DNA of 57,806 nucleotides from assembly GCA_024687165.1 (NCBI GenBank), contig JAILEY010000023.1, forward strand, positions 1 to 57,806, read 5' to 3'. Made by a program: the position numbers and the translations under genes. How positions within the stretch are numbered: the stretch's first letter is position 1; the number at the start of each line of letters is the position of its first letter. The notes beneath the pieces are model-generated. The model ran no database searches, was not told the DNA's origin, and saw only the letters and a list, made by a program, of their open reading frames with translations. The DNA comes from Treponema sp. (lineage in GTDB: Bacteria; Spirochaetota; Spirochaetia; Treponematales; Treponemataceae). Below are positions 1 to 57,806 of this stretch, in pieces.

Positions 1-249
1 GCCCTTGTCCGGGAAATCCGCGAAGAACTTGCCACTGAAATCAGCGTGGGAGACTACATTGACACAATCGAATTCGACTACCCTGCCTTTCATCTTTCCA
101 TGAAGTGCTATGAGTGTTCGGTCATAAGCGGTAAGCTGGAACTTCTAGAGCACGAAAATGCCTGCTGGCTGGATGAAGAAAATCTCCGCACGGTAAAGTG
201 GTTGCCTGCTGATGAATTAATACTTGATAAGATTAAAGAACTTTTATAA
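1..249 (+). CDS. Nudix hydrolase, C-terminal part (5' truncated by window edge)
   Basis: The frame is open from base 1 and stops at 249. The visible N-terminus reads ALVREIREELATEI, which is the second half of a Nudix box (REx2EExxx-hydrophobic), so the catalytic helix with its metal-binding glutamates is present and only the first part of the protein lies outside the window. The rest (FHLSMKCYECSVISG, then LRTVKWLPADELI) resembles small MutT/CTP-pyrophosphohydrolase-like enzymes that hydrolyse nucleoside triphosphates or damaged nucleotides. The exact substrate cannot be told. It is convergent with the following minus-strand gene, whose stop is 2 nt away. Confidence 0.75.
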   Translation, partial: ALVREIREELATEISVGDYIDTIEFDYPAFHLSMKCYECSVISGKLELLEHENACWLDEENLRTVKWLPADELILDKIKELL

Positions 250-251
250 AT

Positions 252-611
252 CTACTTCCAGCTTTCCCAGATTTTCTCTGCCATTCCCACGGTGGCATCT
301 GTCTTGCCGTTTCGGCAAACCGGCTGCTTCAAAAGTTTTGCCTGATTTTCAAAAAGTTTTTCTTCTTTTTCACTGTCGTCAAGATAGGCAATCGACGCAT
401 AGTCTTTTGATTTCTGATCAATCATTGCTTCAATCGCAGCGGCACGACCTCCCTCTATTCGGGCAATCGAACTTACAACAGAGTCAAACTCGCCCTCGCT
501 CATTTCTTTTTCTTTGAGGTCAACGAACTGAAAAGCAATCCGCCGTTCCTTGAAAAATCTCTGTGCGCTCTTCGTATCAAACGATTTATTTGTTCCAAAA
601 ATCTGAATCAT
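252..611 (-). CDS. ArsC/Spx-like thioredoxin-fold protein lacking the catalytic cysteines
   Basis: This 119-residue protein has the ArsC/YffB/Spx layout: a short beta strand, the redox loop, then a helix (QRFFKERRIAFQFVDLKEKEMSEGEF). Where family members carry CxxC, this one reads TNKSFDTK: Ser10 and Thr13 stand at the positions of Cys10 and Cys13 in the neighbouring paralogue. Classical reductase chemistry is therefore unlikely. The ATG at 611 is preferred over an upstream in-frame codon because a GGAG lies about 12 nt upstream, inside the end of the preceding gene. The two genes are 2 nt apart and probably co-transcribed and translationally coupled. Function unknown; a binding or regulatory role is inference. 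Confidence 0.75.
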   Translation of the reverse strand: MIQIFGTNKSFDTKSAQRFFKERRIAFQFVDLKEKEMSEGEFDSVVSSIARIEGGRAAAIEAMIDQKSKDYASIAYLDDSEKEEKLFENQAKLLKQPVCRNGKTDATVGMAEKIWESWK

Positions 612-613
612 GA

Positions 614-970
614 TTATACTCCAAGAATTTTCTTCCATTCGGCTTCTTTAAAGCCTGTGCAGACGGCGTTCTCCGTTACAAGCAACGGTCTTTTTACAAG
701 CATTCCGTCACTCGCAAGGATTTTGAACTGCTCGTCTTCGCTCATGTCCGGCAATTTCTGCGAAAGGTTCTGCTCACGGTAGAGCATTCCGCTTGTATTG
801 AAGAATTTTTTGAGCGGAAGTCCGCTTTTTTTGTGCAATTCTCGCAAAGTCGCTTCGTCGGGGTTGTCGCCTTTGATGTCGATTTTTTCGTATTTCACGC
901 CGTTTGAATCGCACCAGGCCAACGCTTTTTTGCAGGTCGTGCATCGGTCGTAGCAGTAGATTTTGGTCAT
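614..970 (-). CDS. ArsC/YffB-family (Spx-like) thioredoxin-fold protein
   Basis: 118 residues, the usual length for the ArsC/YffB family. The N-terminus MTKIYCYDRCTTCKKAL holds a CTTC motif (Cys10, Cys13) at the start of the first helix. It is followed by the family pattern Y-x-K-I-D-I-K and then LRELHKKSGLPLKKFFNTSG, and near the end by ASDGMLVKRPLLV, the conserved cis-Pro 'KRP' segment. Members are glutathione- or thioredoxin-linked reductases or, in Firmicutes, RNA-polymerase-binding Spx regulators; the sequence alone does not separate these. It is the first gene of a two-gene unit with the cysteine-less paralogue downstream. Confidence 0.85.
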   Translation of the reverse strand: MTKIYCYDRCTTCKKALAWCDSNGVKYEKIDIKGDNPDEATLRELHKKSGLPLKKFFNTSGMLYREQNLSQKLPDMSEDEQFKILASDGMLVKRPLLVTENAVCTGFKEAEWKKILGV

Positions 971-989
971 TTTGAGTTCTCCTAAAATT

Positions 990-1466
990 TTATTTCTTCA
1001 CATGTAGTTTCAAGATCTTTTCTGCGCATTTTTTCCTCAGTACAATCATGTCCACAAGCTGAACGCCACATTCAATTATAGGATGGGCATAATTTTTTGT
1101 AAAAAAATCTTTGATTACGTGATGGCGGGTAAATCCGCATTTTTCATAAAAAGGAATCGTAAGCGGACTGTCGCCTGTCCCCACTTGAAGAGTGGTAAAT
1201 TCATCACGGAACTTTTCTTCAACAAATTCCAGCAAAGCACGAGCATAGCCCTTTCCCTGAGAGTTCGGCTCAGTTGCAATATTTTTGATTTCAAGGATTC
1301 CTTCGCCCTCGTCAGTTACGACGCACTCAGCCTTTACGCCACCGTCATCAAGAACAAACATCCTTCCTCGGTCAAGATAAAGGTCAACCATGCTTTCCTG
1401 CTCGTCTGCAAGCAAAAGAAGAGGAAGAAAATCTTTTTTATTTTTAGTGATTTCTGTTATGTGCAT
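990..1466 (-). CDS. GNAT family N-acetyltransferase
   Basis: A 158-residue protein starting MHITEITKNKKDF. The acetyl-CoA-binding signature is visible: IKNIATEPNSQGKGYARAL, where QGKGYA is the pyrophosphate-binding loop, followed by the LQVGTGDSPLTIPFYEKCGF segment (motif B, 'FYEKCGF') typical of small GNAT enzymes. The acceptor substrate cannot be predicted. I chose the ATG at 1466 because GGGA lies just upstream; the frame stays open to 1520, but the extra 18 residues look non-conserved. The gap to the ArsC-like pair is 19 nt, so the three genes may form one transcript. Confidence 0.85.
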   Translation of the reverse strand: MHITEITKNKKDFLPLLLLADEQESMVDLYLDRGRMFVLDDGGVKAECVVTDEGEGILEIKNIATEPNSQGKGYARALLEFVEEKFRDEFTTLQVGTGDSPLTIPFYEKCGFTRHHVIKDFFTKNYAHPIIECGVQLVDMIVLRKKCAEKILKLHVKK

Positions 1467-1725
1467 TTTAATTTCCCGATGACATAATACGAGCCATCTC
1501 TGTAACAGCTTGTTTTTCATGTTCTTTTAAACTTGAAAAACTTTTTTCTATTAATAAAAGACGTGACTTATCGTTTCTGTCCAATTCCGCAGGAATCTGA
1601 TTATCTATTAAACATAATAAAAATATATTCTGATGTAAAGTAAAATAAACAAAACTGTCTATTATTTTAAATCTATATTACTTTATAAAAATTAAAATAA
1701 AGAATAATTTTTGCTTACATTATCC
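1467..1725. other. AT-rich intergenic region upstream of argR
   Basis: About 260 bp between the divergent GNAT gene and argR. It is very AT-rich and I see no convincing reading frame. The only structured element is the argR promoter/operator region at its right end. Confidence 0.5.
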
Positions 1726-1761
1726 TTGATTAATTCTGCATAAAAATACATAATTTATGCA
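1726..1761 (+). promoter_or_regulatory. Putative argR promoter with overlapping ARG-box-like operator
   Basis: A TTGATT -35 (1726-1731) and a CATAAT -10 (1749-1754) are 17 bp apart; the -10 ends 9 nt before the ATG and no Shine-Dalgarno is visible. Overlapping it is TGCATAAAAATACA (1737-1750), which differs at two positions from the core ARG box TGAATAAAAATTCA. A larger inverted repeat TGCATAAA/TTTATGCA has arms at 1737-1744 and 1754-1761. The position suits autoregulation by ArgR. This is pattern matching by eye. Confidence 0.45.
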
Positions 1762-1763
1762 TT

Positions 1764-2234
1764 ATGAAAGACAGAGACTTGCGCTTAAAATCAATAAAAA
1801 AACTGATTAAAAACAACCGTATCCAGAGTCAGGAAGAACTTCTTGATTATCTTGTAAAAGAAGGATTTGATGTTACACAGGCGACTCTTTCACGTGACTT
1901 AAAGCTTATGAAGGTCGGTAAAGTAAGTGACGGAAACAGCGGTTACGTTTACACAATTCCGGAAGACGACAGCATTAAAGAAAGCGACCAGATTTATGCG
2001 CAGGATTTTATGCGCGGTTACATAAGCATCGATTTCAGCGGAAACATCTGCGTAATTAAAACTCTCGGCGGTTATGCTCACAGCGTTACTAATGCCCTTG
2101 ATTATATGAATCTTGAAGAAGTGCTTGGTACAATTGCGGGAGAAAACTGTATTTTTGTATGCCTTAAAGAAGGTGTAACTCCAGAATTGTTCATGACAAA
2201 ACTGAAGGAAAAAATTCCAAATCTTGAAGACTGA
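1764..2234 (+). CDS. argR: Arginine repressor ArgR
   Basis: 156 residues, the standard ArgR/AhrC length. The N-terminal winged helix has the family signature ATLSRDLK (residues about 40-47) in the recognition helix. The C-terminal hexamerisation/arginine-binding domain reads ICVIKTLGGYAHSVTNALDYMN and then GTIAGENCIFVCLK. In most ArgR proteins the last motif is GTIAGDD, the two aspartates contributing to arginine binding; here they are Glu-Asn, so effector affinity or specificity may differ. A likely autoregulatory operator overlaps the promoter. No arginine biosynthesis or deiminase genes are nearby. Confidence 0.92.
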   Translation: MKDRDLRLKSIKKLIKNNRIQSQEELLDYLVKEGFDVTQATLSRDLKLMKVGKVSDGNSGYVYTIPEDDSIKESDQIYAQDFMRGYISIDFSGNICVIKTLGGYAHSVTNALDYMNLEEVLGTIAGENCIFVCLKEGVTPELFMTKLKEKIPNLED

Positions 2235-2236
2235 TT

Positions 2237-2962
2237 TTATTCGCTGATAAAAATGTAATCACCCGCACAAAGAGAAAAAACTTCATCTTTTGCGGCAAAT
2301 ATCTTTTCACTATTCAAATCAAAAATCAATTTAATTCCATCTGCCTTAAATTCAGTTTCATAGTCAACTGCAATTTTTTTCATTTTAAAATAAGTGCAGC
2401 TAAAATCTTCAAAAGCTTTTACTTCCATCAGATTATCGTTTTTGATTGAAACAAGGCTCTTTTCAAGATGAAGCTCACGGCCTCTATTCCAGTCAAAAAG
2501 TCTGTAAGTAATATTGCACGACTGTTGAACTTCAAGAAGCCTCATTCCGCCTCCGATCGCATGAACAGTTCCTGCTGGAATAAAAATAAAGTCACCTTTT
2601 TTTACACTGATGAAATTTAAATTATCTTTTAGAGTTCCTTTTTCACACGCTGATCTAATTTCTTCTATAGAATATTTCCTGTTGAGTCCGTATACAAGCT
2701 GTGCATCTTCTGCGGCATCAAGAACATACCAGCATTCTGTTTTTCCGCGGCTGCCCTCACCTTCAAGTTCAACGGCTTTTTTATCATCCGGGTGAACCTG
2801 AACAGAAAGAAAATCATTTGCCTGAATTATTTTAACTAAAAGCGGATACTCACCCTTGCAAAAATCAAAAAACTCTTTCTGCTTTCCGTCTATATGTGTT
2901 GAGGCAATCCAGTCTTCGTAGCCCCAGATTTTTTCGCAGTGAATCGGTGAAAGACTAATCAT
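2237..2962 (-). CDS. manA: Mannose-6-phosphate isomerase, type I (short form)
   Basis: A 241-residue cupin-type isomerase interconverting mannose-6-phosphate and fructose-6-phosphate. The zinc-site motifs are visible: LSVQVHPDD (Gln and His ligands), GKTECWYVL (Glu) and FIPAGTVHAIGGG (His). It starts LSPIHCEKIWGYEDW, as in Bacillus-type class I enzymes, but is shorter than their roughly 315 residues, mainly at the C-terminus. I chose the ATG at 2962 rather than 2971 because the earlier ATG overlaps the -10 box. It sits 2 nt from the end of argR (convergent) and diverges from pgi, which uses the same fructose-6-phosphate pool. Confidence 0.88.
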   Translation of the reverse strand: MISLSPIHCEKIWGYEDWIASTHIDGKQKEFFDFCKGEYPLLVKIIQANDFLSVQVHPDDKKAVELEGEGSRGKTECWYVLDAAEDAQLVYGLNRKYSIEEIRSACEKGTLKDNLNFISVKKGDFIFIPAGTVHAIGGGMRLLEVQQSCNITYRLFDWNRGRELHLEKSLVSIKNDNLMEVKAFEDFSCTYFKMKKIAVDYETEFKADGIKLIFDLNSEKIFAAKDEVFSLCAGDYIFISE

Positions 2963-2969
2963 AAAAATC

Positions 2970-2998
2970 ATTATAGCACACTACAAATGAAACTCCAA
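2970..2998 (-). promoter_or_regulatory. manA promoter, leaderless arrangement
   Basis: Reading on the minus strand, TTGGAG (2993-2998), a 17-bp spacer and a perfect TATAAT (2970-2975). The coding ATG at 2962 begins 7 nt after the -10 box, about where transcription should start. No Shine-Dalgarno can fit. Confidence 0.65.
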
Positions 2999-3014
2999 AA
3001 TAAAAATCATTTTA

Positions 3015-3043
3015 TTGTAAAGATTTCAACTATTTGGTATACT
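3015..3043 (+). promoter_or_regulatory. pgi promoter
   Basis: TTGTAA (3015-3020), a 17-bp spacer and TATACT (3038-3043). Unlike manA, this promoter leaves a leader of about 27 nt that carries a Shine-Dalgarno (GAGGG, 3066-3070) in front of the ATG at 3076. Confidence 0.65.
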
Positions 3044-3075
3044 TTGCTAAAATTTCCAAACATATGAGGGATATT

Positions 3076-4665
3076 ATGTCAAATATTTCATGGAACAACT
3101 TGGACACTCTTGAATCATTCAAAAAACTTCAGTCTTTGAAGGGTTCAGTTTCAGTTGCAAAAGAATTGTCAGGTTCAGACGGAGCAAAGCGCGTTGCTGA
3201 ATATTCAATTCCAATGGGAGCAGGCCTTACATACAACTTCGCAGCAAAACAGGTTAATTCACAGCTCCTTTCTGTACTCAAGGAACTTGCTGAAGAAAGT
3301 CAGCTTCTTGAAAAATTTGAAGCATTATATAACGGAGATGTAATCAACACTGGAGAAAAGCGCATGGTTCTTCACCAGCTTCTCCGCGGTCAGCTTGGAA
3401 AAGATGTTATGGCTGACGGTGTAAACAAAAGAGAATTCTACATCAACGAACAGAAAAAAATGGCTGATTTTGCTAACAAAGTACACAACGGCGAAATCGT
3501 AAATGAAAAAGGTGAAAAGTTCACTACAGTTTGTCAGATTGGTATTGGTGGTTCTGATCTTGGTCCACGCGCAATCTACCTCGCTCTTGAAAACTGGGCA
3601 AAGGCAAACAACACTTTCAAGATGGAAGCAAAGTTCATTTCAAATGTTGACCCTGATGATGCAGCTGCAGTTTGCTCTTCAATCGACATTTCAAAGACAA
3701 TCTTCATTCTTGTTTCAAAATCTGGAACAACTCTTGAAACTCTTACAAACGAATCTTTCGTAAAGGACTTCATCACAAAGGCTGGATGCAATCCTTCTAA
3801 GCACATGATTGCTGTTACTTCAGAAACTTCACCACTTGCAAAGAGCCCGGACTATCTTGCAGCATTCTTCATGGATGACTACATCGGCGGACGCTACTCT
3901 TCTTCTTCTGGTGTTGGTGGAGCAATCCTTTCACTCGCATTCGGTCCAAAAGTATTTGCAGATTTCCTTGACGGTGCTGCAGAACAGGACAAGAACGCAA
4001 CAGAAAAAGACATCCTCAAGAACTCTTCACTTCTTGATGCTCTCATCGGTGTATACGAAAGAAACGTTCAGGGATATCCTTCAACAGCAGTTCTTCCATA
4101 CTCACAGGCTCTTTCACGCTTCCCTGCACATCTTCAGCAGCTTGATATGGAATCAAACGGTAAGTCTGTAAACCGCTTCGGTGAAAAAATCAATTACGTT
4201 ACAGGTCCTGTAATTTTCGGTGAACCTGGAACAAACGGTCAGCACTCATTCTACCAGCTTCTTCACCAGGGAACAGACATCGTTCCTCTTCAGTTCATCG
4301 CATTCAAGGAAAATCAGACTGGAAAAGATGTTGTAATTGAAGACAGCACAAGCCAGAAAAAACTCTGCGCAAACGTAACTGCACAGATCATTGCTTTTGC
4401 ATGCGGAAAAGAAAACGAAAATCCAAACAAGTTCTTTGCCGGTGAACGCCCTTCAAGCCTTATTTACGCAAACAAGGTTGAACCAAAGACTATCGGTGCA
4501 CTTCTTGCACACTTTGAAAACAAAGTAATGTTCCAGGGCTTCCTCTGGAATATCAACAGCTTTGACCAGGAAGGCGTACAGCTTGGAAAGATTCTTGCTA
4601 AGACTGTTCTTTCTAAGAAATACGATGGTGCTCTTGAAGCATACGCAAAGATTTTTGGGCTCTAA
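3076..4665 (+). CDS. pgi: Glucose-6-phosphate isomerase
   Basis: 529 residues. It interconverts glucose-6-phosphate and fructose-6-phosphate in the cytoplasm. Family motifs appear in order: QIGIGGSDLGPRA, FILVSKSGTTLETLTNE (sugar-phosphate SIS fold), GGRYSSSSGVGG, QLDMESNGKSV (catalytic Glu), GQHSFYQLLHQGTDIVP (catalytic His), and SFDQEGVQLGKILA (catalytic Lys near the C-terminus). The ATG at 3076 is preferred over the in-frame codon at 3034 because GAGGG sits 6 nt upstream and the promoter -10 lies between them. Codon use is strongly biased (many CTT/CTC Leu, GGT/GGA Gly), as in a highly expressed gene. Confidence 0.96.
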   Translation: MSNISWNNLDTLESFKKLQSLKGSVSVAKELSGSDGAKRVAEYSIPMGAGLTYNFAAKQVNSQLLSVLKELAEESQLLEKFEALYNGDVINTGEKRMVLHQLLRGQLGKDVMADGVNKREFYINEQKKMADFANKVHNGEIVNEKGEKFTTVCQIGIGGSDLGPRAIYLALENWAKANNTFKMEAKFISNVDPDDAAAVCSSIDISKTIFILVSKSGTTLETLTNESFVKDFITKAGCNPSKHMIAVTSETSPLAKSPDYLAAFFMDDYIGGRYSSSSGVGGAILSLAFGPKVFADFLDGAAEQDKNATEKDILKNSSLLDALIGVYERNVQGYPSTAVLPYSQALSRFPAHLQQLDMESNGKSVNRFGEKINYVTGPVIFGEPGTNGQHSFYQLLHQGTDIVPLQFIAFKENQTGKDVVIEDSTSQKKLCANVTAQIIAFACGKENENPNKFFAGERPSSLIYANKVEPKTIGALLAHFENKVMFQGFLWNINSFDQEGVQLGKILAKTVLSKKYDGALEAYAKIFGL

Positions 4666-4703
4666 TTTATTTTGTAGTAAAAAAATAATCTGCAATTAAA
4701 CAG

Positions 4704-4757
4704 ATGCATCTTTGAAGCGGGACGTAAAAATCTTGTTTTGAAGATGCATTTTTTTTG
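4704..4757 (+). terminator. Possible rho-independent terminator after pgi
   Basis: ATGCATCTT (4704-4712) pairs perfectly with AAGATGCAT (4741-4749), followed by a T-run. The 28-nt loop and low G+C make it weaker than typical terminators, but it lies in the right place between pgi and the next gene. Confidence 0.5.
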
Positions 4758-4804
4758 TTTCAAGCTATATTCAATATAACTTTTTTTTCTGATAAACTGT
4801 TTCA

Positions 4805-7800
4805 ATGAACGAAAATCTCAGACTTGGAATCGACATTGGTTCTACTACAGTAAAAACAGTTGTTTACGATACTTCAAAAGACGAAATCCTTTTTCAAAAA
4901 TACATGCGCCATCATGCAGAACAGCGCAAAACAGTTGTAAAGCTTCTTGAAGAGATAATGAAACTTTTCCCGGGACAGGAATTCAGAATAGGAATCTGCG
5001 GCTCGGGTGGGAAACATATTGCTGAATTAATCGGCTCACACTACATTCAGGAAGTTGTTGCAAACTCCTGTGCAATCCGTGCAAAATATCCGCAGACAAG
5101 AACTGCAGTTGAACTTGGCGGTCAGGATGCAAAAATTATTTTCTTTTATTTTGATGAAGAACAGCAGCGTCTTATGACAAGCGACATGAGAATGAACGGA
5201 AGTTGTGCAGGTGGAACCGGTGCTTTCATCGATGAAATTGCAGCTCTTCTAAAAGTTCCTGTTGAAGAATTTGAACAGCTTGCGTCTAAAGGAAAAAAAG
5301 TACACTCAATTTCCGGGCGATGCGGTGTATTTGCAAAGACTGATATTCAGGGGCTTTTAAATCAGAGTGTAAGCCGCGAAGACATTGCTCTTTCTGCGTT
5401 CCATGCTATCGTTAAGCAGACAATCGGCGGACTTGCACAGGGACTTGAACTTAAACCTCCTGTAATTTTTGAAGGTGGTCCTCTGAACTTTAATCCTACT
5501 CTTGTAGAAGCTTTCTGTGAGCGCCTTAACCTTAAACCGAATGAAGCAATTTTCCCTCAGCATCCTGATACAATCGTTGCTTTAGGATGTGCAATTGCAG
5601 TTGATGAACTTTTCCCAGAATCAGAATATGCAGATGATGCACTTTTGATTTCTGACGTTGTTGCAAAGCTTGAAGCCTTCCATGATGAAATTGAAAAAGC
5701 TTCAAATGATCCGAAAGTGAAAACATTTTTTGACAGTGAAGCAGAATGTGCTGAATGGAGAGAAGCTCACAAAATCGCATCGATAAAAGAAGCTGATGTA
5801 AAAGAAGGCGACACACTCGATATTTACATTGGAATTGATGCAGGTTCAACAACTTCAAAGCTTGTCTTTATGAACAGAGATGAAGAAGTAATCGACAGCT
5901 TTTATGCAAACAATGAAGGCGACCCTATCAGAATCGTAAAGCAGGGACTTTCTACTCTTTATAAAAAATACAACAAGCTCGGTGTAAAACTCAATGTTCT
6001 TGGGCTTGGTACAACAGGATACGGAGAACTTCTGCTTGGAACTGCATTCGGTGCAGACTATCACACAGTTGAAACTGTAGCTCATTCAACGGCCGCAAGA
6101 AAATACATGAAAGACGTAAGCTTCATTCTGGACATCGGCGGTCAGGACATGAAAGGAATCTGGGTGAGCGATGATATTGTAACAAACATTACTCTCAATG
6201 AAGCATGTTCTTCCGGCTGCGGATCCTTTTTACAGAACTTTGCAACTTCACTGAACATTCCGCTTGAAAAAATTGCAGATGCAGCATTTGCTTCAAAGCA
6301 TCCTGCAAACCTTGGAAGCCGCTGTACGGTTTTCATGAACAGCACGATTATTACAGAACAAAAGAACGGACGAAACGCGCAGGATATTATGGCAGGTCTA
6401 TGCCGCTCAATAATTGAAAACGTATTCACAAAGGTTGTCCGCATTTCAGACACTTCAAGCCTTGGGAAAAATATTATGGTCCAGGGTGGAACCTTTAAAA
6501 ATGATGCAGTTCTTAGAGCACTTGAACAGTATCTGAATGTAAACGTAAACCGCGCACCTTATCCTGGAGAAATGGGAGCAATCGGTGTTGCACTTTTAAC
6601 AAAACGACACGATACAGGAAAATCAAATTTCATCGGATTTGAAAACCTCAGCAATTTTAAATATTCACAAAAAGATAACGTCATCTGTAATTTCTGCGAG
6701 AACCACTGTAACAGAACGATTGTTCAGTTTCCGAATGGAACAGCATACATCACAGGAAACAGATGTCCTCGTGGTGAATCTCTGGACTCAAAACCGGCAG
6801 CAGTAAAAAATGTTCCGGACCTTTTCCTTACAAGAGAAACAATGCTCTTTAAAAAATACAAATGCACTCCAGTATGCGAAAAAAGAAACATTAAAGTCGG
6901 AATGCCTCGCACACTTGAATTCTGGGACAGCATGCCCTTCTGGTCAACCTTCTGGGAATGTCTTGGTTACGATGTTGTATTCTCAGACAAAAGCAGCCGT
7001 GAATATTTTGAAAAAGGACTTCCGTTTGTTGCTTCAGATACAGTCTGCTTCCCGGCAAAACTTGCTCACGGACACATTCAGAATCTTGTAGAAAAAAAAG
7101 TTGATTTCATTTTCATGCCGATGATTATGAACATGCCGCCAAAGGATACAGAAAAAAAGAGCAATTATGTCTGCGCAGTTGTAAAAGGATATCCGCTGAT
7201 TATTTACAATCAGGAAAATCCTTCAAAGAGATGGGGCGTAAAATTTGAAAAGCCGATGTTCCACTGGTATTCAGAACGCGACAGATTTATTCAGCTTGCT
7301 CAATACATGGAAAAAGTTCACGGAATAAATAAATCCCTTGTAAAAAAAGCTTTTGATCAGGGAATGAATTCTATCCGAACATTCAAAAAAACGCTCGTTG
7401 AACTTGGAGACAAAATCCGCGAAGATGCAAAACGTGAAGGAAAATTTGCAGTCGTTCTTGCAGGCCGTCCATACCACACCGACGCACTTGTAAGCCACGA
7501 TTTAAGCCGTGTATTTACAAAAGAAGGAATCCCTGTTCTTACTGTTGATTCACTTTCGGGGCTTGAGCAGGCAGACTTAAGATACACACGAGCAGAAGTA
7601 ACAAACAACTTTCACACAAGAATGCTTTCAGGCGCACTTCTTTCTGCAAAATCCGATGAACTTGAATACGCACAGATTGTAAGCTTTGGCTGCGGACATG
7701 ACGCAATTCTCTCTGATGAAATTATCAGAATAACAAAAGAAGTTTCAGATAAAGCTCCGCTGATTTTAAAAATGGATGAAGGTGGAGCAAGTAATTCCCT

Positions 7801-9130
7801 CAACATCCGGGTTAAATCATTTATCGAAACAATTGCAGAGCGAAGATTAAAAAATAAAGCAAAAGAAAATTTAACAAAACCACTTACAGATGCATACCCA
7901 CAGAAGTTCTTAAAGAAAGACAGAAAGATTAAAACAGTTCTTGTACCGAATGTTTCTGTTGCTTTCTGCAAGCTTCTTAGTGCAACCTTAACTCGCAGCG
8001 GACTTAAAGCTGAACCACTTCCTCTTGGCAGCATCAATGAAATTCGTCTTGGGAAAAAATATGTTCACAACGACACCTGTTTCCCGGCTCAGATGGTAAT
8101 TGGAGAAGCAATCAGTGTTTTGCAGAGCGGCAAATATAATGCAGATGAAGTTGCAATCGGTATGGCAAAATATCAGGGGGACTGCCGACTTACACACTAC
8201 TCTGCACTTTTGCGCCGTGCACTTGATGCAGCAGGATTTTCTCAGGTTCCTATTGTTTCTACAGATCCTGTTGATTACAAGGAAATGCACCCTGGAATAA
8301 AGCTTGGAAACACATTCAACATTGCAACAGTATGGGCTGTTGTGTTTATGGATATTTTTGAAGAGCTTAGAAGAAAAATCCGTCCGTATGAAATCAACAA
8401 AGGTGAGACAAACAGAATTTTTGATTCAATCATTGATCGTCTTGCGGAAGCACTTAAGCACAGCACAACAAAAGCGATGAAAGTTTTTAAAGACGGGATT
8501 GATGAATTCTGCACAATTAAATATGACCGCTCTAACCTGCGTCCACGTGTTTTTATTACAGGAGAATATCTTGTAACATTCCACCCGGGCTCAAATTTCT
8601 TTGTAGAAGAATATCTTGAAAAAAACGGAATGGAAGTAATTCTTCCAAGAATGATAAATGTTTTCTGGAAAGACTTCCACTCAAGAATCTGCGAGATGAA
8701 AGACTACCACGTAAAGTTCCCGATTGATCTTGGTCCGTTCTCTTATGTTGCAGAAGGATTGATTAATTTTGCACTTAACAAAACTGAAAAAATTGCAGTT
8801 AAGCATCCGCTGTATCAGAAGGTTCTTCGTCTTCCAAAGCTTGCAGTAGAAAATAACCACGTTATGGAGCGAACATTTCTTTCCGGTGAAGGCTGGCTCA
8901 TTCCAGGAGAAATCCGTGAATTTGCACGCGACGGAGTAAAATCATTTGTAATCCTCCAGCCGTTCGGATGTCTTCCAAACCACATCACTGGACGAGGCTC
9001 GATGAAAAAGATAAAAGAAGAATTTCCTGCAATTCAGATTCTTCCTCTTGATCTTGATCCTGACACAAGTTTCGCAAACGTAGAAAACCGTCTGCAGATG
9101 CTGATAATGAACGCCAAAACAAATAGATAA
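4805..9130 (+). CDS. 2-hydroxyacyl-CoA dehydratase activase-type fusion protein (two BcrAD/BadFG ATPase domains plus DUF2229-like region)
   Basis: 1441 residues. Domain 1 (about 1-270) and domain 2 (about 340-600) are ASKHA-fold activator ATPases: GIDIGSTTVK and GIDAGSTTSK are the phosphate loops. Each carries paired cysteines that in HgdC-type activators ligate a dimer-bridging [4Fe-4S] cluster (Cys134 in NGSCAGGTG and Cys173 in SGRCGVF; Cys468/Cys472 in EACSSGCGS and Cys507 in SRCTVF). A CNFCENHC motif at about 628-635 could hold a further cluster. The C-terminal half (KVGMPRTLEFWDSMPFW, later GRPYHTDALVSHDL) matches the DUF2229/dehydratase-component-like extension. Family members drive ATP-dependent electron transfer, but the substrate of this large fused class is unestablished, and no separate dehydratase gene is nearby. 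A TAAACT -10 lies 6 nt before the ATG with no Shine-Dalgarno. Confidence 0.88.
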   Translation: MNENLRLGIDIGSTTVKTVVYDTSKDEILFQKYMRHHAEQRKTVVKLLEEIMKLFPGQEFRIGICGSGGKHIAELIGSHYIQEVVANSCAIRAKYPQTRTAVELGGQDAKIIFFYFDEEQQRLMTSDMRMNGSCAGGTGAFIDEIAALLKVPVEEFEQLASKGKKVHSISGRCGVFAKTDIQGLLNQSVSREDIALSAFHAIVKQTIGGLAQGLELKPPVIFEGGPLNFNPTLVEAFCERLNLKPNEAIFPQHPDTIVALGCAIAVDELFPESEYADDALLISDVVAKLEAFHDEIEKASNDPKVKTFFDSEAECAEWREAHKIASIKEADVKEGDTLDIYIGIDAGSTTSKLVFMNRDEEVIDSFYANNEGDPIRIVKQGLSTLYKKYNKLGVKLNVLGLGTTGYGELLLGTAFGADYHTVETVAHSTAARKYMKDVSFILDIGGQDMKGIWVSDDIVTNITLNEACSSGCGSFLQNFATSLNIPLEKIADAAFASKHPANLGSRCTVFMNSTIITEQKNGRNAQDIMAGLCRSIIENVFTKVVRISDTSSLGKNIMVQGGTFKNDAVLRALEQYLNVNVNRAPYPGEMGAIGVALLTKRHDTGKSNFIGFENLSNFKYSQKDNVICNFCENHCNRTIVQFPNGTAYITGNRCPRGESLDSKPAAVKNVPDLFLTRETMLFKKYKCTPVCEKRNIKVGMPRTLEFWDSMPFWSTFWECLGYDVVFSDKSSREYFEKGLPFVASDTVCFPAKLAHGHIQNLVEKKVDFIFMPMIMNMPPKDTEKKSNYVCAVVKGYPLIIYNQENPSKRWGVKFEKPMFHWYSERDRFIQLAQYMEKVHGINKSLVKKAFDQGMNSIRTFKKTLVELGDKIREDAKREGKFAVVLAGRPYHTDALVSHDLSRVFTKEGIPVLTVDSLSGLEQADLRYTRAEVTNNFHTRMLSGALLSAKSDELEYAQIVSFGCGHDAILSDEIIRITKEVSDKAPLILKMDEGGASNSLNIRVKSFIETIAERRLKNKAKENLTKPLTDAYPQKFLKKDRKIKTVLVPNVSVAFCKLLSATLTRSGLKAEPLPLGSINEIRLGKKYVHNDTCFPAQMVIGEAISVLQSGKYNADEVAIGMAKYQGDCRLTHYSALLRRALDAAGFSQVPIVSTDPVDYKEMHPGIKLGNTFNIATVWAVVFMDIFEELRRKIRPYEINKGETNRIFDSIIDRLAEALKHSTTKAMKVFKDGIDEFCTIKYDRSNLRPRVFITGEYLVTFHPGSNFFVEEYLEKNGMEVILPRMINVFWKDFHSRICEMKDYHVKFPIDLGPFSYVAEGLINFALNKTEKIAVKHPLYQKVLRLPKLAVENNHVMERTFLSGEGWLIPGEIREFARDGVKSFVILQPFGCLPNHITGRGSMKKIKEEFPAIQILPLDLDPDTSFANVENRLQMLIMNAKTNR

Positions 9131-9238
9131 AAAAAGAGGTCGGCTCTCAGCGAAATTCGTATCGAAAAACGGCTTCCGCGCTACGCTTGTGCAGATTGTT
9201 TTTCGCTACGCCTTTCGCTTACGCCGAACTCTTTTTTT
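9129..9238 (+). repeat. Nested inverted-repeat hairpin, probably also the terminator of the activase gene
   Basis: Three nested stems: outer 16-nt arms at 9129-9144 and 9223-9238 (one mismatch, ending in T7), AGCGAAA/TTTCGCT (9149-9155, 9213-9219), and CGAAAAAC/GTTTTTCG (9163-9170, 9198-9205) around a 27-nt loop (9171-9197). The loop recurs in inverted orientation inside the hairpin at 19181-19253. The right half is duplicated at 9372-9431. It begins at the stop codon of the activase gene, so it may terminate that transcript. Confidence 0.7.
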
Positions 9239-9259
9239 ACAAAGGACAAGAAATATTCT
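9200..9259 (+). repeat. 60-bp direct repeat, copy 1
   Basis: This segment, the right arm of the hairpin plus ACAAAGGACAAGAAATATTC, recurs 172 bp downstream at 9372-9431 with a single G-to-A difference. Confidence 0.85.
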
Positions 9260-9371
9260 ATTTTAAATCTAAAATTTATCTAGGAAAAATATCATCTATA
9301 AAATATAAAAAAACTGTGGTGATGAAGCAGGTGTTTTTTTATTAAGCATAAGAAAATTTGCCATGTAAACA

Positions 9372-9431
9372 TTTTCGCTACGCCTTTCACTTACGCCGAA
9401 CTCTTTTTTTACAAAGGACAAGAAATATTCT
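9372..9431 (+). repeat. 60-bp direct repeat, copy 2
   Basis: It matches 9200-9259 at 59 of 60 positions but lacks the left arm, so it cannot form the hairpin. Imperfect similarity continues after both copies (AATTTATCTA-n-ATCNTCTATAAAA). The remainder of 9260-9558 is AT-rich with no gene visible; TTCCC-TGCC-GGGAA at about 9529-9542 followed by T-runs may be a weak plus-strand terminator. Confidence 0.85.
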
Positions 9432-9558
9432 CTCATCACCATTGTTAAAAATTTATCTAAAAAAATTATCTTCTATAAAAAAAAGGTGGCGGGAAGAAAA
9501 ATAATAGAATTATATTTTTTTCAGTTAGTTTCCCTGCCGGGAATTGATTTTTTGTTTT

Positions 9559-10767
9559 TTATTTTCTTATAGCAGATAATATTTTGCTGCAGATAAATTT
9601 AAATGCTAAAGCTAAAGCGAAAGTTGAAGCGAATACTGCAACTGCAAAATAGAATCTTATATTTTCTGTAATATTTTTCTTAAAGAAAATTTCTGCAAAG
9701 AATGTAAGTCCTAACCCCTGCATGAGATAAAGTTCAAGAGAATAATTTCCAAGGAACTTTATTACAGGATTTCCAAACTCAACTTTCATCATCAGCATGT
9801 AAACAAAGAAGCAGAAGAAAATTACTTCAACAGTCTGAATGCACCAGAGAACAGCCTTGTGATCAATCATCGGTTTTCCAAAATCAAATTCATCCCAATA
9901 ATTGATTCCTTTGTTTCCAAGCTTTTCTACCCAGAGATAGTGAACAAAAATAATTACAGCAAGAGAAAGAGCAAACTTAACCCAGTAGAATTTTTTGAAG
10001 AACTCAATAATCTTTTTTTCATTCATTGCAACAACAATTCCACAGAAGAATGTTATTAAAGAATTAACCCACCATTCCCCCTGGAACCACCAGCAGGTAA
10101 TTTTTCGCCACCATTTTCCGTCTTTCCATCCTTCCTCAGTAAGCCACCAGTAAGATCCGTAATCTTTAACCCACCAGAAAAAATGTCCGCCAAAAATAAA
10201 AAGAGAAACAAGAATCAGCGATGCAGCAAAAATGATTGCAAGAGAAATTTTCTTATTGCTGATAAACTTGAATGAAAAATAAAAAAGCATGTACATGATG
10301 ATTGCAACAATTACATACCAGGCCTGAGAGTTTGCAAGTGTAATTCCTGTAAGAGAAAGGAATCTTTTTGCAGAAGGCATCTGAGGTTCAGTGTGGAACG
10401 AGAATGCAAAATAAATTACATTCATCACAAGTAGCGGAATTAAAACTGTAAGAATTCTTTTACTGAAAAATACATCAAGATAATTTTCTTTTCTTTCATA
10501 GCTTTTATAAAGTCCGTATCCAGAAAAGAAAAAGAAGAGACCTACAAAAAGGAAGCCGATGTTTACAAACATTGAAAGTTCCCCTGAAGTCTGAAACGGC
10601 TTTGTCTGAGAAATGTGATGCAGAATTATGCAGACCGGCAGAATTCCTCTTACTGCCATTGTAGATTTGTAATCAAAAGGATTTTCAATAAAACCTTTTC
10701 CGGCAAATTTTGCTCCGCATAAAATCAGAGCTTCAACTAAAATCAGAAAAACTAAAGTACTTAACAT
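9559..10767 (-). CDS. Membrane acyltransferase, family 3 (OafA/NolL-like)
   Basis: 402 residues with about ten hydrophobic segments. Near the N-terminus RGILPVCIILHH contains the R-G...H pattern of acyltransferase family 3, whose His is thought to be catalytic; FFFFSGYGLYKSYERKE is the next conserved loop. Members transfer acyl groups, usually acetyl or succinyl, to exopolysaccharide, peptidoglycan or lipid. The acceptor here is unknown. A Trp-rich loop (about 190-235) is unusual and probably extracytoplasmic. A TATTAT box ends 6 nt before the ATG and there is no Shine-Dalgarno, so translation may be leaderless. Confidence 0.82.
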   Translation of the reverse strand: MLSTLVFLILVEALILCGAKFAGKGFIENPFDYKSTMAVRGILPVCIILHHISQTKPFQTSGELSMFVNIGFLFVGLFFFFSGYGLYKSYERKENYLDVFFSKRILTVLIPLLVMNVIYFAFSFHTEPQMPSAKRFLSLTGITLANSQAWYVIVAIIMYMLFYFSFKFISNKKISLAIIFAASLILVSLFIFGGHFFWWVKDYGSYWWLTEEGWKDGKWWRKITCWWFQGEWWVNSLITFFCGIVVAMNEKKIIEFFKKFYWVKFALSLAVIIFVHYLWVEKLGNKGINYWDEFDFGKPMIDHKAVLWCIQTVEVIFFCFFVYMLMMKVEFGNPVIKFLGNYSLELYLMQGLGLTFFAEIFFKKNITENIRFYFAVAVFASTFALALAFKFICSKILSAIRK

Positions 10768-10863
10768 GCATCAATAATATCATGGAATTTAAGAAAAAGT
10801 TTAAAATGGCAAAAAATGCACTCAAAAAGGAATAATTTACAGAATCAAAATTTTACAATTAAA

Positions 10864-11757
10864 TTATCTTTTCAAATTAAAAAGCTCAGCACAGTTATCA
10901 TCAACAATTTTGTTAAGCTTGTCAGTGCTGATATTCAGTTTTTGAGAAATAAATTCGTAAGTGTATTTTATGTTAAGAGGATTATTTTCCTGACCACGAA
11001 GCGGAACCGGTGCAAGATACGGAGAATCAGTTTCAAGAAGGAGGCGGTCTTTTGGTACATAATTAATGAGAGAAATGAAATCTTCCATGTGACTTTTTTT
11101 GATATAAGTTGCAGCACCACCAAACGCAAGGTACCAGCCCATATCAAGGAAAGTTTTTGCTTCACTAAGACCGTAAGAATAACAGTGAACAATTCCGCGG
11201 TTGTAACGGGTGCTTTTTAAAACATCAACAGTATCTTCAAAGCCTTCACGACTGTGGATTATAAACGGAAGATCAAGGTCACGGGCAAGTTCAAGCTGCA
11301 TTGCAAAAAGATCACGTTCGCCGTAAAACATTTCATCGTCATAATCTTCGTGGCAGTGCTTGTCTACTCCGCTCGGGTTCCAGTGATGATCTATTCCGCC
11401 CTCCCCGATTGCACAAAGATGCTTTGCAAACATGTTATCGCTTTCACGGAATTCTTCAATTGTGTCACGAAGAGTTTCAATACAGCTGTAGCGGTCAACA
11501 ATGCTGTCAGGATCAGGCCAGATTCCAGCAGAAAGATATATTGATTTTTTCATCTTGCTCTGCATGTTTACATCAGAAAGTCCTTCTACACATTCTTCAA
11601 GAATATTAGCCCGCTCAAAAAGATCATCGGCTTTTGTTCCAACATCGAGTCCAAAAAATATTTTATTTGCAGCCATCTGTTCCAGCAGTTCTGTTCCAGA
11701 TTGTACGCCGTTGTTTTCTACGAGATATTTAAAATGAAAATGTGTATCACTGAACAT
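10864..11757 (-). CDS. TatD family metal-dependent hydrolase
   Basis: 297 residues, slightly longer than typical TatD (about 260). The amidohydrolase-type metal ligands are visible in order: DTHFHF (residues 4-9), AIGEGGIDHHWN (Glu), LPFIIHSREGFED (His), GIVHCYSYG (His) and LLLETDSPYLAP (Asp). TatD proteins are metal-dependent 3'-5' DNases/phosphoesterases, with roles in DNA repair reported for some. The insertion around VDKHCHEDYDDEMFYGERD is longer than usual. The ATG is 6 nt from a perfect -10 box. Confidence 0.9.
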   Translation of the reverse strand: MFSDTHFHFKYLVENNGVQSGTELLEQMAANKIFFGLDVGTKADDLFERANILEECVEGLSDVNMQSKMKKSIYLSAGIWPDPDSIVDRYSCIETLRDTIEEFRESDNMFAKHLCAIGEGGIDHHWNPSGVDKHCHEDYDDEMFYGERDLFAMQLELARDLDLPFIIHSREGFEDTVDVLKSTRYNRGIVHCYSYGLSEAKTFLDMGWYLAFGGAATYIKKSHMEDFISLINYVPKDRLLLETDSPYLAPVPLRGQENNPLNIKYTYEFISQKLNISTDKLNKIVDDNCAELFNLKR

Positions 11758-11763
11758 GGCATT

Positions 11764-11792
11764 ATTATATTTTTTTTAAATTTAAGTTTCAA
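11764..11792 (-). promoter_or_regulatory. tatD-like gene promoter, leaderless arrangement
   Basis: On the minus strand: TTGAAA (11787-11792), a 17-bp spacer and TATAAT (11764-11769), then 6 nt and the ATG at 11757. This is the clearest of the leaderless-type promoters in the window. Confidence 0.7.
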
Positions 11793-11870
11793 TATAAACA
11801 AAAATTCAGTTGCTAACAAAATAAATCTATTTTTTCAAACAATCGCAGTTTACTCTTATTTCATAGATTT

Positions 11871-12026
11871 AATAAAATTGGCGCGAGGGAGTATTGAGCA
11901 GACCGAAACCATTCTGTTTGTTGTTGTCGCAAAGCGACAAAGTAAATAGTTACTTTACAACAAACAGTATGGAGCGCTATATAGCGCGATTTTGGGCCGC
12001 ACAAGACGACTGGGAGCCAATTTATT
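11871..12026 (+). repeat. 155-bp palindromic intergenic element, copy 1 (forward)
   Basis: Ends: AATAAAATTGGC and GCCAATTTATT (one base missing on the right). Inside: CTGTTTGTTGT pairs with ACAACAAACAG around a GTCGC-AAA-GCGAC tip hairpin, then a GCGCTATATAGCGC hairpin. It occupies most of the 334-bp gap between the TatD-like gene and tRNA-Leu. The other full copies are at 18752-18903, 23325-23487 and 26521-26678. Confidence 0.85.
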
Positions 12027-12050
12027 TGAAATATATAATATTAGATATAC

Positions 12051-12079
12051 TTGCAAGAGGGCGGAAAATATAGTATATT
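12051..12079 (+). promoter_or_regulatory. tRNA-Leu promoter
   Basis: TTGCAA (12051-12056), a 17-bp spacer and TATATT (12074-12079), ending 12 nt before the tRNA 5' end. Confidence 0.6.
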
Positions 12080-12091
12080 TCTATCCGTGTC

Positions 12092-12179
12092 GCCGGGATG
12101 GTGGAATTGGTAGACACAAGGGACTTAAAATCCCTCGGCAATTTAACCTGCCGTGCCGGTTCGATTCCGGTTCCCGGCA
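12092..12179 (+). tRNA. tRNA-Leu (anticodon UAA)
   Basis: 88 nt. The acceptor stem GCCGGGA pairs with TCCCGGC. The anticodon arm AGGGA-CTTAAAA-TCCCT gives anticodon TAA. A long variable arm (CGGCAATTTAACCTGCCG) marks a class II tRNA, and the T arm is GCCGG-TTCGATT-CCGGT. The discriminator base is A and the 3' CCA is not encoded. Confidence 0.95.
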
Positions 12180-12184
12180 CAAAG

Positions 12185-12217
12185 CCTGATTTCTTGTAAA
12201 AGAGATCAGGTTTTTTT
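12185..12217 (+). terminator. Terminator after tRNA-Leu
   Basis: CCTGAT (12185-12190) pairs with ATCAGG (12205-12210), followed by seven T. Confidence 0.75.
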
Positions 12218-12270
12218 ATTTTATTTTTATTCAAAAAAAATCAAAAAATTTAAAAAAAATTCTGCTGAAC

Positions 12271-12308
12271 TGTCATGAAATGAATTTTTTCCGCATATAT
12301 ATATTATG
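12271..12308 (+). promoter_or_regulatory. Leader motif shared with ssb
   Basis: TGTCATG, then AATTTTTT, then a TATATATATT-type box and ATG. The same order and spacing occur at 28946-28984 upstream of ssb, and a related GAAATGAATTTTTTTGCAT stretch precedes the second Rpn gene at about 24712. The TATATATATT probably acts as the -10 region. Confidence 0.4.
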
Positions 12309-12323
12309 AGGAGTTTTGAATTA

Positions 12324-13349
12324 ATGGAAAAAATTATTTTTGAACCACAGTATCCTGCAGAACTGTACACTAAACGACCGAACGAAACAGCACTTTTAAG
12401 TCCTCTCTATGATTCAACCTTTAAGGCAATTTTTACACAGGAAACAGAAGATTCAAATCTTGCGTTAAAAAGCTTTCTGTCGGCAGTACTGAATCGGCAA
12501 ATTTTAACAGTAAAAATAAAAAACAATGAGCCGGTAAAAGAAACCTGTAAGCAGAAAAGCATGACATTTGATGTTAACGTAGAATTTGACAACGGCGAGC
12601 TTGCTGACATTGAACTTCAAACTCATAAAGAAGAATATGATTTTGGAACGCGTGCAGAAATTCAGGCTGCAAGACTGCTTACAAACAGCGCCAAAAGAAG
12701 TAAAAAATGGAAGTCAGAAAAAGTCTACCAGATTTCCATTTTGAATTTTCAATATAATAAGGGTGACAATAAAGAAATGCGATGGTATAATATGACCGAC
12801 AGTTCAGGCAGAAAGCTTGCGGACAGAATAAATATTATTTTCATCGATTTAGTGACAATCAGAAAGCAGTACAACGCAACACCAGAAAAAGAGCTTTCTT
12901 CGCTTGAAAAATGGGGTCTTTTCTTTTCGTACATTGACCACGAAAACAAAAAGAATCTGATACAGAATATTACAGTTTCAGACGAGGGGCTTATGGCAGC
13001 TGAAAAAATCGTAAAAGAAATGAGTAAAGCAGACAATAACTGGTATGTTCAAAATTCCATCTGGGTAGCAAAGCGTGATGAATATACAAGAAAAGCAATT
13101 GCCCGCGAAAAAGGTTTAGCCGAAGGCAGAGCTGAAGGTTTAGCCGAAGGCCGTTTACAGGGATTTGAAGAAGGCTTAAAAAAAGGATTAGACGAAGGTC
13201 ATGCAAAAGGACTCGATAAAGGTCTTGCTGAAGGTCAAAAGCAGAAGGCAATTGAAACGGCAAAACGTATGCTTGAAAAAGAATACCCTGCAGAAGAAAT
13301 TGCTGAACTTACAGGACTTACGGTTGAACAGGTGCTTGAACTGAAATAA
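12324..13349 (+). CDS. Rpn-family PD-(D/E)XK nuclease / 'putative transposase' (TIGR01784-like)
   Basis: 341 residues. The N-terminal half begins LLSPLYDSTFKAIF, then carries the PD-(D/E)XK core MTFDVNVEFDNGELADIELQ (Asp; Glu-x-Gln) and EYDFGTRAEIQAARLL, as in Rpn/RpnA-type nucleases often annotated as transposases. Residues about 265-310 form a charged run of G-(x)3-E/K repeats (GLAEGRAEGLAEGRLQG...), and the last 35 residues (AIETAKRMLEKEYPAEEIAELTGLTVEQVLELK) are the usual C-terminal helical motif. I start at 12324, 10 nt after AGGAG; an in-frame ATG at 12306 would be leaderless. A paralogue with the same C-terminus lies at 24764. Confidence 0.85.
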   Translation: MEKIIFEPQYPAELYTKRPNETALLSPLYDSTFKAIFTQETEDSNLALKSFLSAVLNRQILTVKIKNNEPVKETCKQKSMTFDVNVEFDNGELADIELQTHKEEYDFGTRAEIQAARLLTNSAKRSKKWKSEKVYQISILNFQYNKGDNKEMRWYNMTDSSGRKLADRINIIFIDLVTIRKQYNATPEKELSSLEKWGLFFSYIDHENKKNLIQNITVSDEGLMAAEKIVKEMSKADNNWYVQNSIWVAKRDEYTRKAIAREKGLAEGRAEGLAEGRLQGFEEGLKKGLDEGHAKGLDKGLAEGQKQKAIETAKRMLEKEYPAEEIAELTGLTVEQVLELK

Positions 13350-13411
13350 AAAGCGCTTTATGTGTATGACTATTTAAAGACTGAAATTAAAACAGGAAAG
13401 CTGCAGTAAAA

Positions 13412-13639
13412 TCAGTTTCTCCAATCTTCAATTACAAGATTTTTTATTCTTGAAAATTCATCTGTATTATGAGTAACCAATGTCGCACCATTTTGCCAAG
13501 GCGGTTGCTGCAATCAGCATATCATTTGAACCTATTAATTGTCCTTCTTTAGTGAGCTGCTCACGAATAATTCCATAAGACTCACCTGTTCTTCATAAGA
13601 CAGATCAGGAATTGCTCTTGCCAATGAATCATATCCCAT
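13412..13639 (-). pseudogene. vapBC-type toxin-antitoxin remnant (antitoxin 5' end fused out of frame to VapC 3' end)
   Basis: From an ATG at 13639 with AGGAGG upstream, the frame reads MGYDSLARAIPDLSYEEQ... and stops at 13535, which looks like the start of a small antitoxin. In a second frame the following bases encode SYGIIREQLTKEGQLIGSNDMLIAATALA, and after another shift at about 13480 GATLVTHNTDEFSRIKNLVIEDWRN, stopping at 13412. Together these are the last 60 or so residues of a VapC PIN-domain toxin, including the conserved NDxxIAA and T-x-N-x-x-E/D-F segments. The toxin start and antitoxin end are missing, so an internal deletion plus a frameshift destroyed the module. Confidence 0.75.
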
Positions 13640-13771
13640 AATAAAGCCTCCTTCTGTCACTATACCAAAAAAACATAAAATTTCAAGAATTTTAACTTCC
13701 AAACCAAAATTTCTGTATGAAGTTTTTCTTCAGTTCTGGGTGTCCCAACCGTTAATACTAACTCTTGAATT

Positions 13772-16700
13772 TTACTTGTCTTCCAGTTCACCAAGATCAA
13801 GTTCAGGGCCTTTTGAGCCGAGCTTCCAAGACTTGTATAGCGTAGAGCCGGCGGCAGTGTTGGCAGATGATACCCAACCATTGAGCGAACTGCGCACGGT
13901 TTCGTAGTCGGTTTCGCTTGAAGTAAAGCCATCTATAATCGCTGTATCAAAACTCAAATCAGTCCAATTAGTCTCAGTAAATCCACTATCTCTTTCAGAA
14001 ACATATACTGTCGGTTTTGGGGCAGCGCCGAATATGGAATAGTTACCCGCCATATAAGATGTATCAGGCTTGCTATATCCGTATGTGGATGAACCATCCG
14101 CTCTAAAATAGCTTATAAAAGCAACATCCGCGTCGCCCGAGTTGCAATTGTTTTTTAGATTTGGCCATCGAGGGGAGCCAGTCTTGGGCATCACAGTTCC
14201 AAAAAGCCCGGAAGTTTTTTCAGAATCGCCATCATATTTTGCCAACACGCCAACATTGCTGCAGTTTATGACGCTGCAATAAGCGGCAAAACTAACAATT
14301 CCAGCTGTATAACCATCGCCGCAAACAGTTCCCATATTTTTGCAATTGCGCACAATAGCCCTGCTAGATATATATCCAACGATTCCTCCGGCGCGGCCTA
14401 TATCTTTGCCTCCGTTGGCCGCGCTGTATCCAACAACACCCTTGTTTATGCAAGAGTCGATTATGGCTTTGTCATTGTCTACAGACGCCGCAATTCCGCC
14501 AGCCTCGTCAGTTCCCGATCCTGAATAAGACCCACCAGGATTGGTAGTATTTATCGTTCCCTTAAACACGCAATTTTTTATTATCGCAACATCAGAACCT
14601 CTAATCGAACTTACAAATCCGCCAAGATTCGCATACCAATATTTTGAATCAGAGATATCAACCTCAGAAACGCAATCCTCAATTGTTCCGCCGAACATGT
14701 TGGCTACCAGGCCGGCTCTAGTGGCGTTTCCTTTGACGGTCAAATTTTTTATTGTTGAGGCTCCCTCAATCGACCAGAACATGGCCTTGGTAGATTTATA
14801 TAAACTCTTGCCGCGCAATGTCGTGAAGCCTACATGATCATCAGTATCCGACAATGTGAAATTCTGTGTAATGCTCTTGCCGTTTCCGTCAAAGGTTCCA
14901 TTAAACTGATATATCATTAAATCATCGCTGACTGTAACATCTTTTGTCAGCTTTATTTCCATTCCTTCAAAGTTAGTGGTTTGAGACCATGTTGCAAGGC
15001 GGTCAAAGCCCTCTGCGCTGGAAATGGCAAGGTGCGGATAGTCTGCAGCGTTCGGAACGGTTCCGTCCGGAATGTCCATAACATCTGGAATTGGAGCCCA
15101 ATCCAAGCCAGGTCTAGAGCCGTCGGCACATATTACGCTTCCGCCTGTTCCATCAGGTTCAGTTGCACCATCGTGCCATGCATCTGAAGGTCTCTTTACA
15201 GCACCCCACTGTTCCCTAGTTCCTGCATAGATAATCTTAAAGCCACTCTTACATCCAACAAACGCTCCTTTTGCAATTCCGTGTGTTGAACCACTTCCTG
15301 TAATTCCTGCAGGTATTGAAATCGATGTGAGGCTGCTGCAGTTCTTAAAGGCATCCTGGCAGATCCATTGAGTATTTTCACTTAAGGTTACGCTTGAAAG
15401 ATTTGTACAACCGTCAAACAAATTATGAATTACAAATTCCATCCAGTCAGGGAGTTTGATTTCTTTTAATGCTGTACAAGCTTTGAAGTATTCACCATCG
15501 TTGTATTCAACAAGTGAAGTTCCACCAACAGTAGTTTCGCTTGCATCAAGCTTTATGTAGATGCCACTGCTTCGTGTTTTAATTGCGTTTGCAACCTTTG
15601 AAAGACCATCTGTTTCAGCAGGTCCAACATAACCTTTTACCTTAACATCATAAGTTCCCGCACTTGTAAGGCTTGCAATATAAGAAGCGGCATTTTCTGC
15701 ACTGTTATCACAGACAAGGTTAAAGTTTGCGTCATGTGTAATTCCAAGATATTTTACCGAAAGCTTGATTGTATAAGTATCTTCGCGAGTTACAGTATCC
15801 GGTACAGAAACTTTTATTCCAGATGAAGTTGAAGTCACGCTAAGATCTGCAACTTTATAGCTTCCGTTCATGAGAGCGGCTGTCCATGTAACTTTATTTC
15901 CTTCTGCGGCAGGAGAGCTGTAAACACCAGTTGTTGAATTGTAATTTACATAAAGCTCTTTATCTGCGGCTTTATAATGAAGTGTTGTCGGCTCTGCAGG
16001 AGTTGCTTCTGTTCGTTTTACTGTTGGAACGATTGTATAAGAAGCGCCCTTTCCTGGCATGAAGCCGTGTGCTGTATTACCAAGTACATCTTTAAGTGCA
16101 AAGCTGAAGTTATAGTCAAGGGCTGTGTACATTGCACCGCTTGAAACTGCAAAGGCTGCTTCACCTGCACCAGTTCCGCTTGTAATCGGTGTGATTCCAT
16201 AGCCGTTTTCTGCAGTAAAGATTACGCCTGGCTTTGAACTGTTAGTTTCAAGGTAATTATATCCATCTGTAAATGCTACCGGACTTCCTACAGAAGGAGC
16301 ACCTAATGCACCCGCAGTCCAAGGAACATTAATACCAATTCTGCTGCCTGTAATATCACCAGTAATTTTAAGCTTAGAAGTTGTAGTAATGTAAACATTT
16401 GATGCAGTTCCATTCGGAAGCTTATTATTGATGATTGTATTTTTACCCTTAAGTTCTATATCATCTTCACTGTAAATTGCAGCACCAAGAGGTGTTGTTG
16501 CGCCCTCATTGAATGCACAATTTTTAATTACAACATTTTCCAATACAAGATTATTTGTTGATTTATTCCAGATTGCACCACCCCGATTTTTTGCCCAGGA
16601 AGCATCACCACCAGCCTTACAACCGTCAATAGTAACACCGGTAAGAGTAAGTGCTCCGCCATCATTAATGATTGCACCACCGTGGCTATTAGAACTACAA

Positions 16701-18643
16701 TTTGTAAACTTACAGTCTGTAAGTGTAAGAGTTCCTTTATTTTCAATTGCGCCGGCACCAGACTGGCTTGTAAGTTTTGTAAAGGTACAATTTTTACACT
16801 CAACTTCTCCAGCTTTAATTTTAATTGCACCTAAAGCATTTCCTGTATCAGAGCCGCTTTCACTAAAGGAAACATTTGACATTGTAAATTTTTCAACATT
16901 ATAAACGCAAACATGACCATGATTAATGCCCTTACAGTTATTTACAGAGCCGTTTGAATAAATTATATTTCCGCCAGAAGTATAAATAGTATAAACACTA
17001 CCTGTATCAGTTGAAATATTTGTAAGATTAATGTTATCAATCTCAACATTTCCGCCTGCAATAAAAATTCCGGTCTTACCGTTATTTTCAAGATCAATAG
17101 TGCGTTTTCCGCCAGAACCTTTAATCGTAATTTTTCCAGTGTATGAAGAAGAAGGTGAAATATATACAAATGCATCTACACTTGCTCCCCAGTTAAAGTC
17201 ATCAGGAGCAGTAAGATTTGTCATTACATAAATATAACAATTTGAATCAGGATCATATTCACCTTCAGTAACACCATCAAAGAATTTTTTAATTACATAC
17301 TGAATTGTTCTGTACGGATCTGCAGAAGAGCCGGCTGTACTTTCTTCATCTCTACCTGTTTGTGAAATATAGTAAACTGCAGGTCTAAGAACCTTTACGT
17401 GTTCAACTTCTGTTTTTTCACTTGCGATGTAATAATTTTTTACAGCGTCGGCAGTAATTTTATATTTTCCCTTTGGAAGATTGATTGTAACTTTATCTGT
17501 TGCCTTGCCGGAAAGTTTACTGCTTGTTCCGTCTGCAAATACAATCGCTCCGTTTTCTTCCGTGATTGTATAGTTGATTGTTACGCCCTTTCCACAGGAA
17601 GTATCATCAGTACAAGTGAAAGGATGTGAAATTGTTACCTTATAAAGGAAAGAAGTTTCATCTGCATCGTAAGTATTATTTGATTCAACATTGAACACTG
17701 GCTCAACAAGCTGCTTTGCTTTATTTGAAATTGAAATTGAACTGCTAAGACCTTCAGTATCTTCTGCAGTAAAGGAAACGTTGTAGGTGTCCGTAGAAGG
17801 ATGATGCTTCGTGTTGTAGTACATTACCTTGTAGCCATCAGGACATTTTGTTTCATCAAAGTCAAAATCTACTCCATTAGAGTTTTCAGTAAGTTGAGAA
17901 AGATTGCCAAGTCCAGAAGGTTTTGTAGTTTTAAAATTTTCATCCGCGGTTGTACATTCTTCGTCAGTATAAATTGTGTCGTTTTTAATATATTTTCTTG
18001 TGCCGTTTACAATAAGATATTTTGTGTCTTGATGAATTGCGTCTTCAATTGTTGAATATTTCGGCATGTAAAAACAAACCCAGTAATTTGCTGTTGAATA
18101 GTCAGAACCATCAACCTGGAAAGCAGGAGATTTTACAGGAAGAGGAACAGAGTTTGCACTTAATTCAACAGGCCACTCTTCAAAAGAACGCTCACTTTCT
18201 GATTCCACAAGAGTTACCCTTCCACTTAAACTTTTTGCTTCAGGATCTGTTTCCTGGTCTTTTAATTTAAGAAAGCTTCCAACATAGCGCATTCTGATGA
18301 TTGCTCTGTCATCCTGGTCCTGTTCAATTATTACATCTGAGGTATCATAAGGGTCTCCAGATGTTTTTATAAATCCAGGGATAAGCACATAATTCTGTGG
18401 GTTTCGAAGATAGAAGGTTACGGTGTGAGAGTCGCCGCTTGGAATACAGGTTATACCTTTTGCGTTCTGCGGATATTCGCCGTCAAGTTCCTGGAGTTCA
18501 ATTGCGGCAGTATCTGTATATTTTTCAAACCAGGCTTCAACCGGCTTGTGAAACATGTTATCACAGCTTGTAAAAAGAAAGACAGCCGTAAACAAAAGAT
18601 AAACAAAATAACACACGTTTTTTTTCTTTGCGGACTTTAACAT
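13772..18643 (-). CDS. Very large lipoprotein with right-handed beta-helix, BspA-type leucine-rich and GLUG-like repeats
   Basis: 1623 residues. The signal peptide MLKSAKKKNVCYFVYLLFTAVFLFTSC ends in a lipobox (LFTSC), so it is a predicted membrane-anchored lipoprotein. Residues about 420-450 (YYISQTGRDEESTAGS...PYRTIQYVI) are the DUF1565-type entry to a parallel beta-helix running to about 780 (repeated 'GGAI.N.G.L.L..CTF..C'). At about 1050-1140 lies an LRR_5/BspA block (IKLPDWMEF, NLFDGCTNLSSVTLSENT, AFKNCSSLTSISIP). From about 1210 to the end are GLUG-like repeats (FNGTFDGNGKSI, GLVANMFGGTIEDC, GGIVGYISS). This mix suggests a surface adhesin or polysaccharide-binding protein. The ATG at 18643 is preferred over GTG at 18661. 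The 3' third looks richer in G+C than the rest. Confidence 0.85.
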   Translation of the reverse strand: MLKSAKKKNVCYFVYLLFTAVFLFTSCDNMFHKPVEAWFEKYTDTAAIELQELDGEYPQNAKGITCIPSGDSHTVTFYLRNPQNYVLIPGFIKTSGDPYDTSDVIIEQDQDDRAIIRMRYVGSFLKLKDQETDPEAKSLSGRVTLVESESERSFEEWPVELSANSVPLPVKSPAFQVDGSDYSTANYWVCFYMPKYSTIEDAIHQDTKYLIVNGTRKYIKNDTIYTDEECTTADENFKTTKPSGLGNLSQLTENSNGVDFDFDETKCPDGYKVMYYNTKHHPSTDTYNVSFTAEDTEGLSSSISISNKAKQLVEPVFNVESNNTYDADETSFLYKVTISHPFTCTDDTSCGKGVTINYTITEENGAIVFADGTSSKLSGKATDKVTINLPKGKYKITADAVKNYYIASEKTEVEHVKVLRPAVYYISQTGRDEESTAGSSADPYRTIQYVIKKFFDGVTEGEYDPDSNCYIYVMTNLTAPDDFNWGASVDAFVYISPSSSYTGKITIKGSGGKRTIDLENNGKTGIFIAGGNVEIDNINLTNISTDTGSVYTIYTSGGNIIYSNGSVNNCKGINHGHVCVYNVEKFTMSNVSFSESGSDTGNALGAIKIKAGEVECKNCTFTKLTSQSGAGAIENKGTLTLTDCKFTNCSSNSHGGAIINDGGALTLTGVTIDGCKAGGDASWAKNRGGAIWNKSTNNLVLENVVIKNCAFNEGATTPLGAAIYSEDDIELKGKNTIINNKLPNGTASNVYITTTSKLKITGDITGSRIGINVPWTAGALGAPSVGSPVAFTDGYNYLETNSSKPGVIFTAENGYGITPITSGTGAGEAAFAVSSGAMYTALDYNFSFALKDVLGNTAHGFMPGKGASYTIVPTVKRTEATPAEPTTLHYKAADKELYVNYNSTTGVYSSPAAEGNKVTWTAALMNGSYKVADLSVTSTSSGIKVSVPDTVTREDTYTIKLSVKYLGITHDANFNLVCDNSAENAASYIASLTSAGTYDVKVKGYVGPAETDGLSKVANAIKTRSSGIYIKLDASETTVGGTSLVEYNDGEYFKACTALKEIKLPDWMEFVIHNLFDGCTNLSSVTLSENTQWICQDAFKNCSSLTSISIPAGITGSGSTHGIAKGAFVGCKSGFKIIYAGTREQWGAVKRPSDAWHDGATEPDGTGGSVICADGSRPGLDWAPIPDVMDIPDGTVPNAADYPHLAISSAEGFDRLATWSQTTNFEGMEIKLTKDVTVSDDLMIYQFNGTFDGNGKSITQNFTLSDTDDHVGFTTLRGKSLYKSTKAMFWSIEGASTIKNLTVKGNATRAGLVANMFGGTIEDCVSEVDISDSKYWYANLGGFVSSIRGSDVAIIKNCVFKGTINTTNPGGSYSGSGTDEAGGIAASVDNDKAIIDSCINKGVVGYSAANGGKDIGRAGGIVGYISSRAIVRNCKNMGTVCGDGYTAGIVSFAAYCSVINCSNVGVLAKYDGDSEKTSGLFGTVMPKTGSPRWPNLKNNCNSGDADVAFISYFRADGSSTYGYSKPDTSYMAGNYSIFGAAPKPTVYVSERDSGFTETNWTDLSFDTAIIDGFTSSETDYETVRSSLNGWVSSANTAAGSTLYKSWKLGSKGPELDLGELEDK

Positions 18644-18693
18644 AATATCACCAAACTCCACTCACGAATTATCGCATTATTTTATCAAATTAT

Positions 18694-18713
18694 TAAGAGT
18701 TTGTCAGTCATCT
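18694..18713 (+). repeat. 20-bp perfect inverted repeat, left arm
   Basis: TAAGAGTTTGTCAGTCATCT is exactly complementary to 18939-18958. The two arms bracket the palindromic element at 18752-18903, with about 37 bp of AT-rich DNA on each side. Confidence 0.85.
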
Positions 18714-18751
18714 TTCTACCATATATTGTCAAATTTTCAACTTAACAAAAT

Positions 18752-18903
18752 AAAATTGGCTCCCAGTCGTCTTGCGTGTGACGAAACCGCGCTATATAGC
18801 GCTATATACTGTTTGTTGCATTGTAACTATTTATCATGTCGCTATCGCGACTGCAACAAACAGAATATTTTCGCCCCACTCAATACTCCTTCGCGCCAAT
18901 TTT
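18752..18903 (-). repeat. 155-bp palindromic intergenic element, copy 2 (reverse)
   Basis: Ends AAAATTGGC and GCCAATTTT. Read on the minus strand, it has CTGTTTGTTGCA/TGCAACAAACAG around a GTCGC-GATA-GCGAC hairpin, then GCGC-TATATA-GCGC. It lies in the 652-bp gap between the GGDEF/EAL gene and the large lipoprotein gene. No protein-coding gene is visible in that gap. Confidence 0.85.
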
Positions 18904-18938
18904 GTCAAATTTATCTAAAAAAATAATATTAAAAATAT

Positions 18939-18958
18939 AGATGACTGACAAACTCTTA
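18939..18958 (-). repeat. 20-bp perfect inverted repeat, right arm
   Basis: Exact complement of 18694-18713. Confidence 0.85.
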
Positions 18959-19097
18959 GAGAGACTCCACAGCCGTTTGCTTTTCTTCCCGCCGGTGCTT
19001 TTTTCTTGAATAAAAGACTACTTCAAAGAACTTCCATTGATTTCTAAGTATCTAATAAAATACTGATATTAATTCCTTTGCTATTATAAGTAGACTG

Positions 19098-19115
19098 AAA
19101 TTGGCGCGAAGGAGT
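19098..19115 (+). repeat. Truncated left end of the 155-bp element
   Basis: AAATTGGCGCGAAGGAGT matches the left terminus of the forward copies and then the similarity stops. It lies in the same gap as copy 2 and suggests a decayed or partial copy. Confidence 0.7.
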
Positions 19116-19180
19116 TTTTGTAATACTAAGTTAAATGAAAAATATGATAAAATTTAAAAGGAAATTCTTAAATCAATGGA

Positions 19181-19253
19181 AGCGTGAGGCCAGACCGAAA
19201 AAAATTCTGCACAAGCGCAGCGCGGAAGCCTTTTTTCGGGATGGTCTCACGCT
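19181..19253. repeat. Long hairpin with the conserved 27-nt loop; likely terminator of the GGDEF/EAL gene
   Basis: Two 23-nt arms (19181-19203 and 19231-19253) pair except for a 2-nt mismatch and one G-T. The loop (19204-19230) is the reverse complement of the loop at 9171-9197 with two differences (25 of 27 identical), while the outer arms are unrelated. It sits 43 bp beyond the stop of the GGDEF/EAL gene on the minus strand. Confidence 0.75.
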
Positions 19254-19295
19254 GGGAATTGATTTCAGAATATTTTTTCTAGACATTCAAATTTT

Positions 19296-22200
19296 TCAAT
19301 CAACTTTGAAAACGCCGACTACGAGCTGAGGGCCGTCCTGTTCTTCTACTATACCTGCTCTCAGGCAGACTTTTGTGTATGAGTCTCCGCTTTTAAGTCT
19401 ATACGATAAAATTAAGATTCCGCCGTTTTTTGTTTTTTCAAGGAAATTCTCTTTTGTAAATTCATTAAGCATGTAGTCAATATCATCACTATGAATCAGA
19501 CCTTCAAATTCCGATCTTGCATCAGCAAAAAAATCATTTCCGCGAGTTGTAGTTCCAAGTTCAGAATAAAAGCTTTTTGAACTGTATTCAATGTAACTGA
19601 AATTTTCTGGATTAACCGTATAAATAACAAGAAAATCACCGACAAGAGCTGAAATACGATTATAGGTAACAGTTTCCTGACTGAGTCTTTCAATCATTTT
19701 ACGCTGTCTTACACTTGCATCAATATTGCTTACTCCAATAACAATCTGATTATTATCGCTTCCTATTCCAACAGCCTTTAGAGAAACATATATCGGATTA
19801 TCATTTAAAAGATATCTGTAAATAAATTCAAAGCTTCCATTCTGCTGCAAACCTTTCTTTATATTTTCTTTTGTAAAGTTTGTAATAAAGGACTCACGAT
19901 CTTCACTGTACAAAAGTTTATTTGCATCACTATGAGCCGCTTCAAAAAAATTCTGTCCTTTTCTTTCAACAGAAAGCTCATTGTTATTTTTGTTCGGCAG
20001 ATATTCAGCAAAATCTTCTGTTTCAAGGTTAACGTAATACAAATCTATAAAATCAGAAGACAAAGCCCGCGCAATTGTTGAATAAGAAAGAATATTTTCA
20101 TTCTTCGGCGTTATTCCAAGTATTGCACAGGCAAAGGCAGTAACTTTAGTCAGCGGATTTACAGAAACTTTTTTTATAAGAACATGAATCACGTCTCCGG
20201 TTGACATTTTCTCATCAAGGAAAAACGTCTGTCCCTCATTCTCACATCGGGAAAAAGCATTTATGATTGCATTTAAAACATTATTTTCAAGATGCTCAGT
20301 TTCCATCACTTCTCTTACCTTTGGAGCAGCCGCATAACTTTCTGCAAAGAATTTATAACTCTGGTTGCATCTTATAACAGTAAAAGTTTTTCCGTCGTAC
20401 TCAATTACAAGCATAGGCTGAGTATTAAAATACTGATTGTTGTTCTTCATTTCACCGGAAGAAACTGAAGTCATATCGTAAAGATTGATTGAACTTACGG
20501 AACTGTTGTATTCAATTTCTGCAGGATTTTCAAAGCCAATCTGAATACCGCGGTCATATCGTTCAATAATCTGAGCCAAAGAAATAGGCTTACAGAAATA
20601 ATAGCCCTGAATTTTTGTACAGCCGATTTCAGATAAGAATTCAACCTGCTCTACAGTTTCAACGCCTTCACAGACAGTTTCCGAGCTTAAGTTTACTGCC
20701 ATTCTCATAAGCTCAGTTAAAATAATTCTTGATTCAGGTTTATTGTCAAACTGCTTCATAAAACGCATGTCGAACTTTATGAGGTCAAAATGAAGCTCCT
20801 GCAAAAGATTGAGAGAAGAATAACCGCTTCCAAAATCATCCATCCATACGCTGAAGCCAAGCTTCTGGAAACGCTCTATCTGCTCTTTCATGTAATCAAA
20901 ATTTGACCCGATTACACTTTCCGTAATTTCAATTGTAAGAAGTTCACGTGCAATACCCGCTGAATCTACACGGTTACATATTTCTTCTATTATGTTGCAC
21001 ATTTCAAAATCTATTCGTGAAAGGTTTACAGACTGCGGAACAACGTACATTCCTCCCTGCTGCATTCTCTTAATTTTTTCAATGATGATATCAACCATTC
21101 TAAGGTCAACTTTATAAATCAGCCTTGTTTCTTCAAGAATAGGAATAAAATCTGCCGGTGAAAGCATTCCACGCTCCGGATCAATCCAGCGGACAAGAGC
21201 TTCTTCATCACAGACCCTTCTGTTTGTTGCGCGGACAATCGGCTGGTAAAAGGCTGTAATCCAGTTTTCTTCAATTGCACGGTCAAGATTATTAATTACG
21301 TACTGCCTGTTCAAATCCTGCTCAAGCATCTTGTTGTCAAAATACGTGTAGCATGAACGGTTGTCGTCACGGCTTTTTTCACAGGCCTGTTTTGCTCTGT
21401 CGCAGGCAAGTGAAATTTCTACAAGCCCCATTGAATCAGGATAAATACCGGCTCTTACATAAAGCGAATTTCCTTTGTTTACTTTTTTCAGTTCCTTAAA
21501 TACAGACTCAAGCTTTTCTTCAAGGCCTTCTTTTTCTGCAAAGACTACAAAATGATCCTGACCAAAGCGGCTGCATCTGTCGAACTCAAAATAAGACTCA
21601 AGAATTGAAGCAAAATCTTTTATAAGAATGTCGCCCTCTGAAAATCCGTATTTATTGTTGTAATACTTTAAGCCGCTAAGATTAAAGAAAACAAGCGCAA
21701 ATTCAACGCCATTTTCATGCATAACCTGTCTTCTGTGTTCTGCAATTTTAAAGAAGCAGTTCATGTCCATAAGACCTGTAAGAACGTCCAGATCTGAGTC
21801 TTTGATTTCAATATATTCTGCTGTTTTTTTAACGGTGTCTCCAAACTTGATGCGGCTGTGTCTTCCGTAAATTGCTTTATCAGTTTTGTTCTCGTAGAAA
21901 GCCTTTTTGTCCTTGTACATATTTTCGTCAGCAATACGCAGTGCCATGCGGATATTTCTGCACTCTTTTTCTACGCAGCCACCAAGAGAAAAAGAAAGAT
22001 TTTCAAATTCTTCACTTGCTTCACGGATTTTTTTACTTCTTGAATTAAGCTCATCTTCCGTAAGATCAAGGGCAATAATTGCAAACTCATCACCGCCTGC
22101 ACGGAATATTTCAGATTCAGAAAAGAACATTTTTAATACGGTTGCGGCATTTTTAAGAAGAGAATCTCCTGCACTGTGTCCGCTTGAATCATTCACTTCC

Positions 22201-23273
22201 TTAAGGCCGTTCAAATCCGCAAAAAGAACTGCCACAGAAGATTTTTCCTGTTTTTCACCGCGGCTTAAACTTTCAACATAAATATTCATCTCATTTCGGT
22301 TCATTACTCCGGTAAGCAGATCCTTTGACCCAAGAAGGCGGAGGCGTTCAACAAGCATATAATTTCCAAGCTCAGAACCAAGAATAAATGTTGTAACTTC
22401 AAGTGTTTCCTTTATTTTTGTACTGCGTGAGCCGTCGTAATTAATTGCCCACATATAGCCCAAAAGCTGATTTCGGGATTTTAACGGAAAAAGAACAATA
22501 TTATTTACCATTGCCTGTGTCAAAGATTCATACCAGACAGGGTTCCTTTCTTTAACAATCAGCATATCCTGTTCATCTTTTACAATTAGACAGTTACTTC
22601 CCGCAATAGTTGATTCCCACGATTCTGCAATATCATAAAACTTATCATCCAGATACTTTTGCATAGGCAAAAGCTTTGTCCCCTTAGCAAAAGCTTCTCC
22701 GAGAACAGAACAGTTTCGGTTTATTTCATCCATAAGAAGAATGCAGCAATGCTCGGCATCACAAAGTTCGCGGATATTCGCAATAATGTCACCCATAGTA
22801 TATTTAAAATTATTTGTACCACGCAGTCTGATACAAACGTCTAAAACGGAAGACGCAATTTCTTCTGAAATACCAGACATTCGCTTTGAACTGACTTGAA
22901 CTTCTACTTCCATTATATAGATACAATACGCAAGATTTTCATCATCAGATTCAAGCGGCAGAAAAGACATATTGAACCACACATCCATTCTGTCCGGATG
23001 CACATAAGAATGAAGACATTTTTTTTCTACTGCAGCCTGGTAGCAGTAAGTTTCAAAATTTAAATCTCTTGTAAGGTAATTGGTGTATTCAGCATTCGGA
23101 GTAAATTTGTCTGTAAGCATGTGCATCATAGGAGCAGGATGTTCTATTGTGTCGATATAAGCCTTGTTTCCTGTAACAATGCGGTACTTTCTCTGCTTTT
23201 CTCCAACCTTTTTTTCAACGGACACAATACATGCCATTGATGAAAAACTGTTTACGACTGCCTGAAAATCCAT
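19296..23273 (-). CDS. GAF-GGDEF-(degenerate GGDEF)-EAL-PAS-like c-di-GMP turnover protein
   Basis: 1325 residues, no signal peptide or clear membrane segment, so probably cytoplasmic. Order: PAS-like N-terminus (1-130), GAF-like region (about 145-320), GGDEF domain with intact AGGDEF (about residue 391), a second GGDEF-fold domain whose signature is FGQDHF and so probably inactive (about 505-645), an EAL domain (about 660-910), then two PAS-like segments to the end. The EAL residues expected for c-di-GMP hydrolysis are present: DEEALVRW, SVNLSR, LTIEITES, DDFGSGYSSL, IKFD, CEGVET and QGYYFCKP. Both synthesis and breakdown are therefore possible, with the sensory domains setting the balance. 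The ATG at 23273 follows GGGAG by 7 nt. Confidence 0.9.
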   Translation of the reverse strand: MDFQAVVNSFSSMACIVSVEKKVGEKQRKYRIVTGNKAYIDTIEHPAPMMHMLTDKFTPNAEYTNYLTRDLNFETYCYQAAVEKKCLHSYVHPDRMDVWFNMSFLPLESDDENLAYCIYIMEVEVQVSSKRMSGISEEIASSVLDVCIRLRGTNNFKYTMGDIIANIRELCDAEHCCILLMDEINRNCSVLGEAFAKGTKLLPMQKYLDDKFYDIAESWESTIAGSNCLIVKDEQDMLIVKERNPVWYESLTQAMVNNIVLFPLKSRNQLLGYMWAINYDGSRSTKIKETLEVTTFILGSELGNYMLVERLRLLGSKDLLTGVMNRNEMNIYVESLSRGEKQEKSSVAVLFADLNGLKEVNDSSGHSAGDSLLKNAATVLKMFFSESEIFRAGGDEFAIIALDLTEDELNSRSKKIREASEEFENLSFSLGGCVEKECRNIRMALRIADENMYKDKKAFYENKTDKAIYGRHSRIKFGDTVKKTAEYIEIKDSDLDVLTGLMDMNCFFKIAEHRRQVMHENGVEFALVFFNLSGLKYYNNKYGFSEGDILIKDFASILESYFEFDRCSRFGQDHFVVFAEKEGLEEKLESVFKELKKVNKGNSLYVRAGIYPDSMGLVEISLACDRAKQACEKSRDDNRSCYTYFDNKMLEQDLNRQYVINNLDRAIEENWITAFYQPIVRATNRRVCDEEALVRWIDPERGMLSPADFIPILEETRLIYKVDLRMVDIIIEKIKRMQQGGMYVVPQSVNLSRIDFEMCNIIEEICNRVDSAGIARELLTIEITESVIGSNFDYMKEQIERFQKLGFSVWMDDFGSGYSSLNLLQELHFDLIKFDMRFMKQFDNKPESRIILTELMRMAVNLSSETVCEGVETVEQVEFLSEIGCTKIQGYYFCKPISLAQIIERYDRGIQIGFENPAEIEYNSSVSSINLYDMTSVSSGEMKNNNQYFNTQPMLVIEYDGKTFTVIRCNQSYKFFAESYAAAPKVREVMETEHLENNVLNAIINAFSRCENEGQTFFLDEKMSTGDVIHVLIKKVSVNPLTKVTAFACAILGITPKNENILSYSTIARALSSDFIDLYYVNLETEDFAEYLPNKNNNELSVERKGQNFFEAAHSDANKLLYSEDRESFITNFTKENIKKGLQQNGSFEFIYRYLLNDNPIYVSLKAVGIGSDNNQIVIGVSNIDASVRQRKMIERLSQETVTYNRISALVGDFLVIYTVNPENFSYIEYSSKSFYSELGTTTRGNDFFADARSEFEGLIHSDDIDYMLNEFTKENFLEKTKNGGILILSYRLKSGDSYTKVCLRAGIVEEQDGPQLVVGVFKVD

Positions 23274-23324
23274 ATATATCTCCCATTTTTGCAAAGTAAT
23301 TTTAAATTAGAGTTCCTCTAAAAG

Positions 23325-23487
23325 ATTAATAAAATTAGCTTCCGGTCGTCTTGCGTGTAACAAAACCGATGCTGCCGCATCTACATGCTGTTTGTTGTAA
23401 AGGAACTTTCAACTCTGTCGCTTCGCGACAACAACAAACAGAATGTTTTCGTCCCACTCAATACTCCCTCGCGCTAATTTTATTAAT
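23325..23487 (-). repeat. 155-bp palindromic intergenic element, copy 3 (reverse)
   Basis: It has the longest perfect ends of the family: ATTAATAAAATTAGC (23325-23339) and GCTAATTTTATTAAT (23473-23487), where the usual GGC/GCC pair is replaced by AGC/GCT on both sides. Read on the minus strand it holds CTGTTTGTTGT/ACAACAAACAG, GTCGC-GAA-GCGAC and GATGC-GGCA-GCATC. It lies in the 502-bp gap between the GGDEF/EAL gene and the HTH gene. Confidence 0.88.
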
Positions 23488-23618
23488 ATAAAAAAAACTC
23501 AAAATTTATATTTTTAACACTCCGCCTAATACACATATAAAAATATATAGCAAAAAAACTTTAAATAAAGATTTTGGGAATTTATTTTTTTTGAGGAGGG
23601 GTAAGATATTATGAGAAG

Positions 23619-23641
23619 AACTGGTCGCAAATTGCGACCGG
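23619..23641. repeat. Short palindrome GGTCGCAAATTGCGACC
   Basis: A near-perfect hairpin with 8-bp arms about 70 bp before the promoter of the HTH gene. It could be a terminator stem without a clear T-run or a protein-binding site. The rest of 23488-23708 is AT-rich with no gene visible. Confidence 0.4.
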
Positions 23642-23708
23642 TTTAAATCAATAAAACATTCTTCTGTAATGCCGAATGATTTTATACATAAAATACCAAA
23701 AACTCTAA

Positions 23709-23737
23709 TTGACAAACTACTTCTTTGGAAGTAGTTT
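23709..23737 (+). promoter_or_regulatory. Promoter of the HTH gene with a palindrome filling the -35 to -10 interval
   Basis: A consensus TTGACA (23709-23714), 17-bp spacer and TAGTTT (23732-23737). The interval is a perfect inverted repeat, AAACTACTTC (23714-23723), TTTG, GAAGTAGTTT (23728-23737). An operator in this position would block RNA polymerase when bound, and the next gene encodes a DNA-binding protein, so autorepression is a reasonable inference. Confidence 0.55.
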
Positions 23738-23775
23738 AAATGTATGAGCAAGCTGACTCTGTGAGGTAAAAGCTG

Positions 23776-24429
23776 ATGATCCCCGCTTACGATAAAATGT
23801 TTTTACCAGATGTTCAGCAGACTCTGGGGAATGCCTTTCATTTTGCAATAAATTCCTGCAGCGTAAACACCGACAGTTTTTTTGATTTTTTTCTCGCCTC
23901 AAAGGTTGCAAAGGAACTTGAATCAGGCTCTCCAATGTTTATCTGCGGATGTTCCGGAACTGAACTTGCCCTCACTATCTTTGATAGAATCGGATACATT
24001 CCTAAAAAAATGGAATTTGATGACGAATCAATTATGTATAAACGAAGTCAGGAATATTGGGCCGGCTGGATTCTTGCATATTATCAATGGGTCTCAGGAA
24101 TCAGATTCTCAAAAATACGCGAAAATATCAGCTTAAGTCAGATTGTGCAGATGTATCACCCGTTACACGAAGCCCCTGAAGAAAAATTTGCGCAAATAAT
24201 GGATGATATTATCCGAGAAAAAAACAGAGAACGCGGAACCAATCTGCAGAAACTTCGCAAACTTTCCGGACTGACGCAAAAACAACTTGCAGACCTCAGC
24301 GGCGTAAACCTGAGAACACTCCAGCAATACGAAACAGGCGCTAAAGATATCAACATGGCCAGCGGAAAAACAATAAACGACCTTGCACTCGCACTCCACT
24401 GCAACTTTTATGATGTAATGCAGTTATAG
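23776..24429 (+). CDS. Xre-type helix-turn-helix regulator with N-terminal domain of unknown function
   Basis: 217 residues. The C-terminus (about 153-210) is a clear Xre/Cro-type HTH: LQKLRKLSGLTQKQLADLSGVNLRTLQQYETGAKDIN. The N-terminal 140 residues (MIPAYDKMFLPDVQQTLGNAF..., YWAGWILAYYQWVSGIRF..., MYHPLHEAPEEKFAQIMDDI) resemble a domain I know from Firmicutes regulators that often sit beside small toxin-like genes (DUF3990/DUF3791 neighbourhoods). No such partner is present here. Shine-Dalgarno GAGGT lies 9 nt before the ATG. The promoter carries a palindrome that may be its own operator. Confidence 0.8.
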   Translation: MIPAYDKMFLPDVQQTLGNAFHFAINSCSVNTDSFFDFFLASKVAKELESGSPMFICGCSGTELALTIFDRIGYIPKKMEFDDESIMYKRSQEYWAGWILAYYQWVSGIRFSKIRENISLSQIVQMYHPLHEAPEEKFAQIMDDIIREKNRERGTNLQKLRKLSGLTQKQLADLSGVNLRTLQQYETGAKDINMASGKTINDLALALHCNFYDVMQL

Positions 24430-24503
24430 CTATATAAACACCGCCATTGCTCTTGCAAATCACATGGTTCTGGTCATCCGCAACACAAAACGTATACTGA
24501 CAC

Positions 24504-24679
24504 TCCACGTTTTATTTCATATTACTCCACGTTTCATTTCATATTACTCCACGTTTCATTTCATATTACTCCACGTTTCATTTCGTATTACTCCACGTTT
24601 CATTTCATATTACTCCACGAAACGTGGACTGTAATGCCACGACTCGTGGATAAGCATTCCATGAGTTGTGGGAAGCGGA
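24504..24679 (+). repeat. 22-bp tandem array (8 units), the last three being small palindromes
   Basis: Five units of TCCACGTTTCATTTCATATT-AC (starts 24504, 24526, 24548, 24570, 24592) with single-base variants are followed in the same 22-bp register by units starting TCCACGAAACGTGGA (24614), GCCACGACTCGTGGA (24636) and TCCATGAGTTGTGGG (24658). Each of those three forms a hairpin. GAAACGTGGA in unit 6 can also pair with TCCACGTTTC in four of the five earlier units (unit 1 with one mismatch). The array fills most of the 334-bp gap between the HTH gene and the Rpn gene and ends about 85 bp before the Rpn start. Confidence 0.85.
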
Positions 24680-24763
24680 TTCCCAATAGGGAGATCATTT
24701 TTTGTCTCGCGAAATGAATTTTTTTGCATGTCTGCGGTTAATAAGTATATGGAGGCAAAAAAA

Positions 24764-25612
24764 ATGGAGAATAATACAGAAATTACACCAGAACAGAAAT
24801 GGGAACAGGCTACACTTGCCAACAACTTTATTTTTTATAAGGTAATGCGCCATCATCCGGATGCATGTCAGCATCTTTTGGAAATGCTGCTCAACATCAA
24901 GATTGAAAAAATGTCGATTGCAAATGAAGAAGTCATAGACGTAGACCATGATGCAAAAAGTATTCGGCTTGACGTTTATGTAAAAGCAGAGAATCGTGTT
25001 TTCGACATTGAAATCCAGATTGCAAATACAAGGGAACTTCCAGAAAGAGCACGATTTTACAGCTCGGCTATAGATTTAGATACTTTAACAAAAGGAAAGA
25101 GTTTTAGGGATCTGCCTGAGTCTCATATTATCTTTATCTGCATGGAAAATATTTTTGAAAACAATCTTCCTGTATACACCTTTGAAAATATCTGCATTGA
25201 AGACGGATTAACAAAGCTGAACGACAGATCATACAAACACTTTTTTATCGCTCCGACTTGTGCTAAAATGATCGAAGATAAAGAAGTAAGAAGTTTTTTT
25301 GAATTTCTTATTTCAAACAAGGTTCAAACCGGTTACACTTCAGACCTGAGTAAATATGTAGCCGATGCAAAACGCAACACCCAGTGGAGGTTACAGTATA
25401 TGACAGTTGAAACATTAGAACGATATGCCTATGAAAACGGCCTCGAACAGGGTATTGCTACAGGTGCTCAGCAGAAAGCCGTGGAAACTGCAAAAAAAAT
25501 GTTATATGACGAGATTTCTCCTGAGAAAGTTTCTCTTTATTCCGGTCTAACACTTAATCAAGTACTTGAACTGCAAAAAGAAATCGAAGCCAGGCCTGTT
25601 ACAGCAAACTAA
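24764..25612 (+). CDS. Rpn-family PD-(D/E)XK nuclease / 'putative transposase'
   Basis: 282 residues. It starts at the ATG 8 nt after GGAGG (24751-24755) rather than further upstream, where the frame is open. The core SIRLDVYVKAENRVFDIEIQ shows the Asp and Glu-x-Gln catalytic pattern. The middle (LPERARFYSSAIDLDTLTKG, then LPESHIIFIC and FIAPTCAKMIEDKEVRSFFEFL) is typical of TIGR01784-type proteins. The C-terminus (AVETAKKMLYDEISPEKVSLYSGLTLNQVLELQKEI) is clearly related to that of the 12324-13349 protein, though the G-rich repeat is reduced to LEQGIATG. Proteins of this family cleave DNA and promote recombination; no terminal repeats mark this one as a complete transposon. Confidence 0.85.
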   Translation: MENNTEITPEQKWEQATLANNFIFYKVMRHHPDACQHLLEMLLNIKIEKMSIANEEVIDVDHDAKSIRLDVYVKAENRVFDIEIQIANTRELPERARFYSSAIDLDTLTKGKSFRDLPESHIIFICMENIFENNLPVYTFENICIEDGLTKLNDRSYKHFFIAPTCAKMIEDKEVRSFFEFLISNKVQTGYTSDLSKYVADAKRNTQWRLQYMTVETLERYAYENGLEQGIATGAQQKAVETAKKMLYDEISPEKVSLYSGLTLNQVLELQKEIEARPVTAN

Positions 25613-25677
25613 ATAACCTAAGCAGCCACTTCCAGTAGTCACACACCCCCTCTCTATTATTTTTTTTAACAAATCTA

Positions 25678-25683
25678 TATACT
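25678..25683 (+). promoter_or_regulatory. -10 box of a leaderless-type promoter
   Basis: TATACT ends 6 nt before the ATG at 25690, with no Shine-Dalgarno in between. The -35 region is not convincing. Confidence 0.45.
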
Positions 25684-25689
25684 AAGCTA

Positions 25690-26397
25690 ATGAAAAAAAT
25701 CTTTATGCTGTTTTTAATTTTTGCAGCCGCTTCATTTTTATCCGCAGAAGAAATTAAAAAAGAAGAAACGCCGGCTGTTCAGCAGGTTGAAGACTCCGAA
25801 ACAAACGATCATAAAACAGAAAAAGAAACTCCAGTTCTACAAATTGAAGAACACGAAGAAAAATCAGAACCTGAAAATCGCGAAGTAATAAAGTCAGACT
25901 ACAATTACCACAGACAGCACAAATCATTTGAATTTCCAATAACATTAGGATTATTCGGCATGCTTGAAAATGACTTAAATCTTTTTACATTTTTCATGAT
26001 ATTCTATCCGCCGATTTCTGTTTCAGTAATAAATCTTGATTCAAAATTTGACGGTGGATCAGTTTATGAACTTGCAAACAATAATTCATTTTACAGAAAT
26101 GATTTTTTTGAATTCGGATTGCACATGAAAGTTGATCTTGAGATTTTTTACAGATCACTGGGAGCTGGTGGCGGACTTGGAACAGGACTATACATGATAT
26201 TTGATGAAACAATTTTAATCAAAGCCGGCGGCCGCGCAGGATTATACAAAACAGTCCCATATGCAGGACCTGAAGCCTCTATCACTTTCCTGACCGGCGA
26301 CTCAACTAAATTAACCGCTTCATACTGCTACGGATTTACATCAGACCACAGAAAACTCTGGAGAGCTTCCTGCATACTTTCATTTTACGTTGATTAA
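25690..26397 (+). CDS. Secreted/outer-membrane protein of unknown function
   Basis: 235 residues. A signal peptide (MKKIFMLFLIFAAASFLSAEE) has an Ala-type cleavage site near residue 19. It is followed by a Glu/Lys-rich disordered stretch (about 20-75), then alternating hydrophobic strands with many aromatic and glycine residues (FGLHMKVDLEIFYRSLGAGGGLGTGLYM, KAGGRAGLYKTVPYAGPEASITFL, LWRASCILSFYVD), suggesting a small beta-barrel or beta-sheet outer-membrane protein. I do not recognise the family. It is followed by copy 4 of the palindromic repeat. Confidence 0.7.
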   Translation: MKKIFMLFLIFAAASFLSAEEIKKEETPAVQQVEDSETNDHKTEKETPVLQIEEHEEKSEPENREVIKSDYNYHRQHKSFEFPITLGLFGMLENDLNLFTFFMIFYPPISVSVINLDSKFDGGSVYELANNNSFYRNDFFEFGLHMKVDLEIFYRSLGAGGGLGTGLYMIFDETILIKAGGRAGLYKTVPYAGPEASITFLTGDSTKLTASYCYGFTSDHRKLWRASCILSFYVD

Positions 26398-26520
26398 AGC
26401 TGAAAAAAACAGTCCACGGTCCCTACGTCATCTTACGATGAACCACCTGATAAACAGGCGAGAAAGAATTACGCGGCTCTCATAGATAATTAGCCTTAAT
26501 TTCGAATTATTATAGATTTG

Positions 26521-26678
26521 ATAAAATTGGCGCGAAGGAGTGTGGAGCAGGACGAAAATATTCTGTTTGTTGCAGTCGCGAAAGCGACATGTTTAATAGT
26601 TACTTTGCAACAAACAGTATATAGATGCTGTATAGCATCGGTTTTGGACTGCTCAACGCGACTGGGAGCCAATTTTAT
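26521..26678 (+). repeat. 155-bp palindromic intergenic element, copy 4 (forward)
   Basis: Ends ATAAAATTGGC (26521-26531) and GCCAATTTTAT (26668-26678). CTGTTTGTTGCA (26563-26574) pairs with TGCAACAAACAG (26606-26617) around GTCGC-GAAA-GCGAC; GATGC-TGTATA-GCATC follows at 26624-26639. It occupies half of the 326-bp gap between two convergent genes. The bases before it (ATAGATTT) match those before copy 1. Confidence 0.88.
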
Positions 26679-26723
26679 TAGCTTTTAAAGAAACTTGAAA
26701 TTCTTGCTAATTATATTAAATCT

Positions 26724-28805
26724 CTACGCATTTTTAAACTGTTTAACGTCGGCGCTGAGCTGCGTAACGTTTTTGTCCAATTCATCTACACAATTATCAA
26801 GTCTCTGTCCGCTTGCAACAACACTCTGTGCAACATCTGACATTTCTGTCATACTTGAATGAACGGCTTCAAGTGAGGTTCTAAGCTTTTCCATTTCTTC
26901 AAGTACATGACGGCTTCCTGCAGCCATTTTTGAAGAAGCTTCCCGAACATTTTCTGCAGTTTTATCCATTACAGAAAGAGATGAAATTACATTTCTTGAA
27001 TCCGTATTTTGTGCAACAAGAGATGAGCGCACTGATTTTACGATTGCGTCAGTTTCATTAATTCGTGATGAAACTCCAGAGAAAGCAGTGTTTGTTTCTC
27101 TTGAAGCAGCTACAATTTCCGCAATGCTTTCCTGAATATTATTAAGCTGATCTCCAATAGTCTGTGACTGTTTTGAAGAAGTTTCTGAAAGCTTTCTGAT
27201 TTCATCTGCAACAACAGCAAAACCTTTTCCTGCTTCACCGGCATGTGCGGCTTCAATTGCGGCATTCATTGCAAGCAGGTTCGTCTGAGAAGCAATTGAA
27301 GTGATTGCAGTATTTGCTTCCTGAAGCATTTTTGACTGTTCAACAATCTGAGAAATCTGTTCATTTACTTTTCTCTGTTTTGCCATTCCGGTTTTAGATT
27401 CTTTATCAAGGATTGTAAATGAATCTGTCATGCTTTCCATAGAACTGCTGATCTGCTCAATTGTTTTTACAAGCTTTTCAACTGATGAAGAAGATTCACT
27501 AATTATTTCTGTCTGAGAATCAATCATCTCGCTGACAGTTGAAATACTTGAAGCAACTTCCTTAATGACATCAGAAGTTTCTGCAAATCCATCTGTCTGT
27601 TTATGCACCTGCTCCTGAACATTATTTATACTAAAGCGGATTGAAGTCATTGAGTCTGAAACATCAGCAACACTTTCTTTCATATTTCTTGAAACAACAT
27701 CAAGAGTTGAACTTGAATTCGTGATCGTTCCAATCATATTTTTTAAACGCTGAGAGAAAAGATTAAATCCGTTTGAAAGCATTGAAGCTTCTTTTGTGTA
27801 ATAGTCAGGATATTCTGTAGAAAAATCACAGCGCGCAATTTTTTCACAACCCGCAGCCATTTCTGTAAAACAGCCGGAAACTCTTTTTGCAATAACTGAA
27901 TCAACAGCAACGATTAAAACTACAATGACAACAAGTCCAAGCAGAACGTAGAAAATAATCTTTGTGTATCCGCCGGAAAAATCCGAAGTCGGTCCTTCAA
28001 CAACAATAAACCAGCCTGTATCTCCAACCGGATGAATTCCGTAGAAAGAATCATTCTCTGTAAATGCTTTTGTGTAACCATCAAGATATTCACGCTTGCT
28101 GTACGTTTTAAAAGAAGCTGTATCAAAATAATTCTTCTTCATGATTGCAGAAAAATCATCATTTGTAAGATACAAGCCTTCATTTGTTACAATATTGATT
28201 TTACTGTTTTTTGAAAGCTTAATATTTTTTACTGCTTCACTAAGGGCATCAAGAACAATATCTGCAGCTGCAATACCGATTATTTTTCCGCTTGCATTAA
28301 GAACACGGTAGCTTAATGTGATATTGAGTTTTCCTGTATTTGCATCTGTGTAAGGCTGAGAATAATTTACACGGTCTGTATTTGCAATTGCGTTTTTATG
28401 CCAGAGTCGTGACTGAATGTCAAAATCAGCAGGAGGAACCCAACCTACACTTGTATAAACACAACCGCCTTCCCAAAGCTGTTCATAGCTTGCAAAGTAA
28501 AGCATCGTGTCTTTATCCATGTTCTGCCCCATACCTTTTACAAGATCAAGAACTTTTTCACGCGGATGAAGATATGTGATGCTGTTTGAAAGATTAACAA
28601 CCATGTCATTGTATTCATTAAGAATGCCGGATACTTCTTTATCTAAAGTTTCCATTGTCTGATTAACAGAATCAACTGTAGATTTCTGAACGATGTGATG
28701 CATAATAAGCATGAAGGAAACGCTTAAGAAAAGTGCCGCAATCAGCATGGATCCGATTGTTCCTGCAAGCACCTGAAAGCCAAGTGGCATTTTTGCTTTT
28801 TTCAT
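26724..28805 (-). CDS. Methyl-accepting chemotaxis protein with dCache sensor
   Basis: 693 residues. One membrane segment at about 15-37, an extracytoplasmic dCache-type ligand domain (about 40-280, with WKDxxA-like [35 protein letters not shown]), a second membrane segment (about 283-305), HAMP, and a long signalling coiled coil. The conserved tip is [30 protein letters not shown], which contacts CheA and CheW. No C-terminal CheR-docking pentapeptide is visible. Shine-Dalgarno AGGAG precedes the ATG. The ligand is unknown, although dCache MCPs commonly bind amino acids or other small metabolites. Confidence 0.93.
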
Positions 28806-28945
28806 AATAAACTCCTGTTACCCAACTATATGTTTTTACATACAGAAACATTCTATCTTGAATAAAATACAAAAGCAATTATTTTTATTTAAGAACAGAT
28901 GTTTTTTATTTAAATTAAAAATAATTGAATTTTTTTTCCGTGAAG

Positions 28946-28984
28946 TGTCATGTTTTTAATTTTTTTCGGCAATATATATTTATG
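28946..28984 (+). promoter_or_regulatory. ssb leader motif shared with the Rpn gene at 12324
   Basis: TGTCATG, AATTTTTTT, CGGCAATATATATT and an ATG, matching 12271-12308 in order and spacing. It probably includes the -10 region; what it responds to is unknown. Confidence 0.4.
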
Positions 28985-29032
28985 AAACCTGCAGTTCAAA
29001 GCGCGCGTTGTTCTGCAGGTTCGGAGGAGTAA
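28982..29032 (+). CDS. Possible 16-codon leader peptide upstream of ssb
   Basis: The frame ATG AAA CCT ... GAG GAG TAA encodes MKPAVQSARCSAGSEE and ends 6 nt before the ssb start, overlapping its Shine-Dalgarno. AACCTGCAG (28986-28994) and CTGCAGGTT (29013-29021) form a perfect 9-bp stem inside it. Ribosomes on the leader would disrupt that stem, so translational coupling is possible. There is no direct proof that it is translated. Confidence 0.35.
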   Translation: MKPAVQSARCSAGSEE

Positions 29033-29038
29033 AAATAA

Positions 29039-29530
29039 ATGAACGCATTAAATCAGGTAATTATTGAAGGAAACGTTGTCCGCCAGCCGGAAAAACGCAC
29101 ATGTAAAAACGGAGCTTTTTTCTGCACAGTCCCTATTGCTACAAACAGAAGCTACAAGGGTGCTGACGGAAATTATGTAAATGATGTTTCGTACTTTGAC
29201 ATTTCAACTTTCGGTCCGATGGCTGAACTCTGCGAAAAATGGTGTCCAAAAGGAAGAGGAATCAGAGTTGTCGGAAGACTTAAGCAGTCTGTATGGAAAG
29301 CTGAAGACGGCAAAAACAAAAGCAAAATCGAAATCATTGCAGAACACGTTGAATTCAAACCTTTGTTCAAGAAGAATTCAGAATCAGCAGAAGATGATGG
29401 ACCTGCAAGTGCAGACGCTAAAAACACAACCTTAAGTAAAAAGCAGAAGCTTGCACTTCTTAAGGAAGCAGCACAGGCAGCACAGAATGAATCAGATGTT
29501 TCTGAAGAGGAGGCAGAAGCAGTATTCTAA
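29039..29530 (+). CDS. ssb: Single-stranded DNA-binding protein
   Basis: 163 residues. The OB fold is recognisable from NQVIIEGNVVRQPEKRTCKNGAFFCTVPIATNRSYKG through YFDISTFGPMAELCEKWCPKGRGIRVVGRLKQSVWK to KIEIIAEHVEF. The C-terminal third is disordered and ends in an acidic tail SEEEAEAVF, comparable to the DDDIPF-type tip through which SSB recruits repair and replication partners. Strong Shine-Dalgarno GGAGGAG. It is monocistronic and insulated by a convergent terminator. Confidence 0.93.
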   Translation: MNALNQVIIEGNVVRQPEKRTCKNGAFFCTVPIATNRSYKGADGNYVNDVSYFDISTFGPMAELCEKWCPKGRGIRVVGRLKQSVWKAEDGKNKSKIEIIAEHVEFKPLFKKNSESAEDDGPASADAKNTTLSKKQKLALLKEAAQAAQNESDVSEEEAEAVF

Positions 29531-29539
29531 AAAAACTGG

Positions 29540-29598
29540 ACCGGCATAAATTATCTTCCATATATATAAAACTTCTTAAAAATATTTTTTATGCCGGT
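29540..29598. terminator. Convergent terminator between ssb and the U32 gene
   Basis: ACCGGCATAAA (29540-29550) pairs perfectly with TTTATGCCGGT (29588-29598), with a T-run on the plus-strand side (TCTTTTT) and A-rich DNA on the other. Confidence 0.7.
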
Positions 29599-29603
29599 TC
29601 TTT

Positions 29604-31865
29604 TTATCTTCTTCTTTTTGGCGCAGACTTTTTTGCACCGCCGTTTTTTCTTGCAGACGGACGCTGTGCACCGGAAGCATTTTCCTTTGCTTCACGTTCA
29701 GCCTTTGCCTTGTAAGCTTCCATTTTTTCAGGATTATAAAAACCGTCCTTCCAGTTAAACCTTGAAGAACCTGAAATAAATTCGTGGCTTTGAATCAATG
29801 AAAGAAGATTCTTCATATCACCTTTAAGAACCTTTGTCTTTGAAAAATCAATAAGCTGCCTTTTCCAGCCCTTGTGTTTAAGAGAATCCATTTTATCAAG
29901 AAGGCTGCATGGAAGTTCAGGCATTACAAAAGATCCGTCAACAGTTGAGTTAACCTTAAAGCCCATTTTTTCTTTGTCGTAAAAATATGTAAAATCATAA
30001 TCCTTTGGAAGCTTAAATCTCATGCGGAACAAAACAGGATAAGAGAATACGCTGAGCAAAACACGCTCACGTTCTGCAGAAGTTTCAAAAGTTTCTTCCA
30101 GGTTCTTTTCAGAATTTTCAAGAGGGGTCTGAAGAGCCATTATATTCTGATTTTCAAGGAAGCTGACTGCCCATCTGTTAAACGTATAAAGATAAGGTCC
30201 TGCAATCATGTTAACTTTCTTACCCTTGAGCATGTTGATGTGAGCAAGATTATTAACGATAAAAGTAGAGTATCCTTTTTCAATCAGTGCATTGAGCTTT
30301 TCTTCAAGCTGTCCGTTATTTCCTTCAGCAGCAAACGGATCAAGAGAAATAATCACCATCTTCTTGCTGTACGGAAGAACCGGTTTTTCTGCAGTATCTT
30401 TTTTAAGAAGGTCATAAGAAGTTTCTGAATTAAGCTCAAGAATCACGCGTACAGGATGAGCCATATTTACCATGTGGGCATCTGCAACAGTTGAAACCTG
30501 AATGTACAATCCTTCAGGAAAGTAGTTGAGTTCATTTTTCGCTGCAGGAGTTAAATCAAGAATCGGAAGATGTTCTCCTCCCGGCTGTTTTCTGAATTTA
30601 GAAAGATCCGGCGGAAGCATTTTCTTATATCTTTTTGACATCGCTTTAGTCTGCAAAAGATAAACTGAATCATCTTTTGTAAATCCAAGAGGAATGTCGA
30701 TCCATCTGTGCCCTTTTTCATCCGGAGCAACAATTCGAACCTTATGACTTTCACGGCCAGTATCATCTTTTTTGTGAAGACGGATGCTGTCTCCAGGGTC
30801 AGGCTCATAATCCCCGCCGGAAATTAGAGCCATCTGAATTTTCTTTTCTGCATCAAACTGTGCACTTGCTTCTCTTTCTTCATGTGAAGCTTCCCTGAGT
30901 GCAGAAATTTTTCCAAGATAAATTCCAGTTCCACCCGCCTGATTTGGATTTAAAATTTTTGCACCGGCATTTTCAACGCCTTCTTCAACAGTTTTAAATC
31001 CGTACCAGTAATCAGTTTTACTTCTTGCAAAGTCTGTGCTCAAGATTCTGCGACCTTCTGCAATGGCACCTTTTTTATCATCCTGCCAGTGGTCCATCAC
31101 GTAACGGTATGCAGCAGTAACCGCACCAACATATTCAGCACTCTTCATGCGTCCTTCAATTTTAAAACTGTCAACACCAGCCTGCATCAAATCCGGAACC
31201 TGACCGATGAGCTCAAGATCACACGGAGAAAAATAATATCCGTTTGAAAGATTGCCCGGAATTTCAGCAGTATAAAAACGACGGCAAGCCTGAGTACACA
31301 TTCCGCGGTTTGCAGATTTACCGCCAAGATAACTTGAAAATAAACAGAGGCCGCTTTCACTTACACACAATGCACCGTGAACAAACATTTCAAGTTCAGC
31401 ATTTGTAGAAGCTTTGATTTTTTTAATTTCTTCAAGACCAAGTTCGCGAGCAACAACAACACGCTTAAATCCTTCTTTGCTTAAAAGATTTGCAGCAGCG
31501 GAGCTTTCAACATTCATCTGAGTCGAAGCATGAAGCTCAAGATTCGGAAAAAATTCCTGGCACATTCGCACAACACCAAAATCCTGAACGATAATTCCAT
31601 CAACTTCAATTTTTGTAAGATAATTTAAAAATCTGTAAAGACGTTCAGTTTCATTTTCTTCACAAACAGTATTTACAGTAACATAAAGTTTTTTGCCGGC
31701 ACGATGTACACTCTGAACAGCAGCTTCAGCCTGATTCCATGCAAAATTCGAAGACCTAAGGCGTGCATTAAAACTTTTAAGCCCCATGTAAACTGCATCA
31801 GCACCTTCTCCAAGAGCCGCGTCCAATGCCTCAATGTTTCCAGCTGGTGCAAGTAATTCCGTCAT
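29604..31865 (-). CDS. Peptidase U32 family protein, possible rRNA/tRNA hydroxylase (RlhA-like)
   Basis: 753 residues. The N-terminal U32 domain has the family blocks ELLAPAGNIEALDAALGEGADAVYMG, LHASTQMNVES, ELEMFVHGALCVSESGLCLFSSYLGGKSANRGMCTQACRRFY (clustered cysteines) and FKIEGRMKSAEYVGAVTAAYR. U32 proteins were first described as collagenases; several are now known to take part in RNA hydroxylation (RlhA, TrhP) or ubiquinone hydroxylation. The long form with a C-terminal extension is closest to RlhA-type. The last 30 residues are a Lys/Arg-rich tail, consistent with RNA binding. The ATG at 31865 follows GAGG by 6 nt. Confidence 0.85.
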   Translation of the reverse strand: MTELLAPAGNIEALDAALGEGADAVYMGLKSFNARLRSSNFAWNQAEAAVQSVHRAGKKLYVTVNTVCEENETERLYRFLNYLTKIEVDGIIVQDFGVVRMCQEFFPNLELHASTQMNVESSAAANLLSKEGFKRVVVARELGLEEIKKIKASTNAELEMFVHGALCVSESGLCLFSSYLGGKSANRGMCTQACRRFYTAEIPGNLSNGYYFSPCDLELIGQVPDLMQAGVDSFKIEGRMKSAEYVGAVTAAYRYVMDHWQDDKKGAIAEGRRILSTDFARSKTDYWYGFKTVEEGVENAGAKILNPNQAGGTGIYLGKISALREASHEEREASAQFDAEKKIQMALISGGDYEPDPGDSIRLHKKDDTGRESHKVRIVAPDEKGHRWIDIPLGFTKDDSVYLLQTKAMSKRYKKMLPPDLSKFRKQPGGEHLPILDLTPAAKNELNYFPEGLYIQVSTVADAHMVNMAHPVRVILELNSETSYDLLKKDTAEKPVLPYSKKMVIISLDPFAAEGNNGQLEEKLNALIEKGYSTFIVNNLAHINMLKGKKVNMIAGPYLYTFNRWAVSFLENQNIMALQTPLENSEKNLEETFETSAERERVLLSVFSYPVLFRMRFKLPKDYDFTYFYDKEKMGFKVNSTVDGSFVMPELPCSLLDKMDSLKHKGWKRQLIDFSKTKVLKGDMKNLLSLIQSHEFISGSSRFNWKDGFYNPEKMEAYKAKAEREAKENASGAQRPSARKNGGAKKSAPKRRR

Positions 31866-31937
31866 ATGTACCTCGTGATTTTTTAGTCCACACATTATAA
31901 CAGAAAAATTTTTTATTTACTATGGAGGGGTTACATG

Positions 31938-33599
31938 TCATTCATTCCAGCCTGCAAGCAATTCATCCGCAAACACCTGGATCACTCTTTCCTTGCTGTC
32001 TTTGTATGATTCAATATATTTTTTTGCCTTTTCGCCTTTTATTTTTGACAGGGCAGTCAAATAAACACGGGCGTTATAATCACTGCCTTTTCGCTCGTTT
32101 TCGCAAACTTTAATTATTGCATCTACCGAAGCTTCATCCTTTAAATTTCCAAGCCCCATGGCAGAATCCATCTTTAAAGAAAAGTCTGAATCCTTGTTTT
32201 CTAGAATTTCAAGGAACAGCTTCTTATGATTTTCTTTCGGGAAATTCGACAGATATTCAATTGAGCTTCTCTTCCAGTCTAAGCTCCTGCTGGTCTGATA
32301 TATTTTTTCATAAGCATCCTGAAGCGAGTCAACTTTATTTTCTATAAATATTCTGGTAATTGAAACCACTCTTTTTTCAGGATCTTCCAGCATTTCCGTC
32401 AGCTTCTTTATAACAGCATCTGACTGTTTTCCTTCCAATGCATCTGCGGCCCAATACCTGACTGAAGAATCCGCACTGTCTAAATAAGTAAAAATTATGT
32501 CCATGGAAGTTTGATCAATCCTGCCGGCCAAAGCTTTAATCAGATACTTTTTAATTTCTAAATGCTTTGTCTCCCTTAATGCATCCTGAACATCTTTTAA
32601 TAATTCATCCGAAAAGAACAGAGGCTGCTGAGATGTCATGAAATAATAATTTTCAGGAATTTCTTTTGTGGAAACTAGATGCAGCCAGAATTTTACGCTT
32701 TCCGTATTTTTTGAAAGATAGAATCCGTCCAATAAATCCTCGGAAACAGGATTTTCATTTTCCGCCAGCTGTTTCAGATAATCGATATCTTCTTTTGTCG
32801 GACTGTTTGCCAAAGCTTGAATTGCAATGCTTCGGGTCCGTTCATTGTCCAGTAATGGAATGAGTGTGTCCTTGAGGTTGCCGATCCCGAGTTCCTTTAT
32901 TGAATAAACCGCATATCCCTTTATGTTGATGTCCCAGTTTTTAACAGCATCCAGCAAAAGTTTTTCCGTCTTTTTGTTTTTACCTGTAACCGAAAGGATT
33001 TGTACGGCGAGAATTCTGGCTTTTACGTTTTCACTGTTGATTCTAGCGTATGCAGTTTTTTGCAGTGAAGACTTGTCGAGCTGAATGTATAAAGGAAGCA
33101 TGTGACAGTCTCTAAAATTCTCGTATTCAACAAGAAAATCAAACAGTTCCGTCGTGTGACTGGTTTTTAAATACATCAGAGCCATGCCGGCCCAGATAAT
33201 ATTTCCCCATGACTTTTCGGTTTTAATTCTTTTCAGAAGTTTCTTCTCAAATTTTTTATCGCCGGCACCTGCGATGACCAGATAAGACAATAACCGCTGA
33301 TTGTCATTTTTTGAATCAAACAGCTTGTCTATGTTTTTTTTGTAGCTGGCACTTTTCTTGAATTCTGACAGCGGATATTCAGCGATCTGTTCGTTTTTCA
33401 AATTTGCCGTGAGCTGAGTTATGTCACTGTGCGGCGTCAAGAATTCTGAATATGCCTGAAACATTTCGTTTAAATCTGTCTCAGTAAAATCTTTCTCAGT
33501 CGCGCTGACAAAATCCTTTTCAAAATCTTCAATGGTTTGTCCGAATAAGGCAACCGAAAAGAATGCCGTCATGATCATTTTTAAAATATTTTTTTTCAT
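31938..33599 (-). CDS. Exported HEAT-repeat protein
   Basis: 553 residues. The N-terminus MKKNILKMIMTAFFSVALFGQTIEDF is a likely signal peptide. From about residue 85 onward it is built of paired helices typical of HEAT/PBS-lyase repeats (ARILAVQILSVTGKNKKTEKLLLDAV, AVYSIKELGIGNLKDTLIPLLDN, VRYWAADALEGKQSDAVIKKLTEML, MDSAMGLGNLKDEASVDAIIKVC). Such proteins are usually scaffolds for protein binding. No enzyme motif is seen. The Leu-CTG and G+C-rich codons differ slightly from neighbours on the other side. Confidence 0.75.
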   Translation of the reverse strand: MKKNILKMIMTAFFSVALFGQTIEDFEKDFVSATEKDFTETDLNEMFQAYSEFLTPHSDITQLTANLKNEQIAEYPLSEFKKSASYKKNIDKLFDSKNDNQRLLSYLVIAGAGDKKFEKKLLKRIKTEKSWGNIIWAGMALMYLKTSHTTELFDFLVEYENFRDCHMLPLYIQLDKSSLQKTAYARINSENVKARILAVQILSVTGKNKKTEKLLLDAVKNWDINIKGYAVYSIKELGIGNLKDTLIPLLDNERTRSIAIQALANSPTKEDIDYLKQLAENENPVSEDLLDGFYLSKNTESVKFWLHLVSTKEIPENYYFMTSQQPLFFSDELLKDVQDALRETKHLEIKKYLIKALAGRIDQTSMDIIFTYLDSADSSVRYWAADALEGKQSDAVIKKLTEMLEDPEKRVVSITRIFIENKVDSLQDAYEKIYQTSRSLDWKRSSIEYLSNFPKENHKKLFLEILENKDSDFSLKMDSAMGLGNLKDEASVDAIIKVCENERKGSDYNARVYLTALSKIKGEKAKKYIESYKDSKERVIQVFADELLAGWNE

Positions 33600-33702
33600 T
33601 TTCTTCTCTTTTTTGTATGAATGTGCCGGGGGGCACTTAGCAAATCAATAAACCACATGGAATGATATATGACTTCGTAAAAAAAATCATCCCTTCCCCA
33701 CA

Positions 33703-33790
33703 AGCAGCCTAGCCCCGATTGGAACGGCGGCGGAGCCGTTGCGAAGCAATGAAACCGTGGAAAGCGGGTCAGCGGGAGACGACTGCTCCG
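33703..33790 (+). repeat. 88-bp G+C-rich direct repeat, copy 1
   Basis: From AGCAGCCTAGCCCCGATTGG to GACTGCTCCG. It is identical to 35649-35736 except for one base. It contains AACGGC/GCCGTT and TTGC-GAA-GCAA hairpins, and its ends pair (AGCAG/CTGCT). It is far richer in G+C than the surrounding DNA. The flanks hold nothing else beyond a GTGCC-GGGG-GGCAC hairpin at 33623-33636. Confidence 0.9.
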
Positions 33791-33853
33791 GTCAATTTTT
33801 CAGCATATTGTTTGAATTGTTTTTTTAATTTATTCTTGCATTGAGGTAATTTA

Positions 33854-35578
33854 ATGAAAAATAGTTTGTTGCGCATCTGGAAAAACATAAAGCCGACCGT
33901 ACAGCAGTTTCCGGCTTTTTTCATGCTTTCAGCACTTACTGCGGTCTTTACGTCAATTTATCATGTGAAAACTTTTTTTTATAACGGCACCGCTTTTGAC
34001 GGTCTGCTCGGGATCATAAAGGCCTGTGTGTGGGCAGGTATTTTTTCGCTTGTCATACAGCTCCTGATTGATAAGGTCCTGCTCGTAAAATCATTTGCAC
34101 TTCATCTGTCAGTTCAGTTTGTGCTTACGATCCTTCCTCTGGCTTCCGGTGCATTTTTGTGCAGAAGCAACAGCGCGCGTTTTCTCCTCATCTACTTCGG
34201 AACTCTTTCTGCGCTTTTGACGACCGTCGTGATTCTGCTGCATGCGTTCCAGAAAAAAAACACTGTCATTCCCAACATCATTATTTCAGGAATGATTTCG
34301 GGGATTATCTGCGGCTGTATTTCTTCCGGCGGAAGCATAATCGCTCTTGCGGTGCAACACCTCATCTATGACTTTTCAGCCAGTAACCAGTATGTATATC
34401 CGGTAATCTACATCGTTGCGGGAACTTTCTTTTTCCCGTGCGTTTTCATTTCGTATGTCACAAAGCGGGAGGAAGACATAACCGTTCCGCGTGCCTTCAC
34501 GCATATTTTCCAGAACGTCCTTTTTCCGCTGTATGTGATTCTGCTGGCAGTCCTTTATGCCTACCTTGCAAAATGCCTTTTCCTTCGCTCAATGCCGAGC
34601 GGCTTTATAAATCCGTTTGTGTCTTTTGCAACAGCCTGCTACCTTCTTTTCTATCTGACCATGCAGGAATGCCGTAACCGCGCTATGACGATTTTTTACC
34701 GTTTCGGTTCACTTTTCCTGTTTCCGCTAATCATAATTCAGTGCGTGGCATTTGCAATCCGTGTGAATGCATACGGAATGACGGGTACGCGGCAGGCAAG
34801 TCTTTTTTACATAATTTTCAGCATTGCGTTTCTGCTGATTTCCCTCTACAAGCACGGCAAGGCAATGACTTCAGTTTATCCGCTTTTTGGAATCCTGTGT
34901 CTTTTCGCAAGCATCTCGCCGTTCAATCTGATTGATGCACCTGCGCGGAACCAGTATGCTCGCATGAAAACCGTGCTGATTAAAAACGGACTTCTTGAAT
35001 CTGATGATTTGATTCCTGCTGCAGACGGCGGAAAGAGCATCAGCGACGAAGACAAGGATATTTTGAAAAGTTCTTTTGACGCAGTCCTGAATTCCGAGGC
35101 ACAAAGGCCGGTCTGGCTGTCCCGGGCATTTTCAAAAGCAAAAGAAGAGGCAAAATCTGAAATAAGTGATGAATTTTTATTCGGGAAAGTTTTTGGAATT
35201 CCTTATACAGACTACGGTGAATCTGACGCCGTGCGTTCTGGTTTTAAGGTTCATGCAGACGATTCTTTGCAGCCGGTAGACATAAGCGCGTGGAATGAAC
35301 TCCGGGCATTTTCAGCTTCAGAATTCGACAGACAGAAGCTTTCGGTTGCTTTTTCGGCCGGAAACATGAAGTTTGACATAACAGAAGACCTGCGTCCTTT
35401 TATGCATCCGACAGATGAGAAACGGATGATTGACCTGAAGTCTGATAAAACTGAGCCTCTTGTGCTGCACCAGAACGGCTTTGCGCTTGTACTTACTGAA
35501 GTAAGGCTTCTCTCCGTACAGAATAAAAACGGCGGAGAAAAATGGGACTGGGAAATCAAAGGATACCTGTGCAGGTGA
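33854..35578 (+). CDS. Polytopic membrane protein, DUF4153-like
   Basis: 574 residues. The first 370 hold about ten to eleven membrane segments (FFMLSALTAVFTSIYHV, LLGIIKACVWAGIFSLVIQLLI, FLLIYFGTLSALLTTVVILL and so on). The remainder is a hydrophilic C-terminal domain (about 375-574). Gene size, segment pattern and the ISPFNLIDAPARNQYARMK transition resemble DUF4153 proteins, whose function is unknown. Shine-Dalgarno GAGGT. Third-position G+C looks higher than in the malQ region, and an 88-bp repeat lies on each side, so the gene may have arrived as a cassette. Confidence 0.75.
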   Translation: MKNSLLRIWKNIKPTVQQFPAFFMLSALTAVFTSIYHVKTFFYNGTAFDGLLGIIKACVWAGIFSLVIQLLIDKVLLVKSFALHLSVQFVLTILPLASGAFLCRSNSARFLLIYFGTLSALLTTVVILLHAFQKKNTVIPNIIISGMISGIICGCISSGGSIIALAVQHLIYDFSASNQYVYPVIYIVAGTFFFPCVFISYVTKREEDITVPRAFTHIFQNVLFPLYVILLAVLYAYLAKCLFLRSMPSGFINPFVSFATACYLLFYLTMQECRNRAMTIFYRFGSLFLFPLIIIQCVAFAIRVNAYGMTGTRQASLFYIIFSIAFLLISLYKHGKAMTSVYPLFGILCLFASISPFNLIDAPARNQYARMKTVLIKNGLLESDDLIPAADGGKSISDEDKDILKSSFDAVLNSEAQRPVWLSRAFSKAKEEAKSEISDEFLFGKVFGIPYTDYGESDAVRSGFKVHADDSLQPVDISAWNELRAFSASEFDRQKLSVAFSAGNMKFDITEDLRPFMHPTDEKRMIDLKSDKTEPLVLHQNGFALVLTEVRLLSVQNKNGGEKWDWEIKGYLCR

Positions 35579-35632
35579 TGCATTGACTGAAAAACGGTCC
35601 TGTACCTCCAGGACTGATCCCGTGCAGATGAT

Positions 35633-35649
35633 CCCCCCCCAAAAAAAAA
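35633..35649 (+). repeat. Homopolymer pair C8-A9
   Basis: Eight C followed by nine A immediately before (and overlapping by one base) the second 88-bp repeat. It is intergenic, downstream of the DUF4153-like gene. Confidence 0.8.
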
Positions 35650-35736
35650 GCAGCCTAGCCCCGATTGGAACGACGGCGGAGCCGTTGCGAAGCAATGAAA
35701 CCGTGGAAAGCGGGTCAGCGGGAGACGACTGCTCCG
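35649..35736 (+). repeat. 88-bp G+C-rich direct repeat, copy 2
   Basis: Same sequence and orientation as 33703-33790 with one G-to-A change, which breaks one pair in the AACGGC/GCCGTT hairpin. It lies in the 301-bp gap before malQ. Confidence 0.9.
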
Positions 35737-35779
35737 AAAGAAATAAATCCTTAAAAAAATCTTAAAACAACAAAAATCC

Positions 35780-35807
35780 TTGCTTTATGAATATTCGGTG
35801 ATAGAAT
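35780..35807 (+). promoter_or_regulatory. malQ promoter
   Basis: TTGCTT (35780-35785), a 16-bp spacer and TAGAAT (35802-35807). In the leader, CTGACT (about 35829) can pair with AGTCAG just before the ATG, covering the only Shine-Dalgarno-like bases (CAGG). Confidence 0.5.
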
Positions 35808-35879
35808 ATTATTTATAGAAGAATCTTTCTGACTAAAAGGTTCGCCAAATTTCAAAAATTAAAAAGCAGTCAGGTAAAT

Positions 35880-37931
35880 ATGAAAAAAAGAACTGGTGTA
35901 GTTGTTCCTCTTGCAGCCCTTTACACAAAGGACAGTGTTTCTTGCGGAGATTTCCTGTCACTCAAGGATTTCGCTTCATTCTGTGAAAAAGCAGGATTTT
36001 CAATTGTTCAGCTTTTGCCGGTAAACGATACGGGTACACAGTCTTCACCGTACTCAGGACTTTCAGCATTTGCACTTCATCCAATTTACATCCGCATAAG
36101 TGCACTTCCTGAATTTGATGAAGCGATAAAAAATGACAAGACCTTTGCCAGTGCATACAAAAATTTTGAAAAGACTTTTAAATACTCAAAGCGATTTAAT
36201 TACACTCAGCTCAATCAGGAAAAAACAAAACTGCTTCATCTTCTTTATTCGTACATTGAAAAGAGCGGAACTCCAAAATCAAAAACAGCAGCATCAAATT
36301 CACTTTCACTCTATCAGAAAGTTGCACCGCTCGTTGCTAAATTTGCAAAAGAAAACAAATGGGTAATTCCGTATGCAGTTTTCAAAAACATCAAAGATGA
36401 AAACATGCAGGCCTCGTGGAAGCAATGGGACAAATCTCTTCAGCTTCCGACAAACAGCCAGATAATGCTCAAATGGCAGAACAAGGCAAAACAGGAAAAT
36501 CATAATTTCTACGTGTGGTGCCAGCTTCGTGCTGCAGAACAATTCAAAGAAAGTTCAGATTTTCTGCGCTCAAAAAATATTATTTTAAAAGGCGACATAC
36601 CGATTTTAATGAATGAAGACAGTGTTGACTGCTGGACCTTCCCGGAATTCTTCAGTCAGGAAACAAGAGCAGGTTCTCCTCCAGACGGTGAAAATCCAAC
36701 GGGACAAAACTGGGGCTTCCCTACTTACAACTGGGATCGTCTTGAAGCAGATGAATTTACCTGGTGGAAAGAAAGAGTAAAGCTTGCCGCAAATTATTAC
36801 GATGCATTCAGAATAGACCACATTCTCGGCTTCTTTAGAATCTGGGCAGTTAATGAAAGTGAAACTACAGCATATCTTGGACACACAATTCCGTATGCTT
36901 CATTCACACGTAAAACATTAAATGAACTTGGCTTTGATGATGAAAGATTAAAATGGATTTCACAGCCGCATATTCCGACGGGACTGATTGAAAACATCAC
37001 CTGGAATCATGATGAAGCAACAGCAGTTCTTGAAAAAATCTGCGACCGTGTAAAATCAGAAGAGCTTTGGACTTTCAAAAAAGAAATCACAGGCGACAAA
37101 GAAATTTACGCAATGCACTTTTTTGACGATGAAGGAAAAGATAATGCCGTAAAAAATGCACTTGCAGAAAAATGGAAAGACAGAAGCCTTATCGAAATTG
37201 TAAAAAATAAATTCATCAAAGTTTATACATACAACCGTTCAACAGCATGGTCAACTTTAAACGATGAAGAAAAAGAGAAGCTCACAGAACTTTTTGCAGA
37301 GACTGACGAAAAAGAAAACAAACTCTGGAAGAAGCAGGCACTTACAACTTTAAACGCAATTGTTCATGCAACAGACATGATTCCGTGTGCAGAAGATCTT
37401 GGCGTTAATCTTGAATGTATGAGCGAAGTTTTAAAGAAGCTTGATATTCTTTCGCTCAAAGTAATCCGATGGACACGACTTTGGGCAGAAGAAGGACAGC
37501 CGTATATTCCATTTGAAGAATACCCTGAGCTTTCAGTTGCAACAACTTCCGTTCACGACAGCTCAACTTTAAGACAGTGGTGGAATCAGGAAAAAGAAAG
37601 CGTAAGAGCATTTATTGAAAGCATAAAAAATCTTTCGGCAGAACAAAAGCCTGATCCTGATTCAGCATTCATTCCGGAGATTGCAGAATTTATTTTGAAA
37701 GCCGCTGCAAAATCTAAGAGTGCATTTTTAATCAACCCGTTGCAGGATTATCTTTTCCTTGAGCACAGATACTACATGGACAACGAGGACGAAGAGAGAA
37801 TCAATATCCCGGGAACTGTTACTGACTTCAACTGGACTTACAGACTTCCTGCAATGATAGAAGATTTATGTGAAGACAAAAGTCTCTTAAATAAAATTAA
37901 TGCAATCGTGAAACTGCATGATGCAGAATAG
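35880..37931 (+). CDS. malQ: 4-alpha-glucanotransferase (amylomaltase, GH77)
   Basis: 683 residues. It transfers maltooligosaccharide units between alpha-1,4-glucans. GH77 signatures: GTQSSPYSGLSAFALHPIYI (start of the barrel, 'SPY...SAFA.NP'), KGDIPI, FRIDHILGFFRIW with the nucleophile Asp313, CAEDLG with Glu505, and SVHDSSTLRQWW with Asp560. The stretch LAYGDTR-like in some enzymes is not obvious. Length is near that of E. coli MalQ (694). It heads a two-gene unit with the GH13-like gene, 27 nt apart, with GGAGG before the second gene, so both probably act on maltodextrin or glycogen. Confidence 0.93.
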   Translation: MKKRTGVVVPLAALYTKDSVSCGDFLSLKDFASFCEKAGFSIVQLLPVNDTGTQSSPYSGLSAFALHPIYIRISALPEFDEAIKNDKTFASAYKNFEKTFKYSKRFNYTQLNQEKTKLLHLLYSYIEKSGTPKSKTAASNSLSLYQKVAPLVAKFAKENKWVIPYAVFKNIKDENMQASWKQWDKSLQLPTNSQIMLKWQNKAKQENHNFYVWCQLRAAEQFKESSDFLRSKNIILKGDIPILMNEDSVDCWTFPEFFSQETRAGSPPDGENPTGQNWGFPTYNWDRLEADEFTWWKERVKLAANYYDAFRIDHILGFFRIWAVNESETTAYLGHTIPYASFTRKTLNELGFDDERLKWISQPHIPTGLIENITWNHDEATAVLEKICDRVKSEELWTFKKEITGDKEIYAMHFFDDEGKDNAVKNALAEKWKDRSLIEIVKNKFIKVYTYNRSTAWSTLNDEEKEKLTELFAETDEKENKLWKKQALTTLNAIVHATDMIPCAEDLGVNLECMSEVLKKLDILSLKVIRWTRLWAEEGQPYIPFEEYPELSVATTSVHDSSTLRQWWNQEKESVRAFIESIKNLSAEQKPDPDSAFIPEIAEFILKAAAKSKSAFLINPLQDYLFLEHRYYMDNEDEERINIPGTVTDFNWTYRLPAMIEDLCEDKSLLNKINAIVKLHDAE

Positions 37932-37958
37932 CGCATATTACATCGGAGGAAAAATATA

Positions 37959-40900
37959 ATGAAAATTTCATACAACGAATTTCATATCAGCAAAAAAATA
38001 AGGGATTTGTGTAATTTTGATTCTACACTTTTTTCATCAACGGGAAATGCAGTTTTTGCAAACTTTAAGGCAGTTCAGCAGTTCCAGATAAAGCTCAATA
38101 AAATTTTTGAAGAACGTGGAGAAAACGAAAAAAAAGTTTCTGCCGGAAATCTCAATGCAATGGGATTAATTGATGAAATTTTCCACATCATCTGCAAGCT
38201 TTTCCGCGAAAGGAAAAATCCTGCATCCTTTAAAAATCTTCTCGCAGACCTCGATGCTTCTTTTGGAAAAGATGAAATCGACAGTCTTCTTCTTGAATTT
38301 ATGGAAGAGTTTCCGCCTGTAGAAGTTTACCAGAATAAAATTTCTGCAAAAGAATTTTTGAAGCAGTCGGCAGTAGAAGCAGGAACAAACATTGAACGTT
38401 CAAACCGCGAACAGGTTCTTGAAGAAATGATTATGCTCCATCTTGAAAATGAAAATCCTGCCTTTCATTCGTTTGCAGTTATGTTTGATGACACAGAAAT
38501 GCAGATCAATCCGTATTACACAAAAACATGGATTCAGATAAAAGCATATTTTGAAACTCAGCCGATTTTCGGACCAAAGGGAAATACTCTCATCAACATG
38601 CTGAAAGAACCTGTGCTTGCAAGTCCAACTTCACTTAAAGGACAGCTCGATTACATCAGAACTTACTGGGCAGATCTTCTTGGTGAATGGCTTTTGCGCC
38701 TTCTTGAAGGAATCGACACAATCAGCGAAGAAGAAAAAGCTGCATGGCACCCGACAAACGGAGGGGATGCAGAAATGCAGGCTTACACTTTTGATGATGA
38801 AAATCTCATGAAGGAATATGAACGATTTTCTCCGGACAGAGAATGGATGCCGAAAGTTGTTCTCATGGCAAAAACAGTTCTTGTCTGGCTCTATCAGCTT
38901 TCCAAAAAATACAGCAGAGAGATTTGTCGCCTTGATCAGATTCCGGATGAAGAACTTGATCTTCTGCGTGATCAGGGATTTACCGGCTTGTGGCTTATTG
39001 GTCTTTGGGAAAGATCTAATGCTTCAAAAAGAATCAAGCAGATCAACGGAAATCCTGAAGCAGCTGCTAGTGCATACTCACTTTTAGATTATGAAATTGC
39101 ATGGAATCTTGGCGGATGGTCAGCACTTGAAAATTTAAGATGGCGATGCTGGAAACGCGGAATCCGTCTTGCTTCAGACATGGTTCCAAATCACACCGGA
39201 ATGGACAGCAACTGGGTCACGGAACACCCGGATTATTTTATTACAACAAAAGACTGCCCTTCTCCAAACTATACTTTCAACGGAGAAAATTTAAGTCACG
39301 ACGGAAGAGTCAGCATTTATCTTGAAGACCACTACTACGACAGAACAGACTGTGCCGTATGTTACAAACGAGTTGATAATTCAACAGGTGACGTTACATA
39401 CATCTATCACGGAAATGACGGTACAGGTATGCCATGGTGTGATACAGCTCAGATTGACTTTCTTAATCCTACAGCAAGAGAAGCAGTTATGCAGCAGATT
39501 CTAAAAGTTGCACGAAACTTCCCTATTATCAGATTTGATGCCGCAATGGTTCTTGCAAAAAAACACATACGCCGACTCTGGTATCCTCAGCCGGGACATG
39601 GCGGAGACATCTACAGCCGCAGCCGTTATGCATTAAGCAATGAAGAATTTGAAAAGCGGATTCCAAATGAGTTCTGGAGAGAAGTTGTTGATCGTTGTGC
39701 ACAGGAAATGCCGGACACACTTTTACTTGCAGAAGCTTTCTGGATGATGGAAGGATATTTTACACGCACACTTGGAATGCATCGAGTTTACAACAGTGCC
39801 TTCATGAATATGCTCAAGAAAGAAGAAAATCAGAAATACCGCGACACAGTAAAAAATACAATCAGATTTGATCCGCAGATTCTCAAGCGCTATGTAAACT
39901 TCATGAACAATCCTGATGAAGAAACAGCAGTTGCACAGTTTGGAAAAGGTGACAAATATTTTGGTGTCTGCACGCTGATGGTTACAATGCCTGGTCTGCC
40001 GATGTTTGGTCACGGTCAGCTTGAAGGCTATGAAGAAAAATACGGAATGGAATATACCCGTGCTTACAGAGATGAACAGGTTGATGAAGGATTGATGAGC
40101 CGTCACTGGCACGATATCTTCCCGCTGATGAAAAAACGCTATCTCTTTGCAAACGTTGAAAACTTTTTATTCTACGATGTGTGGGATAATGGCAGCGTGA
40201 ATGAAAATGTTTTTGCTTATTCAAACAAAGCAGGAGATGAACGTACAGTCGTATTCTACAACAATAAATATGACCGCGCTCAGGGATGGATAAAACGTTC
40301 CTGCGATTATGCAATCAAAACTGGGAGCGGAGAAAATGACAAAAAGCTTTGGGCAAAAAATCTTGGAGATGCACTCGACCTTACACCAGGCTATAATCAT
40401 TTTGTAATTTTCCGTGAACACAGAACCGGCTTGTGGTTCATCAGAAGAAGCGACGATATCATCAATAACGGAATGTTCGTAATGCTCAACGGATTTGAAG
40501 CACAGATTTACATGGACGTCCACCAGGTTGAAGATACAGCAGAAGGAATGTACTCAAAACTTTGTGATCTTTTAAATGGCGCAGGAGTTGAAGATCTTGA
40601 AATTGCATGGCAGGAATACTGCTACAAAGAACTTTATGCTCCATTGAAAAAATTCCTTTCAAAAGAATTCTTTGAAAATATTAATCAGCTCTTTACTTCA
40701 AAAGAAAAAACAAAACCTGCATTAAAAAATATTCTTTCTCAGGTTGAAGAAAATGCACTTGCTTACTACGCAAAAGAAAATGAATATGCACTCCTTGCAG
40801 AAAAAGAAGCGGAAGAAGCAAGACTCAAAGCTGAAAAAGAATCAAAGAAAAAGAAGACAAAGAAGCTTCCTGTTACACAAAAAGCAGTCCGTGTAAAACA

Positions 40901-41663
40901 GAAGACAGTTACTTCAACACCGGAAGAAAAATTTGCTGCATTCAAAAAACAGGTTGAATATCTGTACAGCATTTATAAATCTGTAACTGATGAAGAAAAG
41001 AAAACAGAAAAACCTGTTTTAAAAATCAGTCTTGAATCAGAAATTTACAACGGTCTTGAAGAAATTAAAAACTGCACGGAACTTTTGTGTGCCTTTGCAG
41101 CAGTAAGTTCTGCCGGTTATGAAAACTGCAAGAAATGGGGATACTTCAGAAAACTGTCTGATCTTCTCAAGGAAGCAGGCTTTGAAACTCCAGATTCACG
41201 CAACATCTTCAAGAGAATTTTTGAATGTATGATGATCAGAGGACTTAACTTTGGAGCAACCGGATTTGTAAAATCAACTTACGAGGTTGCAGTTCAGTTT
41301 GTAGACGGAGAGCAGTCAGTTCTTCTTTCCGGTGCAAATGAATACGACGGAACAAAATGGTTCAACAAAGAAATTATTGAATCAACGCTTTATTTTGGAC
41401 TGACAACAAATGCAATGTGCAGTTCAAGAATTCTGCGCGAACAGATTTACAGACTCTTCAGGACTCTTACAGCAGCAAAAGAACTTGCGGAATATAAATG
41501 CCTTGAGTTTACAAATGCCGTTAAGCCTGTGAAGATGCCGGTAAAAAAAGTTCCAACAAAAAAAGCCACAGTAAAGAAAACTGCAGCTTCTAAAGATTCA
41601 TCTGAAAAATCAGAAAGCAAAACAACAAAGAAAACTACATCAAAGACGAAAGCACAGAAATAA
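37959..41663 (+). CDS. Large GH13-like (alpha-amylase superfamily) protein
   Basis: 1234 residues, much longer than normal amylases. An N-terminal region of about 330 residues is unrelated to anything I recognise. The barrel starts near GFTGLWLIGLWERSNASKRIKQ, then DMVPNH (Asp407, His412), IIRFDAAMVLAKKH (nucleophile Asp527), LLAEAFW (acid/base Glu592) and FMNNPDEETA (Asp653). The usual His of 'NHD' is Pro652, so the third Asp is kept but a substrate-contact residue is lost. The C-terminal 350 residues include two Lys-rich stretches, the last 35 being nearly all Lys/Thr/Ser. No signal peptide, so cytoplasmic. Co-transcribed with malQ; the 3' end overlaps thrC by 29 bp. Confidence 0.82.
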   Translation: MKISYNEFHISKKIRDLCNFDSTLFSSTGNAVFANFKAVQQFQIKLNKIFEERGENEKKVSAGNLNAMGLIDEIFHIICKLFRERKNPASFKNLLADLDASFGKDEIDSLLLEFMEEFPPVEVYQNKISAKEFLKQSAVEAGTNIERSNREQVLEEMIMLHLENENPAFHSFAVMFDDTEMQINPYYTKTWIQIKAYFETQPIFGPKGNTLINMLKEPVLASPTSLKGQLDYIRTYWADLLGEWLLRLLEGIDTISEEEKAAWHPTNGGDAEMQAYTFDDENLMKEYERFSPDREWMPKVVLMAKTVLVWLYQLSKKYSREICRLDQIPDEELDLLRDQGFTGLWLIGLWERSNASKRIKQINGNPEAAASAYSLLDYEIAWNLGGWSALENLRWRCWKRGIRLASDMVPNHTGMDSNWVTEHPDYFITTKDCPSPNYTFNGENLSHDGRVSIYLEDHYYDRTDCAVCYKRVDNSTGDVTYIYHGNDGTGMPWCDTAQIDFLNPTAREAVMQQILKVARNFPIIRFDAAMVLAKKHIRRLWYPQPGHGGDIYSRSRYALSNEEFEKRIPNEFWREVVDRCAQEMPDTLLLAEAFWMMEGYFTRTLGMHRVYNSAFMNMLKKEENQKYRDTVKNTIRFDPQILKRYVNFMNNPDEETAVAQFGKGDKYFGVCTLMVTMPGLPMFGHGQLEGYEEKYGMEYTRAYRDEQVDEGLMSRHWHDIFPLMKKRYLFANVENFLFYDVWDNGSVNENVFAYSNKAGDERTVVFYNNKYDRAQGWIKRSCDYAIKTGSGENDKKLWAKNLGDALDLTPGYNHFVIFREHRTGLWFIRRSDDIINNGMFVMLNGFEAQIYMDVHQVEDTAEGMYSKLCDLLNGAGVEDLEIAWQEYCYKELYAPLKKFLSKEFFENINQLFTSKEKTKPALKNILSQVEENALAYYAKENEYALLAEKEAEEARLKAEKESKKKKTKKLPVTQKAVRVKQKTVTSTPEEKFAAFKKQVEYLYSIYKSVTDEEKKTEKPVLKISLESEIYNGLEEIKNCTELLCAFAAVSSAGYENCKKWGYFRKLSDLLKEAGFETPDSRNIFKRIFECMMIRGLNFGATGFVKSTYEVAVQFVDGEQSVLLSGANEYDGTKWFNKEIIESTLYFGLTTNAMCSSRILREQIYRLFRTLTAAKELAEYKCLEFTNAVKPVKMPVKKVPTKKATVKKTAASKDSSEKSESKTTKKTTSKTKAQK

Positions 41664-42948
41664 CAGCATCAATGTCATCCGGAGCGATTGCCTCACGATT
41701 CAACTCAACGTGAGCAAAAACTCTGGATGCATTTTCTGATTCTTCAGGTTCAATCCCGATATTGTGCCTGATAAAATCCTTATCAAGGTAAGGAGCATTT
41801 CTTGCAACAAGCACAACAGATTCATCATCACCGCCTGCAATATCATTTCGTTTAAGAACAGCCGCATATGCTGAAGCAGTTTCTCTGTCTGCATAAACTG
41901 AATATTTTTTATACAAAGTTCTGCAAGCATCTGAAATGTCTTCTTCCGTGACGTGTGCCGGGAAAACAAAATTTTTAAGCATAAGTGAATTGGCTTTAAA
42001 AATCTGCTCAAGACGCTCGATGTTACTTGGGCTTGTAGGATCTGCATGCAGTCTGTTTTCTACAGGAATCATGCTGTCAGGTACAATGCAGTTTCCGCTT
42101 CCGTCCGCAGTAACACAAGATGTTGAAGGAACGATAAATCCGTTAACAGGGAGCGCCATCTTCCAGCCGTAAAGTCCCGAAACAAGATTTCCGTAATTTC
42201 CCGCCGCAAAAGCATAATAAATGTCCCCTGCAGCAACTTTCTTTAATCTTGAAAAAGCAAAAGTGTAAAAGAAAGCCTGAGGTAAAAGACGTCCGATATT
42301 TGCAGTATTCGCAACAGAAAGATTAAATTTTTTTACAAGATTTTTATCTTCAAAAATTTTTCTGATGATTTTGTGACAGTCTTCTTCAGTTCCATCAACT
42401 TCAACAGGATAAACATTTCCACCGTTCCAGACAAAATCACTTTCATCCATTCCGCGGAATTTTCCCTTTGGAGCAAGCAAAACTGATTTGAGCTTCTGTT
42501 TTCCTTTAAGTGCGTTTGCCATACAGGCTCCAAGTTCACCTGTAGTTGCATCAAGGAAAATTGTCTTTCCACCATCATAAGTCAAAATTGTTTCAAGGGC
42601 AGAAGCAAGATAGGCAACACCAAAATCCTTAAATGTATCAGTTGCCCCATGATAAAGTTCAAGAATGTAAAGATTATCGTCAAGTTTTCTTAAAACAGGA
42701 TCCTTAGGAAAAGCAGCAGTTGCAATTCGTTCACAAATCAACGGGCTGAATTCATTGCTGATCATTGCCGAAGTCAAAGAACCTGCAAGTGAAGCAAATG
42801 AAGTTTTTTCATCAGCATAAAGAATCCATTTTCTTAAATCTGCGCCTTCATCCGGAACATAAAGCCCGCCATCTTCAGGCAGACACTCCAGAACAGCCTT
42901 TTTGAAAGAGACAATATTTTTAAAATCCCTCGTACTGAAAAAATTCAT
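41635..42948 (-). CDS. thrC: Threonine synthase
   Basis: 437 residues, PLP-dependent, converting O-phosphohomoserine to threonine. Family marks: FSTRDFKNIVSFKKAVLECLPEDGGLYVPDE (typical N-terminal domain), LYHGATDTFKDFG (PLP lysine in the FKDFG segment), LDATTGELGACMANAL (substrate/PLP phosphate region) and ANTANIGRLLPQAFFYTFAF followed by YAFAAGNYGNLVSGLYGWKM. Shine-Dalgarno GAGGGG about 10 nt before the ATG. Its last 29 bp overlap the convergent GH13-like gene, so the C-termini are encoded on both strands. Confidence 0.94.
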   Translation of the reverse strand: MNFFSTRDFKNIVSFKKAVLECLPEDGGLYVPDEGADLRKWILYADEKTSFASLAGSLTSAMISNEFSPLICERIATAAFPKDPVLRKLDDNLYILELYHGATDTFKDFGVAYLASALETILTYDGGKTIFLDATTGELGACMANALKGKQKLKSVLLAPKGKFRGMDESDFVWNGGNVYPVEVDGTEEDCHKIIRKIFEDKNLVKKFNLSVANTANIGRLLPQAFFYTFAFSRLKKVAAGDIYYAFAAGNYGNLVSGLYGWKMALPVNGFIVPSTSCVTADGSGNCIVPDSMIPVENRLHADPTSPSNIERLEQIFKANSLMLKNFVFPAHVTEEDISDACRTLYKKYSVYADRETASAYAAVLKRNDIAGGDDESVVLVARNAPYLDKDFIRHNIGIEPEESENASRVFAHVELNREAIAPDDIDAVISVLSSLM

Positions 42949-42977
42949 CGATAAAAGTTCCCCTCTTAATTTTTCCC

Positions 42978-43007
42978 TTGTAAAAGTTTACCATAAAAGA
43001 ATATACT
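42978..43007 (+). promoter_or_regulatory. Leaderless-type promoter of the FAD oxidoreductase
   Basis: TTGTAA (42978-42983), an 18-bp spacer and TATACT (43002-43007), 6 nt before the ATG at 43014. No Shine-Dalgarno. Confidence 0.6.
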
Positions 43008-43013
43008 AACACA

Positions 43014-44618
43014 ATGATTAAAGAAGTTTCCATTCAGATCGGCCCGGACAAAGAATCAAACTCACAGTTCATTTCTCAAAAAATTCTGGAAGCATTAAAA
43101 TCAAGTGGAATTAAATGTTCCATGAATGAAATAAAAGGAACTGTACAGCTCAAAAAATCCGTAGACGCACGCCACAAAAATATAAAACTCGTTTTGCGCT
43201 ACAAGGTTTTTATAAACGAAGAACCAAAGGATGACTCAGCACTTCCTGAATGGAAAAAAGCAGACGGATCTAAAACTGTTCTTGTAATCGGTTCAGGACC
43301 TGCAGGACTTTTTGGCGCACTCAAGCTTCTTGAAAACGGAATCAAACCTGTAATCATCGAACGCGGAAAAGACACAAGCAGCAGAAAACACGACATCGCA
43401 AAAATTTCAACGCAGCATCTTGTTGACTCAAATTCAAATTACTGTTTTGGAGAAGGAGGAGCCGGAACTTTCAGCGACGGAAAGCTTTACACAAGAAGCA
43501 ACAAACGCGGAAACATTCATCAGATTCTTTCAATTTTCGTGCACTTTGGAGCAGATTCAAAAATTTTAACAGATGCTCATCCACATATCGGAACAGACAG
43601 ACTTCCAAAAATCATCAACAACATGCGCGAATTTATAATCAGCATGGGCGGCGAATTTCATTTTGAAACTTTATGTACAGATTTTATTACAGATTCAAAG
43701 GACGGCACAAAAAAAATAATCGGAATTAATACATTATGCCACGGAGAATCAAAACAAATTGAAGCTGATGCAGTTCTTCTTGCAACAGGCCACAGCGCAA
43801 ATGACATCTACTTAAGTCTTGCAAAAACAGACAGCCGCTGCCTTGAAGCAAAAACTTTCGCAGTTGGAGTTCGTGTTGAACATCCGCGCTCTTTAATAGA
43901 TGCAATTCAATATCACGGAGAAATCCAGGAAAATCTTGGAGCCGCAGAATATCGTGTTGTAAGCCAGCAGAATGAAAGAGGTGTTTACAGCTTCTGTATG
44001 TGCCCCGGAGGATTTGTAGTTCCAAGTGCAACAGGACCTGAAGAAATTGTTGTAAACGGAATGTCCTGTGCAAAACGAAACAATAAATGGAGCAATGCAG
44101 CAATCGTTGTAGAAACAAAACCTGAAGATATTCCCTCAAATTTTACAGAAGAAGCTATAAAACTTGGAAGCAAAGATTTAGCCGGCCTTTTATGGAGACA
44201 ATGGCTTGAACATGAAACTTTTAAAAACGGACAGAATCAGGCAGCACCAGCCCAGCGTCTTACAGATTTTCTTGAAGACAAACAAAGCGAAACTCTTCCG
44301 CAGACAAGTTACACTCCTGGAGTAGTTTCAAGTAACCTCAACGACTGGATGCCTAAGCAGATTACAGAACGTCTCAAAGGCGCATTTAAAGATTTTAATA
44401 AAAGCATGAAGGGATTTATCTGCGATGATGCAGTTTTAATTGCAAGTGAAACAAGAACAAGTACACCCGTCAGAATCCTTAGGGATAAAGAAACTTTTGA
44501 ATGTACTGTGATTAAAAACCTGTTCCCAGCCGGAGAAGGAAGCGGTTATTCCGGCGGGATTGTAAGTTCTGCAATGGACGGCGTTAATGCCTGTGCTTCA
44601 ATTTCAAAAATGATTTAA
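43014..44618 (+). CDS. NAD(P)/FAD-dependent oxidoreductase (COG2509-like)
   Basis: 534 residues. After a roughly 85-residue N-terminal domain comes the FAD-binding Rossmann motif VLVIGSGPAGLFGALKLLENGIKPVIIERG. NYCFGEGGAGTFSDGKLYTRS and VLLATGHSANDIY follow, and the C-terminal FAD motif is LFPAGEGSGYSGGIVSSAMDGV. The arrangement fits the COG2509 'uncharacterised FAD-dependent dehydrogenase' family, distantly related to BaiN/HI0933-type reductases. The substrate is unknown. Confidence 0.88.
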   Translation: MIKEVSIQIGPDKESNSQFISQKILEALKSSGIKCSMNEIKGTVQLKKSVDARHKNIKLVLRYKVFINEEPKDDSALPEWKKADGSKTVLVIGSGPAGLFGALKLLENGIKPVIIERGKDTSSRKHDIAKISTQHLVDSNSNYCFGEGGAGTFSDGKLYTRSNKRGNIHQILSIFVHFGADSKILTDAHPHIGTDRLPKIINNMREFIISMGGEFHFETLCTDFITDSKDGTKKIIGINTLCHGESKQIEADAVLLATGHSANDIYLSLAKTDSRCLEAKTFAVGVRVEHPRSLIDAIQYHGEIQENLGAAEYRVVSQQNERGVYSFCMCPGGFVVPSATGPEEIVVNGMSCAKRNNKWSNAAIVVETKPEDIPSNFTEEAIKLGSKDLAGLLWRQWLEHETFKNGQNQAAPAQRLTDFLEDKQSETLPQTSYTPGVVSSNLNDWMPKQITERLKGAFKDFNKSMKGFICDDAVLIASETRTSTPVRILRDKETFECTVIKNLFPAGEGSGYSGGIVSSAMDGVNACASISKMI

Positions 44619-44657
44619 GGGTATCTCTAAAAACCTTCAATTCTTAGAGATGCCCTT
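44617..44657. terminator. Convergent hairpin between the FAD oxidoreductase and the transglycosylase
   Basis: A 14-bp stem, 44617-44630 with 44644-44657 (AAGGGTATCTCTAA pairs with TTAGAGATGCCCTT, one G-T pair). There is no strong T-run on either side, so termination may be partial. Confidence 0.55.
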
Positions 44658-44670
44658 AACACAGACTGAA

Positions 44671-45435
44671 TTATTTTTTTGCAAGATGCTTTACGTCGCT
44701 GTTATTGTAAAATGCCATTACTTCAGAGGCAAAAGTTTCATCAAGGCTGCTTCTGTACCCCTGAATCATTGAGATGTAATTCAATGTAATCTGAGGTGTG
44801 TTATTCTTTTTAACTTTATTAGAGCCTGCGTTGTACATTGCAAGTGCTGCAATCTCATTTCCTGCAGAATTAAGACAGAATCTCAAGTGTGAAAGTCCGT
44901 ATTTTGCGCTGATTTTCGGATCATAGAAATCTGTTTCAGTAAGCTTCGGGAATGTAGCGCTGTTAAGCTGGAATAAACCGCGGTCAATAGTTCCATTTGT
45001 ATTCTTGTGCATTGCCTTAAGATCAAAGCGGCTTTCTGTATGAGCAAGAGCAAAAGCAAGTGAAAGAGGAATGCTGTATTCATCAGCTTCTTCAAGGATT
45101 GCAAGTGCAACTTCACGGCTGTTTACGATTCTTGTGTAATACCATTCAACTGCAGGACGTGTTTCCTTCTGGCGGTACATGATAAGACCTGCATCATCTT
45201 TATGACCAAAATCAAGAACAAGCTGAGGATATTCTTCATCAAAAAGCCTTTTATAATCAACTTCTTCAGCTTCTGCATCCTGTCTTGCAACCTGTTCCGG
45301 AATGATTTCTTCTTTTACTTTTGATTCTGACTCAGGAAAAAACACAGCGATGCATACACAAAGAGCAACAAAAAAAGTGCAGAATGCAAAAGTTCCTGCT
45401 GTACGTTTAATCTGGTCGTCTCTTTCAAACAACAT
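44671..45435 (-). CDS. Membrane-anchored lytic transglycosylase (SLT domain)
   Basis: 254 residues. One N-terminal membrane segment (about 13-33) leaves the rest periplasmic. The SLT domain (about 115-240) shows the catalytic glutamate in LAFALAHTESRFD (Glu134), then RGLFQLNSATFP, YGLSHLRFCL and ALAMYNAGSNKVK, which are the usual order of lytic transglycosylase motifs. It cleaves the MurNAc-GlcNAc bond in peptidoglycan. SD GGGAG before the ATG. Confidence 0.9.
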   Translation of the reverse strand: MLFERDDQIKRTAGTFAFCTFFVALCVCIAVFFPESESKVKEEIIPEQVARQDAEAEEVDYKRLFDEEYPQLVLDFGHKDDAGLIMYRQKETRPAVEWYYTRIVNSREVALAILEEADEYSIPLSLAFALAHTESRFDLKAMHKNTNGTIDRGLFQLNSATFPKLTETDFYDPKISAKYGLSHLRFCLNSAGNEIAALAMYNAGSNKVKKNNTPQITLNYISMIQGYRSSLDETFASEVMAFYNNSDVKHLAKK

Positions 45436-45633
45436 GTTTACTCCCTTAAAACCTTAAAAAATTGAGTTTTTAGACATTTCGTATAAGTTGCGTTATTTTG
45501 TCAAATTTCTCAAGTTTGTTCAAGAGAATTTTATAATAATTTCTTACATTTATATGAATATTTCGCATACATTAACATTAAAAAGAAATGCTAAAATCTA
45601 AGATAAACACTGATAAATGTCGATAAAAAATAT

Positions 45634-46416
45634 ATGGCAAAGAAAAATTATTCATTAAAAATCAATTCACCTGTTGTAACTGTAATTGCAGCACTATCAG
45701 TTCTTGCAATGATTTTTGACACGTTCATTATAAAAGGAAAAGTAATTTCAAACGCTTTCACCTGTCATGCAGCAAAAGCAAGCGGAACATTTGCGGCATT
45801 TAATTTTAGATCAGCGGCGGATTATGCAAGAATGATTTTTTATGTCCTTGGAAGCAGCTCATGGCATTCAATGTTTTCTGGAACGATTATCCTGCTTCTT
45901 CTTGGGGCAAATCTTGAAGAACGTTACGGAAGCAAAATTCTTCTACTAATGATATTCACATCCAGTCTTGTAACCGGAGTACTTACAGCCTGCATTTCAA
46001 CAGTTCCTGTAAGTGGAGCAGACGGAATAATTTTCACCATGCTGATTTTAATTTCAATCTCTGAAATTTCCAAAAAAGAAATTCCGCTTACCTGGCTCAT
46101 GGTTCTTGTGCTGTTCATTTCGTACAAGCTTTATTCAACTGCTGATTTTTACCACTTAAAAAAAGCATCTATTATTCTTGAAAAAAACATCTGCGTCTTC
46201 ATTCAGCTTATCGGCGGAATTTGCGGGAGCCTCTTTGGATTCCTTGTTGCTCCCAAAAATAAAAAAGCCTCCGGAAAGGAGACTTCAAGATCTAAAAAGA
46301 CAGTTGTTTATACAGAAGAATACGATGAAGACAATGACAGAACAATTGTCTCTGCACCTAAAAAAGGATCTTCATCGTCTTCAGATGAAACTATTATTGG
46401 AAGCATAAGCCTTTAA
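45634..46416 (+). CDS. Rhomboid-family membrane protein without the catalytic dyad (pseudoprotease)
   Basis: 260 residues with about six membrane segments. The rhomboid core is recognisable: SSWHSMFSGTIILLLLGANLEERYGSKILLLMIF (second-segment HxxxN-type helix and the E-R-x-x-G loop), then PVSGADGIIFTML, which matches the GxSG active-site helix, and QLIGGICGSLFGFL, which matches the 'HLGGxxxG' last helix. In this protein the serine is Asp130 and the histidine is Gln191, so no protease activity is expected. The cytoplasmic tail is hydrophilic (KKNKKASGKETSRSKK... to ISL). The last 4 bp overlap the convergent PilZ-like gene. Confidence 0.75.
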   Translation: MAKKNYSLKINSPVVTVIAALSVLAMIFDTFIIKGKVISNAFTCHAAKASGTFAAFNFRSAADYARMIFYVLGSSSWHSMFSGTIILLLLGANLEERYGSKILLLMIFTSSLVTGVLTACISTVPVSGADGIIFTMLILISISEISKKEIPLTWLMVLVLFISYKLYSTADFYHLKKASIILEKNICVFIQLIGGICGSLFGFLVAPKNKKASGKETSRSKKTVVYTEEYDEDNDRTIVSAPKKGSSSSSDETIIGSISL

Positions 46417-47288
46417 AGAATAGGCAGCGGCTCTTCCTTGCCGTCACGCATATCTTTAATTTTTGAGCTTACAAGAGCCATACAATTTGTATACATCATG
46501 TTGTAGATGCGCGGAACAATTATCTGCTTTGAAGAATAATCAAGGCCGTTTCTTCCGTCTGCACATACAAACATAAATACATAAAGCATTTCTCCGTCTG
46601 AAAGCTCACGTTCAATATAAAGGACTGCATTAGTTCTAAAATGCGTACCTTTAATATTCATCTGAACACCTTCAACCTTTTCATAAAGCTTTACATGAAT
46701 CTGCCCCTTCTGCAAAGTGCATGAAAAATGGCTTGTAGAAATATCATGAACTACACCGCTGCAATAACCGTTACTCTGAGCAAAAGAGAAAGTACAGGTA
46801 TTATCTATGCAGACTGCACGAACATTTTTTCGTCTTCCCATTGCCTGGTTTGCATAAAGAGTCTTTGCAATGATTTCAAAATTATTTCTCTTCTGATATG
46901 AAAGCTGAATTGCACCGCAAGGAATTCCAATATCAAAAAGATACATTTTTTCTATATTCTTCTTCTCTTCCTCTGAAGATTTTTTGCAGAACAAAGCACC
47001 TACAAGAACCTTTCCGCCGTACTTCTCGTGAATGTAGCGGATAAACTGAGGCCAGTTCATTCCAGAAACCATTGAATCAACATTAAAGAAAATAATTACA
47101 TCACTAAAAACCCGGACTATTGCTTCAATCTGATCTTCAAGAGAAAGTCTCTTACTGTAATCAATAAAATAACATTCATAACCTTCTACAAAGTATTCTT
47201 CACAAAAGTTTTCTGGAAAAAGAGAAAGATCAGGAAATATGAAAAAAGTTTTTCTACCAGCAATAATCTGGCTAACCGCATTATCCAT
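46413..47288 (-). CDS. PilZ-like protein with N-terminal receiver-like domain
   Basis: 291 residues. Residues about 10-145 alternate strand and helix like a degenerate response-regulator receiver (FFIFPDLSLF, DVIIFFNVDSM, KVLVGALFCKK) without an obvious phospho-acceptor Asp. Residues about 150-280 look like a PilZ domain: GRRKNVRAVC (R-x-x-x-R-type c-di-GMP contact) and VVHDISTSHFSCTL, equivalent to (D/N)xSxxG but with Phe in place of Gly. c-di-GMP binding is therefore possible but not certain. Shine-Dalgarno GGAG. It lies next to cheR, in keeping with a motility role. Confidence 0.65.
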   Translation of the reverse strand: MDNAVSQIIAGRKTFFIFPDLSLFPENFCEEYFVEGYECYFIDYSKRLSLEDQIEAIVRVFSDVIIFFNVDSMVSGMNWPQFIRYIHEKYGGKVLVGALFCKKSSEEEKKNIEKMYLFDIGIPCGAIQLSYQKRNNFEIIAKTLYANQAMGRRKNVRAVCIDNTCTFSFAQSNGYCSGVVHDISTSHFSCTLQKGQIHVKLYEKVEGVQMNIKGTHFRTNAVLYIERELSDGEMLYVFMFVCADGRNGLDYSSKQIIVPRIYNMMYTNCMALVSSKIKDMRDGKEEPLPIL

Positions 47289-47375
47289 AATTGTGTCTCC
47301 GTCTATATTCTATTTTAAGGCAATTAGGCGTTTTTTCAATCTCAAGCAATAAATTTAAAAAAAATTATTCAAAAG

Positions 47376-47404
47376 TTTACAAATGGAATTTAACGTCTTA
47401 TAAT
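47376..47404 (+). promoter_or_regulatory. cheR promoter
   Basis: TTTACA (47376-47381), a 17-bp spacer and TATAAT (47399-47404). The ATG at 47415 is only 10 nt further, so any leader is a few nucleotides long. Confidence 0.6.
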
Positions 47405-47414
47405 TAAGTATACT

Positions 47415-48230
47415 ATGGCTGACTTATTAACAGATGCACAGTTTAATGAATTTAGAAAACTTATTTACGACTCTAGTGGAATCACATTTTCGGAGACTAA
47501 CCGTTCTATTCTTGACAGCCGTCTTAAGGAACGCTTAAGAGACAAGAACCTGGAAAATCTTGAGGACTACTATAAGCTTATCACCAGCAACAAAGAAGAA
47601 TTTAAACTATTTCTTGACAGTATTACTACAAATCTTACGAGGTTTTTCCGTAATCAACCTCACTTTGATGCTCTTATAAACTATGTAATTCCCCATGTAA
47701 TAGAAGAAAAACAGTCTGGGGTAGACAGAAAGATCCGAATCTGGAGTGCAGGATGTTCAACAGGAGAAGAGCCTTACACAATCGCAATGCTCCTTAAGGA
47801 TAAGCTTCCGGCTCCATGGACATTTGAAATTCTTGCATCAGATATTTCCCTTAAATCTCTCATGGTCGGACAGACTGGATTCTATGCCGATTCAAGAGTT
47901 TCGGGAATTCCACAGAATTATCTTGCTTCCTATTTTACAAAAGCAGACGGCGGTTACCAGGTTAAGCCTGATATCATGAAAACGATTAAATTCGACTACC
48001 ATAACCTTCGCTTTGATATGGGTGCAAGAAATCTGGATATTGTTTTCTGCCGCAATGTTCTTATCTACTTTGATGAAAATGCACAGAAAATCACTCTTGA
48101 TCACTTCTGGAATTCAATGGCAAAGCATGCATATCTTTTTATCGGACACTCAGAAAGTTTATTCGGAATGGATACAAAGTTTGAATTCCTTAAAACACCT
48201 TGGGCTTGTCTTTACCAGAAAAACATTTAA
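47415..48230 (+). CDS. cheR: Chemotaxis protein methyltransferase CheR
   Basis: 271 residues. It methylates glutamates on MCPs using S-adenosylmethionine. The N-terminal helical domain (LTDAQFNEFRKLIYDSSGITFSETNRSILDSRLKERL) contains the Arg-rich substrate-binding part. The SAM-binding motif is IRIWSAGCSTGEEPYTIAMLL, followed by ILASDIS and later DIVFCRNVLIYFD, which is diagnostic of CheR. It is followed 121 bp downstream by cheB, with a terminator-like hairpin between. Confidence 0.95.
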   Translation: MADLLTDAQFNEFRKLIYDSSGITFSETNRSILDSRLKERLRDKNLENLEDYYKLITSNKEEFKLFLDSITTNLTRFFRNQPHFDALINYVIPHVIEEKQSGVDRKIRIWSAGCSTGEEPYTIAMLLKDKLPAPWTFEILASDISLKSLMVGQTGFYADSRVSGIPQNYLASYFTKADGGYQVKPDIMKTIKFDYHNLRFDMGARNLDIVFCRNVLIYFDENAQKITLDHFWNSMAKHAYLFIGHSESLFGMDTKFEFLKTPWACLYQKNI

Positions 48231-48271
48231 TTTCTGTTGAAAGAACATTTAATTAAGGTTAACATTCGAAG

Positions 48272-48314
48272 GGATCCTTGTAAGGAAAAATCCATTGCAA
48301 AGGATCCATTTTTA
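48272..48314 (+). terminator. Terminator-like hairpin between cheR and cheB
   Basis: GGATCCTT (48272-48279) pairs with AAGGATCC (48300-48307), followed by ATTTTTATT. It would separate or reduce cheB transcription from the cheR promoter. Confidence 0.55.
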
Positions 48315-48351
48315 TTAAAAATATTTAGCTAAATATCACGGAGGTTTTAAC

Positions 48352-49542
48352 ATGGAAGATATTGAAGTACTTGTTTGTGACGACTCTGCCCTTATGAGAA
48401 ACCTTATTTCCAGAATCGTAGATGAAACAGAGGGAATGAAAGTTTGCGGAACAGCAATGAATGGTAAATTCCTTTTACAAAAAATACCATCACTTAACCC
48501 TGATGTAATCCTTCTTGATATAGAAATGCCTGAAATGAACGGTGTTCAGTTCCTTGAAGAACGCAAAAAACAGGGAATAGACATTCCGGTAGTAATTCTT
48601 TCTTCAATTGCAACAAAGGGTGCTGCAGTTACAATGCAGTGTCTTGAACTTGGAGCAAGCGACTTTATTACAAAACCGGCCGGTTCAATTTCTGCAGATA
48701 TCAGTTCCGTTGCAACAGAAATTATTGAAAAAGTTTCTTCTTACGGTGGACAGTACGCACGCAGAAAGAAGCATAGAGAAATTCTTTCAACAGATGCTTT
48801 CATTCAGCAGGCAAAGCTGATGCAGGCAGAAGCAGCTGCAAAAAAAGCCGGAATTCTTGACAAAATTAATCCTTCAGGATCAAAGACTTCACTTTCTGCT
48901 ACACTTTTACAGAAGAAAGTAAAAGAACCTGCTGTTGTAACTCCAGTTCGTGAACATGGAAAAATTGAAATTGTTGCACTTGGAATTTCTACAGGCGGTC
49001 CAAACGCTTTGCGTGAAGTATTTGCAAATCTGGATCCAAAATTTTCAAAACCGATTCTTGTAGTTCAGCACATGCCGGCAGGATTTACAAAAGAATTTGC
49101 ACTTTCTCTGGATAAAATCTGTCCTCTTGCAGTTAAAGAAGCAGAAGACGGAGATGAAATCCATCCTGGACAGATTTACATTGCGCCAGGTAACTACCAC
49201 ATATATATTGAAAAATCTACATTATGCAACGTAATCCGTCTTTCACAGGCAGAACAGAGAAACGGTCACAGACCATCAGCAGATGTACTCTTTGAGTCAG
49301 TTGCAAAACATTACCAGAACAGAGCACTTGGCGTAATCATGACTGGAATGGGAAAAGATGGTGCAGTAGAGATCACTGAAATGCGAAAACAGGGTGCATG
49401 GACTTTAGGACAGGATGAAGAAAGTTCTATCGTTTATGGAATGCCACGTGTTGCATGGGAACTTGGCGGCGTAGAAGAACAGGTTTCACTTGAAAACATG
49501 GCAAAACGCATGAGCGACATTGTAAAAGAACACGGCCGCTAA
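48352..49542 (+). CDS. cheB: Chemotaxis response regulator / protein-glutamate methylesterase CheB
   Basis: 396 residues. The receiver domain (1-120) has DD (10-11), phospho-acceptor Asp56 in VILLDIEMPEMNG, and the KPAGS loop. After a linker of about 75 residues comes the methylesterase domain with the triad segments LGISTGGPNALREV (Ser), VVQHMPAGFTKEFA (His) and GVIMTGMGKDGAVE (Asp). It removes methyl groups from MCPs, opposing CheR. SD GGAGG with ideal spacing. Confidence 0.96.
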   Translation: MEDIEVLVCDDSALMRNLISRIVDETEGMKVCGTAMNGKFLLQKIPSLNPDVILLDIEMPEMNGVQFLEERKKQGIDIPVVILSSIATKGAAVTMQCLELGASDFITKPAGSISADISSVATEIIEKVSSYGGQYARRKKHREILSTDAFIQQAKLMQAEAAAKKAGILDKINPSGSKTSLSATLLQKKVKEPAVVTPVREHGKIEIVALGISTGGPNALREVFANLDPKFSKPILVVQHMPAGFTKEFALSLDKICPLAVKEAEDGDEIHPGQIYIAPGNYHIYIEKSTLCNVIRLSQAEQRNGHRPSADVLFESVAKHYQNRALGVIMTGMGKDGAVEITEMRKQGAWTLGQDEESSIVYGMPRVAWELGGVEEQVSLENMAKRMSDIVKEHGR

Positions 49543-49565
49543 AACATAATGAGACACATTAAAAG

Positions 49566-49591
49566 GACTGCAGGAATGCAGTCTTTTTTTT
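49566..49591 (+). terminator. Rho-independent terminator after cheB
   Basis: GACTGCA-GGAA-TGCAGTC followed by eight T: a textbook terminator. Confidence 0.92.
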
Positions 49592-49646
49592 GCGCACGTG
49601 TTTTTTACCCTATTAATTAATTATATTAATTTAAGCCTAAGTTTAT

Positions 49647-49925
49647 TTAACAATAATATGAAATCATAGAAAAGGTATCTAGCCATTTCTTTTCAATTTC
49701 AGGAATTCGCATTTCTATAATTCGAATAATATTATTTAAGGTTGCAGATGGAATTTTTGATTTGTTATGTGCAATGGAACATCTACGATTTTTTGTAATC
49801 CAAACCTTGGTTCCATTTTTTACAGGTTTCCCTTGAGAAATATGTACATGTATTGGTTCCAGCGGGAGATTTTCATCAAGCCAGAAATAAACCCAATATG
49901 AACCTATTTTAAAAACCTGAGGCAT
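49647..49925 (-). CDS. DUF4160 protein
   Basis: 92 residues. MPQVFKIGSYWVYFWLDENLPLEPIHVHISQGKP is the DUF4160 signature (small strand-rich protein with the EPxHVHI segment). DUF4160 genes are commonly paired with another small gene in a two-gene unit suspected to be a toxin-antitoxin-like module; no activity is established. The ATG at 49925 lies inside the upstream gene (17-bp overlap), so the two are translationally coupled. The frame is open to a GTG at 49937. Confidence 0.75.
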   Translation of the reverse strand: MPQVFKIGSYWVYFWLDENLPLEPIHVHISQGKPVKNGTKVWITKNRRCSIAHNKSKIPSATLNNIIRIIEMRIPEIEKKWLDTFSMISYYC

Positions 49926-50181
49926 TATCAAAACCACCAGTTTGAGAAAATTCTAAAATAAGATGCTGTTCAGAATCTACTAATTCTTTTAAATAATCCA
50001 ATTCAGATTCAGAATAACCTGAAATATCCATCCACACAAAATCTGGCAAAATACATGCTGCCTTCTTAAAACCAAGTTTTTCATCTGGAGTCTCAATTAA
50101 AACTTTTACCTTACCTTCTTTATTCATTTCTGAATGTACTATTTCAGTATTATCATTCAAAGTCATAAATGGATAAATCAT
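49909..50181 (-). CDS. Small protein partner of the DUF4160 gene (unknown family)
   Basis: 90 residues, acidic: MIYPFMTLNDNTEIVHSEMN...KVLIETPDEKLGFKKAACILPDFVWMDISGYSESELDYLKELVDSEQHLILEFSQTGGFDNASGF. I recall very similar small proteins preceding DUF4160 genes in Firmicutes, but cannot name the family with certainty. Shine-Dalgarno GAGGAG 8 nt before the ATG. Overlap with the downstream gene points to a functional pair. Confidence 0.7.
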   Translation of the reverse strand: MIYPFMTLNDNTEIVHSEMNKEGKVKVLIETPDEKLGFKKAACILPDFVWMDISGYSESELDYLKELVDSEQHLILEFSQTGGFDNASGF

Positions 50182-50204
50182 TTCGTAAACTCCTCATACT
50201 CAAT

Positions 50205-50699
50205 TTAATCACTGTATTCATTTGTTGTATATTGCCAATAACCAGTTTCAGGGTTTATATTAGAAAAGCAAGTTCTAGCATCCTCTATTGCTACCGCCTT
50301 ATCCTCATGAATACAATAACCTTGTTCAGCTTGCACTGAAAAAGTCGCTTCTGGTGGATTTTTTGTTAAGTCTTCATGAATGAATCTAACATATATATTA
50401 GACATATTGCAGTACATTTCTGGAATCGCATAATAGCTGCTTCCAGAAGAAACTGGTACATATCCAGCAGAAGCACATGATAAATCTTCTAACATATTTT
50501 CACCATATTTTACTGTTAAATTTGTTAATACTGCCTTATACCTTGTGTCATATAAATTATTATTACCAAATATATCAGTTGTTGTACCAGTTCCATTACC
50601 ATTTTCACTAGAACTACTCCCACCTAATGAGTGACTACATGAAGTCAACACAAACATTCCAAACACAAATACTGCAACTGCAAATTTTAACATTTTCAT
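50205..50699 (-). CDS. Small lipoprotein of unknown function
   Basis: 164 residues. The signal peptide MKMLKFAVAVFVFGMFVLTSC ends in a lipobox (LTSC) and is followed by a Ser/Gly/Asn/Thr-rich linker (about 22-45). The mature part has four cysteines in addition to the lipid-anchored one and no recognised domain. It lies just upstream of the DUF4160 pair (23-bp gap), in a stretch more AT-rich than neighbouring housekeeping genes. Confidence 0.7.
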   Translation of the reverse strand: MKMLKFAVAVFVFGMFVLTSCSHSLGGSSSSENGNGTGTTTDIFGNNNLYDTRYKAVLTNLTVKYGENMLEDLSCASAGYVPVSSGSSYYAIPEMYCNMSNIYVRFIHEDLTKNPPEATFSVQAEQGYCIHEDKAVAIEDARTCFSNINPETGYWQYTTNEYSD

Positions 50700-50794
50700 T
50701 ATTACTATTCCCTTATCTTTTTATTCTATTACTATATGAGGAAATTAAATAGATTTCAAGTTTCGAAAAAACATGGATGTTTTTTCGAATACTA

Positions 50795-51616
50795 CTACCA
50801 GCTGCCGGAAGCACCGCCCCCACCGAAGCTTCCTCCACCACCGCTAAATCCACTGGAACCACTGCCGAATCCTGAACCTCCGCGATAGTGACCTCCACCA
50901 ATCGGAATAAAGAACGGGAAAAAGCCAATCCTTCTTCTTGAAAATACAGGAAGAACCATGGCAAATAAAACAAACAGAATAAAAAGAATCAAAGCGGCTG
51001 TATTAGAAGCTCTTCCTGCCCCGGATTTTTCTACACGACCTTCAGCAATAAAAGAATCGTCTCCTGTAATTGCAGAGGCCATACTTTGAACGGCAGCAAT
51101 AATCCCGTCTTCATATTTACCAGCCTTAAATGCAGGCACCATAATATTGCGGATGATACGGGAACATTTTGCATCAGTTAAAGTGCCTTCAGTTCCATAC
51201 CCGGTTTCAATACGCATTTTTCTGTCTTCCATAGAAACAAGAAGAAGCGCACCGTTGTCTTTGCCTTTCTGACCAAGCTTAAGTTTTTCCGCACATGCAA
51301 GAGAGAAAGATTCAATATTCTGCCCTTCAAGATTTTTAACAGTAACAACTGCAATCTGAACACCTTTTGTATCATTCAGATTTTTAAGATACTCATTTAG
51401 CATCTGTTTTTTTCTGCTTCCAAAAATTCCGGCTTTATCTATTACTGCACCATTTTCCGTACTCAGCGTAGAAATAACACTTACTTTTTCTTTTTTCTTA
51501 GAATCAGCTTTTGTTGCACCATTAACTGCTAAAGAAGCAATAAAAACTACAAAAGCAATAAAGATAAAAAATCCTACAGGAGAATTTCCATTTTTAAGAG
51601 AGCCCTTTACACCCAT
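50795..51616 (-). CDS. TPM-domain protein (YgcG-like)
   Basis: 273 residues. Membrane segment at about 13-33, then a TPM domain (about 55-195: VIDKAGIFGSRKKQMLNEYLKNLNDTKGVQIAVVTVKNLEGQNIESFSLACAEKLKLGQKGKDNGALLLVSMEDRKMRIETGYGTEG), a second membrane segment (about 210-226), and a Gly/Ser-rich tail ending GGGASGSW, the standard YgcG ending. TPM proteins work with LemA in envelope maintenance; some have phosphatase activity. The start overlaps the previous gene by 10 bp. Confidence 0.88.
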   Translation of the reverse strand: MGVKGSLKNGNSPVGFFIFIAFVVFIASLAVNGATKADSKKKEKVSVISTLSTENGAVIDKAGIFGSRKKQMLNEYLKNLNDTKGVQIAVVTVKNLEGQNIESFSLACAEKLKLGQKGKDNGALLLVSMEDRKMRIETGYGTEGTLTDAKCSRIIRNIMVPAFKAGKYEDGIIAAVQSMASAITGDDSFIAEGRVEKSGAGRASNTAALILFILFVLFAMVLPVFSRRRIGFFPFFIPIGGGHYRGGSGFGSGSSGFSGGGGSFGGGGASGSW

Positions 51617-52323
51617 CTTTCTTCCTCCAGGACAACAAGACCGTTATAAAGTTCATCCTTTTTATTCATCGCAGGATTCTGATCAACAGGAAAATTTTCC
51701 GCAAGCAGATTTCCGCATTTTTCAATTGCATCAATATATGCTTCCTTTAAATTTCCTTTTGAAAGATTTTCAGTCATCTCATCTGCAATAAGATTCCACA
51801 AGTCATTGGAAATTTTTGAACTGATTCCTTTATCTGCAACAATCCTTACTTCACGCTCAAAATAAGAAACAAAAATAAGCACACCGCAATTCTTCTCCGT
51901 TGAATAGACACCGCTTTCTGCAAACCAGCGCATTGCCCTGTTTGTAACAGCCGCATGTTTTGCCCCGGACGGAATTACAATCCTGTCAATAAACGGAATA
52001 TTGTAAAGAATATATAGAAGAATTGTTACAATTGTACAGACAATCACAAAGAAAACAGAAAGATACCACGGCTGAAGGTCCCAGAATTTTGTTCCAAGCC
52101 ACGCATAAATCTGATCGGAAAGAGGAATCATACAGCAGAACAACACCAGCGAAGTAAACAAAGAAGACATAACTTCCCACAAAGCATAACTGGCACTTTC
52201 TGCAGTCAAAGCAACGGCAATTTCTCCCTGAGTTTTTTTCTCAGCATTTTTTACTGCGCTTTCAATATCTGCAAAATCATCCGGGGAGAATTTAATTTTT
52301 TTCAGCAACTGATTTCTTGTCAT
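51607..52323 (-). CDS. Second TPM-domain protein
   Basis: 238 residues. N-terminal TPM-type segment (FADIESAVKNAEKKTQGEIAVALTAESASYALWE), two membrane segments (about 45-65 and 85-105), then the second half of the domain (GVYSTEKNCGVLIFVSYFEREVRIVADKGISSKISNDLWNLIADEM). It is the short type (COG3762-like) often found between lemA and the YgcG-like gene. It lies 12 nt from lemA and overlaps the following gene by 10 bp, so all three form an operon. Confidence 0.85.
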   Translation of the reverse strand: MTRNQLLKKIKFSPDDFADIESAVKNAEKKTQGEIAVALTAESASYALWEVMSSLFTSLVLFCCMIPLSDQIYAWLGTKFWDLQPWYLSVFFVIVCTIVTILLYILYNIPFIDRIVIPSGAKHAAVTNRAMRWFAESGVYSTEKNCGVLIFVSYFEREVRIVADKGISSKISNDLWNLIADEMTENLSKGNLKEAYIDAIEKCGNLLAENFPVDQNPAMNKKDELYNGLVVLEEERWV

Positions 52324-52335
52324 TTTCTTCTTTAA

Positions 52336-52923
52336 TTAAAACTGAACTGAAGGTGCCTTGTAAGCTTTTTCTTCAGCCTGGAAATATGCTTTCTTTTTGA
52401 AGCCGCTCATGTTTGCAATAATCGATCCAGGGAATTTCTGAATTGATGTATTGTAATCTCTTGCAGCATCATTATATCTTTTGCGTTCAGTTGAAATTCT
52501 GTTTTCAAGACCTTCGAGCTGACTCTGCAAATCAAGAAAGTTTTCATTTGATTTTAAAGACGGATAATTTTCTGAAAGTGCAAGAAGTCTACCGATGCCT
52601 GCACTTAATTCAGACTGAGCTTTCTGAAACTGAGCAAACTTTTCCGGATCATCAGTAATGCTTGAATCAAGATTCACAGATCCGCCAAGCTTAGAACGAC
52701 TTTCAGCAATTTCAGTAAAAACTTTTTCTTCATGTGCGGCAAAACCTTTTACAGTTGCAACAAGATTTGGAACAAGATCCGCACGCTTCTGATACATCGT
52801 CTCAACATTTGCCCACTGCGAATCAACATTTTCTCTGTCTTTAACAAATCCATTGTAAGTGCATCCGTACATCGCAATAAGCAGCAGAATTGCACCAATA
52901 ACAATCAACAAAGTCTTTTTCAT
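52336..52923 (-). CDS. lemA: LemA family protein
   Basis: 195 residues. The N-terminal membrane segment MKKTLLIVIGAILLLIAMYGC is followed by the LemA core YNGFVKDRENVDSQWANVETMYQKRADLVPNLVATVKGFAAHEEKVFTEIAESR and YPSLKSNENFLDLQSQLEGLENRISTERKRYNDAARDYNTSIQKFPGSIIA. The ATG at 52923 follows GGAG by 8 nt; the frame is open further upstream. Function of LemA is not settled; it is a helical membrane-anchored protein. It starts the lemA-TPM-TPM operon. Confidence 0.92.
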   Translation of the reverse strand: MKKTLLIVIGAILLLIAMYGCTYNGFVKDRENVDSQWANVETMYQKRADLVPNLVATVKGFAAHEEKVFTEIAESRSKLGGSVNLDSSITDDPEKFAQFQKAQSELSAGIGRLLALSENYPSLKSNENFLDLQSQLEGLENRISTERKRYNDAARDYNTSIQKFPGSIIANMSGFKKKAYFQAEEKAYKAPSVQF

Positions 52924-53093
52924 AATCGTCTCCATTAAATACAATTTATTTAAAGGTACTAAAACAGAGTATAAAATGCAAATTTCAAAAATCAAGGGCT
53001 GATTAATTTAGAGCCCGTTACACTTGAATTTTTACATTATCCACTATAAAGTATGTACTGATAATTTGTAAAATTTTGACAGAGGTATATATT

Positions 53094-54518
53094 ATGGCAG
53101 AATTGGAATATGATTTTTCTGTAGACAATCTTGGTGAATGCAAGATTAAGTCTCCTATTGAACTTTCACAGCATCACGGTGATTTCCGCGCAACATTTGT
53201 TCGTGACGATGCTTATGTTCGCCGTGTCGTAAACTCTTATGATGAAAAACCAGAAGCAATAACACCAAAAGCAAACCAGCTTGAAAAAGCAGGTCCTCGT
53301 GAATACATCTATTTTAATCCTGAACACGTAACTGCAGGAATCTGTACTTGTGGTGGTCTTTGTCCTGGACTTAATGATGTTATCCGCGCAGTTGTACGCA
53401 CACTCTGGAACCGCTATGGTGTTCGCCGCATCAAGGGAATTAAGTTCGGCTACCAGGGATTTTTTGAATCAAACGGATTTGAACCTATAGACCTTAACCC
53501 TGATAACGTTGATGAAATCCACAAAATTGGTGGAACATTCCTCGGTACATCTCGTGGTGGCGGAGACAGAACATCAGAAATCGTTGACTCAATCGTAAAG
53601 ATGGGAATCAACATGATGTTCATCATCGGTGGTGACGGAACTCAGCGTGGTTCTCTTGATATTGCAAATGAAGTTCAGCGCCGTGGACTCGACATCGCAG
53701 TTGTTGGTATTCCAAAAACTGTTGATAATGACCTTCAGTTTATTGACCGCTCATTCGGTTTTGAAACTGCAGTTCAGCAGGGTACAAAAGCAGTAAACTC
53801 TGTTCACATGGAAGCTCATTCTCAGATCGGCGGTATCGGTCTTGTTAAACTCATGGGGCGTGAATCAGGATTTATCGCAGCTTACACAGCAATCGCAAGT
53901 CACGAAACAAACTTCTGTCTTATTCCTGAAGTTCCTTTTGAACTTGACGGACCAAACGGACTTCTTGCTCACCTTGAAGACCGTCTCAAGAAGCGCGGAC
54001 ATGCAGTAATCGTTGTTGCAGAAGGTGCAGGTCAGGATCTTCTTGAAGCAACAGGACAAACAGACGCTTCCGGAAACACAAAGCTTGCTGATATCGGTAC
54101 ATTCCTCCGAGATAAGATCAACGCATACTTCAAGGAAAAGAAAGAAGAAATCAACCTCAAGTATATTGATCCTAGCTACGAAGTTCGTGCTGCAGTTACA
54201 AATGCAAACGACAGTCTTTACTGTGAACGACTTGGAAACTATGCTGTTCATGCTGCAATGGCTGGAAAAACAAAGATCGTTATCGGTCTTGTTCATGACA
54301 AATACGTACATATTCCAATCAGCATGGCAACTTTGTCACGCAACACTGTAGACCCAGAAAGCTCATTGTGGCGCGACGTTCTGGATGCAACACTCCAGCC
54401 TGTATACATGGTAAACAACATGCAGACAGTTACTGAAAAGCTCCAGAAAGCAAAGGATGCAGCTGCTGAAAAGGCAATGAAGCGTCTTGCAAAAGTAAAC
54501 GCAATGTGCAAAAAATAA
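53094..54518 (+). CDS. pfkA: 6-phosphofructokinase, long 'GGDGT/PKTVDND' type
   Basis: 474 residues. Phosphorylates fructose-6-phosphate. Motifs: [79 protein letters not shown] and [11 protein letters not shown]. Gly182 in GGDGT matches ATP-dependent enzymes (PPi-dependent forms usually have Asp there), while Lys208 in PKT is also found in trypanosome and plant ATP-enzymes. ATP is therefore the more likely donor, although spirochaetal proteins of this kind are often annotated as PPi-dependent. ATG at 53094 after GAGGT; highly biased codon use suggests strong expression. Confidence 0.88.
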
Positions 54519-54531
54519 TGACCTTTAGCAC

Positions 54532-54559
54532 TTGATATATAGGAAACATGTGTTATAAT
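54532..54559 (+). promoter_or_regulatory. Promoter of the short leader RNA before the OMP gene
   Basis: TTGATA (54532-54537), a 16-bp spacer and TATAAT (54554-54559). Transcription would start near 54566, next to an ATG at 54567. Confidence 0.6.
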
Positions 54560-54566
54560 TGACAAT

Positions 54567-54620
54567 ATGAAAAAAGTTGGAACAAGGATGTAACAGTCTG
54601 TAGTCCAACTTTTTTTTTTA
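54567..54620 (+). ncRNA. Short leader RNA: attenuator or small RNA with 8-codon frame
   Basis: AAAAAAGTTGGA (54570-54581) pairs perfectly with TCCAACTTTTTT (54604-54615), continuing into a T-run, so a transcript from the promoter just upstream would stop after about 55 nt. The first codons after the start read ATG AAA AAA GTT GGA ACA AGG ATG TAA (54567-54593, MKKVGTRM), running through the left arm and loop. It could be a pfkA terminator, an attenuator for the OMP gene at 54678 or a stand-alone small RNA. Confidence 0.5.
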
Positions 54621-54677
54621 TTTACATTTGGGATGGGGAAATATCTATTTAGCTGACTTAGCAAGGAGGATAGTTCT

Positions 54678-55865
54678 ATGAAGAAAATAATCAGCATAAT
54701 TATGGCAGCAAGTCTTTTTATGGGTGCTGCATTTGCGAAAACAGTTACATTTAATATCGGCGATGAAACAGTAACATTCAGTGATGATGGTACAGGAACA
54801 CAGATTCCAAGAGACATGCTGCTGATCATCGAGCAGAATCAGGCAGAAATTCAGCAGGCCATTACTGATTACAACAATAATCCTTCAAATACTCGGATTA
54901 CAGCAAGCCAGATTACAGATGTTGCAGATGAAATCAATGATGCATGGGCTGATTTTGCGGCAAGTAACGGAGGTTCTACAACTCCGGTTTCAGACATAAC
55001 AGACGGTCTCAACGGATTTTCAGGAGCTCTTGCAAAAACAATTCCAAATACACAGCTCCAGCAGCAGGTTTATGCAGAAGCATGGATCGGTAAACTCATC
55101 CCTGGCTGTCACTTTGGACTTGGTATCAACCCTGGACTTGCAACACTGGATCTTACAAGCCTCATTCAGGTAGCAGATGCACTTGATATTGATGTAAGTG
55201 ATGTTACAAGCAATCTTAAAGACAATAAATTTATTTTCCCTACACTCGCTTTTGATGCAAGAATTGGTGGAATCATTCTTCCTTTTGATGTTGGTATTTC
55301 TTTCTGCAAAATCAACACTGCAGATTTTGAAAGCATAACAGACTTTGGACCACTTGCTGCTGATTTCTATACTTTCGGAATTGACGGACGCTATGCATTG
55401 ATCAACGGACACGGTATTTTCCCTAAGGTTTCAGTTGGCGCAGGATACACAATTACAAAGGGAAGCTTCCAGATTAACGATGATACAGCAAAAGCATTCC
55501 TTGACTTTAAGTCACAGACAATGTACCTGAGTGCACAGGCATCTATTAAGCTTTTGTTCGTTACACCATTCGTTGGTGCAAGAGTATTTACATCTGCAAC
55601 TTCTGTTGACTGGGGTGTAAAAGACATTGACTGGAACGGCATCTACGGAAGTGACAACGCAGATCTTAGCACACAGGCAGCATCTGTTCTTCTTCCAAAG
55701 CACTTTGAAGGCGGAGCAAGCACAAAAATGTTCGACAGCATCAATCCGCAGCTCTTTGGCGGTGTTGGAATCGACCTTTTTGTACTCAGTCTTACAACAG
55801 GTGTAAGTTACGACATCAAAGACGATATTCTTGGTGCAACTGTAAACCTCAGAATCTCATGGTAA
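54678..55865 (+). CDS. Predicted outer-membrane beta-barrel protein
   Basis: 395 residues. Signal peptide MKKIISIIMAASLFMGAAFA. Residues about 50-130 are helical or disordered. From about 150 on there are alternating amphipathic strands rich in Gly, aromatic and Phe-Gly-x-Gly turns (CHFGLGINPGLATLDL, FPTLAFDARIGGIILPFDVGISFCKI, YALINGHGIFPKVSVGAGYTI, LFVTPFVGARVFTSATSV, LFVLSLTTGVSYDI). The protein ends in VNLRISW, an alternating strand with a terminal aromatic, as expected for BAM-inserted barrels. It resembles conserved treponemal OMPs, but I cannot name the family. SD AAGGAGG with good spacing. Confidence 0.8.
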   Translation: MKKIISIIMAASLFMGAAFAKTVTFNIGDETVTFSDDGTGTQIPRDMLLIIEQNQAEIQQAITDYNNNPSNTRITASQITDVADEINDAWADFAASNGGSTTPVSDITDGLNGFSGALAKTIPNTQLQQQVYAEAWIGKLIPGCHFGLGINPGLATLDLTSLIQVADALDIDVSDVTSNLKDNKFIFPTLAFDARIGGIILPFDVGISFCKINTADFESITDFGPLAADFYTFGIDGRYALINGHGIFPKVSVGAGYTITKGSFQINDDTAKAFLDFKSQTMYLSAQASIKLLFVTPFVGARVFTSATSVDWGVKDIDWNGIYGSDNADLSTQAASVLLPKHFEGGASTKMFDSINPQLFGGVGIDLFVLSLTTGVSYDIKDDILGATVNLRISW

Positions 55866-55896
55866 AAATCAGCAGCTTAAATTGACTGCATAATAA

Positions 55897-55947
55897 CCCC
55901 TTCTGCATGAAGTTGAATCAATTTTGTGCAGAAGGGGCTTTTGTTTT
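55897..55947 (+). terminator. Rho-independent terminator after the OMP gene
   Basis: CCCCTTCTGCA (55897-55907) pairs with TGCAGAAGGGG (55927-55937), followed by CTTTTGTTTT. Confidence 0.92.
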
Positions 55948-55986
55948 AAATTCTATAAAAAGAAACGTTTTTTCAAAAAAAAATAC

Positions 55987-56015
55987 TTTTCAAAATATTC
56001 AACCAGTGATATATT
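55987..56015 (+). promoter_or_regulatory. Possible gdhA promoter
   Basis: TTTTCA (55987-55992), a 17-bp spacer and TATATT (56010-56015). It would give a leader of about 120 nt. Confidence 0.4.
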
Positions 56016-56050
56016 TTCCCTAGTGGCGTTATCTGTGGCTGTACCATGGA

Positions 56051-56124
56051 AACGTTTGCTTCAGCCTAAAAAAATAAGCGTTGCTCAAGGCTGTAGTTTT
56101 AATTTGCTCGGCGCTTTCCGCCGG
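56051..56124 (+). promoter_or_regulatory. Structured gdhA leader with possible H-type pseudoknot
   Basis: AACGTTT (56051-56057) can pair with AAGCGTT (56076-56082, one G-T), and CAGCCT (56062-56067) in its loop with AGGCTG (56088-56093), an H-type pseudoknot with an A-rich connecting loop. Further on is a CGGCG-CTTTC-CGCCG hairpin (about 56109-56123), a few bases before the Shine-Dalgarno GAGGT. A GGCTG at about 56037 could compete for the same CAGCC. Confidence 0.45.
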
Positions 56125-56144
56125 GATTTTACACGAGGTGCATT

Positions 56145-57503
56145 ATGAAAAATGCATATGTAAACAGAATCTGGGAAGATGTTCAGAAAAAGAACGCAAA
56201 CGAACCAGAATTTTTGCAGGCTGTTCAGGAAGTTTTGACAACTCTTGACCCAGTAGTAGAAAAAATGCCAGAACTCGAAAAGACAGCAGTTTTGGAACGC
56301 ATGGTAGAACCAGAACGTGTTATCATGTTCCGCGTACCTTGGACAGATGACAAGGGTGTTGCACATGTAAACCGTGGTTTCCGTGTTCAGTTTAACAGTG
56401 CTATTGGTCCTTACAAGGGAGGTATCCGTTTCAGTCCTGAAGTAAACCTTTCAGTTCTCAAGTTCCTCGGATTCGAACAGGTTCTCAAGAACTCACTTAC
56501 AACTCTCCCAATGGGTGGTGGTAAAGGTGGTTCAGACTTCGATCCACACGGAAAATCAGACAATGAAGTTATGAGATTCTGTCAGTCATTCATGACAGAA
56601 CTCCAGCGCCACATCGGTGCAGATACAGACGTTCCAGCAGGAGACAAGGGTGTTGGTGGACGTGAAGTTGCATTCATGTTCGGTCAGTACAAGAGACTCC
56701 GCAACGAATGGACAGGTGTTCTTACAGGAAAAGGACTTGACTTTGGTGGTTCTTTGATCCGTACAGAAGCTACTGGTTATGGTCTCATCTACTTTGCAGA
56801 TGAAATGCTCAAGAAAGTTAACGACAACTTCAAGGGTAAGGTATGTGTTGTTTCTGGTGACGGTAACGTTGCTCAGTACGCAGTTGAAAAGCTCCTTCAC
56901 CTCGGTGCAAAACCTGTTGCAATGTCTGACTCATCTGGATACATCTATGATGAAGAAGGAATCACACAGGAAAAGCTTGACTTCGTTAAGGAATTCCGCG
57001 ATCAGCACAAGAAGATTGACGAATACGTTAAGAAATATCCAAAGGCAAAGTTTGTTGCAGGAAAACGTCCATGGGAAGTTAAATGTGATTGTGCATTCCC
57101 ATGTGCTACACAGAACGAACTTGATGAAAACGATGCAAAGACACTCGTTGCTAACGGTGTAATGCTCGTAGCAGAAGGTGCAAACATGCCTTCAACAATC
57201 GCAGCTACAGAAACTTTCCAGAACGCAGGTGTACTCTTTGCTCCTGGTAAAGCATCTAACGCTGGTGGTGTTGCAACATCTGGTCTCGAAATGTCACAGA
57301 ACAGCGAACGTCTTTCTTGGACACGCGAACAGGTTGATGAAATGCTCCACAACATCATGATCAACATCCACAACAACGCATTTGACACAGCTGAAAAGTT
57401 CGGTCTCAAGACAAAGTCTGGAAAGACTGACTACGTAGCAGGTGCAAACATTGCAGGTTTCGTAAAAGTTGCACGCGCTATGATGGCACAGGGATTAGTA
57501 TAA
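56145..57503 (+). CDS. gdhA: Glutamate dehydrogenase (hexameric, NADP-type)
   Basis: 452 residues, close to E. coli GdhA (447). It aminates 2-oxoglutarate to glutamate, or the reverse. Motifs: PYKGGIRFSPEVN, KNSLTTLPMGGGKGGSDFDPHGKSDNEVMRF with the active-site Lys in GGGKGG, DVPAGDKGVGGREV, and the Rossmann motif VVSGDGNVAQYAVEKL. ANMPSTIAA and PGKASNAGGVATSGLEM are the closing family segments. The Shine-Dalgarno GAGGTG is close to the ATG. Strong codon bias implies high expression. Cofactor preference (NADP) is inferred from similarity to the short hexameric class. Confidence 0.95.
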   Translation: MKNAYVNRIWEDVQKKNANEPEFLQAVQEVLTTLDPVVEKMPELEKTAVLERMVEPERVIMFRVPWTDDKGVAHVNRGFRVQFNSAIGPYKGGIRFSPEVNLSVLKFLGFEQVLKNSLTTLPMGGGKGGSDFDPHGKSDNEVMRFCQSFMTELQRHIGADTDVPAGDKGVGGREVAFMFGQYKRLRNEWTGVLTGKGLDFGGSLIRTEATGYGLIYFADEMLKKVNDNFKGKVCVVSGDGNVAQYAVEKLLHLGAKPVAMSDSSGYIYDEEGITQEKLDFVKEFRDQHKKIDEYVKKYPKAKFVAGKRPWEVKCDCAFPCATQNELDENDAKTLVANGVMLVAEGANMPSTIAATETFQNAGVLFAPGKASNAGGVATSGLEMSQNSERLSWTREQVDEMLHNIMINIHNNAFDTAEKFGLKTKSGKTDYVAGANIAGFVKVARAMMAQGLV

Positions 57504-57540
57504 TTAATAATTTACTGACTAGTTAAATGGTTAAGTAAGA

Positions 57541-57573
57541 AAAAGCTGTCTGATTTTTCAGACAGCTTTTTTT
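57541..57573 (+). terminator. Rho-independent terminator after gdhA
   Basis: AAAAGCTGTCTGA-TTTT-TCAGACAGCTTTT, a perfect 13-bp stem running into a T-run. Confidence 0.95.
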
Positions 57574-57574
57574 A

Positions 57575-57603
57575 TTGAAAATAAATATCTTTTCTGCTAA
57601 ACT
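57575..57603 (+). promoter_or_regulatory. tRNA-Ala promoter
   Basis: TTGAAA (57575-57580), a 17-bp spacer and TAAACT (57598-57603), 12 nt before the tRNA. Confidence 0.65.
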
Positions 57604-57615
57604 TCAAAAAAGTTC

Positions 57616-57689
57616 GGGGGTGTAGCTCACCTGGCTAGAGCGCTAGCATGGCATGCTAGAGGTAACGGGTTCAAGTCCCGTCATCTCCA
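57616..57689 (+). tRNA. tRNA-Ala (anticodon GGC)
   Basis: 74 nt. The acceptor stem GGGGGTG pairs with CATCTCC and includes the G3-U70 pair that identifies alanine tRNAs. D arm GCTC-ACCTGGCTA-GAGC, anticodon arm CTAGC-ATGGCAT-GCTAG, T arm ACGGG-TTCAAGT-CCCGT. Discriminator A; CCA not encoded. Confidence 0.95.
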
Positions 57690-57710
57690 AGAAAAGTATT
57701 TGTAAACAGA

Positions 57711-57746
57711 AAAATGCTTTCTGTAAAAACAGGAGGCATTTTTTTG
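57711..57746 (+). terminator. Terminator after tRNA-Ala
   Basis: AAAATGC pairs with GCATTTT around an inner CTGT-AAAA-ACAG stem, followed by T-run. The last 60 bp of the window show nothing further that I can identify. Confidence 0.75.
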
Positions 57747-57806
57747 CACATCTGAACCCGTTAGCGGAGTGGAACTTGTGCTTTTTCGCTGACTATTTCT
57801 TTAACC

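Follow-up and report, generated by a model that had tools for sequence, protein, structure and literature searches.

Genes of the Rpn family are often gained and lost by bacteria and have recently been shown to be toxin-antitoxin, anti-phage systems; a recurrent element beside them, constant in geometry but free in sequence, is a testable handle on how rpn expression is contained and how rpn genes move. The window analyzed here (i.e., the whole stretch of 57,806 nucleotides of a contig from a rumen-type Treponema sp.) holds an array of 22-bp units between a gene for an HTH regulator and an rpn gene, and raises the question of what holds a 22-bp palindromic period while the letters drift. A literature search on palindromic arrays in Treponema found nothing beyond CRISPR, and the array in the window is not a CRISPR array, as its units stand head-to-tail and have no spacers.

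Structure of the array in the window

The array is the top-scoring tandem repeat of the whole window in TRF (24502-24619, period 22, 5.4 copies, 96% match, score 222), and reading its register outward yields nine 22-bp units, comprising one degenerate, five near-identical and three palindromic units (Table 1). The degenerate first unit (GCAACACAAAACGTATACTGAC, 24480-24501) sets the beginning of the register, so that the start at 24504 given by an initial annotation of this DNA lies too far to the right. The core of that annotation, a 22-bp array that turns into palindromes in the same register, was confirmed by TRF, by the register reading and by a test of dyad symmetry, in which the whole array exceeded column-permuted controls. 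Palindromes were also found at the three hairpin positions that it had listed (24614, 24636 and 24658), with TCCACGAAACGTGGA at 24614, GCCACGACTCGTGGA near 24636 and TTCCATGAGTTGTGGGAA near 24657.

Four of the five tandem units contain TCCACGTTTC, whose complement, GAAACGTGGA, lies in the following unit. Alternative pairings, as initially proposed, do exist, and the palindromic end folds strongly as RNA (-41 kcal/mol for 24590-24680). The fold is not made up of small hairpins alone, its strongest helix being a 14-bp stem that joins two palindromic units (24637-24650 / 24658-24671). The tandem part, when folded alone as RNA, has no structure (z=0.02). As promoter-like matches were fewer than expected by chance, the site at the left edge of the array is not evidence of a promoter.

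Table 1. Coordinates of the array, its parts and the adjoining features in the window
Feature	Position	Strand	Evidence or remark
HTH regulator gene, PF01381	23776..24429	+	stop codon 51 bp ahead of array
Weak promoter-like site TGGTCA-16-TATACT at left edge of array	24471..24498	+	2 found vs 3.8 expected by chance
Whole array, nine 22-bp units	24480..24677	.	TRF, register reading, dyad test p=0.001
Five near-identical units ACTCCACGTTTCATTTCATATT	24502..24611	+	lag-22 identity 0.97; 88-bp gap vs C45
Three palindromic units	24612..24677	.	lag-22 identity 0.59; fold z=-6.2 for 24590-24680
Terminator-like hairpin TTCCCAATAGGGAG then ATCATTTTTT; weak 5-pair stem and T run	24680..24693	+	1 found vs 0.6 expected in shuffles
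rpn upstream box of ~50 bp, core GCATGTCTGCGGTTAATAAGTATATGGAGG; probable promoter and ribosome-binding site	24706..24755	+	common to four Rpn paralogues of the genome
Rpn-family PD-(D/E)XK nuclease gene, 282 aa	24764..25612	+	TIGR01784 E=1.9e-29, PF12784 E=2.4e-11
Predicted internal start of a 70-aa RpnS-like C-terminal protein	25400..25612	+	in-frame GGAGG 25386-25390, ATG 25400

Genes next to the array

The gene downstream of the array passes the cut-offs of the Rpn family (103.3 bits vs 52.1 for TIGR01784, 44.2 vs 27.4 for PF12784). A structure model of its product (mean pLDDT 65), which predicts a C-terminal helical bundle, gave no usable match in a fold search of the PDB. The sequence of the gene, read with the RpnS concept of PMC10327210, suggests that it may also encode an internal RpnS-like product. 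A second Rpn gene of the window (12279-13346) carries 12/24-bp coding repeats at 13111-13236, in its C-terminal part, which resemble the variable four-residue repeats reported for RpnL/RpnS. The gene to the right of the rpn gene (25690-26397) was found in no other of the 59 genomes searched, and a search of viral contigs gave no match.

In the box upstream of the rpn gene, a 30-bp core shows no difference among four of the genome's Rpn paralogues. As these paralogues form two protein groups with a mutual identity of only about 50%, a near-identical box across both groups is likely the rpn promoter and ribosome-binding region, and its sharing, together with the genome-specific boxes of other genomes, suggests that rpn upstream regions evolve in concert or are exchanged. 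With this box located between the array and the rpn gene, and with no array at two of the four box-bearing paralogues (C60, at about 94% protein identity, and C86), the proposal that the array is a leader of the Rpn gene is unlikely. A link to the HTH protein, also raised at the outset, is not supported, as 11 homologous HTH genes in other Treponema genomes have neither the array nor an Rpn gene directly downstream, and these array-less homologues rule out an operator of the HTH protein as the main reading.

Related arrays in the same genome

The array sequence occurs at only three places in the genome, each beside Rpn, namely in the window (contig C17), in C45 and in C5. The C45 array lies 3' of an Rpn gene and is collinear with that of the window save for a gap of 88 bp, i.e., exactly four units; the region 24612-24677 of the window is 90% identical to C45:6940-7021, and homology between the two places is confined to the array. 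This gap indicates that the unit number changes in whole steps, with the near-identical units of the window having arisen by local expansion of a unit present once in C45 and the palindromic units forming the shared part; variation in unit number, which the initial annotation had anticipated, is thus seen within one genome. In C5, at least 10 diverged units adjoin a 3' fragment of Rpn and lie between the truncated Rpn and a divergent gene. Outside the arrays, no CCACGNNNCGTGG sites were found elsewhere in the genome, which rules out a dispersed regulon and likewise speaks against a link with the HTH protein.

A further 22-bp palindromic array of this genome (G000:C69, L331:15890-16095) lies not by Rpn but between nrdD and a higBA toxin-antitoxin operon; the higBA operon has a consensus-like promoter, and about 2 kb farther along, part of the nrdD 3' end is present as a copy. 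Contig C69 entered the sample because it held a Y1-transposase fragment. A general link of arrays to toxin-antitoxin operons was ruled out by 29 other HigB loci that have no array.

Arrays near rpn genes in other Treponema

Each of the 30 genomes sampled within the genus has Rpn genes. In a survey built on sampled loci, with 2.04 Mb of DNA in the first count, the 467 kb lying no more than 1.2 kb from Rpn contained 11 tandem arrays of period 22 or 44, the 976 kb farther out contained four, and the 437 kb of DNA away from Rpn contained none. Unit sequences are mostly unrelated between arrays, and what recurs is the period of 22 bp, sometimes 23 bp, together with an internal dyad. Of 14 arrays, 12 have a dyad above column-permuted controls (combined p about 1e-16); the exceptions, L094 and L108, are 2.7 and 4.8 kb away from Rpn.

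The scan for dyadic arrays was extended by 420 kb of DNA from the genome of the window, the window included, and by HTH and HigB loci. Nine of the 12 arrays that were not preselected lie near Rpn (L026, two in L076, L085, L086, L092, L140, L270 and L286) and three lie away from it (L277, L116 and L331), which corresponds to 16.8 arrays per Mb near Rpn vs 1.5 per Mb elsewhere, a density about 11 times as high (p=9e-5). One of the nine, in L286 (genome G046, from another genus of the family), is a GC-rich 23-bp array directly behind an Rpn stop codon and was counted with caution, given its low unit identity. With only intergenic bases counted, the enrichment drops to about fourfold or less (p=0.015, or p=0.03 with a homologous pair counted once) because rpn genes occupy gene-poor stretches. 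The association between arrays and Rpn is likely real, though not overwhelming, and the linkage to Rpn first remarked in the window holds in that similar arrays recur beside Rpn genes in other species.

Position of the arrays relative to genes

A stop codon lies within 0-90 bp for 12 of 16 array positions, and four positions are between convergent genes. In tandem contexts, the upstream 3' end is nearer to the array than the next start in eight of eight cases (p=0.004), or in seven of seven (p=0.008) when L277, for which the nearest ORF is doubtful, is left out; since neighboring ORFs were called mechanically, single distances may be off. The window array, 51 bp behind the HTH stop codon, occupies the usual position of such arrays elsewhere, while the nearest 3' end is 118 bp or more away from the arrays of L092/L093 and L270. 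Strong intrinsic terminators with stems of 13-17 bp bound the arrays of L076 (4740-4918), L086 and L140, and their arms are the half-site of the repeat, which links the arrays to 3'-end hairpins. Arrays in L009, L026, L076, L085 and L086 adjoin Rpn fragments or tandem Rpn genes.

Selection at the RNA level

In the dyad columns of 15 arrays, G.U and A.C mismatches were found in equal measure (82 vs 81), with no strand excess, and the folding energies (MFE) of the sense and antisense strands of the 15 arrays did not differ. Compensatory covariation of the arms within hairpins was absent (Stouffer z=0.76) in a test of limited power. Given no G.U bias and no covariation, selection on single-strand RNA structure is not supported, and the suggestion that the RNA of the window array switches between alternative folds is backed by neither strand bias nor covariation. 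The data agree equally well with a role that is bidirectional or exerted by double-strand DNA, and with no function at all.

What the arrays may be

The arrays demonstrably share, as a class, a fixed period, a dyad, an association with Rpn and a position at 3' ends, to which are added a length difference in whole units and terminators made of half-sites at three loci. The reading that we tentatively favor is that these quasi-palindromic 22-bp (sometimes 23-bp) tandem arrays by Treponema rpn genes are a REP/BIME-like palindromic minisatellite that grew from 3'-end hairpins and may serve as a composite terminator or insulator. Slippage or recombination would extend the arms of terminator-type hairpins at 3' ends into arrays, and such composite arrays would then terminate transcription largely in both directions, or insulate a toxic rpn gene from its neighbor; in the window, read-through from the HTH gene may be stopped before it reaches the promoter box of Rpn. 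Several findings speak against this reading. The stem of the terminator-like hairpin in the window, a G+C stem followed by a T run, is weak at five pairs, with strong stems being found at L076, L086 and L140; one array lies by higBA (C69, L331); the C5 array is not placed accordingly, and those of L092/L093 and L270 are far from 3' ends; the tests for selection on RNA structure were null; and function as a terminator does not predict a fixed period of 22-23 bp.

REP and BIME elements are short extragenic palindromic units of 20-40 bp with regular spacing and alternating orientation, for which a role in termination and mRNA stability has been discussed (PMC2817692, PMC3733652). The window array resembles them in its 22-bp unit size, significant dyad and intergenic location; by contrast, Treponema arrays are few per genome, differ in sequence from locus to locus, have a head-to-tail period of 22-23 bp and are enriched by rpn. 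The array sequence is confined to C17, C45 and C5, and the draft genome, which is 97% complete, yielded only a 28-residue fragment of a RAYT (Y1 transposase) gene, below the cut-off. Given this low copy number and the lack of a RAYT gene, the array is not a REP/BIME by membership.

A close rival of the favored terminator or insulator reading is that the arrays are a functionless palindromic minisatellite, a possible though rather doubtful explanation in which hairpin-prone DNA beside recombination-prone rpn genes, duplicated in tandem, both gains and loses units by slippage and both dyad and period are products of mutation. The unrelated sequence at each locus, the gain of whole units, the lack of detected selection at the RNA level and the many arrays that adjoin Rpn fragments or tandem Rpn genes are all consistent with this explanation. 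However, independent arrays share one period (22 bp, in a few 23 bp) with no spread, mutation alone would not be expected to favor 3' ends, and hairpin-templated correction predicts covariation of the arms within units, which is absent overall.

It is unlikely that the arrays are series of DNA-binding half-sites, with an orientation that alternates every 11 bp (one helical turn), which are bound cooperatively in the manner of plasmid iterons that have an inverted-repeat operator, e.g., by the HTH-like C-terminal domain RpnS. The strict two-turn register and the fact that the dyad resides in the consensus columns and not in single hairpins would suit such binding, as would the plausible internal RpnS start in the window Rpn gene. 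Iteron arrays, e.g., that of R6K, consist of direct repeats of about 22 bp in helix phase and a palindrome built from the half-site. Treponema arrays are likewise helix-phased repeats of about 22 bp with a half-site palindrome, but their dyad runs through the array and half-sites differ between neighboring arrays; furthermore, no replication initiator or origin was found near the window array, which is flanked by the HTH regulator and Rpn. Arguments against bound half-sites are that arrays have no evident common motif, with three different half-sites in one intergenic region of L086, that Rpn paralogues with the same upstream box are array-less and most arrays lie 3' of genes, and that the genome has no other CCACGNNNCGTGG sites. 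In favor of this reading, PMC10327210 describes RpnS as a variable three-helix bundle that forms dimers and has a predicted relation to HTH.

Less likely still is that the arrays are DNA elements defined by geometry, in which two-turn tandem palindromes with fast-changing letters are recognized by shape or phasing (e.g., by Rpn) to control or protect the locus.

An improbable alternative is that the arrays are sites of recombination or cassette exchange that shuffle rpn genes, by a REP/RAYT-like, attC-like or Rpn-cleavage-like process. Members of one array family do flank Rpn genes on sides that vary from gene to gene (C17, C45 and C5), and arrays separate tandem rpn genes in L076 and L086; on the other hand, the genome has no full RAYT gene, reading of the sequence 24480-24693 found neither integron attC core box (GTTRRRY / RYYYAAC), and neither a target duplication nor defined ends were found. 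RpnA reportedly cuts without sequence specificity (PMC5350276), which also counts against such sites. For published rpn genes, PMC10327210 identified neither inverted terminal repeats nor target duplications on their flanks, and the text considered here mentions no flanking palindromic arrays; the window Rpn gene appears similar to the RpnS-type genes described there in its probable internal RpnS start.

Least probable of all is a type III-like RNA antitoxin, i.e., transcribed repeats and a terminator followed by a toxin gene, a reading discarded on grounds of position and toxin family. In type III toxin-antitoxin systems (ToxIN, CptIN), the toxin gene is preceded by short tandem repeats with a hairpin (PMC8860590, PMC4627078), and the window does present a promoter-like site, repeats, a terminator-like hairpin and a toxin-family nuclease in this order. 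The adjacent gene, however, belongs to the PF12784 / TIGR01784 family of PD-(D/E)XK DNA nucleases and not to the ToxN/CptN/TenpN fold, and Rpn is a nuclease acting on DNA that is paired with a protein antitoxin of its own (PMC10327210). The array, moreover, is optional and often 3' of Rpn, being missing at C60 and C86 and downstream in C45, its tandem repeats are unstructured as RNA, and the promoter match is no better than chance.

Further observations on rpn loci

Other genomes have their own genome-specific box upstream of rpn, e.g., ATTGCCGGAATTTGCA in G004; these observations on upstream boxes refer to 24706-24755 of the window and to L021, L022 and L008. In the genome of the window (G000), the end of C60 and the start of C47 both lie inside an Rpn gene, and the draft assembly thus probably breaks at rpn copies. 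Finally, a separate family of GC-rich repeats of 21-23 bp (TGTCATTGCCG / CGGCAATGACA) forms arrays in L060, L113, L245, L249 and L250, and the arrays of this family are often near Rpn genes in G001 and G005.
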